DNA from: Bernardetia sp.
GTDB taxonomy: Bacteria; Bacteroidota; Bacteroidia; Cytophagales; Bernardetiaceae
Direction of reading: 5' to 3'
Assembly (NCBI GenBank): GCA_020630575.1
Contig: JAHDBD010000001.1
Location: 1 to 64,000, forward strand
DNA length: 64,000 nt
The stretch's first letter is position 1. Each line of letters starts with the position of its first letter. Both the position numbers and the translations under genes were made by a program. Of the stretch, positions 1-64,000 are shown piece by piece. The notes below the pieces were generated by a model, which worked only from the letters and a program-made list of their open reading frames with translations, was not told where the DNA came from and did not search any database.

Positions 1-252
1 ATGCAATTTGTTAAAAACAAAATTTTGTCCGAAAGCAAATTTGCGAAAGTCATAACTAAATCAAATTCTAGATTATTATTTTCTGCTATCTTTTTAATTT
101 TCCTTTTTGCTTTCTCTGTTTGGTTAATCTCTGTTATTTTCATGTTTTTTAGAGAGTGTTTCGTATCATTTTCTCTTTTTATTAAATGCTTCAAAAACTA
201 GGGTTAATTGTGATGAATATAACTAAACCTTATCTTTGATAGTACTTTTTTA

Positions 253-843
253 TTAAAGGTCTTGCAATTCCAAAAATTCAACTTTATTTTTAATAATAAA
301 ATTTGCAATTCTGTCCGAAAAATCTTTCTTGTAGTCAATATGCCAAAATCTTTCTTGGATTTGGTCTATTTCATCGTCTGATATTTCTTCTTTGTTCCAA
401 ACTTGCTCTAAAAATGTTGCATCTTCTGTTAATCCTAAGTCTTTCAATCCTTTAAGCAAACCTATTTTTTCTTCTCTTAGATTGTCATCACTTTCCTGTT
501 CATATTGTTTCAAAGATACTTCAGAGTAATCCCAAAAACCGTCGCTTTCAAATGTTGAAGAAAAAGAATAAAGATAATAGATGGATTTAATGTAGTCTGA
601 TAACTTTGAAAAAGTAGTATTTGTATTGTTTTTTTTATTTAATCGGAATATATTTTGTTCAATATAATAGTAAAAAAAATATAGATATTTTTCATCTTTG
701 GGTCTATCAAAATCTTGTTCAGTTAGCTTCGTAAAAATCCCTAATTCTTTTCTAATATTTCTTTTTTCCCATTCTCCAACAGTAGGATCTTCAAGTTTCT
801 TTAGTAAAAATTGTCTTTTTAATTCCTCTTTATTTGTCATCAT
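253..843 (-). CDS. Hypothetical protein, possibly DUF4375/DMP19-like
   Basis: Unrecognised soluble protein of about 196 residues, charged and aromatic-rich. The reading frame is open to 885, but the tandem ATGs at 843 and 840 (MMTNKEELKRQF) are the more natural start, because the upstream part looks like leader sequence. The middle (ESDGFWDYSEVS, then a helix ending GLKDLGL) loosely recalls DUF4375/DMP19-type proteins, which contain a GFxxYF-like patch followed by a helix ending in a small-residue loop. That resemblance is weak. It is the last gene of a same-strand run of four unknown genes (2676 down to 253), with 59 bases separating it from the next gene upstream. Confidence 0.6.
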   Translation of the reverse strand: MMTNKEELKRQFLLKKLEDPTVGEWEKRNIRKELGIFTKLTEQDFDRPKDEKYLYFFYYYIEQNIFRLNKKNNTNTTFSKLSDYIKSIYYLYSFSSTFESDGFWDYSEVSLKQYEQESDDNLREEKIGLLKGLKDLGLTEDATFLEQVWNKEEISDDEIDQIQERFWHIDYKKDFSDRIANFIIKNKVEFLELQDL

Positions 844-902
844 ATAATAGTGTATAAAATTTGTAGATACTATCAGTTTATGCAAAAACTGTTTTATTGG
901 TT

Positions 903-1535
903 TTAAATATACTCTTTTTCAACCTCAAGGATTGCTTCTCCATAAATATTCACTAGTTGTTTGTTGCATTTGTCACAACACGCCTTTACTGGAAGAGGAA
1001 TATTAGGCTTGAGTTGCCAAACATTCGTGCTTCCACAAGTACAATATATAGTGTAAAGTATTTCCCTTTTTTTTGTTCCAAAAGGCACAAAAGACCAAAA
1101 TTCATTTTTCCTTTTCTGTAATAATTTTGTTGCTTGTTGTGTTGCAAGAGTTATATAATAGGCATCACAACCTTCACGAACCAAATTTATAGATAATCCA
1201 TCTTTTTTTAAAATCTTATGGAATTTTTCCAAAAGAAAGGAAACTCCTCCTCCTCTTTCTATTTGATCATTATCTATTTTTTCATCTAACTGCTCATAAA
1301 TTTCGATGCTATTTAGGTCACTATTTTTCTCTAACTTATCTAGTCGGTATTTTAGAAAAGAAGATATTTCAAATTCTTCTTCTTCTCCTGACCAATCTAT
1401 CATTAAGATAATTTTTTCTTGAAGTAAATAGTCAAATAATTCTTCGTCTGAAATATTTTGCGATTCAAAATATATTTGAAGGTCAGAAAATTCAGAAGAG
1501 GAAAGTAGGTCTTTTATAATAGTTATATTTTCCAT
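903..1535 (-). CDS. Hypothetical protein with C-terminal zinc-ribbon-like cysteines
   Basis: A 210-residue protein I do not recognise. The N-terminal two thirds are acidic and helical. The C-terminal third carries two cysteine groups, YCTCGS and ACCDKC, about 20 residues apart, which is the usual layout of a zinc ribbon. No signal peptide or membrane segment is visible. It sits between two other unknown genes on the same strand and may be co-transcribed with the gene ending at 253. Metal binding is inferred only from the cysteine spacing. Confidence 0.65.
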   Translation of the reverse strand: MENITIIKDLLSSSEFSDLQIYFESQNISDEELFDYLLQEKIILMIDWSGEEEEFEISSFLKYRLDKLEKNSDLNSIEIYEQLDEKIDNDQIERGGGVSFLLEKFHKILKKDGLSINLVREGCDAYYITLATQQATKLLQKRKNEFWSFVPFGTKKREILYTIYCTCGSTNVWQLKPNIPLPVKACCDKCNKQLVNIYGEAILEVEKEYI

Positions 1536-1611
1536 TTGGTTTGTTTAGAATTTGTACACATCTAAAGTTTTTAAATTAGTTGTACTAACTAAGCTAGAAC
1601 GCACATTTAAA

Positions 1612-2031
1612 TTACCAATTATATCCAACACCGACATATTTAATTTGCTTTTTAGTAAAAAATAATTTGTAATTTTTGACTTCTTCTCTTATGTCTTTTA
1701 AATCATTCTCAATTTTCTGTCTGTCTAAAACCCAGCTTTCTTTAGTGTTGATATTTGTCCAAATAACAGTGTTTTCTTTATGTTTTACGTCAATTCCATG
1801 TATCCAACCACTACATTTTGGAACTCCACAATTACATGAAAAAATATAATATTCTCCATCAGATTCTAAACTTTTGATAAGAATATCTATATTGATTATG
1901 TCATTCTCTCCACAAGGTTTTTTTCCATTGATTTGTATTTCCAAATCTCCTTGCATCCAAATGTTTACAGAATCTAACTGAACAGCTTCAACTATTACTT
2001 CAATATTGATACTATCTAATTTTTCGTGCAT
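1612..2031 (-). CDS. Hypothetical protein with CxCGxxxCxG motif
   Basis: A 139-residue cytosolic-looking protein. The core reads YYIFSCNCGVPKCSGWIHGIDV, and the C-CG-C-G-GI pattern recalls small bacterial proteins often found next to polymorphic toxins or SMI1-type immunity genes. I cannot name the family from sequence alone. The cysteines could bind a metal. It lies 36 bases downstream of a secreted protein gene and 76 bases before the next gene, all on the minus strand. Confidence 0.6.
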   Translation of the reverse strand: MHEKLDSINIEVIVEAVQLDSVNIWMQGDLEIQINGKKPCGENDIINIDILIKSLESDGEYYIFSCNCGVPKCSGWIHGIDVKHKENTVIWTNINTKESWVLDRQKIENDLKDIREEVKNYKLFFTKKQIKYVGVGYNW

Positions 2032-2067
2032 TTTTGCTTTAATAAAGATTGGATAAACATCATGATT

Positions 2068-2676
2068 TTAATATAAATCCTTATCTGAAAACTTGAAATT
2101 CTGTATTTTGGGTAATGGGCGAATCCATCTTTTTTCCTCTGTTCTTCTAGAAATATCATCAGTGCCTAATAACATGTCTTCTTCTGTCTTAATTCCTGTT
2201 ATTAGATTAAATATAGCTTCGGTTGTAGTATCTTTTCCATCATAAGTATATCTTGAAACTATAATTAATTCAAAGTTGCCATTTCGTAATTTGAATTCAT
2301 GAGCAGTTGTTCCTCCTTTCATATATCCAAGAAGTAACAAATTACCATTTTCTATCAGAAGATTTGGAATTTCTTCCCTGTCATCTCCTTTCCCTTTTTC
2401 AGGTGGATACATTGCCTCAATTATTTGAGTAGAGGAAACAACTAATTTTAGTCTTCCATTAGGTTGAGAAAGAAATATTTGAAGTCTCAATGGTACAGTT
2501 TGATCGACAGTATCCATACAAATGATAACCCTGTCTAGTATACCATCATTATTCAAATCACCTTCTTCTTCTCTTATTAGTATATCAAAATTATCTTGAC
2601 TTTCACTATTTTGTGCAAGTACATTCATTTGACCTAAAATAAGAAACAATAGGGTATAGAGAAAAGTATTTTTCAT
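2068..2676 (-). CDS. Secreted protein of unknown function
   Basis: 202 residues starting with a clear signal peptide (about residues 1-21, cleavage after VLAQ). Shortly after it comes DLNNDGILDRVII, the Asp/Asn-rich calcium-loop-like signature seen in VCBS/FG-GAP and related secreted proteins where a record of quantity follows. The rest is beta-rich with no catalytic motif I recognise. Likely periplasmic or surface located. First gene of the four-gene minus-strand run; about 260 bases of AT-rich DNA without a visible gene separate it from the DJ-1 gene. Confidence 0.65.
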   Translation of the reverse strand: MKNTFLYTLLFLILGQMNVLAQNSESQDNFDILIREEEGDLNNDGILDRVIICMDTVDQTVPLRLQIFLSQPNGRLKLVVSSTQIIEAMYPPEKGKGDDREEIPNLLIENGNLLLLGYMKGGTTAHEFKLRNGNFELIIVSRYTYDGKDTTTEAIFNLITGIKTEEDMLLGTDDISRRTEEKRWIRPLPKIQNFKFSDKDLY

Positions 2677-2936
2677 AGTTTTGTTTACTTACTTGAATTT
2701 AACTGGTAAATGCACATTTTTTTAAGTCGTTATACATTTTGTATTAGACAATATAAAATCAATTTTTTCTAAATCTATTGTTTATAATTTCTTGTAGTTA
2801 ATACTATTCTATTTTTTTACTGGTCTTCTGAATATCTAGAAGTTATTTTTTGCATTTAGTCATCGTAACAGCACAATTTTAAACTCTAATTACTAAAAAT
2901 TCTTAGAGTTTCAATTTAATACAAAAATATAAGTGT

Positions 2937-3623
2937 TTAGACTTTTCCCAAAAACTCCAACAAAGCCTTTGCAGTTGCATTGGATGATAAAGGATTTTGA
3001 CCTGAAATAAGTAAACCATCAACTTCTACATGCGATTCAAATGGCAGAGTTGCAATATGATAATCTGCTCCCAATTCCTTCAAACGGTCTTCTAATGTAT
3101 AGGGAATATTATCTAACTTCATCACCAACTTTTCTTCAGCGTTTGAAAATCCTGTCACTCGCTTTCCTTTTAGTAAAGATGGTTTGAGTTCAGCAGCTTT
3201 TAGTAGTGCAGCAGGTCCATGACAGACAGAAGCAACAGGCTTTCCAGCTTCCAAAAACTCCAAAATCAATTTTCCACTTTCTTCATTGGATGCCAAATCA
3301 AATATAGGACCGTGTCCACCAGGTAAGAAAATAGCATCGTAATTACTAGCTGTTACTTCAGAAAGCAAAATAGTAAAGTTGAGAGCTGCTTGAGCAATTT
3401 TGTCATCTTGAAATCTTCTATTCGAACCTGTTATGTTTTTAGTCAGTTCGCTTGTTGGGTCAATCGGTGGTTTGCCTCCTTTCGGACTTGCCAACGTAAC
3501 TTGATATCCTGCATCAATAAATTCGTAATACGGGTCAGTAAATTCTCCAAGCCATAAACCTGTTGTAGTGTCTGTATTGAGTAGTTCTTTGTGAGAAGTG
3601 ATAACAAATAGTATTTTTTTCAT
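2937..3623 (-). CDS. DJ-1/PfpI family protein (Hsp31-like class I glutamine amidotransferase fold)
   Basis: 228 residues, full length for the Hsp31/YhbO-type branch of the DJ-1/PfpI superfamily. The nucleophile elbow is ASVCHGPAALL, with the reactive Cys followed by His, and the conserved Glu lies in GLWLGEFTDPYYEF near residue 28. The block IFLPGGHGP (about residue 100) matches the family. Members act as glyoxalase III/deglycase-like enzymes, chaperones or peptidases in carbonyl and oxidative stress, and sequence alone cannot tell which. No signal peptide, so cytosolic. It stands alone between intergenic stretches. Confidence 0.9.
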   Translation of the reverse strand: MKKILFVITSHKELLNTDTTTGLWLGEFTDPYYEFIDAGYQVTLASPKGGKPPIDPTSELTKNITGSNRRFQDDKIAQAALNFTILLSEVTASNYDAIFLPGGHGPIFDLASNEESGKLILEFLEAGKPVASVCHGPAALLKAAELKPSLLKGKRVTGFSNAEEKLVMKLDNIPYTLEDRLKELGADYHIATLPFESHVEVDGLLISGQNPLSSNATAKALLEFLGKV

Positions 3624-3850
3624 GACAATTTTATTTTTAGTTTAAAGGTTTATTTATACTAACAAAATAATTTATGTATTGTTACTGTCATACTTTATTA
3701 AGCCCTTCAAAGTTATTTTGACAGTTTAAAATTTTATTTTAATAAATACATTTTATTTGTCTTAGTTACTTAAACTACTTGGTGCTTTATGAATTTAGTT
3801 GCAACTTGAAGTCGTCGGTAGGACACCGACAACGGCTAGTAAATAACTAT

Positions 3851-5098
3851 CTATTTTTTCTTTAGTTCTTCCATTCTTTTTTTGTAATACTCATCATCAT
3901 TTATTTCAAGAGCCTTCTCAATAAATTTTATAGCAGTAGTATTATCACCATTTCTTTCGTAATAATCAGCCATAGAATCATAAGTATTGGCATTTTTTGG
4001 ATAATATTCAATAGCAAATTCAAAGAACATTTTGGCTCTTTTCATTTGTTCCATATCCATACTCATATAACCAGACATATTTAAAAGAAATTCAGGATAG
4101 GGTGGAACTGAATATCCAAAATACTTTTCTAGCTTCTCTGCACGATATTTTATTATTTTGGATAACTCTTCTGTTGAAGTTGTTGGCAAGTTAAATTTTT
4201 GAGTGTTTTCCATTTGATACCATTGAAAAACAGAAATTAATCCATCCATTATAGAAGGAAAAGGAATTGTACCATGTAAATCTCTAGGATAAAATTTCCA
4301 TTCAAAAGCTAATCCATCTACCTTATTTTGTTTTATCATATCTGAAAACATAATATTAGACCTTCCAAACAAAGTAAAATCTGATGTATCTGTCATTACA
4401 TTATCAATAGTTATTTCTGGTTTCTGCCAGTGTAATTGTCCACCTAAAGACATAAATAAAGACTTTTCTTTATAATCATTGCTTGCCAGTTTTTCTTTAG
4501 CTTTATTTAATAATTTTTGATTATCCCAATCCAAACTTGGGTCTATGGCAATATAATTAGAAAATAAATTTGGCTTATAAAGAAATGTATAAAGCGCAAA
4601 TAAACCACCATAGGAATGACCAATTAATGTCCTGAAATTAGTTACAGGATATTTATTTTCTATGAATGGAATTAGTTCTGTTTCTATAAAATTACTAAAA
4701 TTAGCTGCTTCTCCGTTTTCTTGATTAAATGGCATTCCATTCATCTCTTTTATTTTGGAAGTTGTCAAATCTCTCATTCTGTTATCAGCATTTGAAATGC
4801 CAATCAGAACCATTTCAGGTGTAAATCCACCACTATAAAAATTTTGCACATTATGAACAGTAGGCAAAAATACTTCTCCATCTAAAATAAAAGCAACAGG
4901 ATATTTGTCATTTTTATCATATCCCTGAGGAAGTTGTACATAAAACTTCCTATATTCTTTTAGAGTTTTGGAATATAAACTATCTAAAACGCCCACTTTT
5001 GATAAAAATTGAATGTTTTTATTGCTTTGAGCATTTGTAAATTGTGGTAAGAAAAAAAACAAACTTATTACCAACACTATTTGTATTCTAGACTTCAT
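3851..5098 (-). CDS. Secreted esterase (COG2819/Fes-like alpha/beta hydrolase) with C-terminal TPR
   Basis: 415 residues from the ATG at 5098 (MKSRIQIVLV), chosen over the frame start at 5155 because it begins directly at a signal peptide ending NAQS. The nucleophile elbow is GHSYGGLFALY, preceded by the ILDGEVFLPTV block typical of IroE/Fes/esterase D-type enzymes, and a DLHGTIP segment near residue 255 probably supplies the catalytic His. The last about 60 residues form a TPR (ANTYDSMADYYERNGD then FIEKALEIND). Likely periplasmic or lipid-facing ester hydrolysis; the substrate is unknown. Confidence 0.85.
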   Translation of the reverse strand: MKSRIQIVLVISLFFFLPQFTNAQSNKNIQFLSKVGVLDSLYSKTLKEYRKFYVQLPQGYDKNDKYPVAFILDGEVFLPTVHNVQNFYSGGFTPEMVLIGISNADNRMRDLTTSKIKEMNGMPFNQENGEAANFSNFIETELIPFIENKYPVTNFRTLIGHSYGGLFALYTFLYKPNLFSNYIAIDPSLDWDNQKLLNKAKEKLASNDYKEKSLFMSLGGQLHWQKPEITIDNVMTDTSDFTLFGRSNIMFSDMIKQNKVDGLAFEWKFYPRDLHGTIPFPSIMDGLISVFQWYQMENTQKFNLPTTSTEELSKIIKYRAEKLEKYFGYSVPPYPEFLLNMSGYMSMDMEQMKRAKMFFEFAIEYYPKNANTYDSMADYYERNGDNTTAIKFIEKALEINDDEYYKKRMEELKKK

Positions 5099-5194
5099 TA
5101 TTTTGTACTTAATTTCGATGGTGTTAATTTCAAATATCTCCATCAATTTATACAAAAAAAATAAGAATAGTGTGGACTGAGGTAAAATAAATTT

Positions 5195-5255
5195 GGCTCT
5201 TCCGACTTTTTAGCGAAACACCATTTTATCATTTCGCTAAATTGTCGGAAGAGCC
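5195..5255. repeat. Long inverted repeat covering the end of a small gene
   Basis: Arms 5195-5218 and 5232-5255 match at 22 of 24 positions, both starting GGCTCTTCCGAC/GTCGGAAGAGCC. The stop codon (5229-5231) of the 69-residue membrane protein lies in the 13-base loop and its last codons in the right arm. It may also terminate that gene. Confidence 0.7.
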
Positions 5256-5438
5256 ATAAAATTTTTTTAAGGTTTTTATATGAAGGAAAAATAAAACAAC
5301 TATAATTACTATCAAACTACTAAAAAAAATTCCTAAAGAATCATCAAAACACCCTCCAAAACCACAAGAAATTTTCACTTTTCGAAAAAGAATTCCGATT
5401 AAAAGTAAAGTTGTACCTAGTCTATTTTTGTTTTTCAA
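5229..5438 (-). CDS. Small membrane protein
   Basis: 69 residues with two hydrophobic segments (about 8-20 and 36-53), separated by a short SCGFGGCFDD loop, and a basic tail. No family recognised. Its last codons and stop lie inside the right arm of a long inverted repeat (5195-5255), so the protein's C terminus is effectively encoded by a hairpin. The gene may be real but recently re-ended by that element. It lies downstream of the M61 peptidase gene on the same strand. Confidence 0.45.
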   Translation of the reverse strand: MKNKNRLGTTLLLIGILFRKVKISCGFGGCFDDSLGIFFSSLIVIIVVLFFLHIKTLKKFYGSSDNLAK

Positions 5439-5470
5439 GTTTATTTGATTTAATTTTTTACGAAAAAAAT

Positions 5471-5502
5471 AACTGATTCAAACGTCGACGCTTGAATCAG
5501 TT
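5471..5502. repeat. GTCGAC-centred palindrome, second copy
   Basis: AACTGATTCAAACGTC meets GACGCTTGAATCAGTT with one mismatch. Shares the core of the 36-base palindrome at 40807; the flanking pair differs (GATTC/GAATC here, GGTTC/GAACC there), which keeps pairing. Between the M61 gene end and the small membrane gene. Confidence 0.7.
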
Positions 5503-5511
5503 GATACTTAT

Positions 5512-7293
5512 CTATACCAAAGGTGCAAGCCATTTTTTCAAGTTCTCTTTTTGTTCTTCACTTGCATCTTCCTTTACAGTCAATTTAATATTGGGATATT
5601 GATTTTCATCATATTTTGTTTTGATAGTATGAAGTTGATTATCTCTAAAGAATGAAATTTCTATCTCTGACTTTCCTTCTTTGACAGCTTTTTTCAAAAT
5701 TGTATTTGGGTTGATAGCATCTAATTTATAAGAATTAATAGCTACAATCTCATCATTGACAGTCAAGAATTTGGCTACTTCACTTGTTGGAGAAAAACCA
5801 ACCACAAAATATCCGTTATTTACTCCATTGGTTTGAAAGACCGTTTTTAAGCCTAATCTTCTTTCTATTTCATTGTCGTTATGGATAAACTCTTTCTCAA
5901 TTCCGATATACTCAAAGGCTTCTTTCAAATAGGTATTTAAAGCATTTGGCGAATAAATACATTTCTCAAAATAATCTTTGATATGCTCGCCTGCTACTTG
6001 ATCAACTACATTGTGGTAATCTTCTAACGAATATCCAATTTGTTTTTTGCCGAAATCTTCCCACATTTTTACCATTACATCATCCAATGATTTTTCATTG
6101 TTGCTAGATTTTCTGATTTTCATATCCAAGATAAAAGCAGCCATTGCCCCTTCTACATAAATTGAAGATTTTCGGTTCGGAATACCCAATTCATAACCAT
6201 CAAGCCATAAATCATACGACGAGTCAGCAACAGAAAGATTAAGTCTTCCATTATTGTGAAAATGTCTTTTTAGTAAAGTTTCAAAGTCTTTAAGGTAATA
6301 TTCTTGCGACCAAACACCACTTCTACACAAAACATAATCTCCATAATAAGTAGTTAATCCTTCAGCTACAAAACCAGTCTTGAAATAGGTTTCTTTAGAC
6401 AAATCGTAAGGCATAAGTTCTTTCGGACGAATACGCATAATATTCCAAAAGTGGAAAAGCTCATGCGAACTAATTCCCAAAAAGTCATTGTAACGAACTG
6501 TTCCGTCCATATCATAATCTGCTCCCAATGTAATGACAGTAGAATGGCAATGTTCTACACCATGATACTTTGGATATGGCAAAATCTGAAACATGAAATG
6601 ATAATCTGTACTTGGAAAATCTTTGAAAAGAGCAATTTGGTCTTGTGTAAATTTCTGAAACTCTTTTACAGCTTTTTCAAAATTAATGTTCCAATCTCCT
6701 TGAATCCAAATATGAAAATTTGCTTCCGAATTGGCGACTTTATAACTTTTATGTTGTAATGTGTCAGAAGCAATTAAAGGCGAATCTATAAGATGAAAGA
6801 AGTTTTCAGCAATCAGAAAATTCTTGTCTTTGTCTTGTGTTTTTTCAATTTTTTGTTCTAATGCACAGGCAATTTTATAGCGAGAAGGCATTTCTACATG
6901 CATTCTGTACATAGAATCTGGGCGATTTTTGACTTCTAAACAACAACAAATGAAATTCAAATAAATTTGTTTTTCGTCTACATAACAACCTCCTGCATCC
7001 ATTTGATAGGCATAGTAGGTATAATGAACTTTTACTGTCTTTGCGCCATCTGTTTTTACTCTCCAATTATCTTTTGTAGCTTTTGAGAATTCTAATGGTT
7101 TGTCATTTTCATCAAAAACATTAAATTGAGCTATGTTTTTGGCAAAATTTTGAAGTGTATAACGCCCTGGTCGCCACGCAGGAAGTTGAAGAGAAAGTTC
7201 TTTTTCCATAATATCATCTACGTGATTTATGGTAAGTTCAATATTGATAAAATGATGATGCGCTTGTGTGTATGAAATTTTATAATCTAACAT
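5512..7293 (-). CDS. M61 family (glycyl aminopeptidase-like) metallopeptidase with PDZ domain
   Basis: 593 residues, usual length for M61. The N-terminal about 180 residues are the beta-rich M61 N domain (SYTQAHHHFINIELTI). The zinc site HELFHFWN (around residue 278) supplies two His and the catalytic Glu, and the third ligand is the Glu in GFVAEGLTTYYGDY. A PDZ-like domain follows at about 480-570 (GYFVVGFSPTSEVAKFLTVNDEIVAI). No signal peptide is visible, so it may be cytosolic. It is divergently arranged with the GT9 gene across a 134-base region containing three hairpins. Confidence 0.92.
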   Translation of the reverse strand: MLDYKISYTQAHHHFINIELTINHVDDIMEKELSLQLPAWRPGRYTLQNFAKNIAQFNVFDENDKPLEFSKATKDNWRVKTDGAKTVKVHYTYYAYQMDAGGCYVDEKQIYLNFICCCLEVKNRPDSMYRMHVEMPSRYKIACALEQKIEKTQDKDKNFLIAENFFHLIDSPLIASDTLQHKSYKVANSEANFHIWIQGDWNINFEKAVKEFQKFTQDQIALFKDFPSTDYHFMFQILPYPKYHGVEHCHSTVITLGADYDMDGTVRYNDFLGISSHELFHFWNIMRIRPKELMPYDLSKETYFKTGFVAEGLTTYYGDYVLCRSGVWSQEYYLKDFETLLKRHFHNNGRLNLSVADSSYDLWLDGYELGIPNRKSSIYVEGAMAAFILDMKIRKSSNNEKSLDDVMVKMWEDFGKKQIGYSLEDYHNVVDQVAGEHIKDYFEKCIYSPNALNTYLKEAFEYIGIEKEFIHNDNEIERRLGLKTVFQTNGVNNGYFVVGFSPTSEVAKFLTVNDEIVAINSYKLDAINPNTILKKAVKEGKSEIEISFFRDNQLHTIKTKYDENQYPNIKLTVKEDASEEQKENLKKWLAPLV

Positions 7294-7329
7294 TTGAAAA
7301 GAATAGAGTAAATTTGAAAAAAATATAAT

Positions 7330-7409
7330 CGTTCAAGCATGTTGCTTGGACGCTCTGTTGCAGCAAGCATATACTTGCGAAGTGATAAGCACAAGATAGA
7401 ATCTTGCGC
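7330..7409. repeat. Three hairpins between M61 and GT9 genes
   Basis: CGTTCAAGCA/TGCTTGGACG (7330-7352), GCAAG/CTTGC (7363-7378) and CAAGAT/ATCTTG (7392-7406), each on a CAAG/CTTG theme. They fill the divergent promoter region; the GT9 start is 19 bases beyond. Confidence 0.55.
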
Positions 7410-7427
7410 TAGTAAAATGATAATTTA

Positions 7428-8483
7428 ATGAAAATTCTACTAATACAAACAGCTTTTATAGGCGATGTAATTTTGGCTACTTCGCTTATTGAATCTATCT
7501 ATAAAAAATATCCTTCTGCAAAAATTGATTTTTTATTGCGAAAAGGAAACGAAAATTTACTTCAAGAACATCCTTTATTGAATGAAGTTTTGATTTGGGA
7601 TAAAAAAAATAAATATAAAAGTCTTTTTGAACTTATAAAAAAAGTTAGAAAGTCGTCTTACGATGCCGTTTTGAATTTACAGCGTTTTGGTGCAACAGGA
7701 CTTTTGACAGCCTTTTCGAATTCAAAAATAAAGGCAGGGTTCAAAAAAAATCCTTTTTCTTGGGCTTTTACGCACAAATATCAACACATAATTACGACAG
7801 ACAAAAACTCGCCTCATGAAATAGAGAGAAATAGCAAAGTATTAGAGAGTATAAAAATAAATGAAATTTCGAAGCCCAAATTATATCCGTCTCAGTCTGA
7901 TAAAGATAAAATAAAGGAATTTATTCAAAACGATTTTGTTTGTATTGCGCCTACTTCGGTTTGGTTTACCAAACAATTTCCTTTGCATAAATGGATTGAC
8001 TTTATAGAAAAATTTCTTTTAGAAAACGAAACTATTTTACATCAAAACTTTACCATTTATTTGTTAGGTGCGCCATCAGATGCAGAAAATTGTCAGAAAA
8101 TTATTGATACAATAGAAACAAAATTAAAAGAATTAAATCAAAATAATTTAAAATTCAAAGTTATAAACTTAGCAGGAAAATTATCCTTGATGCAATCGGC
8201 TGCTTTGATGGAACATGCAAAACTTGTTTTGGCAAATGATTCTGCGCCTTTGCATTTGGCTTCGTCTGTCAATGCGCCTATTTGTGCCGTTTTTTGTTCT
8301 ACTGTTCCTGCTTTTGGTTTTACACCTCTTTCGGATAAATCATTTATTATCGAAACTCAAAAACAGTTAGATTGTCGCCCTTGTGGTTTGCACGGATTTA
8401 AAAACTGTCCAAAAGGAAATTTTGAGTGTGCAGAGAGCATAAAAACAGAGCAGATTTTGGAGATTGTAAATAGTATTTTGTAA
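7428..8483 (+). CDS. Glycosyltransferase family 9 (LPS heptosyltransferase-like)
   Basis: 351 residues, normal for GT9. It opens with MKILLIQTAFIGDVILATSL, the N-terminal signature of ADP-heptose:LPS heptosyltransferases, and carries the nucleotide-sugar block ANDSAPLHLASS at about residue 265. APTSVWFTKQFP near 180 matches the family acceptor/donor region. The C terminus has CRPCGLHGFKNCPKG, a cysteine-rich end common in heptosyltransferase II-type members. It most likely adds a sugar to lipid A core or another glycolipid at the inner membrane. A hairpin terminator follows at 8513. Confidence 0.9.
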   Translation: MKILLIQTAFIGDVILATSLIESIYKKYPSAKIDFLLRKGNENLLQEHPLLNEVLIWDKKNKYKSLFELIKKVRKSSYDAVLNLQRFGATGLLTAFSNSKIKAGFKKNPFSWAFTHKYQHIITTDKNSPHEIERNSKVLESIKINEISKPKLYPSQSDKDKIKEFIQNDFVCIAPTSVWFTKQFPLHKWIDFIEKFLLENETILHQNFTIYLLGAPSDAENCQKIIDTIETKLKELNQNNLKFKVINLAGKLSLMQSAALMEHAKLVLANDSAPLHLASSVNAPICAVFCSTVPAFGFTPLSDKSFIIETQKQLDCRPCGLHGFKNCPKGNFECAESIKTEQILEIVNSIL

Positions 8484-8512
8484 AACACATATACCTTTCT
8501 GTTTAGAAATTC

Positions 8513-8545
8513 AACAGACAAGATGTCTGTTATACTTTTTATTAA
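8513..8545 (+). terminator. Terminator after GT9
   Basis: AACAGACA and TGTCTGTT pair perfectly over eight bases with a three-base loop (8513-8531), followed by a T-rich run. About 30 bases after the GT9 stop. Confidence 0.7.
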
Positions 8546-8674
8546 CATTTTTTAATAAAAACTTTTGAAATTAGAGGGTGATAAAAATAAGTTTTGGGTA
8601 TAAAGAAGTAAAGCAACTCATCAAAAGGTATGCTTTAAAGAAATTCAAGACTGTATTATCTTTCCCCTTACTGA

Positions 8675-8710
8675 AAAAAGCATTGTTTGTATGAACAATG
8701 CTTTTTTGTT
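8675..8710. terminator. Bidirectional terminator before psd
   Basis: AAAAAGCATTGTT pairs with AACAATGCTTTTT, with T run. Between convergent GT9 and psd. Confidence 0.75.
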
Positions 8711-8799
8711 TTTCCTATGTTTTGAGCTGACAAGAGCAAGAACTTGCTTAGATTAGTGGAAGAGAAGCAAAAATTGCTACTAAAAAAATATCAATCAGA

Positions 8800-9684
8800 T
8801 TAAATTACCTGTCCTATTTTTTCACCCATTTTCACATACGTTTCCAAATCATTCTTAGTATTTTGGAGTAAATCTTCATCTATTTTAAAATGAGCAGAAT
8901 CAAATAATAACACAATAGTTGAACCTCCAAAAGCAAAATAACCCATTTCGTCGCCTTTTTCTACAACTGTATTGGGTTGATAAGTCGCATTGAGACTTCC
9001 AACCATTGTAGCACCAACAGGAATAATTAATATATCTCCTTTATTGTCTGTTTTTAATTCACATGTTTCTTTTTTATTCTCGCAAAAAACTTTTGTGAAA
9101 TTATCACGCAAACCAATTGGAGAAACCGAATAATACGTTCCTTTTATCTCCTTTGATTTTGATGGAATTCCTTTAAATGGAAAATGGTATCTATGATAGT
9201 CTTCAGGAGCTAAACGCAAAATAACCATTGAAGCATCTTTATACTTATCTACCAATTCATTATCTTTTAAAAATTCTGTTAGCGTAAACTCTCGTCCTTT
9301 TACATAAAAACTATTGACTTCTGAAATCTTTTCAAAAGCTAAAATTCTCCCATCACCGGGTGAAACAAGACCTTCCTCAATTTTACGAGCACCTTCCTTT
9401 AGTTCTCTATAAAAAAAATCATTAAAAGATTTGAATGCGCTTACATCTTTCTTAAACTGACTCATATCTATGTTTGCAGCATCAATAAAGGATTGGATTC
9501 TACTTATAGAAGAAGAACTATCCATCATTTTGCCATACAATTCTGTTATAAATTTTTGTTTGGCTATAGGTAAAATTAATTTTTCTCCAAATGAATTATT
9601 ATATAAAAAGTTTATTAATCCCTCTGCTGGAGGATGCTCAACTTTTATCTTACCAGTAGCTCTATTTATGTATTTAATCTCCAT
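8800..9684 (-). CDS. psd: Phosphatidylserine decarboxylase proenzyme
   Basis: 294 residues. Makes phosphatidylethanolamine from phosphatidylserine using a pyruvoyl group formed by self-cleavage. The cleavage motif is FGGSTIVLLF near residue 256 (GGST in place of the E. coli LGST), so processing should occur between Gly and Ser. APEDYHRYHFPFKG holds the conserved His of the family, and SPGDGRILAFE matches the SPvDG block. The GGST form and length resemble the type found in Chlamydiae, Clostridia and Bacteroidota. Minus strand, convergent with the GT9 gene; both sides have hairpins. Confidence 0.95.
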   Translation of the reverse strand: MEIKYINRATGKIKVEHPPAEGLINFLYNNSFGEKLILPIAKQKFITELYGKMMDSSSSISRIQSFIDAANIDMSQFKKDVSAFKSFNDFFYRELKEGARKIEEGLVSPGDGRILAFEKISEVNSFYVKGREFTLTEFLKDNELVDKYKDASMVILRLAPEDYHRYHFPFKGIPSKSKEIKGTYYSVSPIGLRDNFTKVFCENKKETCELKTDNKGDILIIPVGATMVGSLNATYQPNTVVEKGDEMGYFAFGGSTIVLLFDSAHFKIDEDLLQNTKNDLETYVKMGEKIGQVI

Positions 9685-9937
9685 TTTATGAATTTAATTT
9701 TTGATTAGTTGCCTTCTTTATTTAAGTAGTCGAATCTTTGTTAGTTTTGATAGCCTATTTTAGTTACGCAATTTATGAATTTCCACTAAAATCATTTTTA
9801 TAATTAAAAATAAAAAAAAGACTTCTAAATAAAATTCTACTCTTTTTGAGCTACTCAGAATCATAATTAAGACCAATAAAAGCTAAACCTTTTCTTGTTG
9901 AGTTCTGTTTTTAGCCTATCACAAAATATAAAGTAAA

Positions 9938-11029
9938 TTGACAGCTTCACTTCGTAAAATAATACATATAGATATGGATGCTTTTTTTGCTTCAGTAGAG
10001 CAAAGAGACAATCCTGAACTAAAAGGAAAACCTGTTGCTGTGGGTGGAGATGGCAAACGAGGTGTAGTAGCAGCAGCAAGTTATGAAGCACGTAAGTATG
10101 GAGTTTATTCTGCCATGTCTTCTAAAATTGCATTGCAAAAATGCCCTCACTTGATTTTTGTACGTCCTCGTTTTGAAGTATATAGAGAAGTTTCGTTACA
10201 GATTAGAGAAATTTTTTCAGAATATACAGATTTGATAGAACCTCTTTCTTTAGATGAAGCGTATTTAGATGTAACACAAAACAAAAAGCAGTTTCCTTCT
10301 GCTACTTTACTCGCTCGTCAAATTAAAGAAGAAATAAAAGCCAAAACTCAATTAACAGCTTCTGCTGGAATATCCTTCAATAAATTTTTAGCCAAAATAG
10401 CTTCTGATTTTAACAAACCAAATGGATTATTTACTATTGTTCCTGCTGATTCTTCAATGTTTATAGATCAACTTCCTATCAAAAAAATTCATGGTATTGG
10501 CAAAGTAACAGCCAAAAAAATGCACCAATTAGGTATTTATACAGGAAAAGATTTGAAAAAATGGAAAAAGAACGATTTACTCAAACACTTTGGTAAAGCA
10601 GGAGGGTTTTATTTTCATATTGCTCAAGGACAAGATTACCGTCCTGTAAATCCAAATCGTATTCGAAAATCTATTGGAGCAGAACGCACTTTTTCGGAAG
10701 ATTTGTTTGAAGAAAATGAAATGATAGAAGCTCTCCAAAAAATCACACAAAAATTATCGCCACTACTTTTAGATAGAAATATACGAGGTAGAACGCTTAC
10801 TCTCAAAGTAAAATATGCAGATTTTAAACAGATTACTCGTAGTCAGACCAGCCTTGAAGGATTACAGACTGAAGATGATTTAGCAAAAATTTATATACCA
10901 TTACTTCGAAGTATTTTTCCTTTAAAAATAGGTGTTAGATTATTAGGTTTACAAGTTTCTAATCTAAGCAGCCAGCCAAATACAGAAACAAGTAACAAAA
11001 TAGGTATGCAACTGACTTTGTCTTTTTGA
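9938..11029 (+). CDS. dinB: DNA polymerase IV (Y family)
   Basis: 363 residues. Error-prone translesion polymerase. IHIDMDAFFASVEQRDNPEL holds the first catalytic Asp, and LSLDEAYLDVT the catalytic Asp-Glu pair. The helix-hairpin-helix KKIHGIGKVTAKKMHQLGI and the little-finger region follow. The start is a TTG codon at 9938 (MTASLRKIIHIDMD); the first in-frame ATG falls inside the IDMDAFF catalytic motif, so TTG is required. No clear beta-clamp peptide is visible, although the C terminus GMQLTLSF has the QLxLxF form of one. Confidence 0.95.
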   Translation: MTASLRKIIHIDMDAFFASVEQRDNPELKGKPVAVGGDGKRGVVAAASYEARKYGVYSAMSSKIALQKCPHLIFVRPRFEVYREVSLQIREIFSEYTDLIEPLSLDEAYLDVTQNKKQFPSATLLARQIKEEIKAKTQLTASAGISFNKFLAKIASDFNKPNGLFTIVPADSSMFIDQLPIKKIHGIGKVTAKKMHQLGIYTGKDLKKWKKNDLLKHFGKAGGFYFHIAQGQDYRPVNPNRIRKSIGAERTFSEDLFEENEMIEALQKITQKLSPLLLDRNIRGRTLTLKVKYADFKQITRSQTSLEGLQTEDDLAKIYIPLLRSIFPLKIGVRLLGLQVSNLSSQPNTETSNKIGMQLTLSF

Positions 11030-11096
11030 GTATTTTTATTGAAACTTTAATTATATAATCCCAACACATAACTGTATTTCAAATTTTGTATAGCAA

Positions 11097-12065
11097 ATGA
11101 AAATAAAGATTGATAAATTTATTTTGGCAATAATTAGTGTAATTATAATTGCCTATTTTCTACCTCAATGGGGAAGCAAAACAAGTCCTATACCTCTTGA
11201 TATAATTGGAAGTATTGGTATTGCACTGATTTTTTTCTTTTATGGATTAAAGTTAAGTCCTGAAAAACTAAAGAATGGCTTGAAAAATTGGAAACTGCAT
11301 ATTGTAGTGCAACTCTCCACATTTTTTGTTTTTCCACTACTTGTACTGTTATTTTATCCATTTATTAATACAGAACAAGGTCAAACATTGTGGTTATCTT
11401 TATTCTTTTTAGCAGCATTACCATCCACTGTATCATCTTCAGTAGTAATGGTTTCGATGGCGAAAGGAAATATTCCAGCAGCTATATTTAATGCAAGTAT
11501 TTCAGGATTGATAGGCATTGTCATTACGCCACTTTGGATGGGATTGTTTTTAACACAAGAAAATACCGACTTTAGCTTAGGAGTTATCTATATTAAACTT
11601 TTCACAGAAATACTTATTCCAGTTGTGATGGGATTTGTGTTACAAAAATTTCTAGGAAAATATGCGATAAAATATCAAAAACAGTTAGCTACCTTCGACA
11701 AATCGATTATCCTATTGATTATATATCGAAGTTTTTCAGAGTCGTTTGAAGACAATGTATTTAGTTCGTTACAAGTAAAAGACCTTTTAATTATTGCCTT
11801 AGCTGTAATTTTGCTCTTTTATTTTATGTATTATTTGACTGGCTATCTTGCTGAAAAATTAAAGTTTAATCAGGAAGATAGTATTACAGCACAATTTTGT
11901 GGGACTAAAAAGTCATTAGTACACGGCACAATATTTTCTAAAATTTTATTTCCTGCCACTTACCCAATAGGATTAATATTATTACCACTCATGTTATTTC
12001 ACGCCTTACAAATATTCATAATAAGCATAATAGCTTCAAAATTAGCAAAACGAATAGACAAATAA
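11097..12065 (+). CDS. Bile acid:sodium symporter-like transporter (SBF-like, YfeH type)
   Basis: 322 residues with about ten hydrophobic segments, matching the SBF-like branch (PF13593 type, E. coli YfeH). The block SSSVVMVSMAKGNIPAAIFN and the preceding FFLAALPSTV are characteristic of this branch, as is the later CGTKKSLVHGTIFSKILF. These inner membrane proteins are predicted sodium-coupled organic anion transporters; the substrate is unknown. Follows dinB by 67 bases on the same strand and could be co-transcribed. Confidence 0.88.
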   Translation: MKIKIDKFILAIISVIIIAYFLPQWGSKTSPIPLDIIGSIGIALIFFFYGLKLSPEKLKNGLKNWKLHIVVQLSTFFVFPLLVLLFYPFINTEQGQTLWLSLFFLAALPSTVSSSVVMVSMAKGNIPAAIFNASISGLIGIVITPLWMGLFLTQENTDFSLGVIYIKLFTEILIPVVMGFVLQKFLGKYAIKYQKQLATFDKSIILLIIYRSFSESFEDNVFSSLQVKDLLIIALAVILLFYFMYYLTGYLAEKLKFNQEDSITAQFCGTKKSLVHGTIFSKILFPATYPIGLILLPLMLFHALQIFIISIIASKLAKRIDK

Positions 12066-12215
12066 CGTGAACTCGGCATTAAATGAAATTAAGTATAAGA
12101 ACATTGTCTTTCTCCTTACTATGATTTTGAGGGATATTGTGAGAAATCAAAAATCAATTTATAAACTTTGAAGCGTTTTTTTGTTTGTATTTTTGTCTAT
12201 CTATTCTATTATTTT

Positions 12216-12258
12216 AAAATCCTCATTGACGGCTTCATTTGAGCTTCAACGACGGTTT
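12216..12258. repeat. CCGTCGTTGA/CCGTCAATGAGG repeat, copy 1
   Basis: Reads, on the minus strand, AAACCGTCGTTGA then CCGTCAATGAGGATTTT. Same family as 57502-57536. It lies 47 bases before the HD protein start. Confidence 0.5.
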
Positions 12259-12304
12259 ATTTTGCTATATTTCCATTGAGATAAAAAACAAAATTTATTC
12301 TTTT

Positions 12305-13543
12305 ATGAGCGATTATCCACAACAACGAAAAATCATCAACGACCCAGTTCATGGTTTTATTCGAATTCCTACAAAGCTAATTCTGAAACTTACCAATCAT
12401 CCTTATTTTCAGCGTTTGAGAAGAATAAAACAGTTGGGACTTACAGAATTTGTTTATCCAGGGGCATTGCATACTCGTTTTCATCATGCTTTGGGCGCAA
12501 TGAATTTGATGCGAATGGCTTTGGATACATTGCGATTAAAGGAGCATAAAATTTCTCATAAAGAATACGAATCGGCTTTGATTGCTATTTTGCTGCACGA
12601 TATTGGTCATGGTGCTTTTTCTCATGCGCTAGAATGTACGATTTTGAAAGATTGCCATCATGAAGAATTGTCACTTTTGCTCATGGAAAAATTAGAGGAA
12701 GAGTTTAATGGACAACTCAAAACAGCAATAGAAATTTTTAAAGGAAATTATCATCGTCCATTTTTTCATCAGCTTGTTTCTGGACAGTTAGATGTTGATA
12801 GAATGGATTATTTGCAACGAGATTGTTTTTTTACAGGCGTTTCGGAAGGAACAATCGGAGGAGAACGAATTATCAGAATGCTCAATTTGAGTGATGATAA
12901 ATTAGTTGTAGAAGAAAAAGGAGTGTATAGCATCGAACATTTTTTGAATGCTCGTAGAATGATGTACTGGCAGGTTTACTTACATAAAACAACTGTTTCG
13001 ACAGAACAAATGCTCATTCAAACTATCCGAAGAGCTAGGTTTTTGGTGCAAAATAATACAAAACTATTTGCTACTCCTTCACTTTCTTTTTTTTTAGAAA
13101 ATGAAATTACTTTAAATCAATTTAAAAATGATAAAAGCGTTTTAGATTTCTTTGTACAATTAGATGATTATGATATTTGGGCAAGTATAAAAGTTTGGAC
13201 AAAAAGTGAGGATAAAATTCTGTCTTCTCTTAGTAATATGTTAGTCAATCGTCGTCTTTTCAAAACGCATTTAACGACAGAAGAATTAGATCAGAACTTC
13301 AAGATTGAAATAAAAGAAAAGGTAAAAAAACAGTTTGGAATAGGCAATGATGAAATTTCTTTTTTAGTCTGTGAAGGAAAGATTAGTAACTCAGCTTACG
13401 CACTGGGAACAGGCGAAGAAATCTGTATTTTGAAAAAAAATGGCGAAGTGATAGACATTACAAATGCTTCCGATATTCCTTATTTACAGTCACTTACACA
13501 AGCTGTTACTAAAAATTATTTTTGTTATCCTAAGATGAAATAG
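12305..13543 (+). CDS. HD-domain phosphohydrolase (COG1078, dNTPase-like)
   Basis: 412 residues from ATG 12305 (MSDYPQQRKIINDPVHGFI); the frame extends to a TTG at 12239, but that extra part is unlike the family and overlaps an intergenic repeat. Family hallmarks: NDPVHGFI, the motif HTRFHHALGAMNLM, then the HD pair in LLHDIGHGAFSHALE, and DVDRMDYLQRD. Members are nucleotide phosphohydrolases related to SAMHD1 and dGTPase; the substrate is not predictable. The C-terminal half after residue 330 is divergent. Confidence 0.88.
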   Translation: MSDYPQQRKIINDPVHGFIRIPTKLILKLTNHPYFQRLRRIKQLGLTEFVYPGALHTRFHHALGAMNLMRMALDTLRLKEHKISHKEYESALIAILLHDIGHGAFSHALECTILKDCHHEELSLLLMEKLEEEFNGQLKTAIEIFKGNYHRPFFHQLVSGQLDVDRMDYLQRDCFFTGVSEGTIGGERIIRMLNLSDDKLVVEEKGVYSIEHFLNARRMMYWQVYLHKTTVSTEQMLIQTIRRARFLVQNNTKLFATPSLSFFLENEITLNQFKNDKSVLDFFVQLDDYDIWASIKVWTKSEDKILSSLSNMLVNRRLFKTHLTTEELDQNFKIEIKEKVKKQFGIGNDEISFLVCEGKISNSAYALGTGEEICILKKNGEVIDITNASDIPYLQSLTQAVTKNYFCYPKMK

Positions 13544-13661
13544 AGAATTTTTATTTTGAAAAATAAAAGATTTAGAACAGATTATTGAGTTGTTGAAAAA
13601 ACAATAAAACTGTTGATTGACTTGAAACGTTAGAAGAGTATAAACTTTTAAAAATAAAATT

Positions 13662-13922
13662 ATGAATACTATAGAAGTAGAAACAAAAACGCTTTCAGAA
13701 ACAAAACTAGAGTTGATGGAATGGATTGTAAAAATGGATATAAAAACCCTTAATCAATTTTTAGAAATCAAAAATCAGCTTAATGAAGACGATAAGAAAG
13801 AAAAACAAAGACATTTTCTTGAATTAGCAGGTTCATGGCAATCCGAAGAAACAGGTGAAGAGTTAGTCCAACAACTATACAAAGATAGGAGAGGTTTTGG
13901 TAGAGAAATAGAAGACCTTTAA
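13662..13922 (+). CDS. Antitoxin-like small protein without partner toxin
   Basis: 86 residues. The C-terminal half (ELAGSWQSEETGEELVQQLY, then KDRRGFGREIEDL) resembles the tail of VapB/DUF2281-type antitoxins, where a helical N-terminal domain is followed by a GxW segment and a toxin-wrapping arginine-rich tail. No PIN-domain or other toxin gene follows: the next gene starts on the opposite strand and ends 20 bases away. Either an orphan antitoxin or a misreading of a similar-looking regulator. Family resemblance is from memory. Confidence 0.6.
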   Translation: MNTIEVETKTLSETKLELMEWIVKMDIKTLNQFLEIKNQLNEDDKKEKQRHFLELAGSWQSEETGEELVQQLYKDRRGFGREIEDL

Positions 13923-13941
13923 AAGAATAAAATACAGTTTC

Positions 13942-14715
13942 TCAAAAAACACTCACACTCATTCCACCATCAACGGTTATATTTTGTCCTGTCAGATACG
14001 AAGATTTATCCATTGCCAAAAATGCAATTACAGAAGCCATTTCTTCTGCATCAGCTATTCTTCCCAACGGCGTTCTTAAAAGTATATTTTCTAATTTTTC
14101 TTTATTTTCAAAAACAGCTTCTGTGAGTGGTGTTTTGGTGTACCAAGGCGAAACAGTATTTACACGAATATTATCTTTTGCCCACTCAGTTGCAAAACTA
14201 CGTGTTTGTTGATTAATTCCACCCTTTGACATCGCATAAGGCAAACCACTATTTACATCCTGACTTCCTGCTACTGAACCCACATTGATAACAGATGCAG
14301 TTTGAGATTTTTGGAGTAAAGAATATAAAATTCTTGAAACCTCAAAAGGAGCTATCAAATTGATTTCCAGTATTTTTCGATATTCTTCTTCGCTATATTC
14401 TAAAGCTGATTTTCTGATATTTATTCCTGCATTATTTACCAAAATATCTAGTTTTTGCCAGTTTTTTTCTATCCAATCAAATACTTTTTTTCGGTCTGTT
14501 TTGCTGGTAACATCTGCTTTTATTCCTTTTACAAACGAATTTGGAAACTCTTTTTTAAGTTCTTTTTCCAAATTTTGAATTTCATCTTCATTACGAGCCG
14601 AAAACAAAACATCTGCACCCAGTTCTAAAAACTCAATAATTGTTGCTTTTCCAATTCCTTTTGAGCCACCTGTAACAAAGGCTTTTTTGTCTTTAAGATT
14701 CCAAGAAGTTTTCAT
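13942..14715 (-). CDS. Short-chain dehydrogenase/reductase (tropinone reductase-like)
   Basis: 257 residues, classical SDR. The cofactor motif VTGGSKGIGKATIIEF is at the N terminus, NNAG at about 92, the catalytic Ser in INVGSVAGSQ and the Tyr/Lys pair in YAMSKGG. The C terminus (LTGQNITVDGGMS) is standard. The charge near the end of beta-2 (FSARNEDE) favours NADPH. Its overall look fits the tropinone-reductase-like group; the substrate is unknown. It lies 68 bases downstream of a GbsR-type regulator on the same strand, suggesting a regulator-enzyme operon. Confidence 0.9.
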   Translation of the reverse strand: MKTSWNLKDKKAFVTGGSKGIGKATIIEFLELGADVLFSARNEDEIQNLEKELKKEFPNSFVKGIKADVTSKTDRKKVFDWIEKNWQKLDILVNNAGINIRKSALEYSEEEYRKILEINLIAPFEVSRILYSLLQKSQTASVINVGSVAGSQDVNSGLPYAMSKGGINQQTRSFATEWAKDNIRVNTVSPWYTKTPLTEAVFENKEKLENILLRTPLGRIADAEEMASVIAFLAMDKSSYLTGQNITVDGGMSVSVF

Positions 14716-14783
14716 TTTTAAATAATATTCAATTATAAATGTAATTTGTATTTAACTAATAATTTATCACTAACAACTAATCG

Positions 14784-15323
14784 TTATTTCAAGAATCGCT
14801 CAACAATCTTAGATTCAGAGGCTTTTATCATTACATCTAATGCTTTTTCTGCACGACTAGCAAAGGAATCTATTTGTTCCATCATTTCTTTAAACTCTTC
14901 TACTTCTTTATTTTTTTGTTCTAACAGTCCATTTGTTTCTAATTCTTTTTTATCTTTTTCTGAAAGTTCTATATTCTTTACATCCTCCAACATTTTCAAA
15001 ATAGGCTCTAATTCTCGTTTTCTACGCTCTCTCATTACTCGTCTTGTAATTTCCCACATATCTTTTTCAGCAGAAAAATATTCTTTTCTTTCTCCTATCT
15101 TGACTGTTTTTTCGATGAGCTGCCAGTCTATTAAGGCTCTCAAATTCATATTTGCGCTTCCTTGAGAAACTGATAAAGTATCTATAATTTCTTGTGCGCT
15201 AAGAGGCTCAGCAGAAACTAACAAGAGTGCATGAATCTGTGCCATTGTTCGGCTAATCCCCCAACTTGTTCCCAAGACACCCCAAGCTTGAATAAATTTT
15301 GCTTTTGCTTCGTCTAATTTCAT
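14784..15323 (-). CDS. GbsR/MarR family transcriptional regulator
   Basis: 179 residues. The N-terminal winged helix includes WGISRTMAQIHALLLVSAEPL and the recognition region IIDTLSVSQGSANMNLRALIDW, typical of GbsR-type repressors (choline/osmolyte sensing in Bacillus). The C-terminal half is a helical, highly charged dimerisation segment (MRERRKRELEPILKMLEDV). Probably controls itself and the downstream SDR gene. Minus-strand start at 15323, with a promoter-like box at 15381-15388. Confidence 0.85.
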   Translation of the reverse strand: MKLDEAKAKFIQAWGVLGTSWGISRTMAQIHALLLVSAEPLSAQEIIDTLSVSQGSANMNLRALIDWQLIEKTVKIGERKEYFSAEKDMWEITRRVMRERRKRELEPILKMLEDVKNIELSEKDKKELETNGLLEQKNKEVEEFKEMMEQIDSFASRAEKALDVMIKASESKIVERFLK

Positions 15324-15380
15324 TCTGTTATCAATTTATTATTTCTGTTCTTAGTGTAATTTTTACAGTCTAATTTATTA

Positions 15381-15388
15381 TAAAAGTA
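15381..15388 (-). promoter_or_regulatory. Possible -7 promoter box for the GbsR/SDR pair
   Basis: On the minus strand this reads TACTTTTA, seven of eight positions of the Bacteroidota -7 consensus TAnnTTTG, with a TTGA about 19 bases upstream as a possible -33 element. It is about 58 bases before the GbsR start codon. Read by eye only. Confidence 0.3.
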
Positions 15389-15509
15389 CAAAATTTCAAC
15401 TCAAATTTCAATCTCATTTGAAAGTCTGTAAAAGTAGTAGGCTAACGAAAAAATACGTATTTTAGTTATTGCTTTGGATTTTTAGTTTTTTATTCGTAAT
15501 TGAATACTT

Positions 15510-15517
15510 TATCTTTG
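15510..15517 (+). promoter_or_regulatory. -7 promoter box upstream of ribF
   Basis: TATCTTTG matches the Bacteroidota -7 consensus TAnnTTTG exactly and lies 43 bases before the ribF ATG. The -33 element is not clear; a T-rich tract lies at the right distance. Confidence 0.45.
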
Positions 15518-15560
15518 CTTTTATTTCCAAATTTCTACTAATAAATCTGTTTCTTCCTAG

Positions 15561-16496
15561 ATGAAAATTTACCGTAAGGTTTCAGAGTTTCCCGAACTTC
15601 AACATACAATCCTGACAAGTGGAACGTTTGACGGCGTACATTTAGGACATCAAAAAATTATTCAGCGTGTAGTCGACCTCAAAAAACGCACTCCAAATGC
15701 TCAAACTGTGGTTTTGACCTATCACCCTCATCCTCGTTTGGTGCTTTTTCCAGACCAAAAAGACTTAAAGTTACTGACTTCATTAGAAGAAAAAATCATT
15801 TTGTTAGAAGATTTAGGAATTGACCATTTGTGTGTAATTCCGTTTACCAAAAAGTTTGCAGAAACTTCTTCTGAAAATTTCATCAAAAGAATTATTCAAA
15901 AAAAGCTGCAAACTCGTCAGTTTGTCATTGGTTACGACCATCGTTTTGGAAAAAATAGAGAAGGAGGATTTGATTATCTAAAAGAAAATGAAGATAGATT
16001 TGGATTTAAAGTAGAAGAAATTTCAAGACAAGACATAGAAGACAATGCAATCAGTAGCACAAGAATTAGAAAAGCACTTTTTGATGGAGATATACAAACA
16101 GCAAACGAACTTTTAGGGTATGAATTTTCAATTACTGGAAAAGTAGTAAAAGGAAAGCAAATCGGAAGAACAATCGGCTATCCAACAGCAAATCTAAAGC
16201 TGACCGACAAACACAAACTTATTCCAAAACAGGGAATTTATGCCGTCCGAATTTATCATAAATATGAATATTATGGTGGAATGCTCAGTATTGGTGTTCG
16301 TCCGACGATAGGAAAAAATCTTAAACAAACCATTGAAGTAAATATTTTTGATTTTGATAAAGATATTTATGATAAAGATTTGACTTTGCAGTTTGTGAAA
16401 TTTTTGAGAGAAGAAGAAAAATATAATTCTTTAGATGAGCTAAAAGCACAACTTGCTAAGGATAAAGAGGAGAGTTTGGAGGTTTTGAAGGTTTAA
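15561..16496 (+). CDS. ribF: Bifunctional riboflavin kinase / FAD synthetase
   Basis: 311 residues, standard length. The N-terminal FAD synthetase (nucleotidyltransferase) domain has SGTFDGVHLGHQKII and, later, ISSTRIRKAL. The C-terminal riboflavin kinase domain begins near 185 with GKVVKGKQIGRTIGYPTANL, the flavokinase PTAN signature. The protein turns riboflavin into FMN and then FAD in the cytosol. Single gene, followed by a hairpin at 16501-16535. Confidence 0.97.
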   Translation: MKIYRKVSEFPELQHTILTSGTFDGVHLGHQKIIQRVVDLKKRTPNAQTVVLTYHPHPRLVLFPDQKDLKLLTSLEEKIILLEDLGIDHLCVIPFTKKFAETSSENFIKRIIQKKLQTRQFVIGYDHRFGKNREGGFDYLKENEDRFGFKVEEISRQDIEDNAISSTRIRKALFDGDIQTANELLGYEFSITGKVVKGKQIGRTIGYPTANLKLTDKHKLIPKQGIYAVRIYHKYEYYGGMLSIGVRPTIGKNLKQTIEVNIFDFDKDIYDKDLTLQFVKFLREEEKYNSLDELKAQLAKDKEESLEVLKV

Positions 16497-16500
16497 ATAT

Positions 16501-16535
16501 GTTGTTGGTGTAATTGTATCAAAAACGCCAACAAC
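16501..16535. terminator. Hairpin between convergent ribF and a small gene (GTTGTTGG family)
   Basis: Arms GTTGTTGGTGT (16501-16511) and ACGCCAACAAC (16525-16535) pair over 11 bases with one G-T pair. Starts 4 bases after the ribF stop and ends 10 bases before the convergent gene end, so it probably terminates both. A near-identical hairpin is at 25714-25747. Confidence 0.65.
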
Positions 16536-16545
16536 AATTAACAAT

Positions 16546-16746
16546 TTATTTTTTAGCTCTTTTTTTAATTACTTTGTAATTACATATACCGTTTGTAACA
16601 TATTGGATTTTGTGTTCTTTAAGGAGAATACTAATTATTCTTCTTGTAATTTCTTCATCAAAACCAAGCTGCTCTCCAATATCGATTTCGTTATGATATC
16701 GATTATTTATTTTTAAGGCGTTGTAATATTTTTGTTTATCATTCAT
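16546..16746 (-). CDS. Small winged-helix-like protein
   Basis: 66 residues from ATG 16746 (MNDKQKYYNALKIN); the frame runs to 16776 but would overlap the upstream gene's coding sequence. The middle, IGEQLGFDEEITRRIISILL then KEHKIQYV, looks like a small helix-turn-helix with a wing, as in short bacterial regulators. It begins 4 bases after the stop of the methyltransferase gene, so the two are very likely an operon. Function unknown. Confidence 0.6.
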   Translation of the reverse strand: MNDKQKYYNALKINNRYHNEIDIGEQLGFDEEITRRIISILLKEHKIQYVTNGICNYKVIKKRAKK

Positions 16747-16750
16747 ATTA

Positions 16751-17581
16751 TTAAGTTTTAAGTTTTTGTGCAGCAATCATTATATGAGGACTAATAGACA
16801 ATAAATTAGAGTCGTTTTGAGTAAGTTCTAGTAACTCTAATAACGTCTGCCTTTTTTTGGAATTTAACATATTAGCAAAATAATTTTTATCCAACCAAAT
16901 AATACCCTCAACGGCATACATATTTAAACATATAAGTTCTTGATTTTCAAATTCTTCTTTTAACTGTTTTGGTGTGTGATAATATGCCTCTGCTAAAAGC
17001 CAAGGAAAGTTATAAGGAGGGTTATGAATACCTTTTGTTATTTCCTCTTTGCACATTTCAAAAAAGGATTGTTTGTGAATTAATCCCTGTAAAAGCCCTA
17101 CTAAAGTTGATGCTGTATAATTGATTGCAAATCCTAAAATAATACCATTCGGTTTTACTACTCTTTTTGCTTCTAAAATAGCTTTTTCTCGTTCTTCTTG
17201 ATTTTGAAGATGGTAAAGAGGACCGTGTAATAACACTATATCAGCAAAATTAGTTGGAAAATCTAAACTTTGAGCTTTACCTAGATGAACAGAATATTTA
17301 TTTTTCAATTTATTTGCTCTACTTATAGCTATTTTTACGTGCTTTCGAACAGGCTCTACCAAATGTACTATGTGTGTTTTTTGTGAAAGCCATTCAGCAT
17401 ATTTACCTGTTCCCCCTCCGATATCTAGTATTACAGATGACGATAAAGGAAGGTATTTAGTAATTAAAGTTTTTACTCGTTCAAATTCGAATACTCCCAT
17501 TCCTTTTTCAAGTCTAGTTTCTTCAGATGCCTTTTCATAAAATAATTCTATATCTCTACTTATGAGTTGTTTGCTATTCAT
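16751..17581 (-). CDS. Class I SAM-dependent methyltransferase
   Basis: 276 residues from ATG 17581 (MNSKQLISRDIELFYEK); the frame extends to 17689 through a non-conserved leader. Motif I is ILDIGGGTGKYAEWL, followed by HLVEPVRKHVK and the motif IV-like IVLLHGPLYHL. The Rossmann-fold half is standard; the substrate part (about 170-276) is helical. It resembles small-molecule methyltransferases of the UbiE/COQ5-like group. Substrate unknown. Confidence 0.85.
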   Translation of the reverse strand: MNSKQLISRDIELFYEKASEETRLEKGMGVFEFERVKTLITKYLPLSSSVILDIGGGTGKYAEWLSQKTHIVHLVEPVRKHVKIAISRANKLKNKYSVHLGKAQSLDFPTNFADIVLLHGPLYHLQNQEEREKAILEAKRVVKPNGIILGFAINYTASTLVGLLQGLIHKQSFFEMCKEEITKGIHNPPYNFPWLLAEAYYHTPKQLKEEFENQELICLNMYAVEGIIWLDKNYFANMLNSKKRQTLLELLELTQNDSNLLSISPHIMIAAQKLKT

Positions 17582-17966
17582 TTTTTTATATTTAACTTCT
17601 ATTTTCGTCGAAAAATCAGACAAAACATAAAAGGAATTAATTTGTAAATTAATTTTTATAAAAATACAGACATGATTATCTAATTGCACTAATTTGTGGA
17701 TTTGTAGTGCATTACTTATGTGGATTGAATAAGTATAGTTAGCCTTTTAAGACCTAGATAATATGTTAGATGTAGTTGAACAGACTGCAAAGATAGAAAT
17801 TAATTTGTGATTTATTTTGCTTGCAATGTTATTTTTTTTTGAAACTAAAATCACTTCCTCAAAATGTGCAAATACTACATAGTTGCATTGGCTTTATGTT
17901 CTCTATTGTGGTCTCTGTCGTCTTTGAAACGTTGGTATTCTATATAAATAAAAAACTTTGAAAAGT
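17582..17966. other. Intergenic region between methyltransferase and OmpA genes
   Basis: 385 bases. Contains a weak hairpin ACTTAT/ATAAGT near 17710-17735; nothing else I can support. Confidence 0.35.
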
Positions 17967-20090
17967 TTAATAACTCAAAATCTTAAACTCCACTCTACGA
18001 TTTAGTTTTTTACTTTCCTCATCTCGTTTTCTTGTGATAGGATTTGTACTTCCATATGGACGAGTTTCGATGCGTTTTTTGTCAATTTTTTTCTTAACTA
18101 AATAATCTTGAATTGCCTTTACTCGCAAGGCTGAAAGTTTCATATTCATAGTTGGAATTCCTTCAAGGTCGGTATGTCCTTCTACTTCAATAGTTATGGT
18201 AGGATTTTCTAGCATAAATAAAACTAATCGGTCAAGTTCGGGATAAGACTCTGTCAATAATTCATTTGTACCTTGTCTAAAAAAGACATTATTCAAACGA
18301 ATTTTTTGTCCTACTTCAATAGGAGTAAGATACAAATCTCTTTTTATTTCTTTATATACTTCATTTCCTGTGGCATCAATGTTTTCGCTTACCGAAACAA
18401 AACCTCTTGATTTTGCCAAGAAACCATAATTTGAATTTGGAGGAAGAGCAATTTTATAATTTCCTGTTTGTGGCTCAGCTTGAGCTGTTCCTGCATTTTC
18501 TCCTGATGGCAACATCTCATAAAAAATCTCTGCGCCGATTGGTTCTTTCGTTTTGGAATTATAAACTGTTCCCGAAATAAGCAAAATTGGGTCTGGACGA
18601 ACTTCTACATGAAGTTTTGCACGATAAATATCCAATTCAGAAGCAGTAGTTTTATTTGAGTGTTTTGAAGATGCAAAATAGGCATATTCTCCACTTGCAT
18701 CAATGGAATAACCTGCATCCCAACCTGCTGAATTTAACACATTTCCCAAGTTTAATGGCTCACTCCAATTTGTCCAAGTGTCATCTAATCTTCTGCTTAC
18801 ATACATATCAAAACTTCCGTAACCACTTCTTCCATCTGAAGCAAAATAAAGTGTCTTGTTATCTGATGAAAGTGTAGGAGTAATTTCAGAAGCTGCCGAA
18901 TTGAGCATAGAACCCATATTTTTTGGAACAGACCACGAATTATCTTTTTGTAAAAAGCTAACATACAAATCTCTTGAGCCAAAAGTGTCTTCTCTACGTA
19001 TTGCCATAATCAAAACTTTTCGGTTTGGCGAAAGACAAATCTCTGCGTATTTATCAGTATTATAAAAATCTTTTATTTTTAAAGGCTCAGGATATGACCA
19101 CGAACCATCAATCGTTTTATAAGAAATTGATGCGCCTTGTTCCATTTTTCCAGAAGGCAAATAAGCATTGGCAAGCAGAATAACGTTTCCATCAGGTGTT
19201 ACCGAACAAACATAATTATGCTGATTGTTATTGACAGGTTCATTCAATCGCTGTGCTTCACTCCACACCGTATCTGAAATATGACGAGAAAACCAAACAT
19301 CGTCGTTTTCTTTTCCTGCTGAAATAGAAGGTGTATTTTGTGGATGATCTTTTCTATCAAAAAAAAGTGTTTTTCCATCAGGAGAAATAATAGGCAAAAT
19401 TTCACTATATGGAGAGTTTATAGTTCTTGGAAGACGTTCTGTTTCATTAAAAGGAATATCTTTTGTAATATTTATTTCTGCTTTTATAGGAATATCACTT
19501 TCAGAAATTCCAATCGCATCAATATTGTTCCAACCTCCAACATCAATTGTATTAAGTTTTATTTTTACAAATTTTACCTTGTAAGTAGTCTTTTGTTTTA
19601 GATAAATGTTGAGTAGTTGTCCTTGTATAGGAGCTGGTTCTGTTCGTTGATTTTTATAAACTAAATGTCCTCTATCTTCCAAATCATAGAGAATAATTGC
19701 TGAAATTGCACCTGCACCAAAGCTCTCGGCAATAGCAATTTGCTTTACAAAAATAGCTTTCTCAAAACCCACTTTTATCCATTCATCCTGACGAGCTTCT
19801 GGACGGGCTGGAGACCAAGCACACGGACTTTGCCAAATAGCAGGAAGAACATTAGGCTTGCCTAAAATTTGTTTTGCTGTGTGTTGAGTAGGATTATTTT
19901 CATCAAAATATTCAGAAGAAAAGTCAATTACTTTGCTTGCCCAAAGAACATGTATATTCGTTTGTGCCTTTGATAGAGAAGGCAAAAAAAAGATTCCAAA
20001 AAAAATAAAAAACAAAGAAAAGCTGACTTTTCTTGAATAAGAAAAAAAATCAGCTAAAAAAATATCTAAAAAGTAAAGTGTTGATTGCAT
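17967..20090 (-). CDS. OmpA family protein with PD40 propeller repeats
   Basis: 707 residues. N-terminal hydrophobic signal (about 20-43, ending SKAQ), then a discoidin-like region (about 50-200: VKQIAIAESFGAGAISAIIL), a PD40/WD40-like beta propeller at roughly 225-480 (repeated ISPDGKTLFF, LSPNRKVLI, LSSDNKTLYFASDG), a carboxypeptidase regulatory-like domain (ISGTVYNSKTKEPIG) and a C-terminal OmpA domain with VEGHTDLEG and LSALRVKAIQDYL. Such proteins are outer-membrane-anchored, peptidoglycan-binding lipoprotein-like factors in Bacteroidota, several linked to T9SS and gliding (PorE-like architecture). Confidence 0.9.
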   Translation of the reverse strand: MQSTLYFLDIFLADFFSYSRKVSFSLFFIFFGIFFLPSLSKAQTNIHVLWASKVIDFSSEYFDENNPTQHTAKQILGKPNVLPAIWQSPCAWSPARPEARQDEWIKVGFEKAIFVKQIAIAESFGAGAISAIILYDLEDRGHLVYKNQRTEPAPIQGQLLNIYLKQKTTYKVKFVKIKLNTIDVGGWNNIDAIGISESDIPIKAEINITKDIPFNETERLPRTINSPYSEILPIISPDGKTLFFDRKDHPQNTPSISAGKENDDVWFSRHISDTVWSEAQRLNEPVNNNQHNYVCSVTPDGNVILLANAYLPSGKMEQGASISYKTIDGSWSYPEPLKIKDFYNTDKYAEICLSPNRKVLIMAIRREDTFGSRDLYVSFLQKDNSWSVPKNMGSMLNSAASEITPTLSSDNKTLYFASDGRSGYGSFDMYVSRRLDDTWTNWSEPLNLGNVLNSAGWDAGYSIDASGEYAYFASSKHSNKTTASELDIYRAKLHVEVRPDPILLISGTVYNSKTKEPIGAEIFYEMLPSGENAGTAQAEPQTGNYKIALPPNSNYGFLAKSRGFVSVSENIDATGNEVYKEIKRDLYLTPIEVGQKIRLNNVFFRQGTNELLTESYPELDRLVLFMLENPTITIEVEGHTDLEGIPTMNMKLSALRVKAIQDYLVKKKIDKKRIETRPYGSTNPITRKRDEESKKLNRRVEFKILSY

Positions 20091-20168
20091 AGCACAAATA
20101 TAGGCAAAGAATAGAGATAGAGAATAGAAATAAAAAGGTTAAAAATTATTTCCTTTTTTCTATTTTGT

Positions 20169-20678
20169 TTAGTCCCAATCTTGAGCCACAAATTTCATTC
20201 TTTTTCCGTCTTCAGAAGAAAGAGTCAAAAAGTGACCTTCTAAGTGATAAGTTGTCATATTAGAAATATTTTTTCCAAAGCTGGCTTCTAACTCCATATT
20301 TTCTTGACATGCCATTTTGGTCATTCCTGCTTGTGAAAAAGTTATATCATTCTTATTTTCATTTTGTGCACTTGTAGAGACTGTGAAAAAAATACTATTA
20401 CAACCCATAAAAGCATTTCCTTGGGCAATTCTTTTGCCATCCAAATCTGTTGTGATTTCTTTTAGTTTTGTAAGGTCTACTTTAGCTTTGGCTTTTATAA
20501 AGTCTTCTTTTGAAAAATTATTTCCATCATTTAGGTTCATATCTGTCATCATCCAAACTCTAGCTAATTTTTGGTTGTCAGTAAGATTTGATGTTTTCTT
20601 ATTGCTTTTACAGCTTGAAAATAAAATAGAAGTTGAAAAAATTAGAATAACAGATAAAAAAAGTGATTTGATAAACAT
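20169..20678 (-). CDS. META-domain lipoprotein (HslJ-like)
   Basis: 169 residues. The signal peptide ends in a lipobox (LFSSCKSN, Cys near 23), so it should be lipid-anchored. The body has the META/HslJ pattern: the ARVWMMTDM strand, GNAFMGCNSIFFTVS with the conserved GxxGCN, and MACQENMELEASF near the middle. META domains occur in heat-inducible and virulence-associated envelope proteins with no known activity. It lies 78 bases downstream of, and is read away from, the OmpA gene start on the same strand order. Confidence 0.82.
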   Translation of the reverse strand: MFIKSLFLSVILIFSTSILFSSCKSNKKTSNLTDNQKLARVWMMTDMNLNDGNNFSKEDFIKAKAKVDLTKLKEITTDLDGKRIAQGNAFMGCNSIFFTVSTSAQNENKNDITFSQAGMTKMACQENMELEASFGKNISNMTTYHLEGHFLTLSSEDGKRMKFVAQDWD

Positions 20679-20755
20679 TGCTTGATTTAGTTTTAATGAA
20701 AAATAGTGCTATTATTCATAAACTGATTTTTTCTACAGAATGTTTTTTACAAAAA

Positions 20756-20813
20756 AATAATCTCTACTATTTATGAAATAATAAGGATTATTCTATATAA
20801 GATGCTTTTTATA
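20756..20813 (+). repeat. Hairpin repeat element, copy 1 (left of RiPP gene)
   Basis: Arms 20756-20772 and 20776-20792 pair at 14 of 17 positions around a three-base loop, followed by TATAAGATGCTTT at 20796-20808. Copy 2 is at 21508-21578, in the same orientation, with the same tail. Both lie outside genes. Confidence 0.6.
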
Positions 20814-21117
20814 AAAATTATCACTTAACTTTATCATTTGAGTTTTATACAAAACTCAGACTCAGAAAGAATTAATTTTGGATGTTAAATCTTTTCAAGC
20901 AGTTTATAACATATACATTTTTTGAAACTCATTATACTTGTAAATAGCTAAAAATTCAATTGAAAAGCGAGTTTTGATTTAAAAAAAATATAAATATTTT
21001 TATTTTGAAATTTGTAGTTTTTTTTTAATATTTGTCTTAGTAATGTTATTATTACGTGTAAATCGCATAATAATATTGAAAATGTATTTTATATAACAAC
21101 AACTTAAATTTAATTTT

Positions 21118-21303
21118 ATGAAATCTTTGAAAAAGAAATTTGGGAAATTTGCCATTTCTCAAAAACAGACAAAACAGATTGTAGGTGGTTTTGATAATTG
21201 TGAGGTGGTTTATTGGTGTCAAGGAACAACTTATGCTACAGAAGCACAGTGTAATTCAAGTTGTAATACCCATTGTTTTGCGCAATTAGTATTTCCTTGC
21301 TAA
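21118..21303 (+). CDS. Cysteine-rich RiPP/bacteriocin-like precursor with double-glycine leader
   Basis: 61 residues. Residues 1-24 (MKSLKKKFGKFAISQKQTKQ then IVGG) have the form of the Bacteroidota natural-product precursor leaders that end in GG and are cut by a C39-peptidase ABC exporter. The predicted core, 25-61, has six Cys (28, 34, 45, 49, 53, 61) and six Ser/Thr. This could be disulfide-bonded, lanthionine-bridged or otherwise cross-linked. No modification enzyme or exporter is within this window. It has its own terminator at 21375-21443 and lies between two hairpin repeats. Upstream TTTG at 21031 may be part of a promoter. Confidence 0.75.
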   Translation: MKSLKKKFGKFAISQKQTKQIVGGFDNCEVVYWCQGTTYATEAQCNSSCNTHCFAQLVFPC

Positions 21304-21374
21304 ACTAAATAGTATTTAAATTATTCATATACTCTTTACTTACAAATAAAAGCAAGATTGTTAATAATAAAATG

Positions 21375-21443
21375 TAGTGATAAGAAATGAGAATATATAG
21401 AATGAAATTTTATATTATTCAAAATTCTATCACTATTTTTTTT
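21375..21443 (+). terminator. Hairpin terminator of the RiPP gene
   Basis: Arms TAGTGATAAGAA (21375-21386) and TTCTATCACTA (21425-21435) pair apart from one bulged A, and are followed by a run of eight T. It starts 71 bases after the precursor stop, which suggests a single-gene transcript. Confidence 0.6.
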
Positions 21444-21507
21444 AATGGGCTATTTAATAAATAAGCTAGAACTAGAAGAATAAAAATTAAAAAAAGTCAT
21501 AAAAAAA

Positions 21508-21578
21508 CTAATCCCTGACATTTTTAGAATAAACTAAATAAATGACAAGGATTAGCTTGTATAAGATGCTTTCATAAC
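21508..21578 (+). repeat. Hairpin repeat element, copy 2 (right of RiPP gene)
   Basis: Arms 21508-21523 and 21540-21555 pair at 14 of 16 positions around a 16-base loop, followed by the tail TATAAGATGCTTT (21560-21572) shared with copy 1. The stem differs from copy 1 by paired changes (CTAATCC/GGATTAG here, AATAATC/GATTATT there). Confidence 0.6.
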
Positions 21579-22136
21579 AAATGAACAAATTTTAATAAAA
21601 ATACAATAAATAAGACTGACTTTGTTCGCTGTTTTTTTGTCCTAAATTGATTCTAACTCAAACTATCACAACTAAACACTAAAGATACATAACTACTAAG
21701 TTTAGCTAAAACTGACTGTTAGGTTAGACAGGATAAAATACAACTAGATAAATTTCATTTTATCTGACAAGTAAGCGAAAATGACGAATTATCGTGAAAT
21801 AGATTTTGTAAAGGATACGAAAACAAATTTTACTTGTTTACTATATTAAATCAATGATACATTATCTGATTTCCTATGTGCTTACTTTATTAGTTGAGAC
21901 CTGAATTTAGAGCAAGAGAAATACATCTCAAGTTGAAATTAACAAATAAGTTGAGCAAATTTTCGGGGCTCTAAAGGTGAAACATAAGTAAAGATACAAA
22001 TGAAGTTATTACTATCAATAAATTGAGTAAATAATAACTGATTGAAATGTTTTTTGAAAATAAACGGTCTATCTTTTTTTTTAATGTATGCTAAAACAAG
22101 AATCACAAATTACTAGACTTCAAAATTAAAACTAAT

Positions 22137-22361
22137 GTGGTCGCTTTGATACGAAAGGTTAAAAGCAAAGTATTTGGCTTTCATTACTCTCCAAAGGAAA
22201 TAATTGCATACTATAATATGCTACATTATTATTTTGAACGTTTCATAAGAGTTTTGTTATCGTTTTATATGTTTTCTTATTCATATAAAATTAGAAACAG
22301 AAAATTATTTTTAAAAGATTCTTTAAAAGAATTTATGAATAATTATTTAAGCTATTCATAA
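22137..22361 (+). CDS. Doubtful small ORF in gene-poor region
   Basis: 74 residues from a GTG start, basic and aromatic-rich, with a hydrophobic stretch (RFIRVLLSFYMFSYSY). No family recognised. The only support beyond the open frame is a small hairpin with T run just after its stop (22370-22394). Could easily be chance. Confidence 0.2.
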   Translation: MVALIRKVKSKVFGFHYSPKEIIAYYNMLHYYFERFIRVLLSFYMFSYSYKIRNRKLFLKDSLKEFMNNYLSYS

Positions 22362-22369
22362 CTATATAT

Positions 22370-22394
22370 ACTTAGATTTTACCTAAGTCTTTTT
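22370..22394 (+). terminator. Weak hairpin with T run
   Basis: ACTTAG and CTAAGT form a six-base stem followed by CTTTTT, 9 bases after the 74-residue ORF. Short and AT-rich, so weakly supported. Confidence 0.25.
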
Positions 22395-22899
22395 ACTACT
22401 AATTTTCTAACAAAACATCAAGTTATTCTATTTTACACGGATAAACTTTTTCTAAAAAACAAATCTGAATATTTTTTATACCATATAATTTTAATTGAAA
22501 TTAAAAATACGAATAAAAATAAAGTAGATTTTCTAAAACTAAAAGATCCCGATTGAATGATTTATATTAGAAAGAACTACATAAACTGAGAGTTACAATA
22601 ATTTACTTTATATGTATAGCAAAATTGTTTTGTACTATTACCTTTTCAAACAAATTTGAAGGTCTCAAAAGTAATACTACTTTAATTTAGATGAGATGAA
22701 ACTTATCAACAATTTAGTAAGAGTTTCTAAAATAGATTAACGATTTTAATATATTTATTAGAAACAAACTTTAAAAGTAAATGATTTGATATTCTTTAAA
22801 AATCACCGTTTGTGTTTTTTAATTCTGTAACTTGATACAATATAGAAATTAAATTTTGATAATGCAAATTTTTATGAAATTATTTTTTAAAATTATCCA

Positions 22900-24891
22900 T
22901 TAAGACTTTTCCTTTTTCTCTTCTTTAGCTTCTTCTTGTTTCATTTCTGCCTCTCTGATGAGCTTCTTTTTTTCAGTAACAAAATGTTCTACTTGCTTTT
23001 TCAAAACAGGAAGAGGAATATGTCCATTTTTTAATAAAATTTCATGAAACTCTTTAAGATTAAAATTTTCTTCTAAGGCATCTTCTGTATACTCTCTTAA
23101 GTTATTGAAGTATATTTTCCCTATTTTATAAATGGTAGCTTGTGCAGGGCGAACTACTATTTTATCAACTTCATCTTTCATGTCTTCTCTAGGAAGTCCT
23201 GTATTTGCTACCAAAAAATCAATCGCTTCTTCTCTAGTCCATTGCTTTAGATGAATTCCCGTATCCACTACCAAAAGCGAAGTAATAAAAAGTTCATTCT
23301 GAATTTTTCCAATCTTGACATATAAGTCATCGTAGTAATTAATAGAATTTCTATTTTGTTCGGTCAGTAAATCGGCAAAATATCCCTCCCATCCTTCATA
23401 ATAGACATCAAACTGCAAAACTTTTCTAAAAGTAGGTATGTCTGTAAGTTGTTGTTCGTACCAAGATTGTATATAACGTCCTCCTGCTTTCTCATATACC
23501 CAAACTGGAATCTTATTCTGAGGAATAGTTTCAGCATTTTTTAGATTAATATACAAGGCTGGGCGTGTTTTATCGTGCCCTCCATGAAACTCCAATAAAG
23601 GCGCACTGTTTTCTAAAGGTAAAGGCACACGTACTAATTTAAGTGGTTCTTTGGGTTGATGCAAGAAAAAATTATCAAAAGCCTCAAAAGCAGAATCTGA
23701 GTAGTGCTGATAAGTGGCTAAATAATTTTTATTATTATTACCGATATTGAAATCATTAGGCAAACGATTATTTATTTTAGCTAAATTTTTTGAAATAGAG
23801 TCTTTTTGTGGGAATTTTAGGGAATCAAAAATACCTGTTAGTTCTTCTTTCAAATCACTAATTTCTCCTAATCCTCTAAAATGGTATTCTTCTGCTGACT
23901 CTTCTTGTGAAATGTGAGCATGAACCATCAGCATTGTATTATAATACATGATTGCTGTTGCGCTATCATAGCCTAATTTCCAAACTCCAGCATCATTATT
24001 TGATAATTCAATTTCTTCTTCTAAATAATTTAATAGTTTTTGATAAGCAGGAAAAACATCATCTTCTATTATTTCTTTTGCTTCTACTTGTAGTTCATGT
24101 TTTGCAAGGGGCAAAATTCGGTCTGAATACTCTACTTTACGAGAAAAATCTCTATACAATACATTATATTCTACATTTCTAGCAATAAAATCTTTTGTTT
24201 CTTCGATTACACGCTCTAATATAAAGCGAGGAGGAATTACATTTGATTCTTTTCTTGACTGTAAAAGCTGAATAAGTTGGTCAAATTTATCATCAAATTT
24301 TGATAAACGTTCTAAATAGTCTTCTGCATCTCCAAGCGTTTCAATTTGATGTACCTCCATCATAAAACGAGGTAGCTCCACTTGAATGCCTGTAATATGA
24401 TTTACAGGATATTCGTACTGACGGAAAGCATTTCTATAAATTTCTAACTCTAAATACCAGTCTAATATTTCAGTAGATAATAGTTCTTCTTCGTTTTGTT
24501 GGGAACGTTTGTAAGTTCTGAGCATTTCAAAATTGCGAACGATACTTTCTTCATAACGCCTATCACGTTCCTCATCAGAAATATCTGTCAAGAGGCTATT
24601 ATAATAAGTTATTCCATAATTGTCTAAAAGATGCAGACGACTCATAAGCTCTGGGTCATCTTGTCCGTATTCTATAAACATGCGCTCATAAAATAGCTCA
24701 ACACTAAAAGGTTTAAACCAAATTAGGTTACATACCCAAATACTAAAAATAATAAATGAAAAAACAAACAGACGTAAAATAACTTTTCCTATTTTTAGTT
24801 GTTCTAGGTAAGAAATTGTTTTATGACTTACATGAATCCATAACCTTCGCCACGCAAATTTAGTATGAACCACATCACCTCTACTCGCCAT
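22900..24891 (-). CDS. DUF885-family protein lacking the metal-site histidines
   Basis: 663 residues from ATG 24891 (MASRGDVVHTKF); the frame continues to 24951, but that would overlap the divergent gene's start. One membrane segment near the N terminus (VILRLFVFSFIIFSIWV). The family block VYYEGWEGYFADLLTE (DUF885 EGWxxY) is clear. The expected HExxxGHHLQ metal site upstream of it aligns with YEKAGGRYIQ, so all three His are gone while Glu, one Gly and Gln remain. Probably membrane-anchored and not a working zinc carboxypeptidase. Divergent from the YjjG-like gene with only 30 bases between starts. Confidence 0.8.
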   Translation of the reverse strand: MASRGDVVHTKFAWRRLWIHVSHKTISYLEQLKIGKVILRLFVFSFIIFSIWVCNLIWFKPFSVELFYERMFIEYGQDDPELMSRLHLLDNYGITYYNSLLTDISDEERDRRYEESIVRNFEMLRTYKRSQQNEEELLSTEILDWYLELEIYRNAFRQYEYPVNHITGIQVELPRFMMEVHQIETLGDAEDYLERLSKFDDKFDQLIQLLQSRKESNVIPPRFILERVIEETKDFIARNVEYNVLYRDFSRKVEYSDRILPLAKHELQVEAKEIIEDDVFPAYQKLLNYLEEEIELSNNDAGVWKLGYDSATAIMYYNTMLMVHAHISQEESAEEYHFRGLGEISDLKEELTGIFDSLKFPQKDSISKNLAKINNRLPNDFNIGNNNKNYLATYQHYSDSAFEAFDNFFLHQPKEPLKLVRVPLPLENSAPLLEFHGGHDKTRPALYINLKNAETIPQNKIPVWVYEKAGGRYIQSWYEQQLTDIPTFRKVLQFDVYYEGWEGYFADLLTEQNRNSINYYDDLYVKIGKIQNELFITSLLVVDTGIHLKQWTREEAIDFLVANTGLPREDMKDEVDKIVVRPAQATIYKIGKIYFNNLREYTEDALEENFNLKEFHEILLKNGHIPLPVLKKQVEHFVTEKKKLIREAEMKQEEAKEEKKEKS

Positions 24892-24921
24892 ATTGAGCGT
24901 AGTATTTCTGCTGGGAATATT

Positions 24922-25659
24922 ATGTTGAATATCTTCTTTGATCTCGACCATACATTATGGGATTTTGAGCAAAATTCTAAACAAACTTTATTTAGTTTGT
25001 ATCAAAAGTATGAATTATCTGATAAAATTATTAATAATGAAAAAATAAGTTTTGACGATTTTTTGAAAGCCTTCCAAACTACGACTAAATTTCTTTGGAA
25101 ACAACATCATGAGGGCTTGGTAGACAAAGTAAAGATAAGACAACGTCGTTTTACACATATCTTTGAAGAGCTATATAAAATGAAAAAGAAAGAAGAACTA
25201 TTTGATAGAAATCTATACACTAATCTTTTGGAAGAATTAGAAAACGAATATCAATATAATTGTCCTCGTCAGCCCAATCTTTTACCGTTTGCTTTAGAAA
25301 TGCTTACTTATTTGCAATCTAAAGGCTATCAACTTCATATCCTTACCAATGGTTTTAAGGAAAGCCAAAAACTAAAATTACAACATTCAGGTATTTTGCA
25401 TTTTTTTAAAAACATTGTTACATCAGATTGTACAGGATTTACCAAACCTAATCCTATTATTTTCAATCATGCACTCGCTATCTCTAACGCTACACCTCAA
25501 AACTCTATTATGATTGGAGATAGTTTTGACGCTGATATTTTGGGCGCACGCTCTTTAGGAATGAAAACTATTTTTTATAATCCATTAAAAAAAACACCTC
25601 AGCATTCTGTTGCTAGTTATGATATTTCGTGTTGGCGAGAAATTGAAGGTATTTTGTAA
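24922..25659 (+). CDS. YjjG-type HAD-superfamily noncanonical pyrimidine nucleotidase
   Basis: 245 residues from ATG 24922 (MLNIFFDLDHTLWDFEQNS); the frame opens earlier at 24865, but only this start puts the catalytic motif at the N terminus. HAD motif I FFDLDHTLWDF is typical of YjjG nucleotidases, motif II is LTNGF, and motif IV is MIGDSFDADILGARSLGM. The family removes phosphate from damaged or noncanonical pyrimidine nucleotides. Cytosolic. A hairpin follows at 25714. Confidence 0.9.
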   Translation: MLNIFFDLDHTLWDFEQNSKQTLFSLYQKYELSDKIINNEKISFDDFLKAFQTTTKFLWKQHHEGLVDKVKIRQRRFTHIFEELYKMKKKEELFDRNLYTNLLEELENEYQYNCPRQPNLLPFALEMLTYLQSKGYQLHILTNGFKESQKLKLQHSGILHFFKNIVTSDCTGFTKPNPIIFNHALAISNATPQNSIMIGDSFDADILGARSLGMKTIFYNPLKKTPQHSVASYDISCWREIEGIL

Positions 25660-25713
25660 AAGGATAAGGTAAGAGTTTTTTGCATTATTGTAAAAAGTAG
25701 GATAAGTTATCTG

Positions 25714-25747
25714 GTTGTTGGTGTGACTTCGCTAAAACACCAACAAC
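25714..25747. terminator. Hairpin after the YjjG-like gene (GTTGTTGG family)
   Basis: GTTGTTGGTGT (25714-25724) and ACACCAACAAC (25737-25747) pair perfectly over 11 bases around a 12-base loop. The same stem occurs at 16501-16535. No strong T run, so it may be a repeat element used as terminator. Confidence 0.6.
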
Positions 25748-25819
25748 AGTACTGTGGACAGTTTTTAGTTGCATAATTTTGCTATTCTTAAAATGCTTTT
25801 AAAAAAAACATACTTTCGA

Positions 25820-26935
25820 ATGAAAAAAATAAGTATTTTAATAGCTCTCCGAAATGAAGAAAGAATAATTTTATCTTGTTTAGAGAATCTAAAAAGGACT
25901 ATAAACGAGTTTTATGAAGATGGAAATAATAAAAACAATTTTGAAATAGAAATTTTACTTGGAGATGATAATTCTGATGATAAAAGCGCAGAAATTATAA
26001 GTGAATTTATTAATAAAAATCAGAATACAAACTATACCTATTTCAAAATTGACAAATCTTTAAATAAACCAAATCAAAATAATCTAAAAGGGAAAGTAAA
26101 TGTTATTCATCAATTAATTAATCAATCAGAAGGAGAAACGCTTATTTTGCTTGATGCTGATATTCTTGTAAACCAAAATTGGCTGCAAGAATTAATAAAA
26201 AAATACTATAAAAAAGAAAATATAAAAATGGTAATGGGAACGACAATTCCCAAGATTAATCAAGAATCATTTTTCACTAATTTTCAAACTATTGATTGGG
26301 TTTTCGGACAAGGAGTTTTAGCTATTTTCTCAAAGTTAGGTTTTCCACAAACAGCAATGGGAAATAATCTTGCATTTGATAAAAAAATCTATCAACAACT
26401 AGGAGGATATGAAAATATTGAATTTTCAGTAACTGAAGATGTAGCCCTTTTTAAGGCTTATTTTCGTTGGTATAGACAGCAGCAACAACAATTATATTTT
26501 AAAAAGCATCAATTTTTTCTTCAACTTTTCAATTCAAAATCTCTAGCTTTCACAGAAGCCGAACCCACTCTAAAAGATTGGGTTTTGCAGCGTCATCGTT
26601 GGTTTTATGGTGCATGGCAGTTTTCTAATTTTATCAAAAAAGGACTTTTAATTACTTATTTATTTCGAATTATTTTTTTGATAGGAATGATAGTAGGAAT
26701 ATTTTTGAGTGGGAATAGTTATTTGATTTTGGCTGTTTTTTTAGTTTTAGGAATTAGTTTTTTATTGATTATCTCATTTTTTATAAAGTTAAAACTCTTG
26801 CCTTTGGAGCTGTCTTCACTAACAACCCTGATGCAAGTTTTGATTTTTTGTTTGATAGAATCTTTTTTTTATATGTTAGTAGGAATTTATTTTTTGAAAA
26901 CTAAAAAAGTAAAATGGAAAGGAAGAGAGTTTTAG
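25820..26935 (+). CDS. Membrane glycosyltransferase family 2 (processive-type motif)
   Basis: 371 residues from MKKISILIALRNEE; the frame opens from a TTG at 25769, but the GT-A fold begins here. Motifs: LLGDDNSDDKS, the DxD-like LLDADILV, TEDVALF and LQRHRWFYGAWQF (QxxRW), as in cellulose/hyaluronan-synthase-type enzymes. Three or four membrane segments lie at the C terminus (about 280-365). It probably builds or extends a surface polysaccharide or glycolipid at the inner membrane; donor unknown. Confidence 0.85.
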   Translation: MKKISILIALRNEERIILSCLENLKRTINEFYEDGNNKNNFEIEILLGDDNSDDKSAEIISEFINKNQNTNYTYFKIDKSLNKPNQNNLKGKVNVIHQLINQSEGETLILLDADILVNQNWLQELIKKYYKKENIKMVMGTTIPKINQESFFTNFQTIDWVFGQGVLAIFSKLGFPQTAMGNNLAFDKKIYQQLGGYENIEFSVTEDVALFKAYFRWYRQQQQQLYFKKHQFFLQLFNSKSLAFTEAEPTLKDWVLQRHRWFYGAWQFSNFIKKGLLITYLFRIIFLIGMIVGIFLSGNSYLILAVFLVLGISFLLIISFFIKLKLLPLELSSLTTLMQVLIFCLIESFFYMLVGIYFLKTKKVKWKGREF

Positions 26936-27119
26936 AATAAAATTGGTTATAACAAATCACACAATTTAATTGTTTGCCAAAGAAAATAGCAAAAGATGCC
27001 ATTTTGATAAATGAAAGTTAGGATTTTTAGTAAAAAAAACGGATTTTTAGTATTAACTTTAGTTTAGCTGTATCCTAGCTCAATTCTATCCAACTTACAC
27101 ATTCAACTCTTTCAATAAA

Positions 27120-28298
27120 TTGGCTACAAATTCTACATCAAAAAGAAATAATAGAAAACCTGTAAAATCATTAGACCCTTACAGAATGACTGAAATACTC
27201 AAACAGGGTGTTTTGGAAGGACTCATTCGTTTCGATGGAACAGGAAACGACCGTTATGTTTTTTATCCTCATCAATCTATGCGCTTACGCTGGGAACCCG
27301 AAGAAGAGGTCAGAGCATGGGCATATATAAAATTGGTAACTGAAAAAAAATACTCTCCTAGTAGAATAGCTTTTGAACGCAAAGTAAAGATGGGTTCTAG
27401 CTATAGGTTTGTCGATATTGTGATTTTTTCAGATAATCAGCATCAAAACGATGAGGTAATTATAGAATGCAAACGTGCAGATGTAGGAAAAAGAGCATTT
27501 TTAGAAGCTGTTGAACAAGGCAAGTCTTATGATAATCAACTCTATGGAAAATATGTTTGGGTTACTTCTCAAAAATTAAATGCGTATTATAAAACCAAAC
27601 CTGAAAAAAATGGAAGGCAATATATAGAAATCGATAATTTGCCTTCTTTTTCTACTTCTTCAAAGTTTACTGGAGCATTTAACGAAACTTTTTGGACAAT
27701 AAAACACTCCTTAAAAGCATTTTATAAAAACTATATTCTTCCTCAAACCAAAAAACCTTGGCTTTCTGATTTTTTGCTTTTCACCTTTGTATTTGTTTTT
27801 ATTGGCTTTATGTTAAGTTGGTTTAATGCAAAAGTGCTGACCGCACAAATTGACAATCATACTCGTTGGCTTGTAAAAGAACATATTCATTATGGTCATT
27901 TGTATTGGTTTGTGCCTATTCTGACTACTTTAGTGATAATGTGGGGATTCAAACGCAAACTTTTCCCCAAACTGACAGAAAAAAGAACAGCAAGAAATCG
28001 TAAGAAAAAAGGTAAAAGTCTACCTTTTGTCTTCCATAATAAAGTTATTTTTGCTACACTTATTGTTGTTATCCCTTCGCTTGTTTTGAGTGAATTTTTA
28101 TTTGGAACAGATGAATTGTGTCGCAACTGTTGTTCTGAATACTGGTATTGTTGGTGGAGTAGAAAACATTATTATAAAGTAGAAGAGTCATGGCGACTGA
28201 TGAATTATTTTGTACCTTTTGTGATTGGTGTTCCTCTTCAAGCATTTATGATGGTGATTTTGAACTGGGTTTTTGAGGCTTTTTCTAGGGTAAGATAA
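27120..28298 (+). CDS. Membrane protein with type I restriction (HsdR-N-like) nuclease domain
   Basis: 392 residues from a TTG start; the first ATG is at 27186. Residues about 55-165 look like the HsdR N-terminal domain: RLRWEPEEEVRAWAYIKLV, then FVDIVIF (Asp99) and IIECKR (Glu116, Lys118), the PD-(D/E)xK signature. The C-terminal half has about four membrane segments (220-240, 260-277, 305-325, 365-385) and a loop CRNCCSEYWYCWW rich in Cys and Trp. No helicase or methylase genes are nearby. Membrane anchoring of such a domain is unusual; the role is unknown. Confidence 0.75.
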   Translation: MATNSTSKRNNRKPVKSLDPYRMTEILKQGVLEGLIRFDGTGNDRYVFYPHQSMRLRWEPEEEVRAWAYIKLVTEKKYSPSRIAFERKVKMGSSYRFVDIVIFSDNQHQNDEVIIECKRADVGKRAFLEAVEQGKSYDNQLYGKYVWVTSQKLNAYYKTKPEKNGRQYIEIDNLPSFSTSSKFTGAFNETFWTIKHSLKAFYKNYILPQTKKPWLSDFLLFTFVFVFIGFMLSWFNAKVLTAQIDNHTRWLVKEHIHYGHLYWFVPILTTLVIMWGFKRKLFPKLTEKRTARNRKKKGKSLPFVFHNKVIFATLIVVIPSLVLSEFLFGTDELCRNCCSEYWYCWWSRKHYYKVEESWRLMNYFVPFVIGVPLQAFMMVILNWVFEAFSRVR

Positions 28299-28306
28299 GG
28301 TTTCAT

Positions 28307-28345
28307 AAATCCTCAACGACAGTTTAGACCTTGTTGACGGTTGAG
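28307..28345. repeat. CCGTCGTTGA repeat family, copy 2
   Basis: AAATCCTCAACGACAGTTT then TTGTTGACGGTTGAG; the reverse complement carries CAACCGTCAACA and GTCGTTGAGGATTT. Lies 39 bases before the esterase start. Confidence 0.5.
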
Positions 28346-28383
28346 TAAAAACGAATTTTTTGAATTAATTAAACTTTGAAATA

Positions 28384-29259
28384 ATGAAAAAATTATATTT
28401 TTTATATCTGTTTATTTTTGTGATTTTCTTGTCATCTTGTGAAGACACTAATTCTGAAAAAGAAACTACTACCTTCGAACAAGAAAAAGAACTTCAAGAT
28501 GTTGCTTATGGAGACGACCCACAGCAAAAATACGATATTTATTTGCCCAAAAATCGCAGCTCTACCAAAACGAAAGTAGTTATATTGGTTCATGGTGGGG
28601 CTTGGGTAGAAGGAGATAAAGCTGATATGAAGGAAGTTTACGATTATTTTAAGTTAAATTCTTCCGAATATGCTCTTGTAAATATCAATTATAGACTAGC
28701 CAATTTTACTAGAGAACCTTTTCCTATGCAAATTGAGGATATAAAAAGTATAGTTGATGATTTAAAAAATAAAAGTCAAGAATACGGAATTTTGAATCAA
28801 TATGCGTTTGTGGGAGTAAGTGCAGGAGCGCATTTATCCATGTTGTACAGTTATAAGTATGATACAGAAAATCAAGTAAAGGTAGTTTGTGATGTAGTAG
28901 GACCTACTGATTTTCTACATTCTTCCTACACAAATAGCCCAAATCCAGAAACTCAACAAATTGCTTTAGCAATACAACTTTTGACAGGAAAAACAGTTGA
29001 AAATGATGCTGCTTATTTTGAAAATATTAGTCCAAAGTATGCTATTAATTCTCAATCTCCTCCTACTATTATGTTCTATGGTGGTGTAGATACATTAGTT
29101 CCTTTTCAACAAGGCGAAGTGTTAAAACAAACCCTAAGTCAGTTTGATATTACAAACGAATATTATATTTATCCTGAAGAGGGACATGGATTTAATGAAG
29201 CTAATATTTTAGATGCACTTGAAAAATCTACAGCCTTTATTCGTACTCATTTGAAATAA
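28384..29259 (+). CDS. Lipoprotein alpha/beta hydrolase (carboxylesterase)
   Basis: 291 residues. Signal peptide with lipobox FLSSCEDT (Cys near 19). HGGAWVEGDK is the oxyanion-hole block of the BD-FAE/HSL-like esterases, GVSAGAHLSMLYS the nucleophile elbow and EEGHGFNE the catalytic His. It probably removes short acyl groups from carbohydrates or lipids at the envelope. Fourteen bases before the response-regulator gene, so likely co-transcribed. Confidence 0.87.
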   Translation: MKKLYFLYLFIFVIFLSSCEDTNSEKETTTFEQEKELQDVAYGDDPQQKYDIYLPKNRSSTKTKVVILVHGGAWVEGDKADMKEVYDYFKLNSSEYALVNINYRLANFTREPFPMQIEDIKSIVDDLKNKSQEYGILNQYAFVGVSAGAHLSMLYSYKYDTENQVKVVCDVVGPTDFLHSSYTNSPNPETQQIALAIQLLTGKTVENDAAYFENISPKYAINSQSPPTIMFYGGVDTLVPFQQGEVLKQTLSQFDITNEYYIYPEEGHGFNEANILDALEKSTAFIRTHLK

Positions 29260-29273
29260 ATATTATCTATAAA

Positions 29274-29996
29274 ATGAACATACAAAGTCAAAAAAAAATA
29301 TTATTTGTAGAAGACGATGCTACATTAGGTTTTGTAGTAAAAGACCATTTGAGTTTAGAAGGCTACCAAATTGAATGGATAAAAGATGGACAAACAGCCT
29401 TTGAAATTTTTGTAGAAAGTAATTTTGACTTATGTATTTTTGATGTTATGCTTCCAAAACTAGATGGTTTTGAGTTAGCCAAAAAAGTAAGAGAAAAAAA
29501 CAAAGATGTTCCTATTCTTTTTCTAACTGCCAAATCTCTTCAAGAAGACCGTCTGCATGCGCTCCGAATTGGTGCTGATGATTACCTTACAAAGCCTTTT
29601 AGCATAGAAGAGTTAGTTTTGAAAATAGAAATATTTTTAAGGCGTTCAGTTGGGTCTCAAGCTAATTCTGCTCAAAATTTTATTTCAGAAAATACTAATA
29701 TAGAATTAGGAAGTTATCTTTTTGATGTGAAAAATTTGTCTTTACTTTCTCCTTCCCAAAAAAAATATACACTTACTTCAAGAGAAAGCGAATTATTAAA
29801 TCTGTTTTGTCAGAATAAAGAACAAGTTTTGAGAAGAGAATTTATTCTAAACAAACTTTGGGGCGATGATGATTATTTTTTGGGAAGGAGTTTGGATGTT
29901 TTTATTTCAAGACTTCGCAAATATTTGAAAGAAGATGATACTATCCAAATAGAGAATATTCCTCGTGTTGGCTTCAAAATAACTCAGCGTAACTGA
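29274..29996 (+). CDS. OmpR-family response regulator
   Basis: 240 residues. Receiver domain: acidic pair Asp14-Asp15, phospho-acceptor Asp57 in CIFDVMLPKLDGF, and the conserved Lys in YLTKPF. C-terminal winged helix of the OmpR/PhoB type (LTSRESELLNLFCQN, then DVFISRLRKYL). No histidine kinase gene is adjacent; the preceding gene is an esterase. Orphan regulator, partner elsewhere. Confidence 0.95.
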   Translation: MNIQSQKKILFVEDDATLGFVVKDHLSLEGYQIEWIKDGQTAFEIFVESNFDLCIFDVMLPKLDGFELAKKVREKNKDVPILFLTAKSLQEDRLHALRIGADDYLTKPFSIEELVLKIEIFLRRSVGSQANSAQNFISENTNIELGSYLFDVKNLSLLSPSQKKYTLTSRESELLNLFCQNKEQVLRREFILNKLWGDDDYFLGRSLDVFISRLRKYLKEDDTIQIENIPRVGFKITQRN

Positions 29997-30118
29997 TTGA
30001 TATTGTGATTGTTTGATTCTTTTTTTAGTAAATTAGTGTTTTTTATGATAAAATTACTCTAAAAATAAAATTTATGATTATTTTTAGCAAAAACATAAAT
30101 TAAAACACTTAACTACTT

Positions 30119-32068
30119 ATGAGAAACAAGAAATACTTACTTGAATTTTTAATAATTATTTTACTGACTTGCTTTTTCAATTCAAATATATATGCACAAT
30201 CTAATACTTGTGCAGGAGCTCCATTGCTTGATGTCTTGCCAAATTGTGCTAACCCTTCGTATTCAATAACTTTTCCAGCATTTACTCCTAGTGGAGAAAC
30301 TATAAGTTGTGGAGGATTAGATGCAACTAACACAGTGAGAGATGGTTGGTTTTCTTTTCAAGGAAATGGAAATGATGTTACAATTGAAGCAACAACTAAT
30401 AGAAATTTAGTCTTAGCAGTTTATTCAGGAGCTTGTGGGGCTTTAGTAGAAGAAAATTGTACAAATGCGGGAGGAGGAAATAATCAAACAGAAACACTTA
30501 CTATTCCTACCATAAATGGAGATATTTATTTTGTCCGACTCACACGTAGAGGAAATCCTGCTGCTACAAGTTCAATGGATGGAAATATTTGTCTGTCATC
30601 TCCTCCAGCCAACGACGAATGTACAGGAGCTTTTGATCTAAATGTAGGACAGTTTGAATGTACTTTTGGAGAAATAACAAATACAGGAGGTACATATAGT
30701 AATACTTTTGGTGGTGACCCTTCATGTACTGCAGCAGGTGCTCAAGATGTTTGGTACAAATTTGTAGCTCCTGCTGGAGGGCAGGTTGTTATTGATACAC
30801 AAGCAGGCTCTATTACAGACGCTGTAATGGAACTTTATCACGCTCCTGATGGAACTTGTGGCTCAATTGCCTCAGTAGATTGTGATGATGATGGTGGAGC
30901 TGGAACAATGCCAAGGATATTAGAATATAATTTAACAGGAGGAGATACATATTATTTACGTGTGTGGGAGTTTGGAGGAGGAGAAGGAACATTGGACATT
31001 TGTGTTCAAAATCAATATTCAGACTGTGATGTAAGTTTGCCTTTATGTAGTAGTTCCTCATTTAATACAAATAGTTTTGGCGAAGGTAATACAGATACTA
31101 ATATAGGGAATTGTTTCACAGGAAGCGATAATACAGAAAGACAATCTGTATGGGTAAATTTTGAGATACAAACTTCTGGTGATTTGCAATTTATTATTTC
31201 TCCACAAGTAGATTCGGATGATTATGATTTTATTTTATATAGAGATGAAGGTTCTTTTTGTACGAATATCAATGCAAATGGTACAGTAGTATCTTGTAAC
31301 TATTCAGATGATGTAAGCCCTGGAGATACAGGAGCAAATGGAGGTAGTTCTAATTCACAAAATGCAGGAGGAACAAATATTAATGCAGATATTCCTGTAT
31401 TAGCAGGAGAACGTTATTTTCTATTAATCAATAACTTTGAAAATTCTAGTTCAGGATTTGATCTTGATTTTACAGGAACAGCAGGACTAGATTGTGTTGT
31501 CTTGCCTTTAGAACTTACCGAATTTAGAGGAGAAAAAATAAAAGATCAAAATCTATTGCATTGGGCAACAGCTAGAGAATTTAATACCTCTCATTTTGAA
31601 ATTGAAAGAAGTAATGATGCAATGGGTTTTATAAACATTGGAGAGCTAAAATGTGGAAATAAAAAAAATGAAAATCAAATTTATCAGTATTGGGATAAAG
31701 AACCACAAATAGGAATCAATTATTATAGACTAAAGCAAGTAGATTTGGATGGCACTTTTACCTATACCAAGACCATATCTATTGATAATCAAGGCATAAT
31801 TACAAATTTTGAGATTCATAAAATATATCCAAACCCTGCTCAAAATGCAATTAATTTTGTTTTTGCAGTTCCTGCTTCTAATTCAGAATTTCAAATAGAA
31901 ATTTTTGATAACAATGGAAAGTCTGTTGTTGCAACTACTGAAAATTATCAAAAAGGAATTCAGAGTTTTAATCAAAATCTATCTTCTTTTGTAAAAGGAT
32001 TATATATTGTGAGAATTTCAAATCTTAAAACAGGACAAGTTTTAACAGAGAAATTCGTTAAAAAATAA
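30119..32068 (+). CDS. T9SS-secreted protein with PPC-like beta domains (paralogue 1)
   Basis: 649 residues. Signal peptide ends IYAQS. Beta-rich domains like bacterial pre-peptidase C-terminal (PPC) domains follow: one module ends near 160, the next (DECTGAFDLNVGQFECTFG through TYYLRVWEFGGGEG) at about 165-295. A module starting SDCDVSLPLCSSSSFNTNS occupies about 300-455. After LPLELTEFRGEK come a fibronectin-like stretch and the T9SS type A sorting domain (IYPNPAQNAINFVF to the C terminus KFVKK). Surface protein, ligand unknown. Half of a tandem pair with 32177-34150. Confidence 0.88.
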   Translation: MRNKKYLLEFLIIILLTCFFNSNIYAQSNTCAGAPLLDVLPNCANPSYSITFPAFTPSGETISCGGLDATNTVRDGWFSFQGNGNDVTIEATTNRNLVLAVYSGACGALVEENCTNAGGGNNQTETLTIPTINGDIYFVRLTRRGNPAATSSMDGNICLSSPPANDECTGAFDLNVGQFECTFGEITNTGGTYSNTFGGDPSCTAAGAQDVWYKFVAPAGGQVVIDTQAGSITDAVMELYHAPDGTCGSIASVDCDDDGGAGTMPRILEYNLTGGDTYYLRVWEFGGGEGTLDICVQNQYSDCDVSLPLCSSSSFNTNSFGEGNTDTNIGNCFTGSDNTERQSVWVNFEIQTSGDLQFIISPQVDSDDYDFILYRDEGSFCTNINANGTVVSCNYSDDVSPGDTGANGGSSNSQNAGGTNINADIPVLAGERYFLLINNFENSSSGFDLDFTGTAGLDCVVLPLELTEFRGEKIKDQNLLHWATAREFNTSHFEIERSNDAMGFINIGELKCGNKKNENQIYQYWDKEPQIGINYYRLKQVDLDGTFTYTKTISIDNQGIITNFEIHKIYPNPAQNAINFVFAVPASNSEFQIEIFDNNGKSVVATTENYQKGIQSFNQNLSSFVKGLYIVRISNLKTGQVLTEKFVKK

Positions 32069-32176
32069 TTTTTTTTGAAGCTACTAGAAAGTGTAATTTG
32101 TTAAGGCATAGTGCAATACCTATTCCTAGCTCTACGTTATTTTATATCATGAGGTCACTTAATTATTAGAAAAAAT

Positions 32177-34150
32177 ATGAAAAATAGAAACTACTTATTT
32201 TATTACTTAGCAATTACTTTACTGTCTTGCTTTTGTAATTCAAATATATATGCGCAATCAGATGATTGTACATCTGCTCCTCTTTTATCTGTTAATGTAG
32301 CATGTGTTTCTGAACCAAGTACAAATGTAGGCTCTACATTTGGAAATGCAGCATCAGGAGGAAATCCGAGTTGTGCAGGTGTTGTGGGATCAGAAGATGT
32401 TTGGTATCGCTTTGTTGCATCTAATGCAAACACTACTATAGAAACACAAACAGGTTCACTTGGAGATACAGGTATTCAATTATATCGTTCTACAGATGGA
32501 ACATGTAATACTTTGACTTCTATACAATGTGATGATGATGGAGGAGTTGGAACCTTATCACGTATTTCAAGAAATGATTTAATAATTGGACAAACATACT
32601 ATGTCAGAATATGGAAATATAACGGAGGTACAGGTACATTTGGTATATGTGTAACCTCTCCTGCGCCTATCATTCCCCCAGCCAATGACGAATGTACAGG
32701 TGCTTTTGATTTACCTGTGGGGCAATTTGAGTGTACATTTTCATCAATCACCAATGTAAATGCTACTTATAGTGGTTTGCCAAATCCTACTTGTGGAGGA
32801 GGAACTGGCTCTCAAGATGTGTGGTATAAATTTATTGCTCCTGCTGGAGGTCAAGCTGTTATAAATACACAAGCTGGCTCTATTACAGATAGTGGAATGG
32901 AATTGTATCGTTCAACAGATGGAACTTGTGGTACACTTACTTTTGTCGCTTGTGATGATAATAGTGGAACAGGAAATATGTCTCAAATATTAGAATATGG
33001 ATTAGTAGGTGGAAATACCTATTATTTGAGAGTTTGGCGAAAAAATGGAGGTGAAGGAACAATGAATATTTGTGTTCAAAACCAATATTCAGATTGTGAT
33101 GTCAGTTTTCCTTTATGTAGTAGTTCTTCTTTTAATACAAATAGTTTTGGACCTGGTGCAGTAGATAGTAATATTGGAAATTGTTTTACAGGAGGGGTTG
33201 ACGAAACAGAATTACAATCTATTTGGCTAAATTTTGAGATTCAAACTACTGGAACTCTAGGATTAATAATAGATTCTCAAAATCCAGGAGGAGATGACTA
33301 TGATTTTAATCTTTTTCGTGCTAATACTTGTGCAGATGTAGTTGGAGGAAATAGTGTGTCTTGTAATGCTAGTTCTAGTACTGGAGCAGGAGGAACAACA
33401 GGTATAAGTACAGCAAACGGAGGAACAAATAACTCTCAACCACCTGGTCCAGGAAATCCTTTTAACAGTGATTTGAATGTAATTGCTGGAGAAAGATATT
33501 ATATTGTAATTAATAACTTTAGTAATACAGGAATTGGTTTTGACATTAATTTTTCTGGTACAGCAGGCTTAGATTGTGTTGTCTTACCTTTAGAACTAAC
33601 CGAATTTGGAGGAGAAAAAGTAAAAGAACAAAACTTATTGCATTGGGCAACAGCTAGAGAGTTTAATACTTCTCATTTTGAAATAGAAAGAAGTAATGAT
33701 GCAATGGATTTTATCAAAATTGGAGAATTGAAATCTGGAAATAAAAAAATGGAAAATCAACTCTATCAGTATTGGGATGCTGAACCACAAACAGGAATAA
33801 ACTATTATAGATTGAAACAAGTAGATTTGGATGGAACATTTACTTATACCAAAACAATAGCCATTGATAATCAAGGCGTAATTACAAGTTTTGAGATTCA
33901 AAAAATGTATCCAAATCCTGCTCAAAACTCAATTAATTTTGTTTTTGCAGTTCCTTCTTCTAATTCAGAACTTCAAATAGAAATTTTTGATAGCAATGGA
34001 AAGTCAGTTGCTACAACTACTGAAAGTTATCAAAAAGGAATTCAGAATTTTAATCAAAACCTATCTAACTTTTCAAAAGGATTATATATCTTGAGAGTTT
34101 CTAATGTGCAGACAGGAGAGGTTTTGACAAAGAAATTTATTAAAAAATAA
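32177..34150 (+). CDS. T9SS-secreted protein with PPC-like beta domains (paralogue 2)
   Basis: 657 residues, close paralogue of the preceding gene: same signal peptide ending, module order and T9SS type A tail (MYPNPAQNSINFVF). It differs in its first module, where SEDVWYRFVASNANTTIETQ forms a second copy of the PPC-like domain that paralogue 1 replaces with a divergent N-terminal domain. The SCSS-rich module SDCDVSFPLC and the LPLELTEF sorting-proximal region are nearly identical in the two. A tandem duplication with later divergence of the first domain is the simple reading. Confidence 0.88.
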   Translation: MKNRNYLFYYLAITLLSCFCNSNIYAQSDDCTSAPLLSVNVACVSEPSTNVGSTFGNAASGGNPSCAGVVGSEDVWYRFVASNANTTIETQTGSLGDTGIQLYRSTDGTCNTLTSIQCDDDGGVGTLSRISRNDLIIGQTYYVRIWKYNGGTGTFGICVTSPAPIIPPANDECTGAFDLPVGQFECTFSSITNVNATYSGLPNPTCGGGTGSQDVWYKFIAPAGGQAVINTQAGSITDSGMELYRSTDGTCGTLTFVACDDNSGTGNMSQILEYGLVGGNTYYLRVWRKNGGEGTMNICVQNQYSDCDVSFPLCSSSSFNTNSFGPGAVDSNIGNCFTGGVDETELQSIWLNFEIQTTGTLGLIIDSQNPGGDDYDFNLFRANTCADVVGGNSVSCNASSSTGAGGTTGISTANGGTNNSQPPGPGNPFNSDLNVIAGERYYIVINNFSNTGIGFDINFSGTAGLDCVVLPLELTEFGGEKVKEQNLLHWATAREFNTSHFEIERSNDAMDFIKIGELKSGNKKMENQLYQYWDAEPQTGINYYRLKQVDLDGTFTYTKTIAIDNQGVITSFEIQKMYPNPAQNSINFVFAVPSSNSELQIEIFDSNGKSVATTTESYQKGIQNFNQNLSNFSKGLYILRVSNVQTGEVLTKKFIKK

Positions 34151-34279
34151 TTTCTAATACTTTAATTCATGATTACTCCTATGGAATGAGAAATAAATAA
34201 ACTACACAACTTTTTAATTAAAGGTTTAGTTAGTTGTTTGTATTCATTTACCATTCACAATTAATAACTTACCATTTCT

Positions 34280-34702
34280 ATGCAACCTTTTCATTTAGCT
34301 ATTCCTGTCATTGATTTAGAAAAATGCCGTCAATTTTATAGAGATGTCTTGGGATGTTCGGAAGGACGAAGTGATACACATTGGGTAGACTTTAATTTTT
34401 TCGGTCATCAGCTTGTTATTCATCAAAAACCACAAAGTGAATTTGTAGCAGAAAAAACAGCTTCGAATCCTGTGGATGGACATGATGTGCCTGTTCCTCA
34501 TTTTGGAGTGGTCTTGGAATGGGATACTTGGGAAGAACTTTCTGCAAAATTAAAATCTCAAAATATAAAGTTTGTTATTGAACCTTATTTGCGTTTTGAA
34601 GGAAAAGTAGGCGAACAAGCAACTATGTTTTTTTTAGATCCAGAAAATAATGCTTTAGAGTTTAAAGCCTTTAAAAATATAGACCAACTCTTTGCAAAGT
34701 AA
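34280..34702 (+). CDS. VOC family protein (glyoxalase/dioxygenase-like)
   Basis: 140 residues, one vicinal-oxygen-chelate module pair. [20 protein letters not shown] is the typical first strand-helix with a metal His, [16 protein letters not shown] follows, and the second half ends in [15 protein letters not shown] with the usual metal Glu. VOC proteins include glyoxalases, extradiol dioxygenases and resistance proteins; substrate unknown. Terminator at 34735. Confidence 0.85.
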
Positions 34703-34734
34703 TAGGTGAGAATTTTAACAGTCTGTTCGAAAAC

Positions 34735-34770
34735 AAAAAGCCATATTCTTAAAATAGAATGTGGCTTTTT
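34735..34770. terminator. Bidirectional terminator between VOC and ferredoxin genes
   Basis: AAAAAGCCATATTCT (34735-34749) and AGAATGTGGCTTTTT (34756-34770) pair over 15 bases with one G-T pair, with A and T runs at both ends. The genes on either side are convergent. Confidence 0.85.
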
Positions 34771-34810
34771 GAACTAACGATAATCTTTTGATTTTCAGTG
34801 TGTTATATTT

Positions 34811-35152
34811 CTAGCAAGCTGAATATTCAATATGGGGTAGTTTATTTTCATTACCTACACAAATTACTAATTTTGTGTCTTGTTCTACCTTATTTTTAAA
34901 GCTACATTGACACGCCAAACGCTCATTTTCTTTTAGCTTTTCTAATTCAAAAAAGTTCTTTTCTACACTACCTTTTGGTGTAAGATTTTCACCACCTTCT
35001 TTAATAATCATTTTGCAAGTTGTGCATTTTCCTTTTCCTCCACAAGAGTGCAACCAGTCTATTTGCTCATCTAAAATGTTTTGTAACAAACTTTTTTTTG
35101 TGTCTGCCGAAAATTCTACGGCGTTCATGTTCTGAATTGTAATTTTTGGCAT
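34811..35152 (-). CDS. 2Fe-2S ferredoxin (adrenodoxin/plant type)
   Basis: 113 residues from ATG 35152 (MPKITIQNMNAVEF); the frame extends to 35254, but the leader is not ferredoxin-like. LHSCGGKGKCTTCKMII has the Cys-x5-Cys-x2-Cys cluster motif, and RLACQCSF supplies the fourth Cys. Electron carrier, cytosolic. Its partners are not obvious nearby. An AVEFSADTKKSLLQNILDEQ segment precedes the cluster as usual. Confidence 0.9.
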   Translation of the reverse strand: MPKITIQNMNAVEFSADTKKSLLQNILDEQIDWLHSCGGKGKCTTCKMIIKEGGENLTPKGSVEKNFFELEKLKENERLACQCSFKNKVEQDTKLVICVGNENKLPHIEYSAC

Positions 35153-35518
35153 TGTTGGCAATATTTTGGAAATTAAGAAACTAAATTTGAAAACAGAATA
35201 AGAAAAAAATGTTTTGTATACTATTTGAAAAATAATAGCTCTAGGTAGCTTCATTATTTAGCCTATTAAAATGAAATAGAGTTCAAATTGTTTTTGTATT
35301 TTTAGATAAAATTTTAGATTTAACTCTCAAAAATTATAAAACTAAAGTTTTTAAAGAAATTATTTACAAAAAGTCTTTGAAAAATACATCAAAATAAGGT
35401 ATTAATTATCATTTTTACGAACTTGCAATTTCAAGTAAAAAGTTAATATATCTAAAGCTCAAAAAATAGAATTCAATCCATCAAAAAATAATATCCAAAC
35501 CCAATTACTAATAAAATT

Positions 35519-36844
35519 ATGGCAAGTAAATTAAATAATAACGCTGTTCTTGCTTATGCTGAATCATTTGCTAAAGCCGTTTGTTCGGAGTTTTTTGCAA
35601 AACATCAGCGCATAACAGGTTCTCAACTTACAGATTTTTGTGGAATCAAACAGGTAAATTTATTTATTATAAAAATACTTTTCGAAAACTGGCAAGCTGA
35701 TAATGCTAAAATCAAAAGTCCATTTTTTGATTATGAAAATCCAGAAATTAAGGCTCTCTTAGAGAAACTTATGAATATGCTTTCTAGAAATATTTCTATT
35801 GATGAGTCCACTTTTGAAAAATTAGTTACACAATCTGTTGCTGATACCATTCAATTACTTTTAGCTCCTTATGTCTTTTATGAACAAGAAGTTCAGAAAT
35901 TAGCAAAAAATGGTGCTACAATCCGTATCAATGAAGAATTCAAACCTGCTTTGAAATATGTCAAGACACATAAAGTTTTGTTTGAGCAGATTGTAAAAGG
36001 ACTAGAAGAAAAAAGTGATGCTGGAATGATTTCGGTCACAAAAGCAATTGATACAATTGGAAATATTGTAGATAATAACGTAGAATATGATGATCCAAAG
36101 ACTGTTTTGCGTCAATTAGGAGATATTGTACCTCTCAAAATTCAAGAGTTTGTAACATTTACTGACCAAGTAAAGCAACCTAAAAAGGTAGAAGAAAAAG
36201 CTCCTGAACCTGTTATTGAAAAAAATATTCAAAAGGAAGAAGCTAAAAGTTTTTTTGATACTTCCTTTGAAGAAGAAACCGAAAAGAGTAATAACTTTGC
36301 TCCCTCTGAAGTAATGCATATAGAAAAGAAAATAGAAAAGTCAGTAGAGCCAGTAGAGAGAAAAATACAAGAAAGTCCAAAGGAAGATGCTCCATTGTTC
36401 AAATCCTATAAACGTGAGGAAGTAGCTGAAGAAAAAAATAGTTATGCTGCGCCCTATTTTATGAGCGAAGAAAACAAAAAGACTAGTCCAGCAACAGCTA
36501 CAAATGTAATTTCTAAACAAATTGAGGACGTTAAAGCTACTACTTTTGCTGATAAATATACCACAGGTGCTGATGCTGATGCACCTACTTTTGCAGAACG
36601 TTTTGCACCTTCTGGAAAGACAATAAAGGAACTCATTACGCTTAATCAAAAATTTCTTTTTACTAAAAAATTATTTGGTAATAATCAAGATGAGTTAGAA
36701 GATGCACTTACAGGAATTGATCGTTGTGCTACACATAAAGAAGCAATTATGTTCTTGAAAAATAATTATATTATGAAATATGATTGGAATTTTCAGAGTG
36801 ATGAAGTAAAAGAGTTTTGGGAATTAGTAGAACTTCGCTTCTAA
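35519..36844 (+). CDS. Conserved Bacteroidota protein of unknown function
   Basis: 441 residues with a folded N-terminal helical domain (about 1-240), a long low-complexity charged linker (about 245-365, Lys/Glu-rich with repeated FADKY and FAERF) and a compact C-terminal segment LNQKFLFTKKLFGNNQDELE followed by DWNFQSDEVKEFWELVELRF. I recall a similar C-terminal segment in unannotated Bacteroidota proteins, with no known role. Cytosolic by appearance. Terminator at 36878. Confidence 0.75.
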   Translation: MASKLNNNAVLAYAESFAKAVCSEFFAKHQRITGSQLTDFCGIKQVNLFIIKILFENWQADNAKIKSPFFDYENPEIKALLEKLMNMLSRNISIDESTFEKLVTQSVADTIQLLLAPYVFYEQEVQKLAKNGATIRINEEFKPALKYVKTHKVLFEQIVKGLEEKSDAGMISVTKAIDTIGNIVDNNVEYDDPKTVLRQLGDIVPLKIQEFVTFTDQVKQPKKVEEKAPEPVIEKNIQKEEAKSFFDTSFEEETEKSNNFAPSEVMHIEKKIEKSVEPVERKIQESPKEDAPLFKSYKREEVAEEKNSYAAPYFMSEENKKTSPATATNVISKQIEDVKATTFADKYTTGADADAPTFAERFAPSGKTIKELITLNQKFLFTKKLFGNNQDELEDALTGIDRCATHKEAIMFLKNNYIMKYDWNFQSDEVKEFWELVELRF

Positions 36845-36877
36845 ACAGTATAAATATAGATTTTAGTATGTTTATAT

Positions 36878-36917
36878 AAAAGTCATTAGCAAAATTATTT
36901 TGTTGGTGACTTTTTTT
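36878..36917 (+). terminator. Hairpin terminator
   Basis: AAAAGTCATTAGCAAAA pairs with TTTTGTTGGTGACTTTT, 15 of 17 with two G-T-type positions, followed by a T run. It ends the 35519-36844 gene. Confidence 0.8.
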
Positions 36918-37013
36918 GTGGGCTTAGAAAGCATTAAAACAAAAAGATATACAAGCCGTTAGCAGAACATCAAGAATGAAATCATTATATAAAACCATTA
37001 ACTAACTAAAAAT

Positions 37014-37205
37014 ATGTTTGGCTTATTTAAGAAAAAAGACCCAATTCAAGCAAAAATTGATAAATTAACAGAAATATATAAAAAAAACATAGAAGAAGCC
37101 TTCAAACTTTCTCGTTCAGACAGAAAAGCCAGTGACCTCAAGACTGCTGAAGCTGACGAAATACTAAAACAAATAGAGGAGTTGAAAAAATCTCAACAGG
37201 GATAA
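37014..37205 (+). CDS. Lacal_2735-type small cytosolic protein
   Basis: 63 residues: MFGLFKKKDPIQAKIDKLTE, then EEAFKLSRSDRKASDLKTAE, a short coiled-coil-like protein. This is the small DUF6435/Lacal_2735 family common in Bacteroidota, of unknown function. It precedes the UDP-sugar dehydrogenase by 122 bases and may not share its transcript. Confidence 0.75.
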   Translation: MFGLFKKKDPIQAKIDKLTEIYKKNIEEAFKLSRSDRKASDLKTAEADEILKQIEELKKSQQG

Positions 37206-37327
37206 TTAAATAATTTTTTACTCATTTTTTTATATAAGTAAAAATTAGCTACTTTGTAGATTGAAAGCACGTATAATTTGTTTTCAATTCTTCCCTTAGT
37301 TTAAGAGTAAAACAAAGTCCTCTTTTT

Positions 37328-38581
37328 ATGATATATAAATTAGCAATTATTGGTTTGGGTTATGTAGGATTGCCTTTGGCTGTTGAGTTTGGTAAAAAAT
37401 ATACTACTATTGGTTTTGATATTAATAAAAAACGTATCGACGAACTCAAAAAAGGATATGATCGAACTCTTGAAGTAAATACTGAGGAATTAAAAGAGTC
37501 CAACCAACTTTCTTTTACTTCTAGTGTTGAAAAGCTCAAAGAAGCTACAATTTATATTGTAACTGTTCCCACACCTGTTGATTTGTATAAAAAGCCAGAT
37601 TTAAAACCTATTCTTTCAGCTTCAAAAACAGTAGGAAAAGTTCTTAAAAAGGGTGATATTGTAGTCTATGAATCAACAGTCTATCCTGGATGTACAGAAG
37701 AAGATTGTGTGCCTATTTTAGAGAAAGAAAGTGGACTTAAGTTTAATAAAGATTTCTTTTGTGGATATTCTCCTGAGCGCATCAATCCTGGTGACAAAGA
37801 ACATACAATTTCCAAAATCAAAAAAGTAGTGAGTGGAAGCACTCCAAAAATTGCTCAAGAACTCAATACACTTTACAGCTCAATTATCACAGCAGGAACA
37901 CATCTTGCCTCTTCCATCAAAGTAGCCGAAGCATCAAAAGTTATAGAAAATGCACAGCGAGATTTGAATATTGCTTTTGTAAATGAACTAGCTCTTATTT
38001 TTGATAAAATGGATATTGACACACTAGAGGTTTTGGAAGCTGCAGGTACAAAATGGAACTTCTTACCTTTTAGACCTGGATTAGTGGGTGGACATTGTAT
38101 AGGAGTAGATCCTTATTATTTGACTTACAAAGCTGAAAGTTTAGGGTATCATCCAGAAGTAATTTTGGCAGGCAGAAGAATCAATGATACTATGGGCGTT
38201 TTTGTAGCTTCAAAAGTGGTAAAGCTAATGATTCAGCGAAGTAGCAGTGTAAAAGGCGCACGAATTTTAGTTTTAGGAATTACTTTTAAGGAAAATTGTC
38301 CTGATATTAGGAACTCAAGAGTAATTGATGTAATCAGAGAATTTCAAGATTTTGGGGCAAATGTAGAAGTTTGCGATCCTTGGGCAGATGCAGCAGAAGT
38401 TAAACACGAATATAATCTTGACTTGATAAAAGAACCCATTAATAATTATGATGCTATCGTTTTGGCAGTTTCACACAAAGAATTTGAATCATTAGATTTT
38501 GAAAATTTAAAGCATGAAAAGACAGTGGTTTATGATATTAAAGGAAAGTTTGATAAGTCTAAAGTAACAGCTAGGCTTTAA
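37328..38581 (+). CDS. UDP-sugar 6-dehydrogenase (TviB/WbpA-like nucleotide sugar dehydrogenase)
   Basis: 417 residues. N-terminal NAD-binding domain IGLGYVGLPLAVEFGKKY, then VPTPVDLYKKPDL and VYESTVYPGCTEEDCV. The catalytic Cys is in GGHCIGVDPYYL near residue 257. The C-terminal domain has ITFKENCPDIRNSRV and VCDPWADAAE, matching TviB/WbpA-type enzymes that make UDP-GlcNAcA or UDP-GalNAcA for surface polysaccharides. Single enzyme here, with no glycan cluster around it. Confidence 0.92.
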   Translation: MIYKLAIIGLGYVGLPLAVEFGKKYTTIGFDINKKRIDELKKGYDRTLEVNTEELKESNQLSFTSSVEKLKEATIYIVTVPTPVDLYKKPDLKPILSASKTVGKVLKKGDIVVYESTVYPGCTEEDCVPILEKESGLKFNKDFFCGYSPERINPGDKEHTISKIKKVVSGSTPKIAQELNTLYSSIITAGTHLASSIKVAEASKVIENAQRDLNIAFVNELALIFDKMDIDTLEVLEAAGTKWNFLPFRPGLVGGHCIGVDPYYLTYKAESLGYHPEVILAGRRINDTMGVFVASKVVKLMIQRSSSVKGARILVLGITFKENCPDIRNSRVIDVIREFQDFGANVEVCDPWADAAEVKHEYNLDLIKEPINNYDAIVLAVSHKEFESLDFENLKHEKTVVYDIKGKFDKSKVTARL

Positions 38582-38583
38582 AT

Positions 38584-38811
38584 TTGAAAGTGATGAAAAA
38601 ACATATATTTACACATTTAATAATAGGTTTGAGTGTGATAGCTATGTCTTTTCTAATCGCTATTGTTGAAAATTGGATTACTCCTGTACCTAATCTTTAC
38701 GATTCAATAACTCACGAACTTATATCATCAATACCTTATTTTATATTTGGAGTGGTGCTTTATTGGACTCAATATTATAAAGAAGAGGACAAAAATAAAA
38801 CCCACGAATAA
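38584..38811 (+). CDS. Small membrane protein with two transmembrane segments
   Basis: 75 residues, hydrophobic at about 8-28 and 45-65. Begins 2 bases after the stop of the UDP-sugar dehydrogenase gene, so translationally coupled. It could start at the second Met (38593). The stop codon falls in the loop of the terminator hairpin at 38800. No family recognised. Confidence 0.6.
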   Translation: MKVMKKHIFTHLIIGLSVIAMSFLIAIVENWITPVPNLYDSITHELISSIPYFIFGVVLYWTQYYKEEDKNKTHE

Positions 38812-38821
38812 GTTCGTGGGT
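38800..38821. terminator. Terminator hairpin overlapping a stop codon
   Basis: ACCCACGAA and TTCGTGGGT form a perfect nine-base stem with a four-base loop; the last codons and TAA of the small membrane protein are inside it. Located between convergent genes. T run is weak. Confidence 0.65.
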
Positions 38822-38859
38822 AATAAATATAATTCAAAAACTAAATTTTCAGGTCGTAA

Positions 38860-39708
38860 TTATTTCTTCCTAGCCTTTCTCCATTTTGCAATAATAAAAA
38901 TAATTCCTGCCAAGACAATCCAAAACACCCACAGACGCATTACTCCGACTACAAACATCAAGAAATCGTCCCAACCTTCACCCATGTTTTCAAACAGACG
39001 ACTAAAAAATGAACGTTCTGGTGGTTTTGAATAATTCTCTAATTTTTGAGTAAGTGTTAGATTAATTGTACTTAATGAAACTTGGTCTTTTAGGTAGCGC
39101 AAACGTCCTTCTTTTGCTTCTATTTCTTCACGAATGACACGTATTTTGTCTTCAATTTCCAAAATTTCAGAAATAGTTTTGGCGTCTTTTAAAAGCTGAG
39201 TGTAACGATTTTCGACTTCTTTTTTTGTTTTTAAACGAGCTTCAATATCTACAAATTCTTCACTTACATCTTGTGAATTCTGTGACTGGTTTTCTACAAA
39301 ACCAATATTAGCAAGCTCCTTCATTAAGTTTTCAAAGTTACTTGAAGCGACACGAATTGTTATGTTTTGTGTTTTTTGATAGCTATAATCATTATAATTA
39401 GCTGCTGATGTAAATCCTTTATTTGCTTTTACTTTCTGCAAGACTATTTCTTTTGCTTTATCCAAATCCTGTACTTGAATCTGCATATTGCCAGTCTTAA
39501 TGACATGTAAACCTTGTACAATAGGTTCATTAGAAGTACCTCCTTCTGTTCCGTCTTGTTGATTTACAAACGTAGCCATTGTGGCTTCTTCTGTGGCAGC
39601 ATAATCAGCAGATTCTGTTTTATAAGAAGAACCTGACTGACCACAAGCACTTAAAAATGGAATAAAAAGTATCCAAACATAAAGCGAAAATTTCAAAGTA
39701 GTTTTCAT
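38860..39708 (-). CDS. DUF4349 lipoprotein
   Basis: 282 residues from ATG 39708 (MKTTLKFSLYVWILF); the frame extends to 39804 through a non-signal leader. Signal peptide with lipobox LSACGQS. DUF4349 core: VIKTGNMQIQVQDLDKAKEI, then ASSNFENLMKELANIG, and a coiled-coil (ENRYTQLLKDAKTISEILEI) ending VSLSTINLTLTQ. One C-terminal membrane helix. Envelope protein of unknown role. Convergent with the previous gene. Confidence 0.85.
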   Translation of the reverse strand: MKTTLKFSLYVWILFIPFLSACGQSGSSYKTESADYAATEEATMATFVNQQDGTEGGTSNEPIVQGLHVIKTGNMQIQVQDLDKAKEIVLQKVKANKGFTSAANYNDYSYQKTQNITIRVASSNFENLMKELANIGFVENQSQNSQDVSEEFVDIEARLKTKKEVENRYTQLLKDAKTISEILEIEDKIRVIREEIEAKEGRLRYLKDQVSLSTINLTLTQKLENYSKPPERSFFSRLFENMGEGWDDFLMFVVGVMRLWVFWIVLAGIIFIIAKWRKARKK

Positions 39709-40030
39709 AATTAAATTTTTTAAGATTTCTGATAGCTGTTTGATTGTGATTTCGTAATTTTCTATTTTTATATTAAGCAGATGCAAAAAATTAGAAGATT
39801 GCATAAATAAATTTTAAATTTTTCATCAATTTCTATTAAAATGTAGTCAAAAAAATCTATAAAATGTGAATTTGAAGTTTTATCAAGCCATTTTATAGCG
39901 TTTTTACAAGAAAAATTAAGACCTTTGTAATAAGTAGCGAATACTTTTTAAGTGTTCGAAATTAATAATCTTTCAAAAAAACGACAGTTTGGAATTGTAA
40001 ATCAGCGAAGCTCAACTGTCAACTACATAT
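39709..40030. other. Intergenic region with a repeat near its right end
   Basis: 322 bases. A CGACAGTT ... AACTGTC inverted repeat with the word CAGCGAAGCT occupies 39979-40024. Otherwise AT-rich without gene. Confidence 0.35.
39979..40024. repeat. Possible distant copy of CGTCGTTGA family
   Basis: AACGACAGTTT and AACTGTC pair; the first word matches the 28307 copy. Six bases before the methyltransferase start. The word CAGCGAAGCT inside recurs at 51553-51562 and 52710-52719. Confidence 0.4.
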
Positions 40031-40801
40031 ATGTTCAAAACAACAGAAATAACAGCTTATACCATTCCTAGCGATAACGTAATTCATCAACGTTTGCTTT
40101 TTGCTTATTACCAAACTGTCAAACATGTAAGTGGAAGCATTTTGGAAACGGGTTGTGGTGTAGGGAAAGGTGCAGAGCTTTTCAAACCTCATTGTACGCA
40201 TTATACAGCTCTTGACAAAAACCAAGAACTCATCAATCACTTACAAAAACAGCATCCAGAATTTACTTTTCTGAATCAAAATATTCCTCCGTTTGCAAAT
40301 CAAGCAGATGAAAGTTTTGATACTGTTGTTACGCAACAGGTCATTGAGCATATTGAAGATGACAATTTTTATCTCAAAGAAATTCAGCGAGTTTTGAAAA
40401 AAGGAGGTAAAATGATTTTGACAACACCAAATATCAAACTTTCGCTTACTCGCAATCCGTGGCACACAAGAGAATATACAGCGCAGGAATTAGAAACCCT
40501 TTTAAAGAAATATTTTTCTAAAGTAGAGCTAAAAGGAATTACAGGAAATGAAAAAGTTTGGGAATATTACAACCAAAATAAGGCATCAGTTGCCAAATAT
40601 AAAAAGCTAGATATTTTTAATTTAGAACAAAACTTGCCTAGACAAATTCTTCAAATTCCGTATGATATTTTGAATAGAATGAATCGCAAAAAGCTGCAAG
40701 AACAAGATAATACGCTAGTCGGTTCAGTTACAATGGACGATTATTTCATCTCTGATGATGCCGATAAATGCTTTGATTTCTTTGCTGTGGTGGAGAAGTA
40801 G
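40031..40801 (+). CDS. Class I SAM-dependent methyltransferase
   Basis: 256 residues. Motif I is ILETGCGVGKGAELF, then the acidic YTALDKNQELINHLQ, motif IV FDTVVTQQVIEHIEDDN and LKKGGKMILTTPN. These are standard for small-molecule or glycan methyltransferases; substrate unknown. It follows a repeat element ending at 40024 by 6 bases and is convergent with the beta-barrel gene. Confidence 0.87.
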   Translation: MFKTTEITAYTIPSDNVIHQRLLFAYYQTVKHVSGSILETGCGVGKGAELFKPHCTHYTALDKNQELINHLQKQHPEFTFLNQNIPPFANQADESFDTVVTQQVIEHIEDDNFYLKEIQRVLKKGGKMILTTPNIKLSLTRNPWHTREYTAQELETLLKKYFSKVELKGITGNEKVWEYYNQNKASVAKYKKLDIFNLEQNLPRQILQIPYDILNRMNRKKLQEQDNTLVGSVTMDDYFISDDADKCFDFFAVVEK

Positions 40802-40806
40802 TGTAA

Positions 40807-40842
40807 ATTACTGGTTCAAGCGTCGACGCTTGAACCAGTAAT
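40807..40842. repeat. Perfect 36-base palindrome (GTCGAC-centred family)
   Basis: A perfect inverted repeat with halves of 18 bases meeting in CGTCGACG, lying 6 bases after the methyltransferase stop and 6 bases before the convergent beta-barrel gene. A second copy with one mismatch is at 5471-5502. It may act as a terminator but has no T run. Confidence 0.75.
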
Positions 40843-40847
40843 ATTAC

Positions 40848-41822
40848 TTAAAAATCATTCCCAAAAAGACGAGAACTAATCGGACTTGTTTTAGATTTTT
40901 GTAAGTCAATATGTAAATTTATTGCCCCATAAGTAACAGTAGAAGCTCCAAAACTAATTTCATTGTCAGAAGTACGTAAAAAAGAAAGAGTACGAGCCGT
41001 CGAAACGCCTATTTCACTACTCAAAAAGATTCCGTTTTTGATTTTTAGTTCGGCAACAGAAGTAATTTTGAGTTCGGTATAATTGAGATTCAAATTTCCT
41101 TTTCCTCCTAAATTTGGCAAAACGATGTTCGTAGAAGGATTCACACCAGCCCGAAAACTTCCCAAACCTACCAAAAGACCAGCTTTAAAACTTTTGCTAA
41201 ACTGATAACGCATTGCGCCCTGTGCAGGCAAAAGCAGTTCTAAAAACCATTTTTTATTGTATCTACGATTGATTCCCAAAATAGGAACAGGCAAAAAACG
41301 TTCGTATTGATACAGCAATGCTACTCCGTAAATATTGTGCTTATAAATTCCTTTTACACGAATATACGCACCAGCAGCCGTAAAAAATGGACTAGATTCA
41401 TTCAGTTTCTGAACATCTTGTACAATTCCACCATTAACTGTATAAAACCAAACACCACTTCTGATATTTGCATGAACACCTGTAATTCCTGCCGAAAAAT
41501 TATAAATCTTGGTATTATCTTCTACTAAATTTCCTTGTGGCAACCTCAAACCTGTATTAATTGTCAGAAAATGCTGCGTAAAAGAAGCATTGATATTTTT
41601 TAAATCTAACTTCAATTTTCCACTCAACGGAACAACTAAATTTGCATAAAAACGATTCATTCCAAATTTCAAACTATCTTCTACGTTTTGAGTGGGAACA
41701 ATAGCCGTTCCGAGTGTAACATTAGGACGAAACAAAAAACCAAGACCAATATTTTGAGACTGACTTTTGAAGGAAATTAGAAATAAGAAAAAGAAAAGCA
41801 GAGAATAGGATAATTTTTTCAT
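40848..41822 (-). CDS. Outer membrane beta-barrel-like protein
   Basis: 324 residues from ATG 41822 (MKKLSYSLLF); the frame extends to 41846 without a signal-like start. Signal peptide ends SQSQN, then alternating aromatic/glycine strands throughout, typical of small Bacteroidota barrels such as the DUF6588/PorV-like type. No catalytic motif. Likely outer membrane; function unknown. Convergent with the methyltransferase gene across the 36-base palindrome. Confidence 0.7.
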   Translation of the reverse strand: MKKLSYSLLFFFLFLISFKSQSQNIGLGFLFRPNVTLGTAIVPTQNVEDSLKFGMNRFYANLVVPLSGKLKLDLKNINASFTQHFLTINTGLRLPQGNLVEDNTKIYNFSAGITGVHANIRSGVWFYTVNGGIVQDVQKLNESSPFFTAAGAYIRVKGIYKHNIYGVALLYQYERFLPVPILGINRRYNKKWFLELLLPAQGAMRYQFSKSFKAGLLVGLGSFRAGVNPSTNIVLPNLGGKGNLNLNYTELKITSVAELKIKNGIFLSSEIGVSTARTLSFLRTSDNEISFGASTVTYGAINLHIDLQKSKTSPISSRLFGNDF

Positions 41823-41903
41823 AAATTGAATTATATAAGACGACAAAAATAGTAGTCCCTAAGGGGTTTCAAAAACCCTTACGATCTGAAACAAATTTAC
41901 GCA

Positions 41904-41943
41904 CAAGTTTTTAGTTTATGCTATTATTTTTGGTGGTAGTTTG
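41904..41943 (+). repeat. Repeat element A (copies A-C upstream of 42057, 43088 and dnaB)
   Basis: A shared 24-base core beginning TTTTTAGTTTATGCTATTAT is repeated in copy A (41904-41943), B (42990-43040) and C (43504-43545). Copy A includes TATTTTTG at 41925-41932, fitting the -7 promoter consensus TAnnTTTG. All three precede a gene on the plus strand by 48 to 114 bases. Confidence 0.6.
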
Positions 41944-42056
41944 TTAGTTTTATCATTGTGAAATTCAAAATATAGAAATTTAAGGTGTATTAAAATGCAA
42001 AGTAGAATAATAAAAATGCTCAATATTTTTAGAATAAATTATTAAACTATGAAAGC

Positions 42057-42398
42057 ATGGAAACTTTTTTTGTGAAAAATATAGATGCTAGTCCGTCTAA
42101 TGATGCAGGGTTAGCATTTGTTTATTTTGATTTTGGAAATTTTGAATACTTTACAATTTGCTTTTCAGAAGACCAAGATAAAATTTATGTTGAAAAATCT
42201 GAACAAATTCAAAGTATTTATAGCAATAATTTGTCTTATAGATTTAGTAATGAAGGAATTGTTTTTGAATTTGATGATAAAATTGCAACTAAAATAAACA
42301 CTAATAAATCAATACTCTTGAAGTTTGATGTAGAGAAGAATCAACTAGAATTGCTAAAAATCAGTTTAGAAGCCGTTTTTAAAAATAGACTTTCTTAA
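42057..42398 (+). CDS. Hypothetical small protein
   Basis: 113 residues, no known motif: beta-rich N-terminal (LAFVYFDFGNFEYFTICF) and helical end. Preceded by repeat copy A. First of three small unknown genes before dnaB; no signal peptide, so cytosolic. Role unknown. Confidence 0.55.
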   Translation: METFFVKNIDASPSNDAGLAFVYFDFGNFEYFTICFSEDQDKIYVEKSEQIQSIYSNNLSYRFSNEGIVFEFDDKIATKINTNKSILLKFDVEKNQLELLKISLEAVFKNRLS

Positions 42399-42428
42399 AA
42401 AAAACATTTAAAATTTAATTTATTGCTT

Positions 42429-42953
42429 ATGTATTTTCCTATTGTTATATTTTTTATTATTGCAATTGTTGTGTTTTTTATACTTATAGGCTATAAAAAT
42501 TCTGAAACTGCAAAAAAACAACCACTAGAAAATTCTAAAATAAATTTGCCTAGAAAAAAAATTGAGTTTTCTGCAAGAGAAGAAGAAATTTATAAGTTTT
42601 ATAGAACATTGTGTAAGGCTGCCTATGATTTAATGGAAAAAGAAAAGGGCTGGACGGATGCCACTTTAGACCAATTATACAGTGTAGATATGAATTATAT
42701 AGAAAGCGAAGTACAGAAAAAATATCAATTAGATGCATACACATTCAATGAAATTCTTGATGAAGGAGATGTGTTGGCTTCAAGAAAACTGAACTCTGTA
42801 CAGATTGCTATACAGAATAGATTAAATGAAGTAGATTCAGCTAATAGACAAGAATTAAGTATGATGTTAAAGGTTGCGAAAGAATTTGGAGTTGGATTGT
42901 ATGAAATTGAGGAGGCGTTAGATTTGTGCTATGAAGGACGAAATACAGAGTAA
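42429..42953 (+). CDS. Hypothetical membrane-anchored protein
   Basis: 174 residues from ATG 42429 (the frame also opens at a TTG, 42423). One N-terminal membrane segment (about 5-24), then a charged cytosolic or periplasmic helical region (EEEIYKFYRTLCKAAYDLME). No family recognised. Follows the 42057 gene by 30 bases, so probably one operon with it. Confidence 0.6.
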   Translation: MYFPIVIFFIIAIVVFFILIGYKNSETAKKQPLENSKINLPRKKIEFSAREEEIYKFYRTLCKAAYDLMEKEKGWTDATLDQLYSVDMNYIESEVQKKYQLDAYTFNEILDEGDVLASRKLNSVQIAIQNRLNEVDSANRQELSMMLKVAKEFGVGLYEIEEALDLCYEGRNTE

Positions 42954-42989
42954 TATTTTCGTTATAACCAGCAATTCTTTAAAGTAGTA

Positions 42990-43040
42990 AATTAAACCCA
43001 AAAATTTTTAGTTTATGCTATTATTTTTGGTTGTAGTTTT
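42990..43040 (+). repeat. Repeat element B
   Basis: Second copy of the core repeat, here preceded by AAATTAAACCCAAAAA, which copy C shares exactly. Contains TATTTTTG at 43022-43029. Lies 48 bases before the 43088 gene. Confidence 0.6.
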
Positions 43041-43087
43041 TTAAATTAGAAGTATATCCCACTCATTACACTCAAAATATTCAAAAA

Positions 43088-43492
43088 TTGGCTTATAATA
43101 AAAACAATTGGAAAACGAAGGATGGATTTACTACAGAAGATGGTTGGACTATATTTCCTATCGCAGGACTTACAGTAAAATCAAATAGTACACTAGAACG
43201 TTTAGAGTTTAATGAGGATTCATCAAAAAGACTTGTTATAAGTGGTGATTTTATTCTTGAACAAGAACAAGATATATTAGAGAGTGTAGATTTGATAGAC
43301 GATACATGTGAATATTACGATTCATTAATAAGAGAAAGTAAAATCAATTATGCAAAATTCAATAGAAAGTATTTGGAAATAGAATTTGATGTAAAGCCCA
43401 TTTTAAAGCTAAAAGTAGATATAACCAAATTTAGATTTCCTTTTGATAACTGGGAATATCATCAGCAAAATGGTTGGATAGCATTTCCATAG
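43088..43492 (+). CDS. Hypothetical small protein (DUF6188-like appearance)
   Basis: 134 residues from a TTG start. N-terminal DGWTIFPIAGLTVKSN and C-terminal DNWEYHQQNGWIAFP give a beta-rich look reminiscent of immunity or DUF6188-type proteins, but I cannot confirm it. Lies between repeat copies B and C, so the whole gene plus one copy is a 514-base unit relative to the next repeat. Confidence 0.5.
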   Translation: MAYNKNNWKTKDGFTTEDGWTIFPIAGLTVKSNSTLERLEFNEDSSKRLVISGDFILEQEQDILESVDLIDDTCEYYDSLIRESKINYAKFNRKYLEIEFDVKPILKLKVDITKFRFPFDNWEYHQQNGWIAFP

Positions 43493-43503
43493 TTCTATCT
43501 TAT

Positions 43504-43545
43504 AAATTAAACCCAAAAATTTTTAGTTTATGCTATTATTTTTAG
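43504..43545 (+). repeat. Repeat element C, upstream of dnaB
   Basis: Third copy, matching copy B exactly over about 40 bases. The -7-like box is changed to TATTTTTA here, but TAAATTTG at 43546-43553 immediately downstream fits the consensus better and may be the dnaB promoter. Confidence 0.55.
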
Positions 43546-43647
43546 TAAATTTGTATTAAAAACGCTTCCAAAAAAATAAATAGTTGTGACGTAGATTTAA
43601 GCGTTAGAATAGTCAAAATAGTTTTATATAAATACATCTTCAAAAAA

Positions 43648-46600
43648 ATGGATAATAAAACCAATAATTTTTCTAAAAAAGGTTCTTTCAATAAAAAAAA
43701 GCAAAATGGTTTTGCGAACGATTTATCCAATGAAATGGGTAAACTTCCACCTCAATCGATTCCTTTGGAAGAGGCTATTTTGGGTGCGCTTTTATTAGAA
43801 AGAAAGGCTTTTGAAGATGTAGTCGATATTTTGAAGGCAGATAGTTTTTATAAAGATGCCCATCAGCTTATTTATCAAGCGATGTTGGAGCTTTCGGCTA
43901 AAGGCTCTCCAATTGACCTTCTGACAGTCAGAACACAACTAGAAAAAAATGGAAATTTAGAGATTGTTGGAGGTGCTTATGCGCTAGTTCGTTTGACAAC
44001 AGAAGTAAGTTCGTCTGCAAATGTAGTCTATCATGCTCACGAAATTGTAGAACGTGCTATCAAAAGAAAAATGATTGGAGTAGCCTCTACAGTTCGTCAA
44101 AATGCCTTCGAAGATACAAAAGATGCTTTTGAGCTTTTAGATGAAACTCAGAGTGAACTTTTCGAAATAACAGAAGACAATGTCAGAAAAAGAACCTCTG
44201 ATATGGCTTCCGTGTACTTAAACACACTCAAGGATTTAGAAGAAAAGCGAAAAAATAAAACAGGTATTACAGGAATTCAGAGTGGGTTTACAGCTTTGGA
44301 TAGAATAACAGCAGGTTGGCAGCGTTCGGATTTGATTATCTTGGCAGCTCGTCCAGGTATGGGAAAGGCACAACCTTTAGATGCAAAACTTCTCTCTCAA
44401 AACGGTTGGAAAACAATGGGAGAAGTAAAAAAAGATGATGTTTTGGCAGGAAGTGATGGCAAATTCCATAAAGTAAAAGAAGTTTTTCCACAAGGTAAAA
44501 AATCAATTTATAAGGTAACTTTTGAAGATAATACAAGTACAGAATGTTGTGAGGAGCATTTATGGATAACTTTTCAGCAGTCTGCAAATAAATTAGGAGT
44601 TCGTTCTTTAAAAGAAATCAAAAAAACGCTTCTTACAGGAGCAGGCAAACCAAATCATTATATTCCTATGGTTATGCCCATTCAATGGGAAGAAAAAAAG
44701 TTGCCTTTGAGTAGTTATTTAGTAGGTCTTTTTGTATCTAATCAAAGTCAAACGAGTCTTTTAGCTAACAAAGAAGCATTTAAGACGAGCGAAAGAATGG
44801 CAGAAACATACGAAAAACTACAAAATGCTTTTGGTGACCAAATGGTCAATTTTTCACAAGACCCTTTTATTCCTAAAGAATATTTATGGTCAAGTGTGCG
44901 ACAAAGAACCGAACTTTTAGAAGGAATGTTAGCTTTTTCAGGGCGTTTGGATAATGATTCAAAAGGAAAATATAAGACAGATTCAATCAGAATTAAAGAT
45001 GATTTTGTTTTTTTGATTCGCTCTTTGGGAGGAATGGTTCTTGTTGCAGAAAAGAAAAATGAAAAAGGAGAGAATTATTTTTATTTAGAGTTTGAACTTC
45101 CTGCTAATCTTTTAGATTTGGAAATAGGCGCACAAACGACTACTAATAATAGCGTCTCGCCACTCTTTAAGTACATTACCAAAATAGAATTTATTGGAAA
45201 CAAAGAAGCTGCCTGTATCAAAATTGATAGTGCTGATAGTTTGTATGTAACTGATGATTTTACGCTTACACATAATACAGCTTTCGTTCTTTCAGCTTTG
45301 GCAAATGCAGCTGTAAAATATGACCATTGTGTTGCTATTTTCTCATTGGAGATGTCTGCCGAACAGCTTTTGACTCGTATGATGTCCTCAGAAGCAGAAG
45401 TAGAAAGTCAGAAATTGCGTAATGGAAGTATTGCAGACCACGAATGGGCGCAGCTTGTCCATCGAACTACTCAACTTTCAGCATCCAAGATTTTTATTGA
45501 TGACACCCCAGCTATCACTATGTTAGAGCTTCGTGCAAAGGCTAGAAGGCTAAAATCTCAGCATAATTTGGATATGATTGTCATTGATTATTTGCAACTT
45601 ATGTCTGGTGATTCTGGAAAAGGAGGAGGAAATCGTGAGCAAGAAATTGCAGGTATTTCAAGAGCTTTGAAGCAACTTGCAAAAGAACTAGATGTTCCTG
45701 TAATGGCACTTTCTCAGCTTTCTCGTGCCGTAGAAACTCGTGGTGGAGATAAAAAACCAATGCTTTCAGATTTGAGGGAATCGGGTTGTTTGACTGGAGA
45801 TACACAAATTACAGAAGCGCATACAGGAAAGTTATTTACGATAAAAGAACTAGCAGACCGAGAAGAACAAACTCCTTTTTACTGTTTGGCTTTAGGAGAT
45901 GATAAAAAAATCAGACCTTATTTGATGTCAAAAGTGTTTTATTCTGGAATAAAACAGCCCTATCAATTAATTACTCGTTCTGGAAAATCAATAAAAGCAA
46001 GTGCAAATCATCCATTTTTAAAATTAGAAGGCTGGACAGCACTAGAAAATTTGAAAGTAGGAGATAGAATTGGAGTTCCAAGGAATACTCATGTGGAAAC
46101 AAAAAATACTGTACTTTCCAAAAATGAATTAATTTTGTTAGCTCATTTATTAGGAGATGGCTGTGTTTTACCTAAACAACCTTATCACTATACGAGTGCA
46201 GATAGAGAAAATATTGAGATTGTAGCTAAGGCAGCAAAAGAATTATTTAATATAGATTCACGAGAAGTAAAACAGGAAAACTGGTGGCATCTTTATTTAA
46301 AATGTCCTTACCACTTAACTCATGGAAAAAAACATCCTATTACAAGTTGGTATGAAAGTTTAGGAATAGGCAGAGTTCGTTCAAAACATAAACGTATTTC
46401 AGAAAAAGTATTTCAATCAACAAAAGAAGATATTTGTTTATTTCTTAGTCATTTATGGGCAACAGATGGAAACGTTAGTTTAGTAAAAGCCAAAAACGGA
46501 CGTAAAAATTCTGCTGCTATTTATTATGCTTCTAGTAGTGAAATTCTATCTTCACAAGTGCATTCTTTACTTTTACGTTGTGGCATTCATTCCATTATCA

Positions 46601-47445
46601 GAAAATCAAATGAAATGTATAATGTTTGGATAGAAGGAACTCCAAATATGATTCAGTTTCTTGAAGAAATTGGTTGTTATGGAGAGAGAGGCGAAATTAT
46701 TCCTTCATTATTATCCTTTTTGAAGGAAATTAATCCAAATACAAATGTAGATACAGTTCCTGTCGAAATTTGGCAAAATAATATAAAAGATAGTAAAGAA
46801 AAACTAGGCTTATCTTGGCGAAATGTAGCTGCAAAAGTAGGAATTAGTTATTCAGGTTCTAATATGTATTCAAAAGCAATTTCAAGAGAGAAATTGAATC
46901 GTGTTGCTGTTGCTTTAGAGTGTGAAGAATTGGATTTATTAAGTAATTCTGATATTTTTTGGGACGAAATAACTCAAATTATTTCTTTAGAAGAAGAACA
47001 TGTTTTTGATGCAACTGTACCAGAAGTTCATAATTTTGTAGCAAATGATATAATTGTTCATAATTCTATTGAGCAAGATGCAGATATGGTAATTTTCCTT
47101 TATCGTCCTGAGTATTATGAAATTACGCAAGATGAAATGGGAAATCCTACACAAGGAACAGCCGAAGTAATTATTGCAAAAAACCGTCATGGTAGTTTGG
47201 AAACGGTTACTTTACAGTTTGTAGGAAAATACACAAAATTTCAAGATTTGGATGAGGGAAGCTTTTCAGCAGGAAATACAGGCTATGATAGTGGTTTTCC
47301 CAATGCAAACGACAATCTTTCAAATATGCCTCCAATAGACGACGGATTTACAACACTTCAAAGCAAAGGAAATAATATGAATCCAATTGCTGATGATTTG
47401 AAGAATAAAAAATCAGTAGATTTTGATGATGAACCTCCTTTTTAA
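43648..47445 (+). CDS. dnaB: Replicative DNA helicase DnaB with two inteins
   Basis: 1265 residues. Removing the two inteins leaves a 536-residue helicase, normal for DnaB. Exteins: 1-240 (N domain and Walker A GMGK), 544-713 (IFSLEMSAEQLL, Walker B MIVIDYLQLM) and 1140-1265. Intein 1 is inserted inside the P-loop, between Lys240 and Thr544 (GMGK/T); intein 2 between Gly713 and Ser1140 (RESG/SIEQDAD). The helicase cannot work until both are spliced out. The C-terminal end is acidic, DFDDEPPF, like SSB tips. Preceded by repeat C; terminator at 47494. Confidence 0.96.
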   Translation: MDNKTNNFSKKGSFNKKKQNGFANDLSNEMGKLPPQSIPLEEAILGALLLERKAFEDVVDILKADSFYKDAHQLIYQAMLELSAKGSPIDLLTVRTQLEKNGNLEIVGGAYALVRLTTEVSSSANVVYHAHEIVERAIKRKMIGVASTVRQNAFEDTKDAFELLDETQSELFEITEDNVRKRTSDMASVYLNTLKDLEEKRKNKTGITGIQSGFTALDRITAGWQRSDLIILAARPGMGKAQPLDAKLLSQNGWKTMGEVKKDDVLAGSDGKFHKVKEVFPQGKKSIYKVTFEDNTSTECCEEHLWITFQQSANKLGVRSLKEIKKTLLTGAGKPNHYIPMVMPIQWEEKKLPLSSYLVGLFVSNQSQTSLLANKEAFKTSERMAETYEKLQNAFGDQMVNFSQDPFIPKEYLWSSVRQRTELLEGMLAFSGRLDNDSKGKYKTDSIRIKDDFVFLIRSLGGMVLVAEKKNEKGENYFYLEFELPANLLDLEIGAQTTTNNSVSPLFKYITKIEFIGNKEAACIKIDSADSLYVTDDFTLTHNTAFVLSALANAAVKYDHCVAIFSLEMSAEQLLTRMMSSEAEVESQKLRNGSIADHEWAQLVHRTTQLSASKIFIDDTPAITMLELRAKARRLKSQHNLDMIVIDYLQLMSGDSGKGGGNREQEIAGISRALKQLAKELDVPVMALSQLSRAVETRGGDKKPMLSDLRESGCLTGDTQITEAHTGKLFTIKELADREEQTPFYCLALGDDKKIRPYLMSKVFYSGIKQPYQLITRSGKSIKASANHPFLKLEGWTALENLKVGDRIGVPRNTHVETKNTVLSKNELILLAHLLGDGCVLPKQPYHYTSADRENIEIVAKAAKELFNIDSREVKQENWWHLYLKCPYHLTHGKKHPITSWYESLGIGRVRSKHKRISEKVFQSTKEDICLFLSHLWATDGNVSLVKAKNGRKNSAAIYYASSSEILSSQVHSLLLRCGIHSIIRKSNEMYNVWIEGTPNMIQFLEEIGCYGERGEIIPSLLSFLKEINPNTNVDTVPVEIWQNNIKDSKEKLGLSWRNVAAKVGISYSGSNMYSKAISREKLNRVAVALECEELDLLSNSDIFWDEITQIISLEEEHVFDATVPEVHNFVANDIIVHNSIEQDADMVIFLYRPEYYEITQDEMGNPTQGTAEVIIAKNRHGSLETVTLQFVGKYTKFQDLDEGSFSAGNTGYDSGFPNANDNLSNMPPIDDGFTTLQSKGNNMNPIADDLKNKKSVDFDDEPPF
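44368..45276 (+). other. Intein 1 in DnaB (P-loop site), class 3-like
   Basis: 303 residues (Ala241-Asn543 of the precursor). It starts with Ala, so the usual N-terminal Cys/Ser nucleophile is missing. The three class 3 marks are present: Trp306 two residues after the block B His (EEHLW), Cys523 at the start of block F (AACIKIDSADSLYVTDD) and Thr541 before the final His-Asn (LTHN). The +1 residue is Thr. Splicing is expected to start at Cys523. The central endonuclease region is decayed: YLVGLFVSNQ and LLEGMLAFSGRL lack the acidic residues of LAGLIDADG motifs. Confidence 0.85.
45787..47064 (+). other. Intein 2 in DnaB (RESG/SIEQ site), class 1 with LAGLIDADG endonuclease
   Basis: 426 residues (Cys714-Asn1139). 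Begins CLTGDTQITE, block B is KASANHPFLKL, and it ends FVANDIIVHN with Ser1140 as +1, all consistent with a class 1 intein. The homing endonuclease keeps both motifs, LLAHLLGDGCV (Asp837) and FLSHLWATDGNVS (Asp940), so it may still cut intein-free alleles. A helix-turn-helix-like part (LSWRNVAAKVGISYSG) follows. This is the site used by cyanobacterial DnaB inteins (Ssp/Npu). Confidence 0.9.
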
Positions 47446-47493
47446 AAAAAATAGCATTTAAGATTAATTTCCACTAAAAAGAGCATACTAAAA

Positions 47494-47537
47494 AACAAAA
47501 AACCTTCTCAATTTTATAATTAAGAAGGTTTTTTGTT
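47494..47537. terminator. Bidirectional terminator after dnaB
   Basis: AACAAAAAACCTTCT and AGAAGGTTTTTTGTT form a perfect 15-base stem around a 14-base loop, with A and T runs. Between convergent dnaB and the S41 protease gene. Confidence 0.88.
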
Positions 47538-47573
47538 GAAAAAGAAAATTCAAACTATTTTTTAAAACCATAT

Positions 47574-49325
47574 TTATTCTTTTATCAAATAATATTTTTT
47601 GAGTTCTTCTGCTTTTTCAAGGTTTTCCAAAGCAACTTTAATTTCTTTGTCTTCTTGATTTAAAACAGGATAATATCCTTCATATTGCCAATTTAGTTTT
47701 GCTAAACTTGCTTTTATTTGATTCAAAATAAAACTTCTTGAAATTTGATATTGAGCATCATTAAAAATTACTTTTTGATTTTTGGCAAAATTTAAAAAGT
47801 CGTTTTCTAGTTTTTTATCAATAGTAAAGTTAGAAATAAATTCATTTACTTTCATCGCTTTAAATTTCTCTTTATTGAGATTATAGTAGGTACTTGTCCA
47901 GTTTCTTACCACACTTTTAGAGTAAATTGAATCTACATAAGGCGTAAAATAAGAAGTATCTCTTGATACAAAAATATCAGGCATTATTCCACCACTTCCA
48001 TAAACAGTTCTTCCATGAAGCGTCTTATATTTTTTCTCTGTATTCATTTTTGAACTATCAGCTTGATATAATTCGCCATTGGTATAACGTTCCATAATCT
48101 CCAAACTATAATCTGTTGTGTCGCTATATGGCTTTTGAATGCTACGACCACTTGGTGTATAATATCTTGAAATAGTAAGACGAAGTTCTGAGCCATCACG
48201 AAGTGTAATTGGTTTCTGAACCAACCCTTTGCCAAACGAACGCCTTCCAACAATCAAAGCTCTATCATTGTCTTGTAAAGCACCAGCTACAATTTCAGAA
48301 GCAGAAGCACTTCCTTCATCTAATAAAACTATCACAGCATTTTCTTCAAAATTTCCTTTTCGATGTGCTTTTTCTTCACTATCAAAACGGTCTTTTTTTC
48401 CATCAGTATAAACAATCATTTCTGTTCCTGCCAAAAGCTCATCAACCATTCTGACAGCTTGATCCATATAACCACCTGGATTTCCACGCAAATCTAAAAC
48501 TAAATCTTTCATTCCTTCACGAAGAAGCTTGTTTAGTTGTGTTTCAAATTCCTTAAAAGTATTCATGCCAAAACGAGAAACTTTTATATAACCTGTTTTT
48601 GGAGTAAGCATATAACCTACTTCTACTGTATGGGTAGGAATTGTGCCACGCTCAACAGTCAGAACAAGTTCTTTATTTTGATAAGGACGAAAAACAGTCA
48701 AGTTTACTTTTGAATTCTTCTTTCCACGTAGCAAATCAAAAACTTTTCTATTATCAATCTTTACATTGGCAACTGGCGTATCATCCACTTTTATAATTCT
48801 GTCTCCTGCTTCTATTCCTGCTCGTGAAGATGGACTATTCGGAATTGGCATAATCACTTGAATTGTATCTTCAAAAAGCACAAACTCAACACCTATTCCT
48901 TCAAAATCTCCTTCTAATTGAGAGTTCATTATTTCTACATCTTTTGCAGGAATATAACTTGTATGAGGATCCAGTTTGGATAGCATTTCCTTTATTCCGT
49001 GGTCTGTAATATCTGTTAAATTGACAGTATCTACGTAATAATCTTCAATATAAGAAAGCACTTGACGCATTTTTTTGGCTTGGTCAGATGCACTTTCTTC
49101 TGTTTGTAGACCAACTAAGGAAGTTGTAAAGGAGTTGTCTTGTCCTCCAAAAAAACGTGCGCCAAAAATTAATCCTACTCCTAAAGCAATGGCTGTAAAA
49201 ATTGGTAATTTGATTTGAGCTGCTGAAATAGAAGTATCCGACTTTGTTTTTGCTTTATTTTCTTTAGGCGTACTACGTGTGTAGATAAGACGCTCATTAG
49301 AAGACTCTGAATTACTTTCTGACAT
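47574..49325 (-). CDS. S41 family C-terminal processing protease
   Basis: 583 residues. One membrane segment near 42-58 (LPIFTAIALGVGLIFGARFF) after a Ser-rich cytosolic tip, then a PDZ domain (VEFVLFEDTIQVIMPIPNSP) and the S41 core. The catalytic Ser is in DEGSASASEIVAG and the Lys in RRSFGKGLVQ, matching CtpA/Prc. Cuts C termini of envelope proteins in the periplasm. Minus strand, convergent with dnaB. Confidence 0.93.
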   Translation of the reverse strand: MSESNSESSNERLIYTRSTPKENKAKTKSDTSISAAQIKLPIFTAIALGVGLIFGARFFGGQDNSFTTSLVGLQTEESASDQAKKMRQVLSYIEDYYVDTVNLTDITDHGIKEMLSKLDPHTSYIPAKDVEIMNSQLEGDFEGIGVEFVLFEDTIQVIMPIPNSPSSRAGIEAGDRIIKVDDTPVANVKIDNRKVFDLLRGKKNSKVNLTVFRPYQNKELVLTVERGTIPTHTVEVGYMLTPKTGYIKVSRFGMNTFKEFETQLNKLLREGMKDLVLDLRGNPGGYMDQAVRMVDELLAGTEMIVYTDGKKDRFDSEEKAHRKGNFEENAVIVLLDEGSASASEIVAGALQDNDRALIVGRRSFGKGLVQKPITLRDGSELRLTISRYYTPSGRSIQKPYSDTTDYSLEIMERYTNGELYQADSSKMNTEKKYKTLHGRTVYGSGGIMPDIFVSRDTSYFTPYVDSIYSKSVVRNWTSTYYNLNKEKFKAMKVNEFISNFTIDKKLENDFLNFAKNQKVIFNDAQYQISRSFILNQIKASLAKLNWQYEGYYPVLNQEDKEIKVALENLEKAEELKKYYLIKE

Positions 49326-49780
49326 AAAACTATACTATAAATTAGATAATAATTGATTCTTAAATTGATTTACTGATTTATCCTCATAAGTTAACTTCTT
49401 CTTATCAAACAAAATTAAGTAAAGTTGTTGAAAAACAATTTTATATAGAAATTTATTTTAACTATAAACACAACAACTTTACTAAGATAACTCATATTTC
49501 ACTCAAGCAAATAGAATAAAAACAATTTTTGAAGGCTTTTAATAAGATTTAACGGATTTTGAATAAATAGAGCTTATCAATTCAGAAGTGGATTTTTTAT
49601 ATTACTTTAATAATCTGAAGAGAGAAATAGTTTAACACAATAAAACCTTTTATGATAAAAAACGTATATATGAAAGAATGTTGATATGTTTGTATAACTT
49701 AATTTGAAGTAAGTTAAGAGCATCAAATTTCTCAACTCATTTTTTCAACTCAATTATAAAACATCAAAAAACTCAATATT
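49326..49780. other. Intergenic region upstream of thioredoxin
   Basis: 455 bases, divergent from the S41 gene, AT-rich. It contains a -7-like box TATGTTTG at 49685-49692. No gene or strong hairpin seen. Confidence 0.4.
49685..49692 (+). promoter_or_regulatory. -7 promoter box possible for trxA
   Basis: TATGTTTG matches TAnnTTTG and lies 88 bases before the trxA start. No clear -33 box. Confidence 0.35.
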
Positions 49781-50092
49781 ATGGACGTTAAACCATCATT
49801 TCAAGATATTATTCAATCAGAAACACCTGTTTTAGTAGATTTTTATGCAGACTGGTGTGGACCTTGTCAGGCAATGACACCTGTGATTACTGATTTTTCT
49901 TCTGAGATGGGAGAAAAAGTAAAAGTAATTAAGATAAATGTAGATACCAATCCTGCTGTTGCCTCTACATTTAATGTGCGTGGAATTCCTACTTTTATCG
50001 TTTTTAAGAACGGAGAAGCAGTTGCTCGTCAGTCAGGTATGATGCCTCTTGCAGGTCTTCGCTCAATGGTAGACCCTCATTTGGTAAAGTAA
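49781..50092 (+). CDS. trxA: Thioredoxin
   Basis: 103 residues. The active site is DFYADWCGPCQAMTP, with the conserved cis-Pro in RGIPTFIVFKNGE. Cytosolic disulfide reductase; supplies electrons to reductases and peroxidases. No signal peptide. Single gene, with a terminator at 50117. Confidence 0.96.
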   Translation: MDVKPSFQDIIQSETPVLVDFYADWCGPCQAMTPVITDFSSEMGEKVKVIKINVDTNPAVASTFNVRGIPTFIVFKNGEAVARQSGMMPLAGLRSMVDPHLVK

Positions 50093-50116
50093 ACAAAGCT
50101 ATTTTTATAAAAAGAC

Positions 50117-50157
50117 AAAGTTCTTTTCTATTTTTAAAATGGGAAAGGACTTTTTTA
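50117..50157 (+). terminator. Terminator after trxA
   Basis: AAAGTTCTTTTC pairs with GAAAGGACTTT with one G-T pair and one bulged base, then a T run at 50151. About 25 bases after the trxA stop. Confidence 0.7.
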
Positions 50158-50222
50158 GTTCAATGATGTTACGCAGTCAAAAAAACAAAGCGTGCTGTTT
50201 TCTCCCTTTCTCTACCTGTTTT

Positions 50223-50243
50223 ACCACGATTAAAATCGTGGGT
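50223..50243. repeat. Short inverted repeat between trxA and pentapeptide gene
   Basis: ACCACGATT and AATCGTGGGT pair over nine bases around AA. The genes are convergent; it may help end the minus-strand transcript. Confidence 0.4.
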
Positions 50244-50293
50244 TTCATTTTATGAAAGTAATTTGTAGAAGTTTTATTCTTGTGTAACATCAA

Positions 50294-50863
50294 TCATTCA
50301 ATCAAAATATCATAGCTATCCAAAAGTCCTTTTATTCCATAACTTGAAAACTTAGCTTTTTTGACTTTATTTTTGGCAAGGTTAATAGAATAATTAGTTG
50401 CGTTTCTAAAATCTGTTCCTTCTAAAATTGTATTTTCAAAAACTGCTCCTGCTAGTTCACAGTCTTGAAAAACTATATTTTTGAGATTACTTTCTGTAAA
50501 ATCGACTTCTTTTAGTGTTGAATTTTTAAACGTAGCATCTTTGAGATTGAGTTGATAAAAGGAAGAAAAATCAAGCAAACAGTTTTCAAAATGTAAAACC
50601 AATAAAAAAGGATTGCAATCTGAAAATTGAAGACCTAAGAGTTTAGAGTTTTTGAACTTTGTTTCTTGAAAAGAGGTATTTCCTAGTTTGGTACTACTCA
50701 AATCACAGTTTTCAAAGCTACAATTAATAAATGTAGTATGTGATAAATTGCTATGAGAAAAGATACAATTCAGAAAAGTACATTCTTCATATTCTCCTTC
50801 TAGAAATTCATTTTCTGTAAAATTCTCGTTTTGATATGATTTTGATACAATATATTCTGACAT
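50294..50863 (-). CDS. Pentapeptide repeat protein
   Basis: 189 residues almost entirely of A(D/N)LXX-type repeats: CTFLNCIFSHSNLSHTTFIN, CSFENCDLSSTKLGNTSF, and on to ENTILEGTDFRNATN. This gives a right-handed quadrilateral beta helix. Family members include QnrB/MfpA-type gyrase protectors, but most have no known partner. Cytosolic. Function unassigned. Confidence 0.88.
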   Translation of the reverse strand: MSEYIVSKSYQNENFTENEFLEGEYEECTFLNCIFSHSNLSHTTFINCSFENCDLSSTKLGNTSFQETKFKNSKLLGLQFSDCNPFLLVLHFENCLLDFSSFYQLNLKDATFKNSTLKEVDFTESNLKNIVFQDCELAGAVFENTILEGTDFRNATNYSINLAKNKVKKAKFSSYGIKGLLDSYDILIE

Positions 50864-51592
50864 AAATTTTTATTTGGTTTCAGCCTAATTTTGATAGGTG
50901 AATATATAAAAATCTGCTAATTTATTTTGATAGTGTTAAGAATAAAAAGATACAAAATTTAGTGTGAAATTTAAAAGTTTTAAGCTATAATTTGTCAGCT
51001 TAATAAGAAATTTTGAGCAAAAAAGTGAAAATAATAAAATTTTTTGAAAAAAAATGAAAAAAAATTTCCTACTGAATTTAATTTGCTTAACAATTTATTA
51101 ACAATGTTATGCTCTTTGTTAATAGATTATTATTTTGTGATAAATAGATTTTGCAGAATAGAGTTTTTGTAAAAAATGCTTTTATTACTAACTGATTATC
51201 AATGAAATAGCGATTTATTCAATAATTATTATATTTTTGTGAACTAAGAGTTACTAAACGTGCCTTTGCAAATAAAATTCTATTAAAAAACGTACTTCAA
51301 AATTATATTTGGTTTGATGTCGTAAATTATATAAACCACGTTATTTAATTCTTTTAATCACTAGTTGTATAGACAACTATCATAAAGTAAGCTGTCAGAC
51401 ACATCAAAAGTGTCAGTACAGTTCTAACAAAAACTATCTGACACCTTAAAGGTGTACTGATAGTGATTAATTTCTGAAATTACTTTATCAAAATAATAGA
51501 AAAAATAAAACTTAATCTTTTCCAATAAAAAATACTCAACGGCTTTAGCCCTCAGCGAAGCTAAACACACACCTACTTTTTCCTCTTATATT
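50864..51592. other. Intergenic region with three hairpins
   Basis: 729 bases, no gene seen. Holds three successive hairpins at 51363-51464 (listed separately) and a short inverted-repeat word near 51545-51565. AT-rich elsewhere. Confidence 0.45.
51363..51464. repeat. Run of three hairpins upstream of leucine dehydrogenase gene
   Basis: AGTTGT/ACAACT at 51363-51378, then two related imperfect stems: CTGTCAGACAC/GTGTCAGTACAG (51392-51421) and ACTATCTGACACCT/AGGTGTACTGATAGT (51433-51464). The last two share the TGACAC/GTGT pattern and look like a duplicated unit. Confidence 0.55.
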
Positions 51593-52687
51593 ATGGTACA
51601 AACACTCACAACTCCGACAAATGATTCTGTAATGGAAATCATGCAAAAAATGGGACACGAAAATCTCGTTTTTTGTCAAGATCAACACTCTGGTCTTCGT
51701 GCAATTATTGGTATTCACTCTACTGTTTTAGGGCCTGCCTTGGGTGGAACTAGAATGTGGAATTATGCTACTAGCAATGAAGCTGTAACTGATGCACTTC
51801 GTCTTTCTCGTGGTATGTCTTATAAAAACTCTATAGCTGGACTTAATTTAGGTGGTGGAAAAGCCGTGATTATTGGCGATGCTCGTACTCAAAAAAATGA
51901 AGCTTTGTTGCGTCGTTTTGGTAAGTTTGTAGAGAGTCTTAACGGAAAATATATTACAGCCGAAGATGTAGGAATGACTACAATTGATATGAGTTATATC
52001 GCCATGGAAACCAAACACGTAACTGGTTTAGACGAAAATCGTGGTGGTTCGGGCGACCCTTCTCCATTTACAGCTCTTGGAACGTATATGGGAATGAAAG
52101 CAGCAGCTAAAAAAATGTATGGAAGTGATAGCTTAGAAGGCAAAAAAGTTTCTATTCAAGGTGCTGGACACGTAGGCGAATATATCATCGAACATTTATC
52201 AAAAGAAGGTGCAAAAATCTATGTTACTGATGTTTATGAAGATCGTTTGATGGATATTGCAAAAAAATACAAAGTAGAAATTGTAGGACTAGAAGAAATT
52301 TATGATTTAGATGTAGATATTTATTCTCCATGTGCATTGGGAGCAACTGTAAATGATGAAACATTAAACCGTTTGAAATGTCAAATTATTGCAGGTTGTG
52401 CCAACAATCAGCTTAAAGATGAAACCATTCATGGAAATGCCTGTTTAGAGCGTGGAATTATTTATGTTCCAGACTTTTTGATTAATTCAGGTGGTGTAAT
52501 CAATGTTTATTCGGAATTTGCGTCACTTCCTCGTGAGTGGGTCGTTCAGAAAACAGAGCGTTTGTATGATATGTGTTTGGAAGTAATCAATACTTCGGTT
52601 TCTGAAAACAAAAATGCTCAAGATGTAGCTATTCAGATTGCTCAAGAAAGAATTGATTCGATTGCGAATATCAAAACAAGAAGATAA
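51593..52687 (+). CDS. Leu/Val/Phe dehydrogenase (Glu/Leu/Phe/Val family)
   Basis: 364 residues. The active-site block GLNLGGGKAVI follows MSYKNSIA with the catalytic Lys. NAD-binding VSIQGAGHVGEYIIEHL near 190 and AEDVGMTTIDM complete the fit. NAD-dependent oxidative deamination of branched-chain or aromatic amino acids, or the reverse. Cytosolic. Terminator at 52783. Confidence 0.93.
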   Translation: MVQTLTTPTNDSVMEIMQKMGHENLVFCQDQHSGLRAIIGIHSTVLGPALGGTRMWNYATSNEAVTDALRLSRGMSYKNSIAGLNLGGGKAVIIGDARTQKNEALLRRFGKFVESLNGKYITAEDVGMTTIDMSYIAMETKHVTGLDENRGGSGDPSPFTALGTYMGMKAAAKKMYGSDSLEGKKVSIQGAGHVGEYIIEHLSKEGAKIYVTDVYEDRLMDIAKKYKVEIVGLEEIYDLDVDIYSPCALGATVNDETLNRLKCQIIAGCANNQLKDETIHGNACLERGIIYVPDFLINSGGVINVYSEFASLPREWVVQKTERLYDMCLEVINTSVSENKNAQDVAIQIAQERIDSIANIKTRR

Positions 52688-52782
52688 GGAACAATTACGA
52701 CCTGCTAAAGCAGCGAAGCTAATTACGAATTAAAAATTACGAATTTAATAATCATTTATTAGCCGATTGATTTATACATCAT

Positions 52783-52820
52783 AAAAAAAGCGAATTGCCC
52801 TGCTGCAATTCGCTTTTTTT
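52783..52820 (+). terminator. Terminator after leucine dehydrogenase gene
   Basis: AAAAAAAGCGAATTGC and GCAATTCGCTTTTTTT pair perfectly over 16 bases around a five- to six-base loop. Classic strong terminator about 95 bases after the stop. Confidence 0.9.
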
Positions 52821-52873
52821 GTGCGTATGGTTTAAGAATGAAAGACAAATTATCTTAAAATTAATCTACTGCT

Positions 52874-53578
52874 ATGAAAAAAATCTATCAAATCGTTTTT
52901 ATAATTTCTGTGTTATTTTTTATTGGAGAACAGGAAAATTTAGTTTTTGGGCAAAGTGAAATAGTCAAAATGTTAGAGGGAAAAATAGCGACTTGTGGCT
53001 TAGTCATAAATGAATCAATTAATAAAACAGATACTACAAATCAAGTCATAGAAGATACAACTAAAGTTGTACAAATTAGATACACTTGCCGAGCAGTATC
53101 TTATCTTGTAACAGATAAACCATTATATGTAATCGACGGAATACCACAAGAAAATGATTCTACTTTCAAAAATCTTTCTCCAGAAGATATTGAAGCAATT
53201 TTTGTAATGAAAGGAGCATCAGCAGTAGCCATTTGGGGGAGTAGAGGTGGACATAGTGTAATTTTAATTACTCTCAAAAAGAAAGAAGTCAAAGAAGAGA
53301 AAGTAGAAAAGCCAGTAGAAGAAATTGTAATAAATGTTTTCCCTAATCCTACATCCAATTTTGTAAATATTGCTTTAAACCTAAAAGAAAAATCAGAAGT
53401 AGAAGTCAAAATTTATAACCTTCAAACTTTAGAAAGTTTTGAAGTTGTAAAAGAAGAGTACGAAGCAGGAAAACAAATAATCAATTATAAAACTGATTTC
53501 TTGAAAAATGGAATTTATACACTCAAAATTAGATTTGGAAATCAGATTATCGAACGCAAACTTGTTATTGAAAATTAA
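52874..53578 (+). CDS. TonB-plug-like domain fused to T9SS sorting domain
   Basis: 234 residues. Signal peptide ends VFGQS. The middle, PLYVIDGIPQENDSTFKNLS then EDIEAIFVMKGASAVAIWG, is the plug segment of SusC/TonB-dependent receptors, but no barrel follows. From about residue 155, VFPNPTSNFVNIALNL to KLVIEN is a T9SS type A sorting domain. A secreted, barrel-less plug protein is a strange combination; it may be a decoy, a remnant or a surface adaptor. Terminator at 53604. Confidence 0.75.
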   Translation: MKKIYQIVFIISVLFFIGEQENLVFGQSEIVKMLEGKIATCGLVINESINKTDTTNQVIEDTTKVVQIRYTCRAVSYLVTDKPLYVIDGIPQENDSTFKNLSPEDIEAIFVMKGASAVAIWGSRGGHSVILITLKKKEVKEEKVEKPVEEIVINVFPNPTSNFVNIALNLKEKSEVEVKIYNLQTLESFEVVKEEYEAGKQIINYKTDFLKNGIYTLKIRFGNQIIERKLVIEN

Positions 53579-53603
53579 AAAATTACATAACACAGATTTT
53601 TAT

Positions 53604-53643
53604 AAAAAAAGCGTATTGTATTTTGGTACAATACGCTTTTTTG
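53604..53643 (+). terminator. Terminator after plug/T9SS gene
   Basis: AAAAAAAGCGTATTGTA and TACAATACGCTTTTTT pair over 16 bases around a six-base loop. Resembles the 52783 terminator in stem layout. Confidence 0.88.
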
Positions 53644-53759
53644 TGTGTAAATTTGAAAAAAAAATGTAGCGATATGTAGCATACATTTTTAATGTGCAAA
53701 AATGCACCATACGCTTTAGCGTTTGGAAAAAGAACTAAAAAACCAGTTTATTTAAAAGT

Positions 53760-53963
53760 ATGGCAACAGAAAAATATATTTGTGAATCTTGTGGTAGCAA
53801 CGAGTTTGTAACCAAACCCAATCATTTTGATTTATTTTCAGCAGAAGATGGAAAACTTATTTTTCAAGAATCGATGTTGGTAGAAGATGACAGTGCAATC
53901 GAACTCTTTTGTTTTGAATGCGACGAAAAATTAGAATTCGATGAAGATGATTTGGAATTTTAA
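53760..53963 (+). CDS. Small zinc-ribbon-like protein
   Basis: 67 residues with CESCGS near the N terminus and CFECDE near the C terminus, a two-CxxC zinc ribbon, and a very acidic tail (DEDDLEF). No partner known. Terminator-like hairpin at 53982. Confidence 0.7.
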   Translation: MATEKYICESCGSNEFVTKPNHFDLFSAEDGKLIFQESMLVEDDSAIELFCFECDEKLEFDEDDLEF

Positions 53964-53981
53964 TATTTCTTTAAAGATTGA

Positions 53982-54036
53982 AAAAGAGAGAGTAGAAATT
54001 AGATAAATTCTGATTCTATTCTCTTTTGAGTTTTTT
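53982..54036 (+). terminator. Hairpin terminator after zinc-ribbon gene
   Basis: AAAAGAGAGAGTAGAA pairs imperfectly with TTCTATTCTCTTTT, with T-rich sequence after. About 20 bases after the stop. Confidence 0.6.
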
Positions 54037-54223
54037 CTAAATTGTAATTGAATCTTGCTTAATAATTTATATTGCGTTTTTGAACCATTGTTAGAGTTAT
54101 TTTGGATTACCAAAAAACTACTGACAAAGTTATTTTTGCTAAAGCAGAATGAGAACGAGAAAAGTTATTTATTGAGAGTAGGAAGAAGTCATAAATTTAA
54201 TTACTTTTTTTAACTAAAAAACA

Positions 54224-54445
54224 ATGAAATATAACCTAGAAGAAGCCTTTGAGCAATTAGAAAAAATAAAAGAAGAGAGTAATATTGTTCTAGTTAAACT
54301 TGATGGAGCGAGAGAAAAAGATAAAATTACAGTTGTAATTAGTAGGGTAAAATCTATAGAAGGCACAATTCAATACCATGGAAATGATCTATTATTAGTA
54401 ATTAATAAGGCAATTAATCGATATTATGAAATAAAATCTACATAA
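54224..54445 (+). CDS. Hypothetical small protein
   Basis: 73 residues, helical N terminus (EEAFEQLEKIKEESNIVL) and beta-rich end. No family recognised; no signal peptide. Precedes scpA by 83 bases and may share its transcript. Confidence 0.5.
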   Translation: MKYNLEEAFEQLEKIKEESNIVLVKLDGAREKDKITVVISRVKSIEGTIQYHGNDLLLVINKAINRYYEIKST

Positions 54446-54528
54446 CAGAAATTCAATTAGACTCATTTTTTTATTATACCTATCAAATGACTTCTAAAAT
54501 CTAACTTCATACTTCTAACTTTGCATCC

Positions 54529-55260
54529 ATGTACGAAATAAAAATACCCGTTTTTGAAGGAGCTTTTGATTTGTTACTTTTCTTTATTGAGAGGGACGAA
54601 TTAGATATTTATGATATTCCGATTACCAAAGTAACGACTGATTTTTTGGAGTACATTCGTGCGCTAGAAAAGATGAATATCGAACTTGCTAGTGAGTTTA
54701 TCGTAGTGGCTGCAACGCTCATGCAAATAAAAGCAAAAATGTTACTTCCTCGTGAGCAGGTTGATGAAGAGGGAAATATTATTGACCCAAGAAAAGAACT
54801 TATCCAGCAGCTTTTAGAATATAAGCGTTATCGTCCTGTTATTCAGCAGCTTTCTAACCTGGAAGATGATTCTTTGGCTAGAGAAACAAGAGGAAATATT
54901 ATTTCAGAACTCAAGACACTTTCAAAAGTACGTCCAGAAGATGTAGATTTGGAAGATGTAGACTTGTATAAATTATTGAAAGCCTTTCAAAATGTAATGG
55001 AATTGCATGAGCTTTCACAGCCAAAACTGAGTAATATAAAACCTTATCCATATAGCGTAAATAATCAAAGAGCCTATTTGATTCAGAAGGTTTTGAATAA
55101 TGAACGAGTAAATTTTTTAGAAGTCTTGAAAGAAAGTGGAAACCGTGTTTTGGTCGTTTTTAACTTTTTGGCAATCTTAGAACTTATCCAAGTAGGAGAT
55201 ATTAAGCTAGAAATCAGCGAAGAACCCGATTTTAATGAATTCTTTTTATGTAAAGGATAA
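54529..55260 (+). CDS. scpA: Segregation and condensation protein A
   Basis: 243 residues. Opens with EIKIPVFEGAFDLLLFFIER, the ScpA N-terminal signature, has MQIKAKMLLPRE and ends in the winged helix VVFNFLAILELIQVGDIKLE. Kleisin of the SMC-ScpAB condensin. scpB is not in the window. Confidence 0.95.
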   Translation: MYEIKIPVFEGAFDLLLFFIERDELDIYDIPITKVTTDFLEYIRALEKMNIELASEFIVVAATLMQIKAKMLLPREQVDEEGNIIDPRKELIQQLLEYKRYRPVIQQLSNLEDDSLARETRGNIISELKTLSKVRPEDVDLEDVDLYKLLKAFQNVMELHELSQPKLSNIKPYPYSVNNQRAYLIQKVLNNERVNFLEVLKESGNRVLVVFNFLAILELIQVGDIKLEISEEPDFNEFFLCKG

Positions 55261-55414
55261 ATTTTTTGTTAAGTAAAACCAAACAAAGTATATCAAAAAA
55301 GTGCAATTTATTAGTAAGGAGTTAATCAGTAGGTAAGGCACGAGTAGTAAGTTTGCAGCATCAAAAAAAACACTAAATGCTCATTCAAAAATTTACTATT
55401 TCAATATTATCAAA

Positions 55415-56890
55415 ATGAAAACTTCAAAATTTACTTTATTAACCCTTGCTTTTGTAGGTTTAAACCTAACAACAGCTTGTAAAGATGACGATAATGATAC
55501 ACCTGAGGTAATCACTACAGATGTAGAATTGGCAGCACATTCTATCACACCTTCATTTTTAAAACTCTCTCCTGAATTTTCAGGTGTAAAAGTGATGCCT
55601 TTGCTTACTTCAGAGGACAAATTAAGTGAATCTCCTAACTTCGTTTATGGTTCAATGGCTGATGGTGCTGGGTTATTGAAAAATGCTGATGGAACTTTTA
55701 CACTCATCAATAACATTGAAGCAGATTATTCTATTGCAAGAATTACACTTGACAAAACATTCAAACCTATAAAAGGTGAATATATCTTGAATGCTCAAGC
55801 TACAGGTGGAACAGCACAATGTTCGGGAACTCTTATTACTCCTCAAGAACACGGCTTTGGTCCTTTATATCTTTCAGGTGGTGAGTGGGATGGTTCTTCT
55901 AAAGGAGTTTTTTCTGTTGATCCTTTCAAAAGTGCTACCTCAGCTTCGTCTTCTAATTTATTGACAGCAATGGGACAATGGTCAACAGAAAATGCTGTTC
56001 CGATTGGAAAAGACGCATATTCTGACAAAACAGTTGTTTTTATTGGTGATGACCACGCTGATGATGCAATTCCTTCTGGACAGTTGGGAATGTATGTTGG
56101 AGATAGAGGAGATTTAGAAGGTGGAAAACTTTATGGCATGAAAGTAACTTCAGCAGGTATCAATTATGAAATGGATATGGAAGAAGGAACTTCGTATGAT
56201 ATGGAATTTGTAGAACTCAATGAAACAAATATTGATTTACTTGATGCAGAAGCCAAACAAAAAGGTACAATGGGATTTTCAAGAGTAGAAGATATTGACT
56301 GGAGAAGAGGTTCTGCAAACAACAATAGAGAAGTTTATTTTTGTGTTACAGGTCGTAAAAAAGATGGTTTAGAAGGAAAAGGGTCTTTTTATGGACGTGT
56401 TTATAAACTAGAAATGAATCCAGAAGACCCTACGAAAGCAGGAAAAATTACTTGTGTTTTGGATGGCGACAAATTAGACGGAAAAGCGAAAGCATTTCAT
56501 AGCCCAGATAACATCTTAGTTACTGAAAACTACGCTTACATTCAAGAAGATCCAAATGGTGTATCAGATGCTAGTACCCCAGATAAAGAACACTATGCAC
56601 GCTTATACCAATATAATTTGAATACAGGTGTTCTTAAAAATGTGTTAGAGTGTGATCAAACCAAAGCAATATCACAAGGTTATGGCACAAATAAGTTTTG
56701 GGAAATTACAGGAATGATTGATATTTCTGATGTAGTCGGAATTGATGAAACATTTATTGTCATTACGCAAAATCACGGTTGGGAAAGAGCTGATGGAACT
56801 CCATTTACTGACCCAAATGCTGTATCAAATGTAGCTGATAGTAGAAAAGAGGGAAGTATGCTATTTATTATAAATGGTTTAGAAAGATAA
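55415..56890 (+). CDS. PhoX/DUF839-like secreted lipoprotein
   Basis: 491 residues. Signal peptide with lipobox LTTACKDD. FVYGSMADGAGLLKN, the long beta-propeller-like body and TYHSPDN-like FHSPDNILVTENYAYIQEDP resemble PhoX/DUF839 phosphatases that use calcium and iron. The catalytic residues cannot be certified by eye. Probably periplasmic phosphate or phospholipid metabolism. Next gene begins 22 bases later. Confidence 0.75.
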   Translation: MKTSKFTLLTLAFVGLNLTTACKDDDNDTPEVITTDVELAAHSITPSFLKLSPEFSGVKVMPLLTSEDKLSESPNFVYGSMADGAGLLKNADGTFTLINNIEADYSIARITLDKTFKPIKGEYILNAQATGGTAQCSGTLITPQEHGFGPLYLSGGEWDGSSKGVFSVDPFKSATSASSSNLLTAMGQWSTENAVPIGKDAYSDKTVVFIGDDHADDAIPSGQLGMYVGDRGDLEGGKLYGMKVTSAGINYEMDMEEGTSYDMEFVELNETNIDLLDAEAKQKGTMGFSRVEDIDWRRGSANNNREVYFCVTGRKKDGLEGKGSFYGRVYKLEMNPEDPTKAGKITCVLDGDKLDGKAKAFHSPDNILVTENYAYIQEDPNGVSDASTPDKEHYARLYQYNLNTGVLKNVLECDQTKAISQGYGTNKFWEITGMIDISDVVGIDETFIVITQNHGWERADGTPFTDPNAVSNVADSRKEGSMLFIINGLER

Positions 56891-56912
56891 TTTTCAATAA
56901 AATAATAAAACA

Positions 56913-57407
56913 ATGAAAAAAATATTTTTGCTTATTTTTTCTAGCTCAATACTTTTATCTTGTTCTTCAGATGAAGAAATGACAAGTTTAGAAAGTAGTA
57001 TTAAATTGGAAAAAAGTATAGCTCAACAAGAAAAAAATCATAAGACAGACAAGATAATGGGAACAGAATGTCGTCCTGAGTATCTTTCTGAGATTAATGT
57101 GACAACAAATGGGTCAGCTAGTGTAGTACCAATTTATTGGAATGCCTTTGCAAATGGTAATGATCCTCTCAGTTATGATCCTTATAGGGAAGACTATCCT
57201 TTAGTGGTTATAGAAATTACTTATGAAAATAACCCTAATAACTTTCAAAGAGAGTTTACTTTTAATGATGGGCATCACAATATGCACATCAGTAGAGGTA
57301 ATGCTGAAATTTTTATCCAATATGTAAATGAAACTGTCTACGGAAGTTATGATGGACGTTCTTGTGGTCCATATCATTATATAAATACATTCTTTATTGA
57401 TGATTAA
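56913..57407 (+). CDS. Lipoprotein of unknown function
   Basis: 164 residues. Lipobox ILLSCSSD (Cys near 17), then a Lys-rich spacer and a beta-rich domain (DGHHNMHISRGNAEIFIQYV). Only 22 bases after the PhoX-like gene, so likely one operon. Terminator at 57435. Confidence 0.7.
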   Translation: MKKIFLLIFSSSILLSCSSDEEMTSLESSIKLEKSIAQQEKNHKTDKIMGTECRPEYLSEINVTTNGSASVVPIYWNAFANGNDPLSYDPYREDYPLVVIEITYENNPNNFQREFTFNDGHHNMHISRGNAEIFIQYVNETVYGSYDGRSCGPYHYINTFFIDD

Positions 57408-57434
57408 TATTTCTTATTTTTAATAAAAAAACAG

Positions 57435-57478
57435 CCCTAAGAAACTATTGAACTACTCAATTTTTTCTTAGGGTTTTT
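57435..57478 (+). terminator. Terminator (CCCTAAGAA family)
   Basis: CCCTAAGAA and TTCTTAGGG form a nine-base stem followed by a T run. The same stem recurs at 60763-60796 after another gene. Confidence 0.8.
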
Positions 57479-57501
57479 GAAATTTATATTACTAAAATAC
57501 T

Positions 57502-57536
57502 AACCGTCGTTGAGATCCGAACCGTCAACGAGGATT
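57502..57536. repeat. CCGTCGTTGA/CCGTCAACGAGG repeat, copy 4
   Basis: AACCGTCGTTGA and CCGTCAACGAGGATTTT flank a short spacer. Related copies at 12216-12258, 28307-28345 and, loosely, 39979-40024. Lies 16 bases before the cytochrome gene start. Confidence 0.5.
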
Positions 57537-57551
57537 TTTTAATTACCTCAA

Positions 57552-59411
57552 ATGAAACTCTCCATTTCTCTCCTTACTTTAGTTTCTATTTTACTAATTA
57601 TCGTTTCTTGCAATAATTCACAAAAAGAAATAGAAAAAAACATTTCTAAAGAAACTAAAAATCCATTCAAAGAAATAGAAGCGATTTATTTATCGAATAT
57701 AGAAAACTGTATCAATAATTTAGAAGCGACCAAAACAGCTCTCAATTTTATTGATAAAGACATAGCTTATAATAAAATTCATATCCAGAAAAGTCAAGAA
57801 CATTATAGAGAAGCTAGAAATAGTTTTAAGAAAATAGAACCGATTTTGTCTTTTGTAGATGCAAATAATTACAAAACACTTATCTCTCCAAATCTTTTAA
57901 AAGTAGAAGAGGAAGATGCTACCAATATCAAAATTAATGAGCCTTTTGGTTTTCAAGTGTTGGAAGAATTATTATTTTTAGAAATCAATTCAAATGAAAA
58001 CATAGAAAAAGAAATCGTCAAAAAAATTCAAAAAAACGCTGATAAAACACTTCAACGTCTTCGATTAATTGAAAGGAATACGAATCTTTCTGTTTATAAA
58101 AAATATCATTTTTTGTGGCTTTTTAGAGATGCTATTTTTAGAGTTGCTCTGACAGGAATTACAGGTTTTGATTCGCCTTCAGGAATTTCTCTTGATGACA
58201 ATAAAATTGTTTATCAAGAGCTACAAAATTATTTATCTTTTTTCGAAGCTAATTTTGAGAACAAAGAAATTTATCAAGAATGGAAAAAATCATTGCAAAA
58301 AAGTAAGCAGTTTCTAACGGAAGATGACAAAACTAATTTTGAAAATTTTGATAGATATTCATTCATAAAAAATCATACAGAAGCACAAATTCAGCTTTGG
58401 AACAAGACAGTAAAAGACTGGAAAATAGATTTTCCTTTAGAACTTTCCATTCAAAACGATGCAACTTCACTTTTTTCAGATTCTACTTTTAATCTAAATT
58501 TCTTTTCTGACCAAAAATTAGGACAAATTTCGAAAGATAAAATCGTTTTGGGAAAACAGCTTTTCAATGATGTAAATCTTTCTAGCAATAAAAAAATGAG
58601 TTGTGCGACTTGTCATCAGCAAAACCGAGCATTTACAGATGGAAAGAAAATTCCTGAAGGACAAAAAAGAAATAGTCCGACGCTTATGTATGCAGCCTTG
58701 CAAAAAGGTTTTTTTTATGATAATAGAGCTGGAAGTTTGGAAGGACAAATTGTATCAGTTATCAATAATGAAACAGAGTTTCATACAAATGCAGAAATTT
58801 TATTGAAAGCTGTTAAAGAGAATTCAGAATATGTTCAGCAGTTTTCAAAACTTTATTCAGATAGTTTGACAGAACAAAATATCAGAACAGCAATGGCAGA
58901 TTATATCCGTAGTCTTTCGCCTTTTTCTTCTAAATTAGACAGAAATATGAATAGAACGGAAAATTCTTTGACTCAAAACGAAATAAATGGATTCAATCTT
59001 TTTATGGGAAAAGCTGCTTGTGCGACCTGTCATTTTGCGCCTCTTTTTAATGGAACTGTTCCACCTTCATTTAGAGAATCTGAAATTGAACTTATTGGTG
59101 TTCCTTCAAAAAACGATACTATCAACGCCAAAATTGATGCTGATTTTGGAAGATATACCATTTTCAAAACGGAAGAAAGAAAGCATTTTTTCAAAACTCC
59201 AACACTTCGAAACATTTCAAAAACAGCTCCCTATATGCACAACGGAGTTTATACTACTTTAGAAGAAGTAATGGATTTTTATAATCGTGGTGGAGGTGCA
59301 GGAATTGGAATTGATTTGGAATATCAAACTTTGCCAACCGAATCATTGAATTTATCAGAACAAGAAATCAAAGATGTAATTGCTTTTTTACAAACTTTAG
59401 ACGATGAGTAA
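57552..59411 (+). CDS. Di-haem cytochrome c peroxidase with N-terminal helical extension
   Basis: 619 residues. Lipobox IIVSCNNS. The first about 280 residues are a helical domain resembling an imelysin-like or MauG-family extension. The C-terminal half is a CcpA-type peroxidase: haem motifs Cys351-x2-Cys354-His (SCATCHQQN) and Cys490-x2-Cys493-His (ACATCHFAP), and PYMHNGVYTTLEEVMDFYN. Reduces hydrogen peroxide, or has MauG-like activity, in the periplasm. Confidence 0.9.
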   Translation: MKLSISLLTLVSILLIIVSCNNSQKEIEKNISKETKNPFKEIEAIYLSNIENCINNLEATKTALNFIDKDIAYNKIHIQKSQEHYREARNSFKKIEPILSFVDANNYKTLISPNLLKVEEEDATNIKINEPFGFQVLEELLFLEINSNENIEKEIVKKIQKNADKTLQRLRLIERNTNLSVYKKYHFLWLFRDAIFRVALTGITGFDSPSGISLDDNKIVYQELQNYLSFFEANFENKEIYQEWKKSLQKSKQFLTEDDKTNFENFDRYSFIKNHTEAQIQLWNKTVKDWKIDFPLELSIQNDATSLFSDSTFNLNFFSDQKLGQISKDKIVLGKQLFNDVNLSSNKKMSCATCHQQNRAFTDGKKIPEGQKRNSPTLMYAALQKGFFYDNRAGSLEGQIVSVINNETEFHTNAEILLKAVKENSEYVQQFSKLYSDSLTEQNIRTAMADYIRSLSPFSSKLDRNMNRTENSLTQNEINGFNLFMGKAACATCHFAPLFNGTVPPSFRESEIELIGVPSKNDTINAKIDADFGRYTIFKTEERKHFFKTPTLRNISKTAPYMHNGVYTTLEEVMDFYNRGGGAGIGIDLEYQTLPTESLNLSEQEIKDVIAFLQTLDDE

Positions 59412-59491
59412 ACAGAGGAGTAAAAGAAGGAATATTTTTTTGTAATTTGCATCAAAATTGAATTTAACACACACAAACGCAGTTCCTTTTT

Positions 59492-60757
59492 ATGCAAAAA
59501 ATAGCTCTTATTCGTGAAGGCAAAACGCCACCAGACCGTCGTGTCGCTCTTACTCCTACTCAATGCAAAGAAGTTTTAGATAAATATATAATTACTGATA
59601 AAGATTTCGAAATATTAGTTCAGCCTAGTCCTATTCGTTGTTTTTCAGATGAAGAGTACGAAAAAGCAGGTTGTAGAGTTACAGAAGATATAAATGAAGC
59701 GAGTATTCTTTTAGGTGTAAAAGAAGTTCCCAAACCTCAACTTATTGAAGGCAAAACCTATTTGTTTTTCTCTCATACCATCAAAAAACAGCTGTATAAT
59801 AGAGATTTATTAGAAAAAATTATAGAAAAAAATATTCGTCTTATAGATTATGAAGTTCTGACAAATGCAGCAGGACAAAGAGTGATTGCTTTTGGTCGTT
59901 ATGCAGGAATTGTAGGAGCATATAATGGAATCCTAACGTATGGAAAGCGTTTTGATTTGTTTGATTTGAAGCCTGCCAATGCCTGTTTTGATATGGACGA
60001 AATGTGGAGTGAGTTTGAAAAAGTAAAACTTCCAACTATCAAAATTGCTGTTACTGGAGGTGGAAGAGTTGCAAAAGGCTCGGTAGAAGTTTTGGAGGGA
60101 ATGAAAATAAAAGAAGTCAGTCCAGAAGATTATTTGAATAAAAAATTTGATGAAGCTGTTTTTACAAGACTTCGTTCAAAAGACTATCATTTCAAAAAAG
60201 GAAAGTCTAAAGAAAATAAAGATTTTGACTTGAAAGATTTTTATAATAATGCCACAGACTACAATAGTCATTTTTCAGACTTTACTCAAAAGACGGATTT
60301 ACTAATTGCTGCTGCTTATTGGAATCCAAAATCGCCTGTTTTGTTTACTAAAGAAGAAATGAAGCAAAATAATTTTAAAATCAAAGTAATAGCAGATATT
60401 ACTTGTGATATTGAGGGTTCTATTCCTTCTACAAGCCGTCCTTCTACAATTGCAGAGCCATTTTATGATTATAATGTAGAAACAGAAAGTGAAGAAAAAC
60501 CATTTTCTGATGAAAAAAATATAACAGTTATGGCAGTTGATAACTTGCCTTGTGAACTTCCTAGAGATGCTTCAAGAGATTTTGGTAGAGAGCTGATAGA
60601 CCAAGTTTTGCCGTATTTATTATTTGAAGATAATCCTTCTTATTTGAAAGAGCATAATTTTACAGATGGAAACCGAATTGCTAGAGCAAATCTTACTAAA
60701 GACAAAGATTTGACAGCAGAATTTGAGTATTTGAGAGATTATTTGGAAGGAAAATAA
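59492..60757 (+). CDS. Saccharopine dehydrogenase-like NAD(P)-dependent oxidoreductase
   Basis: 421 residues. N terminus MQKIALIREGKTPPDRRVAL with LGVKEVPKPQLIEGKTYLFF matches the alanine dehydrogenase/PNT-LYS1 group, and AVTGGGRVAKGSVEVLEGM holds the nucleotide-binding loop. C-terminal VIADITCDIEGSIPST is typical of LYS1-type saccharopine dehydrogenases. Likely lysine or related amino acid metabolism. Terminator at 60763. Confidence 0.85.
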   Translation: MQKIALIREGKTPPDRRVALTPTQCKEVLDKYIITDKDFEILVQPSPIRCFSDEEYEKAGCRVTEDINEASILLGVKEVPKPQLIEGKTYLFFSHTIKKQLYNRDLLEKIIEKNIRLIDYEVLTNAAGQRVIAFGRYAGIVGAYNGILTYGKRFDLFDLKPANACFDMDEMWSEFEKVKLPTIKIAVTGGGRVAKGSVEVLEGMKIKEVSPEDYLNKKFDEAVFTRLRSKDYHFKKGKSKENKDFDLKDFYNNATDYNSHFSDFTQKTDLLIAAAYWNPKSPVLFTKEEMKQNNFKIKVIADITCDIEGSIPSTSRPSTIAEPFYDYNVETESEEKPFSDEKNITVMAVDNLPCELPRDASRDFGRELIDQVLPYLLFEDNPSYLKEHNFTDGNRIARANLTKDKDLTAEFEYLRDYLEGK

Positions 60758-60762
60758 AATAC

Positions 60763-60796
60763 AAACCCTAAGAATCTTTGAAGACTCTTAGGGTTT
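60763..60796 (+). terminator. Terminator (CCCTAAGAA family)
   Basis: AAACCCTAAGA and TCTTAGGGTTT stem. Same stem sequence as 57435-57473. Confidence 0.75.
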
Positions 60797-60810
60797 AAAA
60801 TAAAATACAA

Positions 60811-61515
60811 ATGAAAGTTTACACACTATTTTATGTACTATTGAGTATCTTAATTTTCGGATGTTCATTAGAAAATTCAACTGAAAAAATTACTCAAAAA
60901 AGCATTTACAAAAACTATATCAATCCAAATTATTTAAAATGCTTGGAAAACGAATTGCCTTGTGAGTGTTATACAGATATCACTTCAATAACAATAGATA
61001 GCAATTATGTAAGTATTTTTGGAGGTGGAATAGAGCCGTCAGGGTATCCTTATGAAGTTAGAAATGACACCCTATTTACTATACAGAATAATGAATATAT
61101 AGGGGAGAATAATGAAACAATCATGGTAGAAAATGAATTCATAGATTACATTATTTTGAAAAGTGATTCAATATTATTTTATAATGATGATAAAGAAATT
61201 TTACTGACTACTCTTGAAGGAAATAGATATGATTCTTTAGATGTCTATTATTTTCAACATATATTAAATACAGACTTTTTAGTCAAAAAAATTAATGATA
61301 AGGAATTTGTAGATAATTTAAGTATTAATAAGAATACTTCATTTAGTTGTAATGCTATGAAGGGTGTAAATCTACTATGGAACAAACCTCCTCAAAAAAC
61401 ATGGGTACTAGAAAAAGAAAACGACAGTTTGGTTGTTTATCAAGATTTGACTAGTCCACATTTGTCACATCCTGTGATAGTAAAGAAAGAGTTCTATAAA
61501 AAATATAAGTGGTAA
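60811..61515 (+). CDS. Lipoprotein of unknown function
   Basis: 234 residues. Lipobox ILIFGCSLEN (Cys near 18). Beta-rich body with no recognised motif (LESALPCECYT-like start, then SITIDSNYVSIFGGG). Sits alone after the terminator of the previous gene. Envelope protein. Confidence 0.65.
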   Translation: MKVYTLFYVLLSILIFGCSLENSTEKITQKSIYKNYINPNYLKCLENELPCECYTDITSITIDSNYVSIFGGGIEPSGYPYEVRNDTLFTIQNNEYIGENNETIMVENEFIDYIILKSDSILFYNDDKEILLTTLEGNRYDSLDVYYFQHILNTDFLVKKINDKEFVDNLSINKNTSFSCNAMKGVNLLWNKPPQKTWVLEKENDSLVVYQDLTSPHLSHPVIVKKEFYKKYKW

Positions 61516-61595
61516 TGTTATGAAGTTCACGACACATATCCTCACTATTAATACATAATCTTTCATTCATTTTAAAGAAAAAACTAGATTACATT

Positions 61596-62621
61596 TTGAA
61601 TCAAAAATCAATTATTGGAAGCAATATAAAAATTGCAAAAGAAAATTTAGAAAAAGGAAATTTAGTTGCTATTCCTACTGAAACAGTTTATGGTTTGGCA
61701 GCCAATGCTTTTGATATAAAGGCTGTTGCCAAAATTTTTGAAGCCAAAAATCGTCCTACTTTTGACCCTCTAATTGTCCATACAGACAGTATTGATAAAA
61801 TTAAAAGCTGGACAACCGATTTTCCAAGCTGGGCAGAAGAACTAGGAAAACATTTTTGGGCAGGTGCTTTGACGCTTCTTTTACCTAGAAAAGCAATTAT
61901 TCCAGATCTTGTAACGAGTGGACTCCCACACGTTGCTGTTCGTATTCCAAACCATGAGCTTACTTTAGAACTTCTCAAAAGTCTTGATTTTCCACTAGCT
62001 GCACCAAGTGCAAATCCGTTTGGATATATTAGTCCTACAACTGCAAATCATGTTTTTGAGCAATTAGACGAAAAAGTAAACTATATTTTAGATGGAGGAA
62101 GCTGTAAAATAGGTGTAGAATCTACTATTGTAGGAGAAGAAAATGGAAAATTGACAGTTTTTAGAAAAGGAGGAATAGCAATAGAAGAACTAGAGAAAGT
62201 AGTGGGAAAACTGATTGTGAAAGAACATTCAAACTCAAATCCTCATTCTATTCAAGACAAAAATGAAAAAGAAGAACTCACAAAAGTAGCTTCTTCTGGA
62301 ATGCTTTTGAGTCATTATGCACCAAAAATAAAAATGCGTTTGGGAAATATTGAGAAAATGTTGAAAGAATATGAAACAAGTAAAGAACTAGCTATGAATG
62401 AAGTAGGAATTTTGTCATTTACTAAAAAATACAATCAAATTCCTACCGAAAATCAATTCACTTTATCAGAAGAAGGAAGTTTTTCAGAAGCAGCTCAACA
62501 TCTTTTTTCTTATATGAGAGAATTAGACAAACTCAATATCAAAATTATATTAGCAGAACTTCTACCTGAAAAAGAATTAGGAAGAGCAATCAATGACCGT
62601 TTGAGGAGAGCAGCCTATTAG
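61596..62621 (+). CDS. sua5: Threonylcarbamoyl-AMP synthase, long Sua5 form
   Basis: 341 residues from a TTG start (no upstream ATG fits). YrdC domain: VAIPTETVYGLAANAFD, then FEAKNRPTFDPLIVHTDS and RIPNHELTLELL. C-terminal Sua5 domain from about 225 (SSGMLLSHYAPKIKMRLG). Makes the threonylcarbamoyl donor for tRNA t6A37 modification. Cytosolic. Confidence 0.94.
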   Translation: MNQKSIIGSNIKIAKENLEKGNLVAIPTETVYGLAANAFDIKAVAKIFEAKNRPTFDPLIVHTDSIDKIKSWTTDFPSWAEELGKHFWAGALTLLLPRKAIIPDLVTSGLPHVAVRIPNHELTLELLKSLDFPLAAPSANPFGYISPTTANHVFEQLDEKVNYILDGGSCKIGVESTIVGEENGKLTVFRKGGIAIEELEKVVGKLIVKEHSNSNPHSIQDKNEKEELTKVASSGMLLSHYAPKIKMRLGNIEKMLKEYETSKELAMNEVGILSFTKKYNQIPTENQFTLSEEGSFSEAAQHLFSYMRELDKLNIKIILAELLPEKELGRAINDRLRRAAY

Positions 62622-62746
62622 GAAACAGGAGTTAGGATGCTAGAACGAGGAAATAAAAATATAGATAAATAGTAATTGATATTATTACATTATTACCTTG
62701 ATTTGATTCATCCTACACAATCATTTACAATATATTTGATAGGCTT

Positions 62747-63502
62747 TTACAAAAAATGACTTCTTGAAGAAGAGCGTTCTGTTTCTATATTTTCTTGTAA
62801 AATTATTTCTAAACTATCCAAATTCAGGGCTAAAAGCTGCCCCAAACCTGCTTTTCTGCGTGTTTTATATACACAGCCATTATCGATACAAATAGAAGGA
62901 CAGCCATAATCAATCTCTTCTTGAATAAACTGTAAATACTCTGGAACATGTCCGTGAATAATTCTTTTTTCTCCTACTATACTTGTATCAACTTCAAAAT
63001 GACGCAACCAAAGCATTTTTTCAACTTCAGAAAAAGGGTCTGGAGCTTCAAAATCAAAACCTGCATGAACTAAATAATAGTCTTCTAATTCAAAATAATA
63101 ACATAAACTTTCTAAGAAAGGTAAATATTCAGGTAAAATACGGCGATTTTCATCTACCAATCCCCTGCCACGATGCAAAACAGGTACTAAACGAATAGAT
63201 TTATCGCCTCCTGCTCGTTGGTGCGCTCTAATGAGAAGTTCTTCATGGTTTCCTCGCAAGCAGAAAACAGAATACGTTTTTTGAAGTTCTATAATATAAT
63301 CTAAAACACCTTTGCTATCAGGTCCTTTATTGATATAATCTCCCAACAAAAAAAGTTGGTCATCGGTAGAAAGATTTATTTTCTTGATGAGAGCTTTAAA
63401 TGTTTGAACGCAACCGTGTATGTCCGAAATGGCATAACGAGTACCTTTGGAAGAATCAATTTTTGGAATAGAGCGAGTAGAAGGTGTATTTGAAGTATTC
63501 AT
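62747..63502 (-). CDS. Calcineurin-like metallophosphatase (Ser/Thr phosphatase type)
   Basis: 251 residues. AISDIHGCVQTFKALIKKI, FLLGDYINKGPDS and FCLRGNHEELL give the D-x-H, GD-x2-(D/N)-x-GP and GNHE motifs of metallophosphoesterases. The GDYINKGP block has Asn-Lys where many have Asp-Arg. Resembles PrpE/bis(5'-nucleosyl)-tetraphosphatase or lambda-type phosphatases. Starts before 312 bases of mostly empty intergenic DNA. Confidence 0.9.
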   Translation of the reverse strand: MNTSNTPSTRSIPKIDSSKGTRYAISDIHGCVQTFKALIKKINLSTDDQLFLLGDYINKGPDSKGVLDYIIELQKTYSVFCLRGNHEELLIRAHQRAGGDKSIRLVPVLHRGRGLVDENRRILPEYLPFLESLCYYFELEDYYLVHAGFDFEAPDPFSEVEKMLWLRHFEVDTSIVGEKRIIHGHVPEYLQFIQEEIDYGCPSICIDNGCVYKTRRKAGLGQLLALNLDSLEIILQENIETERSSSRSHFL

Positions 63503-63814
63503 TTTTCAAAAATAATATAATTCTTTCAGAATAACAGTAATAAATTTTTCATTTATGATTTTATAATCAAAGTTGTGTGAAGAATTTAGATATAATTTTG
63601 CTAGAGTAAGTAATGCTATTTTAATGCAACACAAAATTTTGTATTTGCAATTGACTGCCTTATCTTTATATTTACCTTCTGAAAAGTGCAATTATAAATC
63701 AGAAATTATATTTAACATAAAATTCCCTTCTAATAAATTAATTGGAGACTTATAAAACCCTCCTTTAAAAATACAGTTATTTCGATATTACTTCGATAAA
63801 ATAAATATAAACCA
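63503..63814. other. Intergenic region before the last gene
   Basis: 312 bases, AT-rich, no gene, repeat or clear promoter seen by eye. Confidence 0.35.
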
Positions 63815-64000
63815 ATGAATAAGGATTTTTTCTATTTTTTTAAAAATATAAAACCTATTAAATCAAATTTTTTTATGTCTGCTAAATTGATTTATAGCGT
63901 TTTTTTCTATTTTTTATTTTTATCTTTTCTTACTCAAAATGCCTACGCTACTCACGTAAGAGCAGGAGATTTGACAGCCGAACGTATTTCTGATATTAGT
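63815..64000 (+). CDS. Secreted protein, N-terminal part (window end)
   Basis: At least 62 residues, running off the window. Long signal (about 20-45, cleavage near NAYA) then ATHVRAGDLTAERISDIS. That start is typical of large Bacteroidota surface proteins that end in a gliding motility-associated C-terminal domain. Only the N terminus is visible. Confidence 0.7.
   Translation, partial: MNKDFFYFFKNIKPIKSNFFMSAKLIYSVFFYFLFLSFLTQNAYATHVRAGDLTAERISDIS

Follow-up and report, generated by a model that had tools for sequence, protein, structure and literature searches.

A solitary gene encoding a six-cysteine, double-glycine leader peptide in Bernardetia sp., and its candidate shared export and redox machinery

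Known export systems and the precursor gene

Substrates of PCAT exporters typically carry a short leader that ends in GG, with hydrophobic residues near positions -4 and -12. For bacterial peptides rich in disulfides, the usual assumption is that general oxidases assist their folding once they have been exported. The closest known system to that described below is represented by the bacteroidetocins, proposed as class IIf bacteriocins (Coyne et al. 2019, PMC6671954). These are defined by a leader of 15-16 aa ending in GG and a mature peptide of 42-48 aa, with four similarly placed Cys residues in the core members, and their four-gene region encodes a five-TM protein, the peptide, a thiol oxidoreductase and a C39-ABC protein (PMC6671954).

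The two systems are alike in their logic: each consists of a small, Cys-rich Bacteroidota peptide with a GG leader, a C39-ABC exporter and a dedicated thiol oxidoreductase thought to form disulfides, with no obvious immunity gene. They differ in leader length (24 instead of 15-16 aa), length of the mature peptide (37 instead of 42-48 aa), number of Cys residues (six instead of four) and gene set, since in the present case there are several precursors per exporter, the oxidoreductase is a C39-like/VKOR/thioredoxin membrane fusion, an HlyD-like partner is encoded, and no five-TM gene was seen. The four-gene region itself is also lacking, as neither an exporter nor a redox partner lies beside the precursor gene; the exporter and a different oxidoreductase are encoded elsewhere.

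The precursor gene occupies positions 21118-21303 (+ strand) of the window, i.e. the whole 64-kb stretch of DNA analyzed. It encodes a peptide of 61 aa (MKSLKKKFGKFAISQKQTKQIVGG / FDNCEVVYWCQGTTYATEAQCNSSCNTHCFAQLVFPC), comprised of a 24-residue leader ending in IVGG (codons 21118-21189) and a 37-residue core (codons 21190-21300), followed by the stop codon (21301-21303). The core contains six Ser/Thr and six Cys residues, the latter at positions 28, 34, 45, 49, 53 and 61 (with 5, 10, 3, 3 and 7 residues between them); translation of the ORF therefore bears out the gene layout given in the original prediction. The core is devoid of Lys and Arg and carries a net charge of -3, unlike most bacteriocins, which are cationic. 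The leader has I21 at -4, I13 at -12 and GG at positions 23-24, and thus fits the pattern of PCAT exporter substrates.

A leave-one-out leader profile, constructed from paralogues and relatives with the window peptide excluded, recovered the precursor with an E-value of 5e-17, and this was the sole significant match among the 1771 six-frame ORFs of the window. Moreover, genome G003, assigned by computed placement to the same species as the source genome, contains a copy that is 75% identical and retains all six Cys residues (E 2e-29). The profile match and this copy together indicate that the ORF is not a product of chance.

The region upstream of the gene (20986-21117, + strand) is common to the paralogues (blastn) and is a putative promoter or 5′ UTR; positions 20986-21165 are 73% identical to the upstream region and leader of a paralogue located on contig C94. 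Downstream, a long terminator-like hairpin followed by a U-run was identified by folding at 21374-21443 (+ strand; hairpin 21374-21435, then U8, -17.4 kcal/mol, z -3.9). This supports the predicted possession of an own terminator, despite a strict scan for GC-rich terminators finding none; a standard sigma-70 scan was likewise uninformative in this AT-rich DNA. No match was found in Rfam.

Searches of Pfam, NCBIfam and the PDB sequences with the peptide or its core yielded nothing above threshold, so that the Cys pattern, originally described as foreign to any known class, indeed falls outside the curated families searched, with no Pfam or NCBIfam family above its cut-off. The families NF047798 (leader_Chryseo) and TIGR04149 also comprise GG-leader peptides of Bacteroidota, and some precursors of other genera encoded beside the fusion score on these models, whereas the window peptide does not match NF047798 and remains below the TIGR04149 cut-off. 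An AlphaFold model of the precursor, built from two sequences, shows a beta-beta-alpha-beta core, with block pLDDT values of 81-89 over residues 31-60. A comparison of the precursor model with the PDB gave no match with Z of 2 or more, the peptide being too short for conclusions.

The leader family and the C39-like/VKOR/thioredoxin fusion

The window contains no C39, VKOR, HlyD, LanB or LanC homologue of the kinds present elsewhere in the genome, and genome-wide profile searches placed no C39 peptidase or radical SAM domain within it. The reported absence of LanB/C, radical SAM and C39 exporter genes from the 64 kb was thus corroborated, and within the window the gene is an orphan. At the level of the genome (completeness 84.5%) it is not: the leader, MKxLKKKFGKFAxS...GG, occurs in ten copies (the window copy included) joined to unlike cores, and machinery genes are present at other loci. 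The suggestion that the machinery is encoded elsewhere and shared is well supported by these homologous leaders, a C39 exporter and a C39-like/VKOR/thioredoxin protein. The original prediction had named the lack of both homologous leaders and exporter in the genome as an argument against it; the proposed genome search revealed both, and this argument falls away.

The exporter is a peptidase-containing ABC protein of 738 aa, encoded at about position 172,975 of the same contig, approximately 150 kb from the window gene. As in PCAT exporters (PCAT1, ComA, LahT), its Cys/His/Asp catalytic triad is intact, and it aligns with PCAT1 end to end; in the present system, unlike theirs, a further C39-like domain, which is non-catalytic, is carried by a distinct redox protein. 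A precursor of the same family adjoins the exporter gene (L040:9494-9616; G000:C31:172494-172616, - strand), and is truncated by an in-frame TAG after TWTC. Another C39-ABC and HlyD pair was found in L041 (G000:C44; 9598-13225), with a short, Cys-free GG peptide encoded on the opposite strand; it is possible that this pair constitutes a separate export system.

On contig C94, the paralogue lies just upstream of a gene for a 550-residue protein with matches to Peptidase_C39 (PF03412), VKOR (PF07884) and thioredoxin. The gene downstream of it encodes an HlyD-like protein of 443 residues, which has no Pfam match, yet is recurrent in the clusters; on the opposite side there are genes for thioredoxin-fold proteins. 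The G003 copy of the window gene is similarly placed, about 120 bp upstream of a C39-like/VKOR/thioredoxin gene, with the HlyD-like gene next to it. The fused VKOR is the only VKOR of the source genome. A scan of the genome contigs for the fusion retrieved only one weak relative, the whole-genome search being far more sensitive.

The fusion protein has all the Cys residues characteristic of a VKOR-thioredoxin enzyme: (i) the VKOR loop pair (Cys214/Cys223), (ii) the VKOR CXXC motif (Cys295/Cys298) and (iii) the thioredoxin CXXC motif (CPPC; Cys429/Cys432), which are invariant in 16 homologues reaching down to about 20% identity. The catalytic Cys of C39 is absent from all 12 fusion sequences that were aligned to active C39 domains, and the His and Asp residues are mostly lost. 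The AlphaFold model of the fusion (mean pLDDT 79) matches the C39 domains of PCAT and LahT (Z about 15, 2 Å), including LahT with a bound leader (6mpz; Z 14.6, 1.9 Å), as well as VKOR (Z about 11) and ScsC/DsbA-like proteins (Z about 12). HlyB (3zua), likewise a membrane protein linked to export, also has a C39 fold that is non-catalytic; there, it is part of an ABC transporter and not of a VKOR-thioredoxin protein. The VKOR-type fusions of Synechococcus (3kp9, 4nv5) share the VKOR core, the two Cys pairs and a thioredoxin-fold partner; they lack the N-terminal C39-like domain and the extra membrane helix of the present fusion, whose active cysteines are, in addition, predicted from the charge pattern to be cytosolic. 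We found no paper on a C39-VKOR fusion in the openly accessible literature, so one may exist outside it.

The additional helix (predicted at about residues 152-170) precedes VKOR helix 1 and brings the total to six, so the C39-like and thioredoxin domains should share one side of the membrane. The mean number of Lys and Arg residues per loop in the 16 homologues is 4.4 before TM0, 0.4, 5.2 in the Cys-pair loop, 0.2, 2.0 in the CXXC loop, 0.3, and 5.4 after TM5. Every loop with redox-active Cys is therefore on the positively charged side, which suggests that the VKOR-thioredoxin module faces the cytosol. Such a location would fit the logic of the system, since the leader exists only in the cytosol. 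VKOR/DsbB forms that face the cytosol have been reported both from archaea and as products of engineering. In four VKOR-like proteins of the order that lack a C39 domain, most of the positive charge precedes helix 1, with 2-3 charges in loop 2-3 and a mixed distribution in the other loops. As loop 1 of human VKORC1 can break the positive-inside rule (PMC11208910), the cytosolic topology of the fusion has the status of a prediction.

The fusion is present in 21/148 genomes of the order and in 40 of 375 Bacteroidota genomes sampled across the phylum. Within the order, the leader (18/148) and the fusion co-occur in 11 genomes (p 5e-7; outside the genus p 0.014); the two are no more than about 6 kb apart in four genomes belonging to three further genera. 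Seven genomes have the leader without the fusion and ten the fusion without the leader, partly because other leader types are used: at the fusion loci of other families the leader type changes, while small genes for Cys-rich GG-leader peptides and genes for C39-ABC, HlyD-like and thioredoxin proteins recur. In two loci (L126:8634-10285 and L127:1771-3434; G034 and G016) the fusion is split into adjacent C39-like and VKOR-thioredoxin frames, due to either a frameshift or a true split.

Based on leader identity and gene neighborhood, we infer that the exporter and the VKOR fusion act on the window peptide; against this link, the window gene itself adjoins no machinery gene, co-localization being confined to its copy in G003.

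The insertion site and the history of the gene

Comparison with the empty site of G003 (blastn) revealed that the precursor gene lies on an insertion of about 764 bp (20809-21572, right repeat copy included). The ends of the insertion are two repeat copies of AAGGATTA..TATAAGATGCTTT, each preceded by an imperfect hairpin: the left, native copy of the 26-bp direct repeat AAGGATTATTCTATATAAGATGCTTT (20783-20808) and the right copy (21547-21572), identical at 22/26 positions. The core pattern GGATTANNNNNTATAAGATG has two exact occurrences in the genome, both at this site. A mobile cassette was considered and rejected: the hairpin and TATAAGATG repeat is exact solely at the insertion site within the genome, so it is neither a dispersed cassette repeat nor part of an integron-like array.

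The site is flanked by a META-domain lipoprotein gene (20169-20678, - strand) on the left and a DUF885 gene (22900-24951, - strand), its conserved anchor, on the right. It is empty in G001, G002, G003 and G004. In G006, genes for a precursor and a thioredoxin lipoprotein are found there, together with 163 bp left of the VKOR-fusion gene (87% identical to the G005 gene). The G005 genome has the whole cluster, encoding the exporter, precursors, thioredoxin lipoproteins, VKOR fusion and HlyD-like protein, immediately next to the META gene; the opposite side is rearranged. As the cluster or its remains are found at the same place in these relatives, the solo gene is, to judge from the genome comparisons, situated at a recurrent home of the export cluster, and its presence on an insertion at this site would explain why it stands alone. 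The G006 genome carries two VKOR-fusion remnants (L061:4780-4939; G006:C65:35914-36075) adjoining surviving precursors, a picture of a decaying system.

The full cluster in G005, the remnants in G006 and the empty site in the other four genomes would also be expected if the window gene were a relic, left where an export cluster used to sit, with its expression or maturation lost; the truncation of the precursor beside the C39 exporter points in the same direction. This explanation is unlikely, because the ORF, the leader, all six Cys residues, the upstream homology and the terminator-like hairpin are intact. Furthermore, dN/dS relative to the G003 copy is about 0.24 (0.31 in the core; dN 0.156, dS 0.66), a value which, though calculated from a small sample of 61 codons, argues for constraint. 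The window gene and the G003 copy share 79% DNA identity, compared with 96% between the flanks of the window gene and G003. Given this difference and the dS value, the two genes are best regarded as alleles or paralogues of long standing and not as orthologues recently inherited by vertical descent.

Cysteine pairing and the proposed pathway

Even numbers of Cys residues are a prediction of paired cysteines and not of thioethers. The Cys count is even in 29 of the 30 sequence-distinct, Cys-containing core families (binomial p 3e-8 against one half) and in 34/35 precursors of other families of the phylum, compared with 48/78 control frames (Fisher p 1e-4 and 3e-5, respectively); precursors within a locus are related, though the first of these counts was made on collapsed families, and a GG-leader pattern was used to select the ORFs. 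The recurrence of the fusion beside GG-leader, Cys-rich precursors with almost always even Cys counts points to a disulfide-bonded exported peptide and not to a lanthipeptide. Only two intact precursors have odd counts (L032, G005:C1:2299557, and L231:7562-7774, with 3 and 7 Cys, respectively); these may reflect a frameshift, a dimer or a real exception. The cores of the family have an average net charge of -1.5.

The original prediction, which allowed for modification machinery encoded elsewhere, is supported in part: the cysteines most likely form disulfide pairs and are not modified by Lan or radical SAM enzymes. The genome does contain a class I lanthipeptide cluster with four precursors, two LanC and one LanB (L046, G000:C59:36001-56000; 8715-16327), and the core of the window peptide has both Ser/Thr and Cys, so that modification in trans might be envisaged. 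It is highly improbable, as the contig 59 precursors bear another type of leader (MKTNKKLKLNTKKVVILS..VQGG), no lanthipeptide leader model matches the window peptide, no LanB or LanC is encoded in the window, the G003 copy retains all Cys but just three Ser/Thr positions, and thioethers would not be expected to give even Cys counts. Still less credible is a radical-SAM-modified, TIGR04149-like peptide, since this model, the only one in NCBIfam with any match (residues 1-45), scores 13.3 bits against a cut-off of 25 (E 0.058), and none of the ten radical SAM matches of the genome is near a precursor or in the window.

We therefore return to a disulfide-bonded peptide: it is fairly probable, judging from the sequence comparisons, that the precursor yields a leader-read, disulfide-bonded and PCAT-exported peptide served by shared machinery. 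The precursor would belong to a set in which the leader is nearly constant while the Cys-rich cores vary, and whose machinery is encoded elsewhere. The leader would be recognized by the C39-like domain of the membrane fusion, and the VKOR and thioredoxin domains would oxidize the core cysteines, passing electrons to the membrane quinone. The 738-aa exporter would then cut after GG and export the core, and the HlyD-like adaptor and periplasmic thioredoxin-like proteins would complete export and folding. The predicted mature product is a small, secreted peptide stabilized by three disulfides; its end use would most likely be inter-bacterial (bacteriocin-like) or signaling.

More tentatively, with somewhat less than even probability, a Bacteroidota pathway extending across the phylum may be envisaged, in which the GG leader is read by a C39-like domain without catalytic function. 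This domain would hand the precursor over to a cytosol-facing VKOR-thioredoxin module, and disulfides would be installed under the guidance of the leader prior to export; a disulfide-forming enzyme would thereby serve a multitude of hypervariable cores as a maturase of the RiPP type. The dedicated oxidase apparently carries its own leader reader and serves sets of unlike cores. If so, the C39-like/VKOR/thioredoxin fusion would provide a genome-mining handle for many uncharacterized secreted peptides, the occurrence of solo precursor genes distant from any exporter would be explained, and leader-guided disulfide installation in the cytosol would become a directly testable question.

Several single precursors are followed by genes for lipoproteins of approximately 610 residues with a C-terminal TlpA-like thioredoxin domain (L052, L056-L057; e.g. 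L052:7291-9132). It is possible that these proteins act as peptide-specific isomerases or in immunity.
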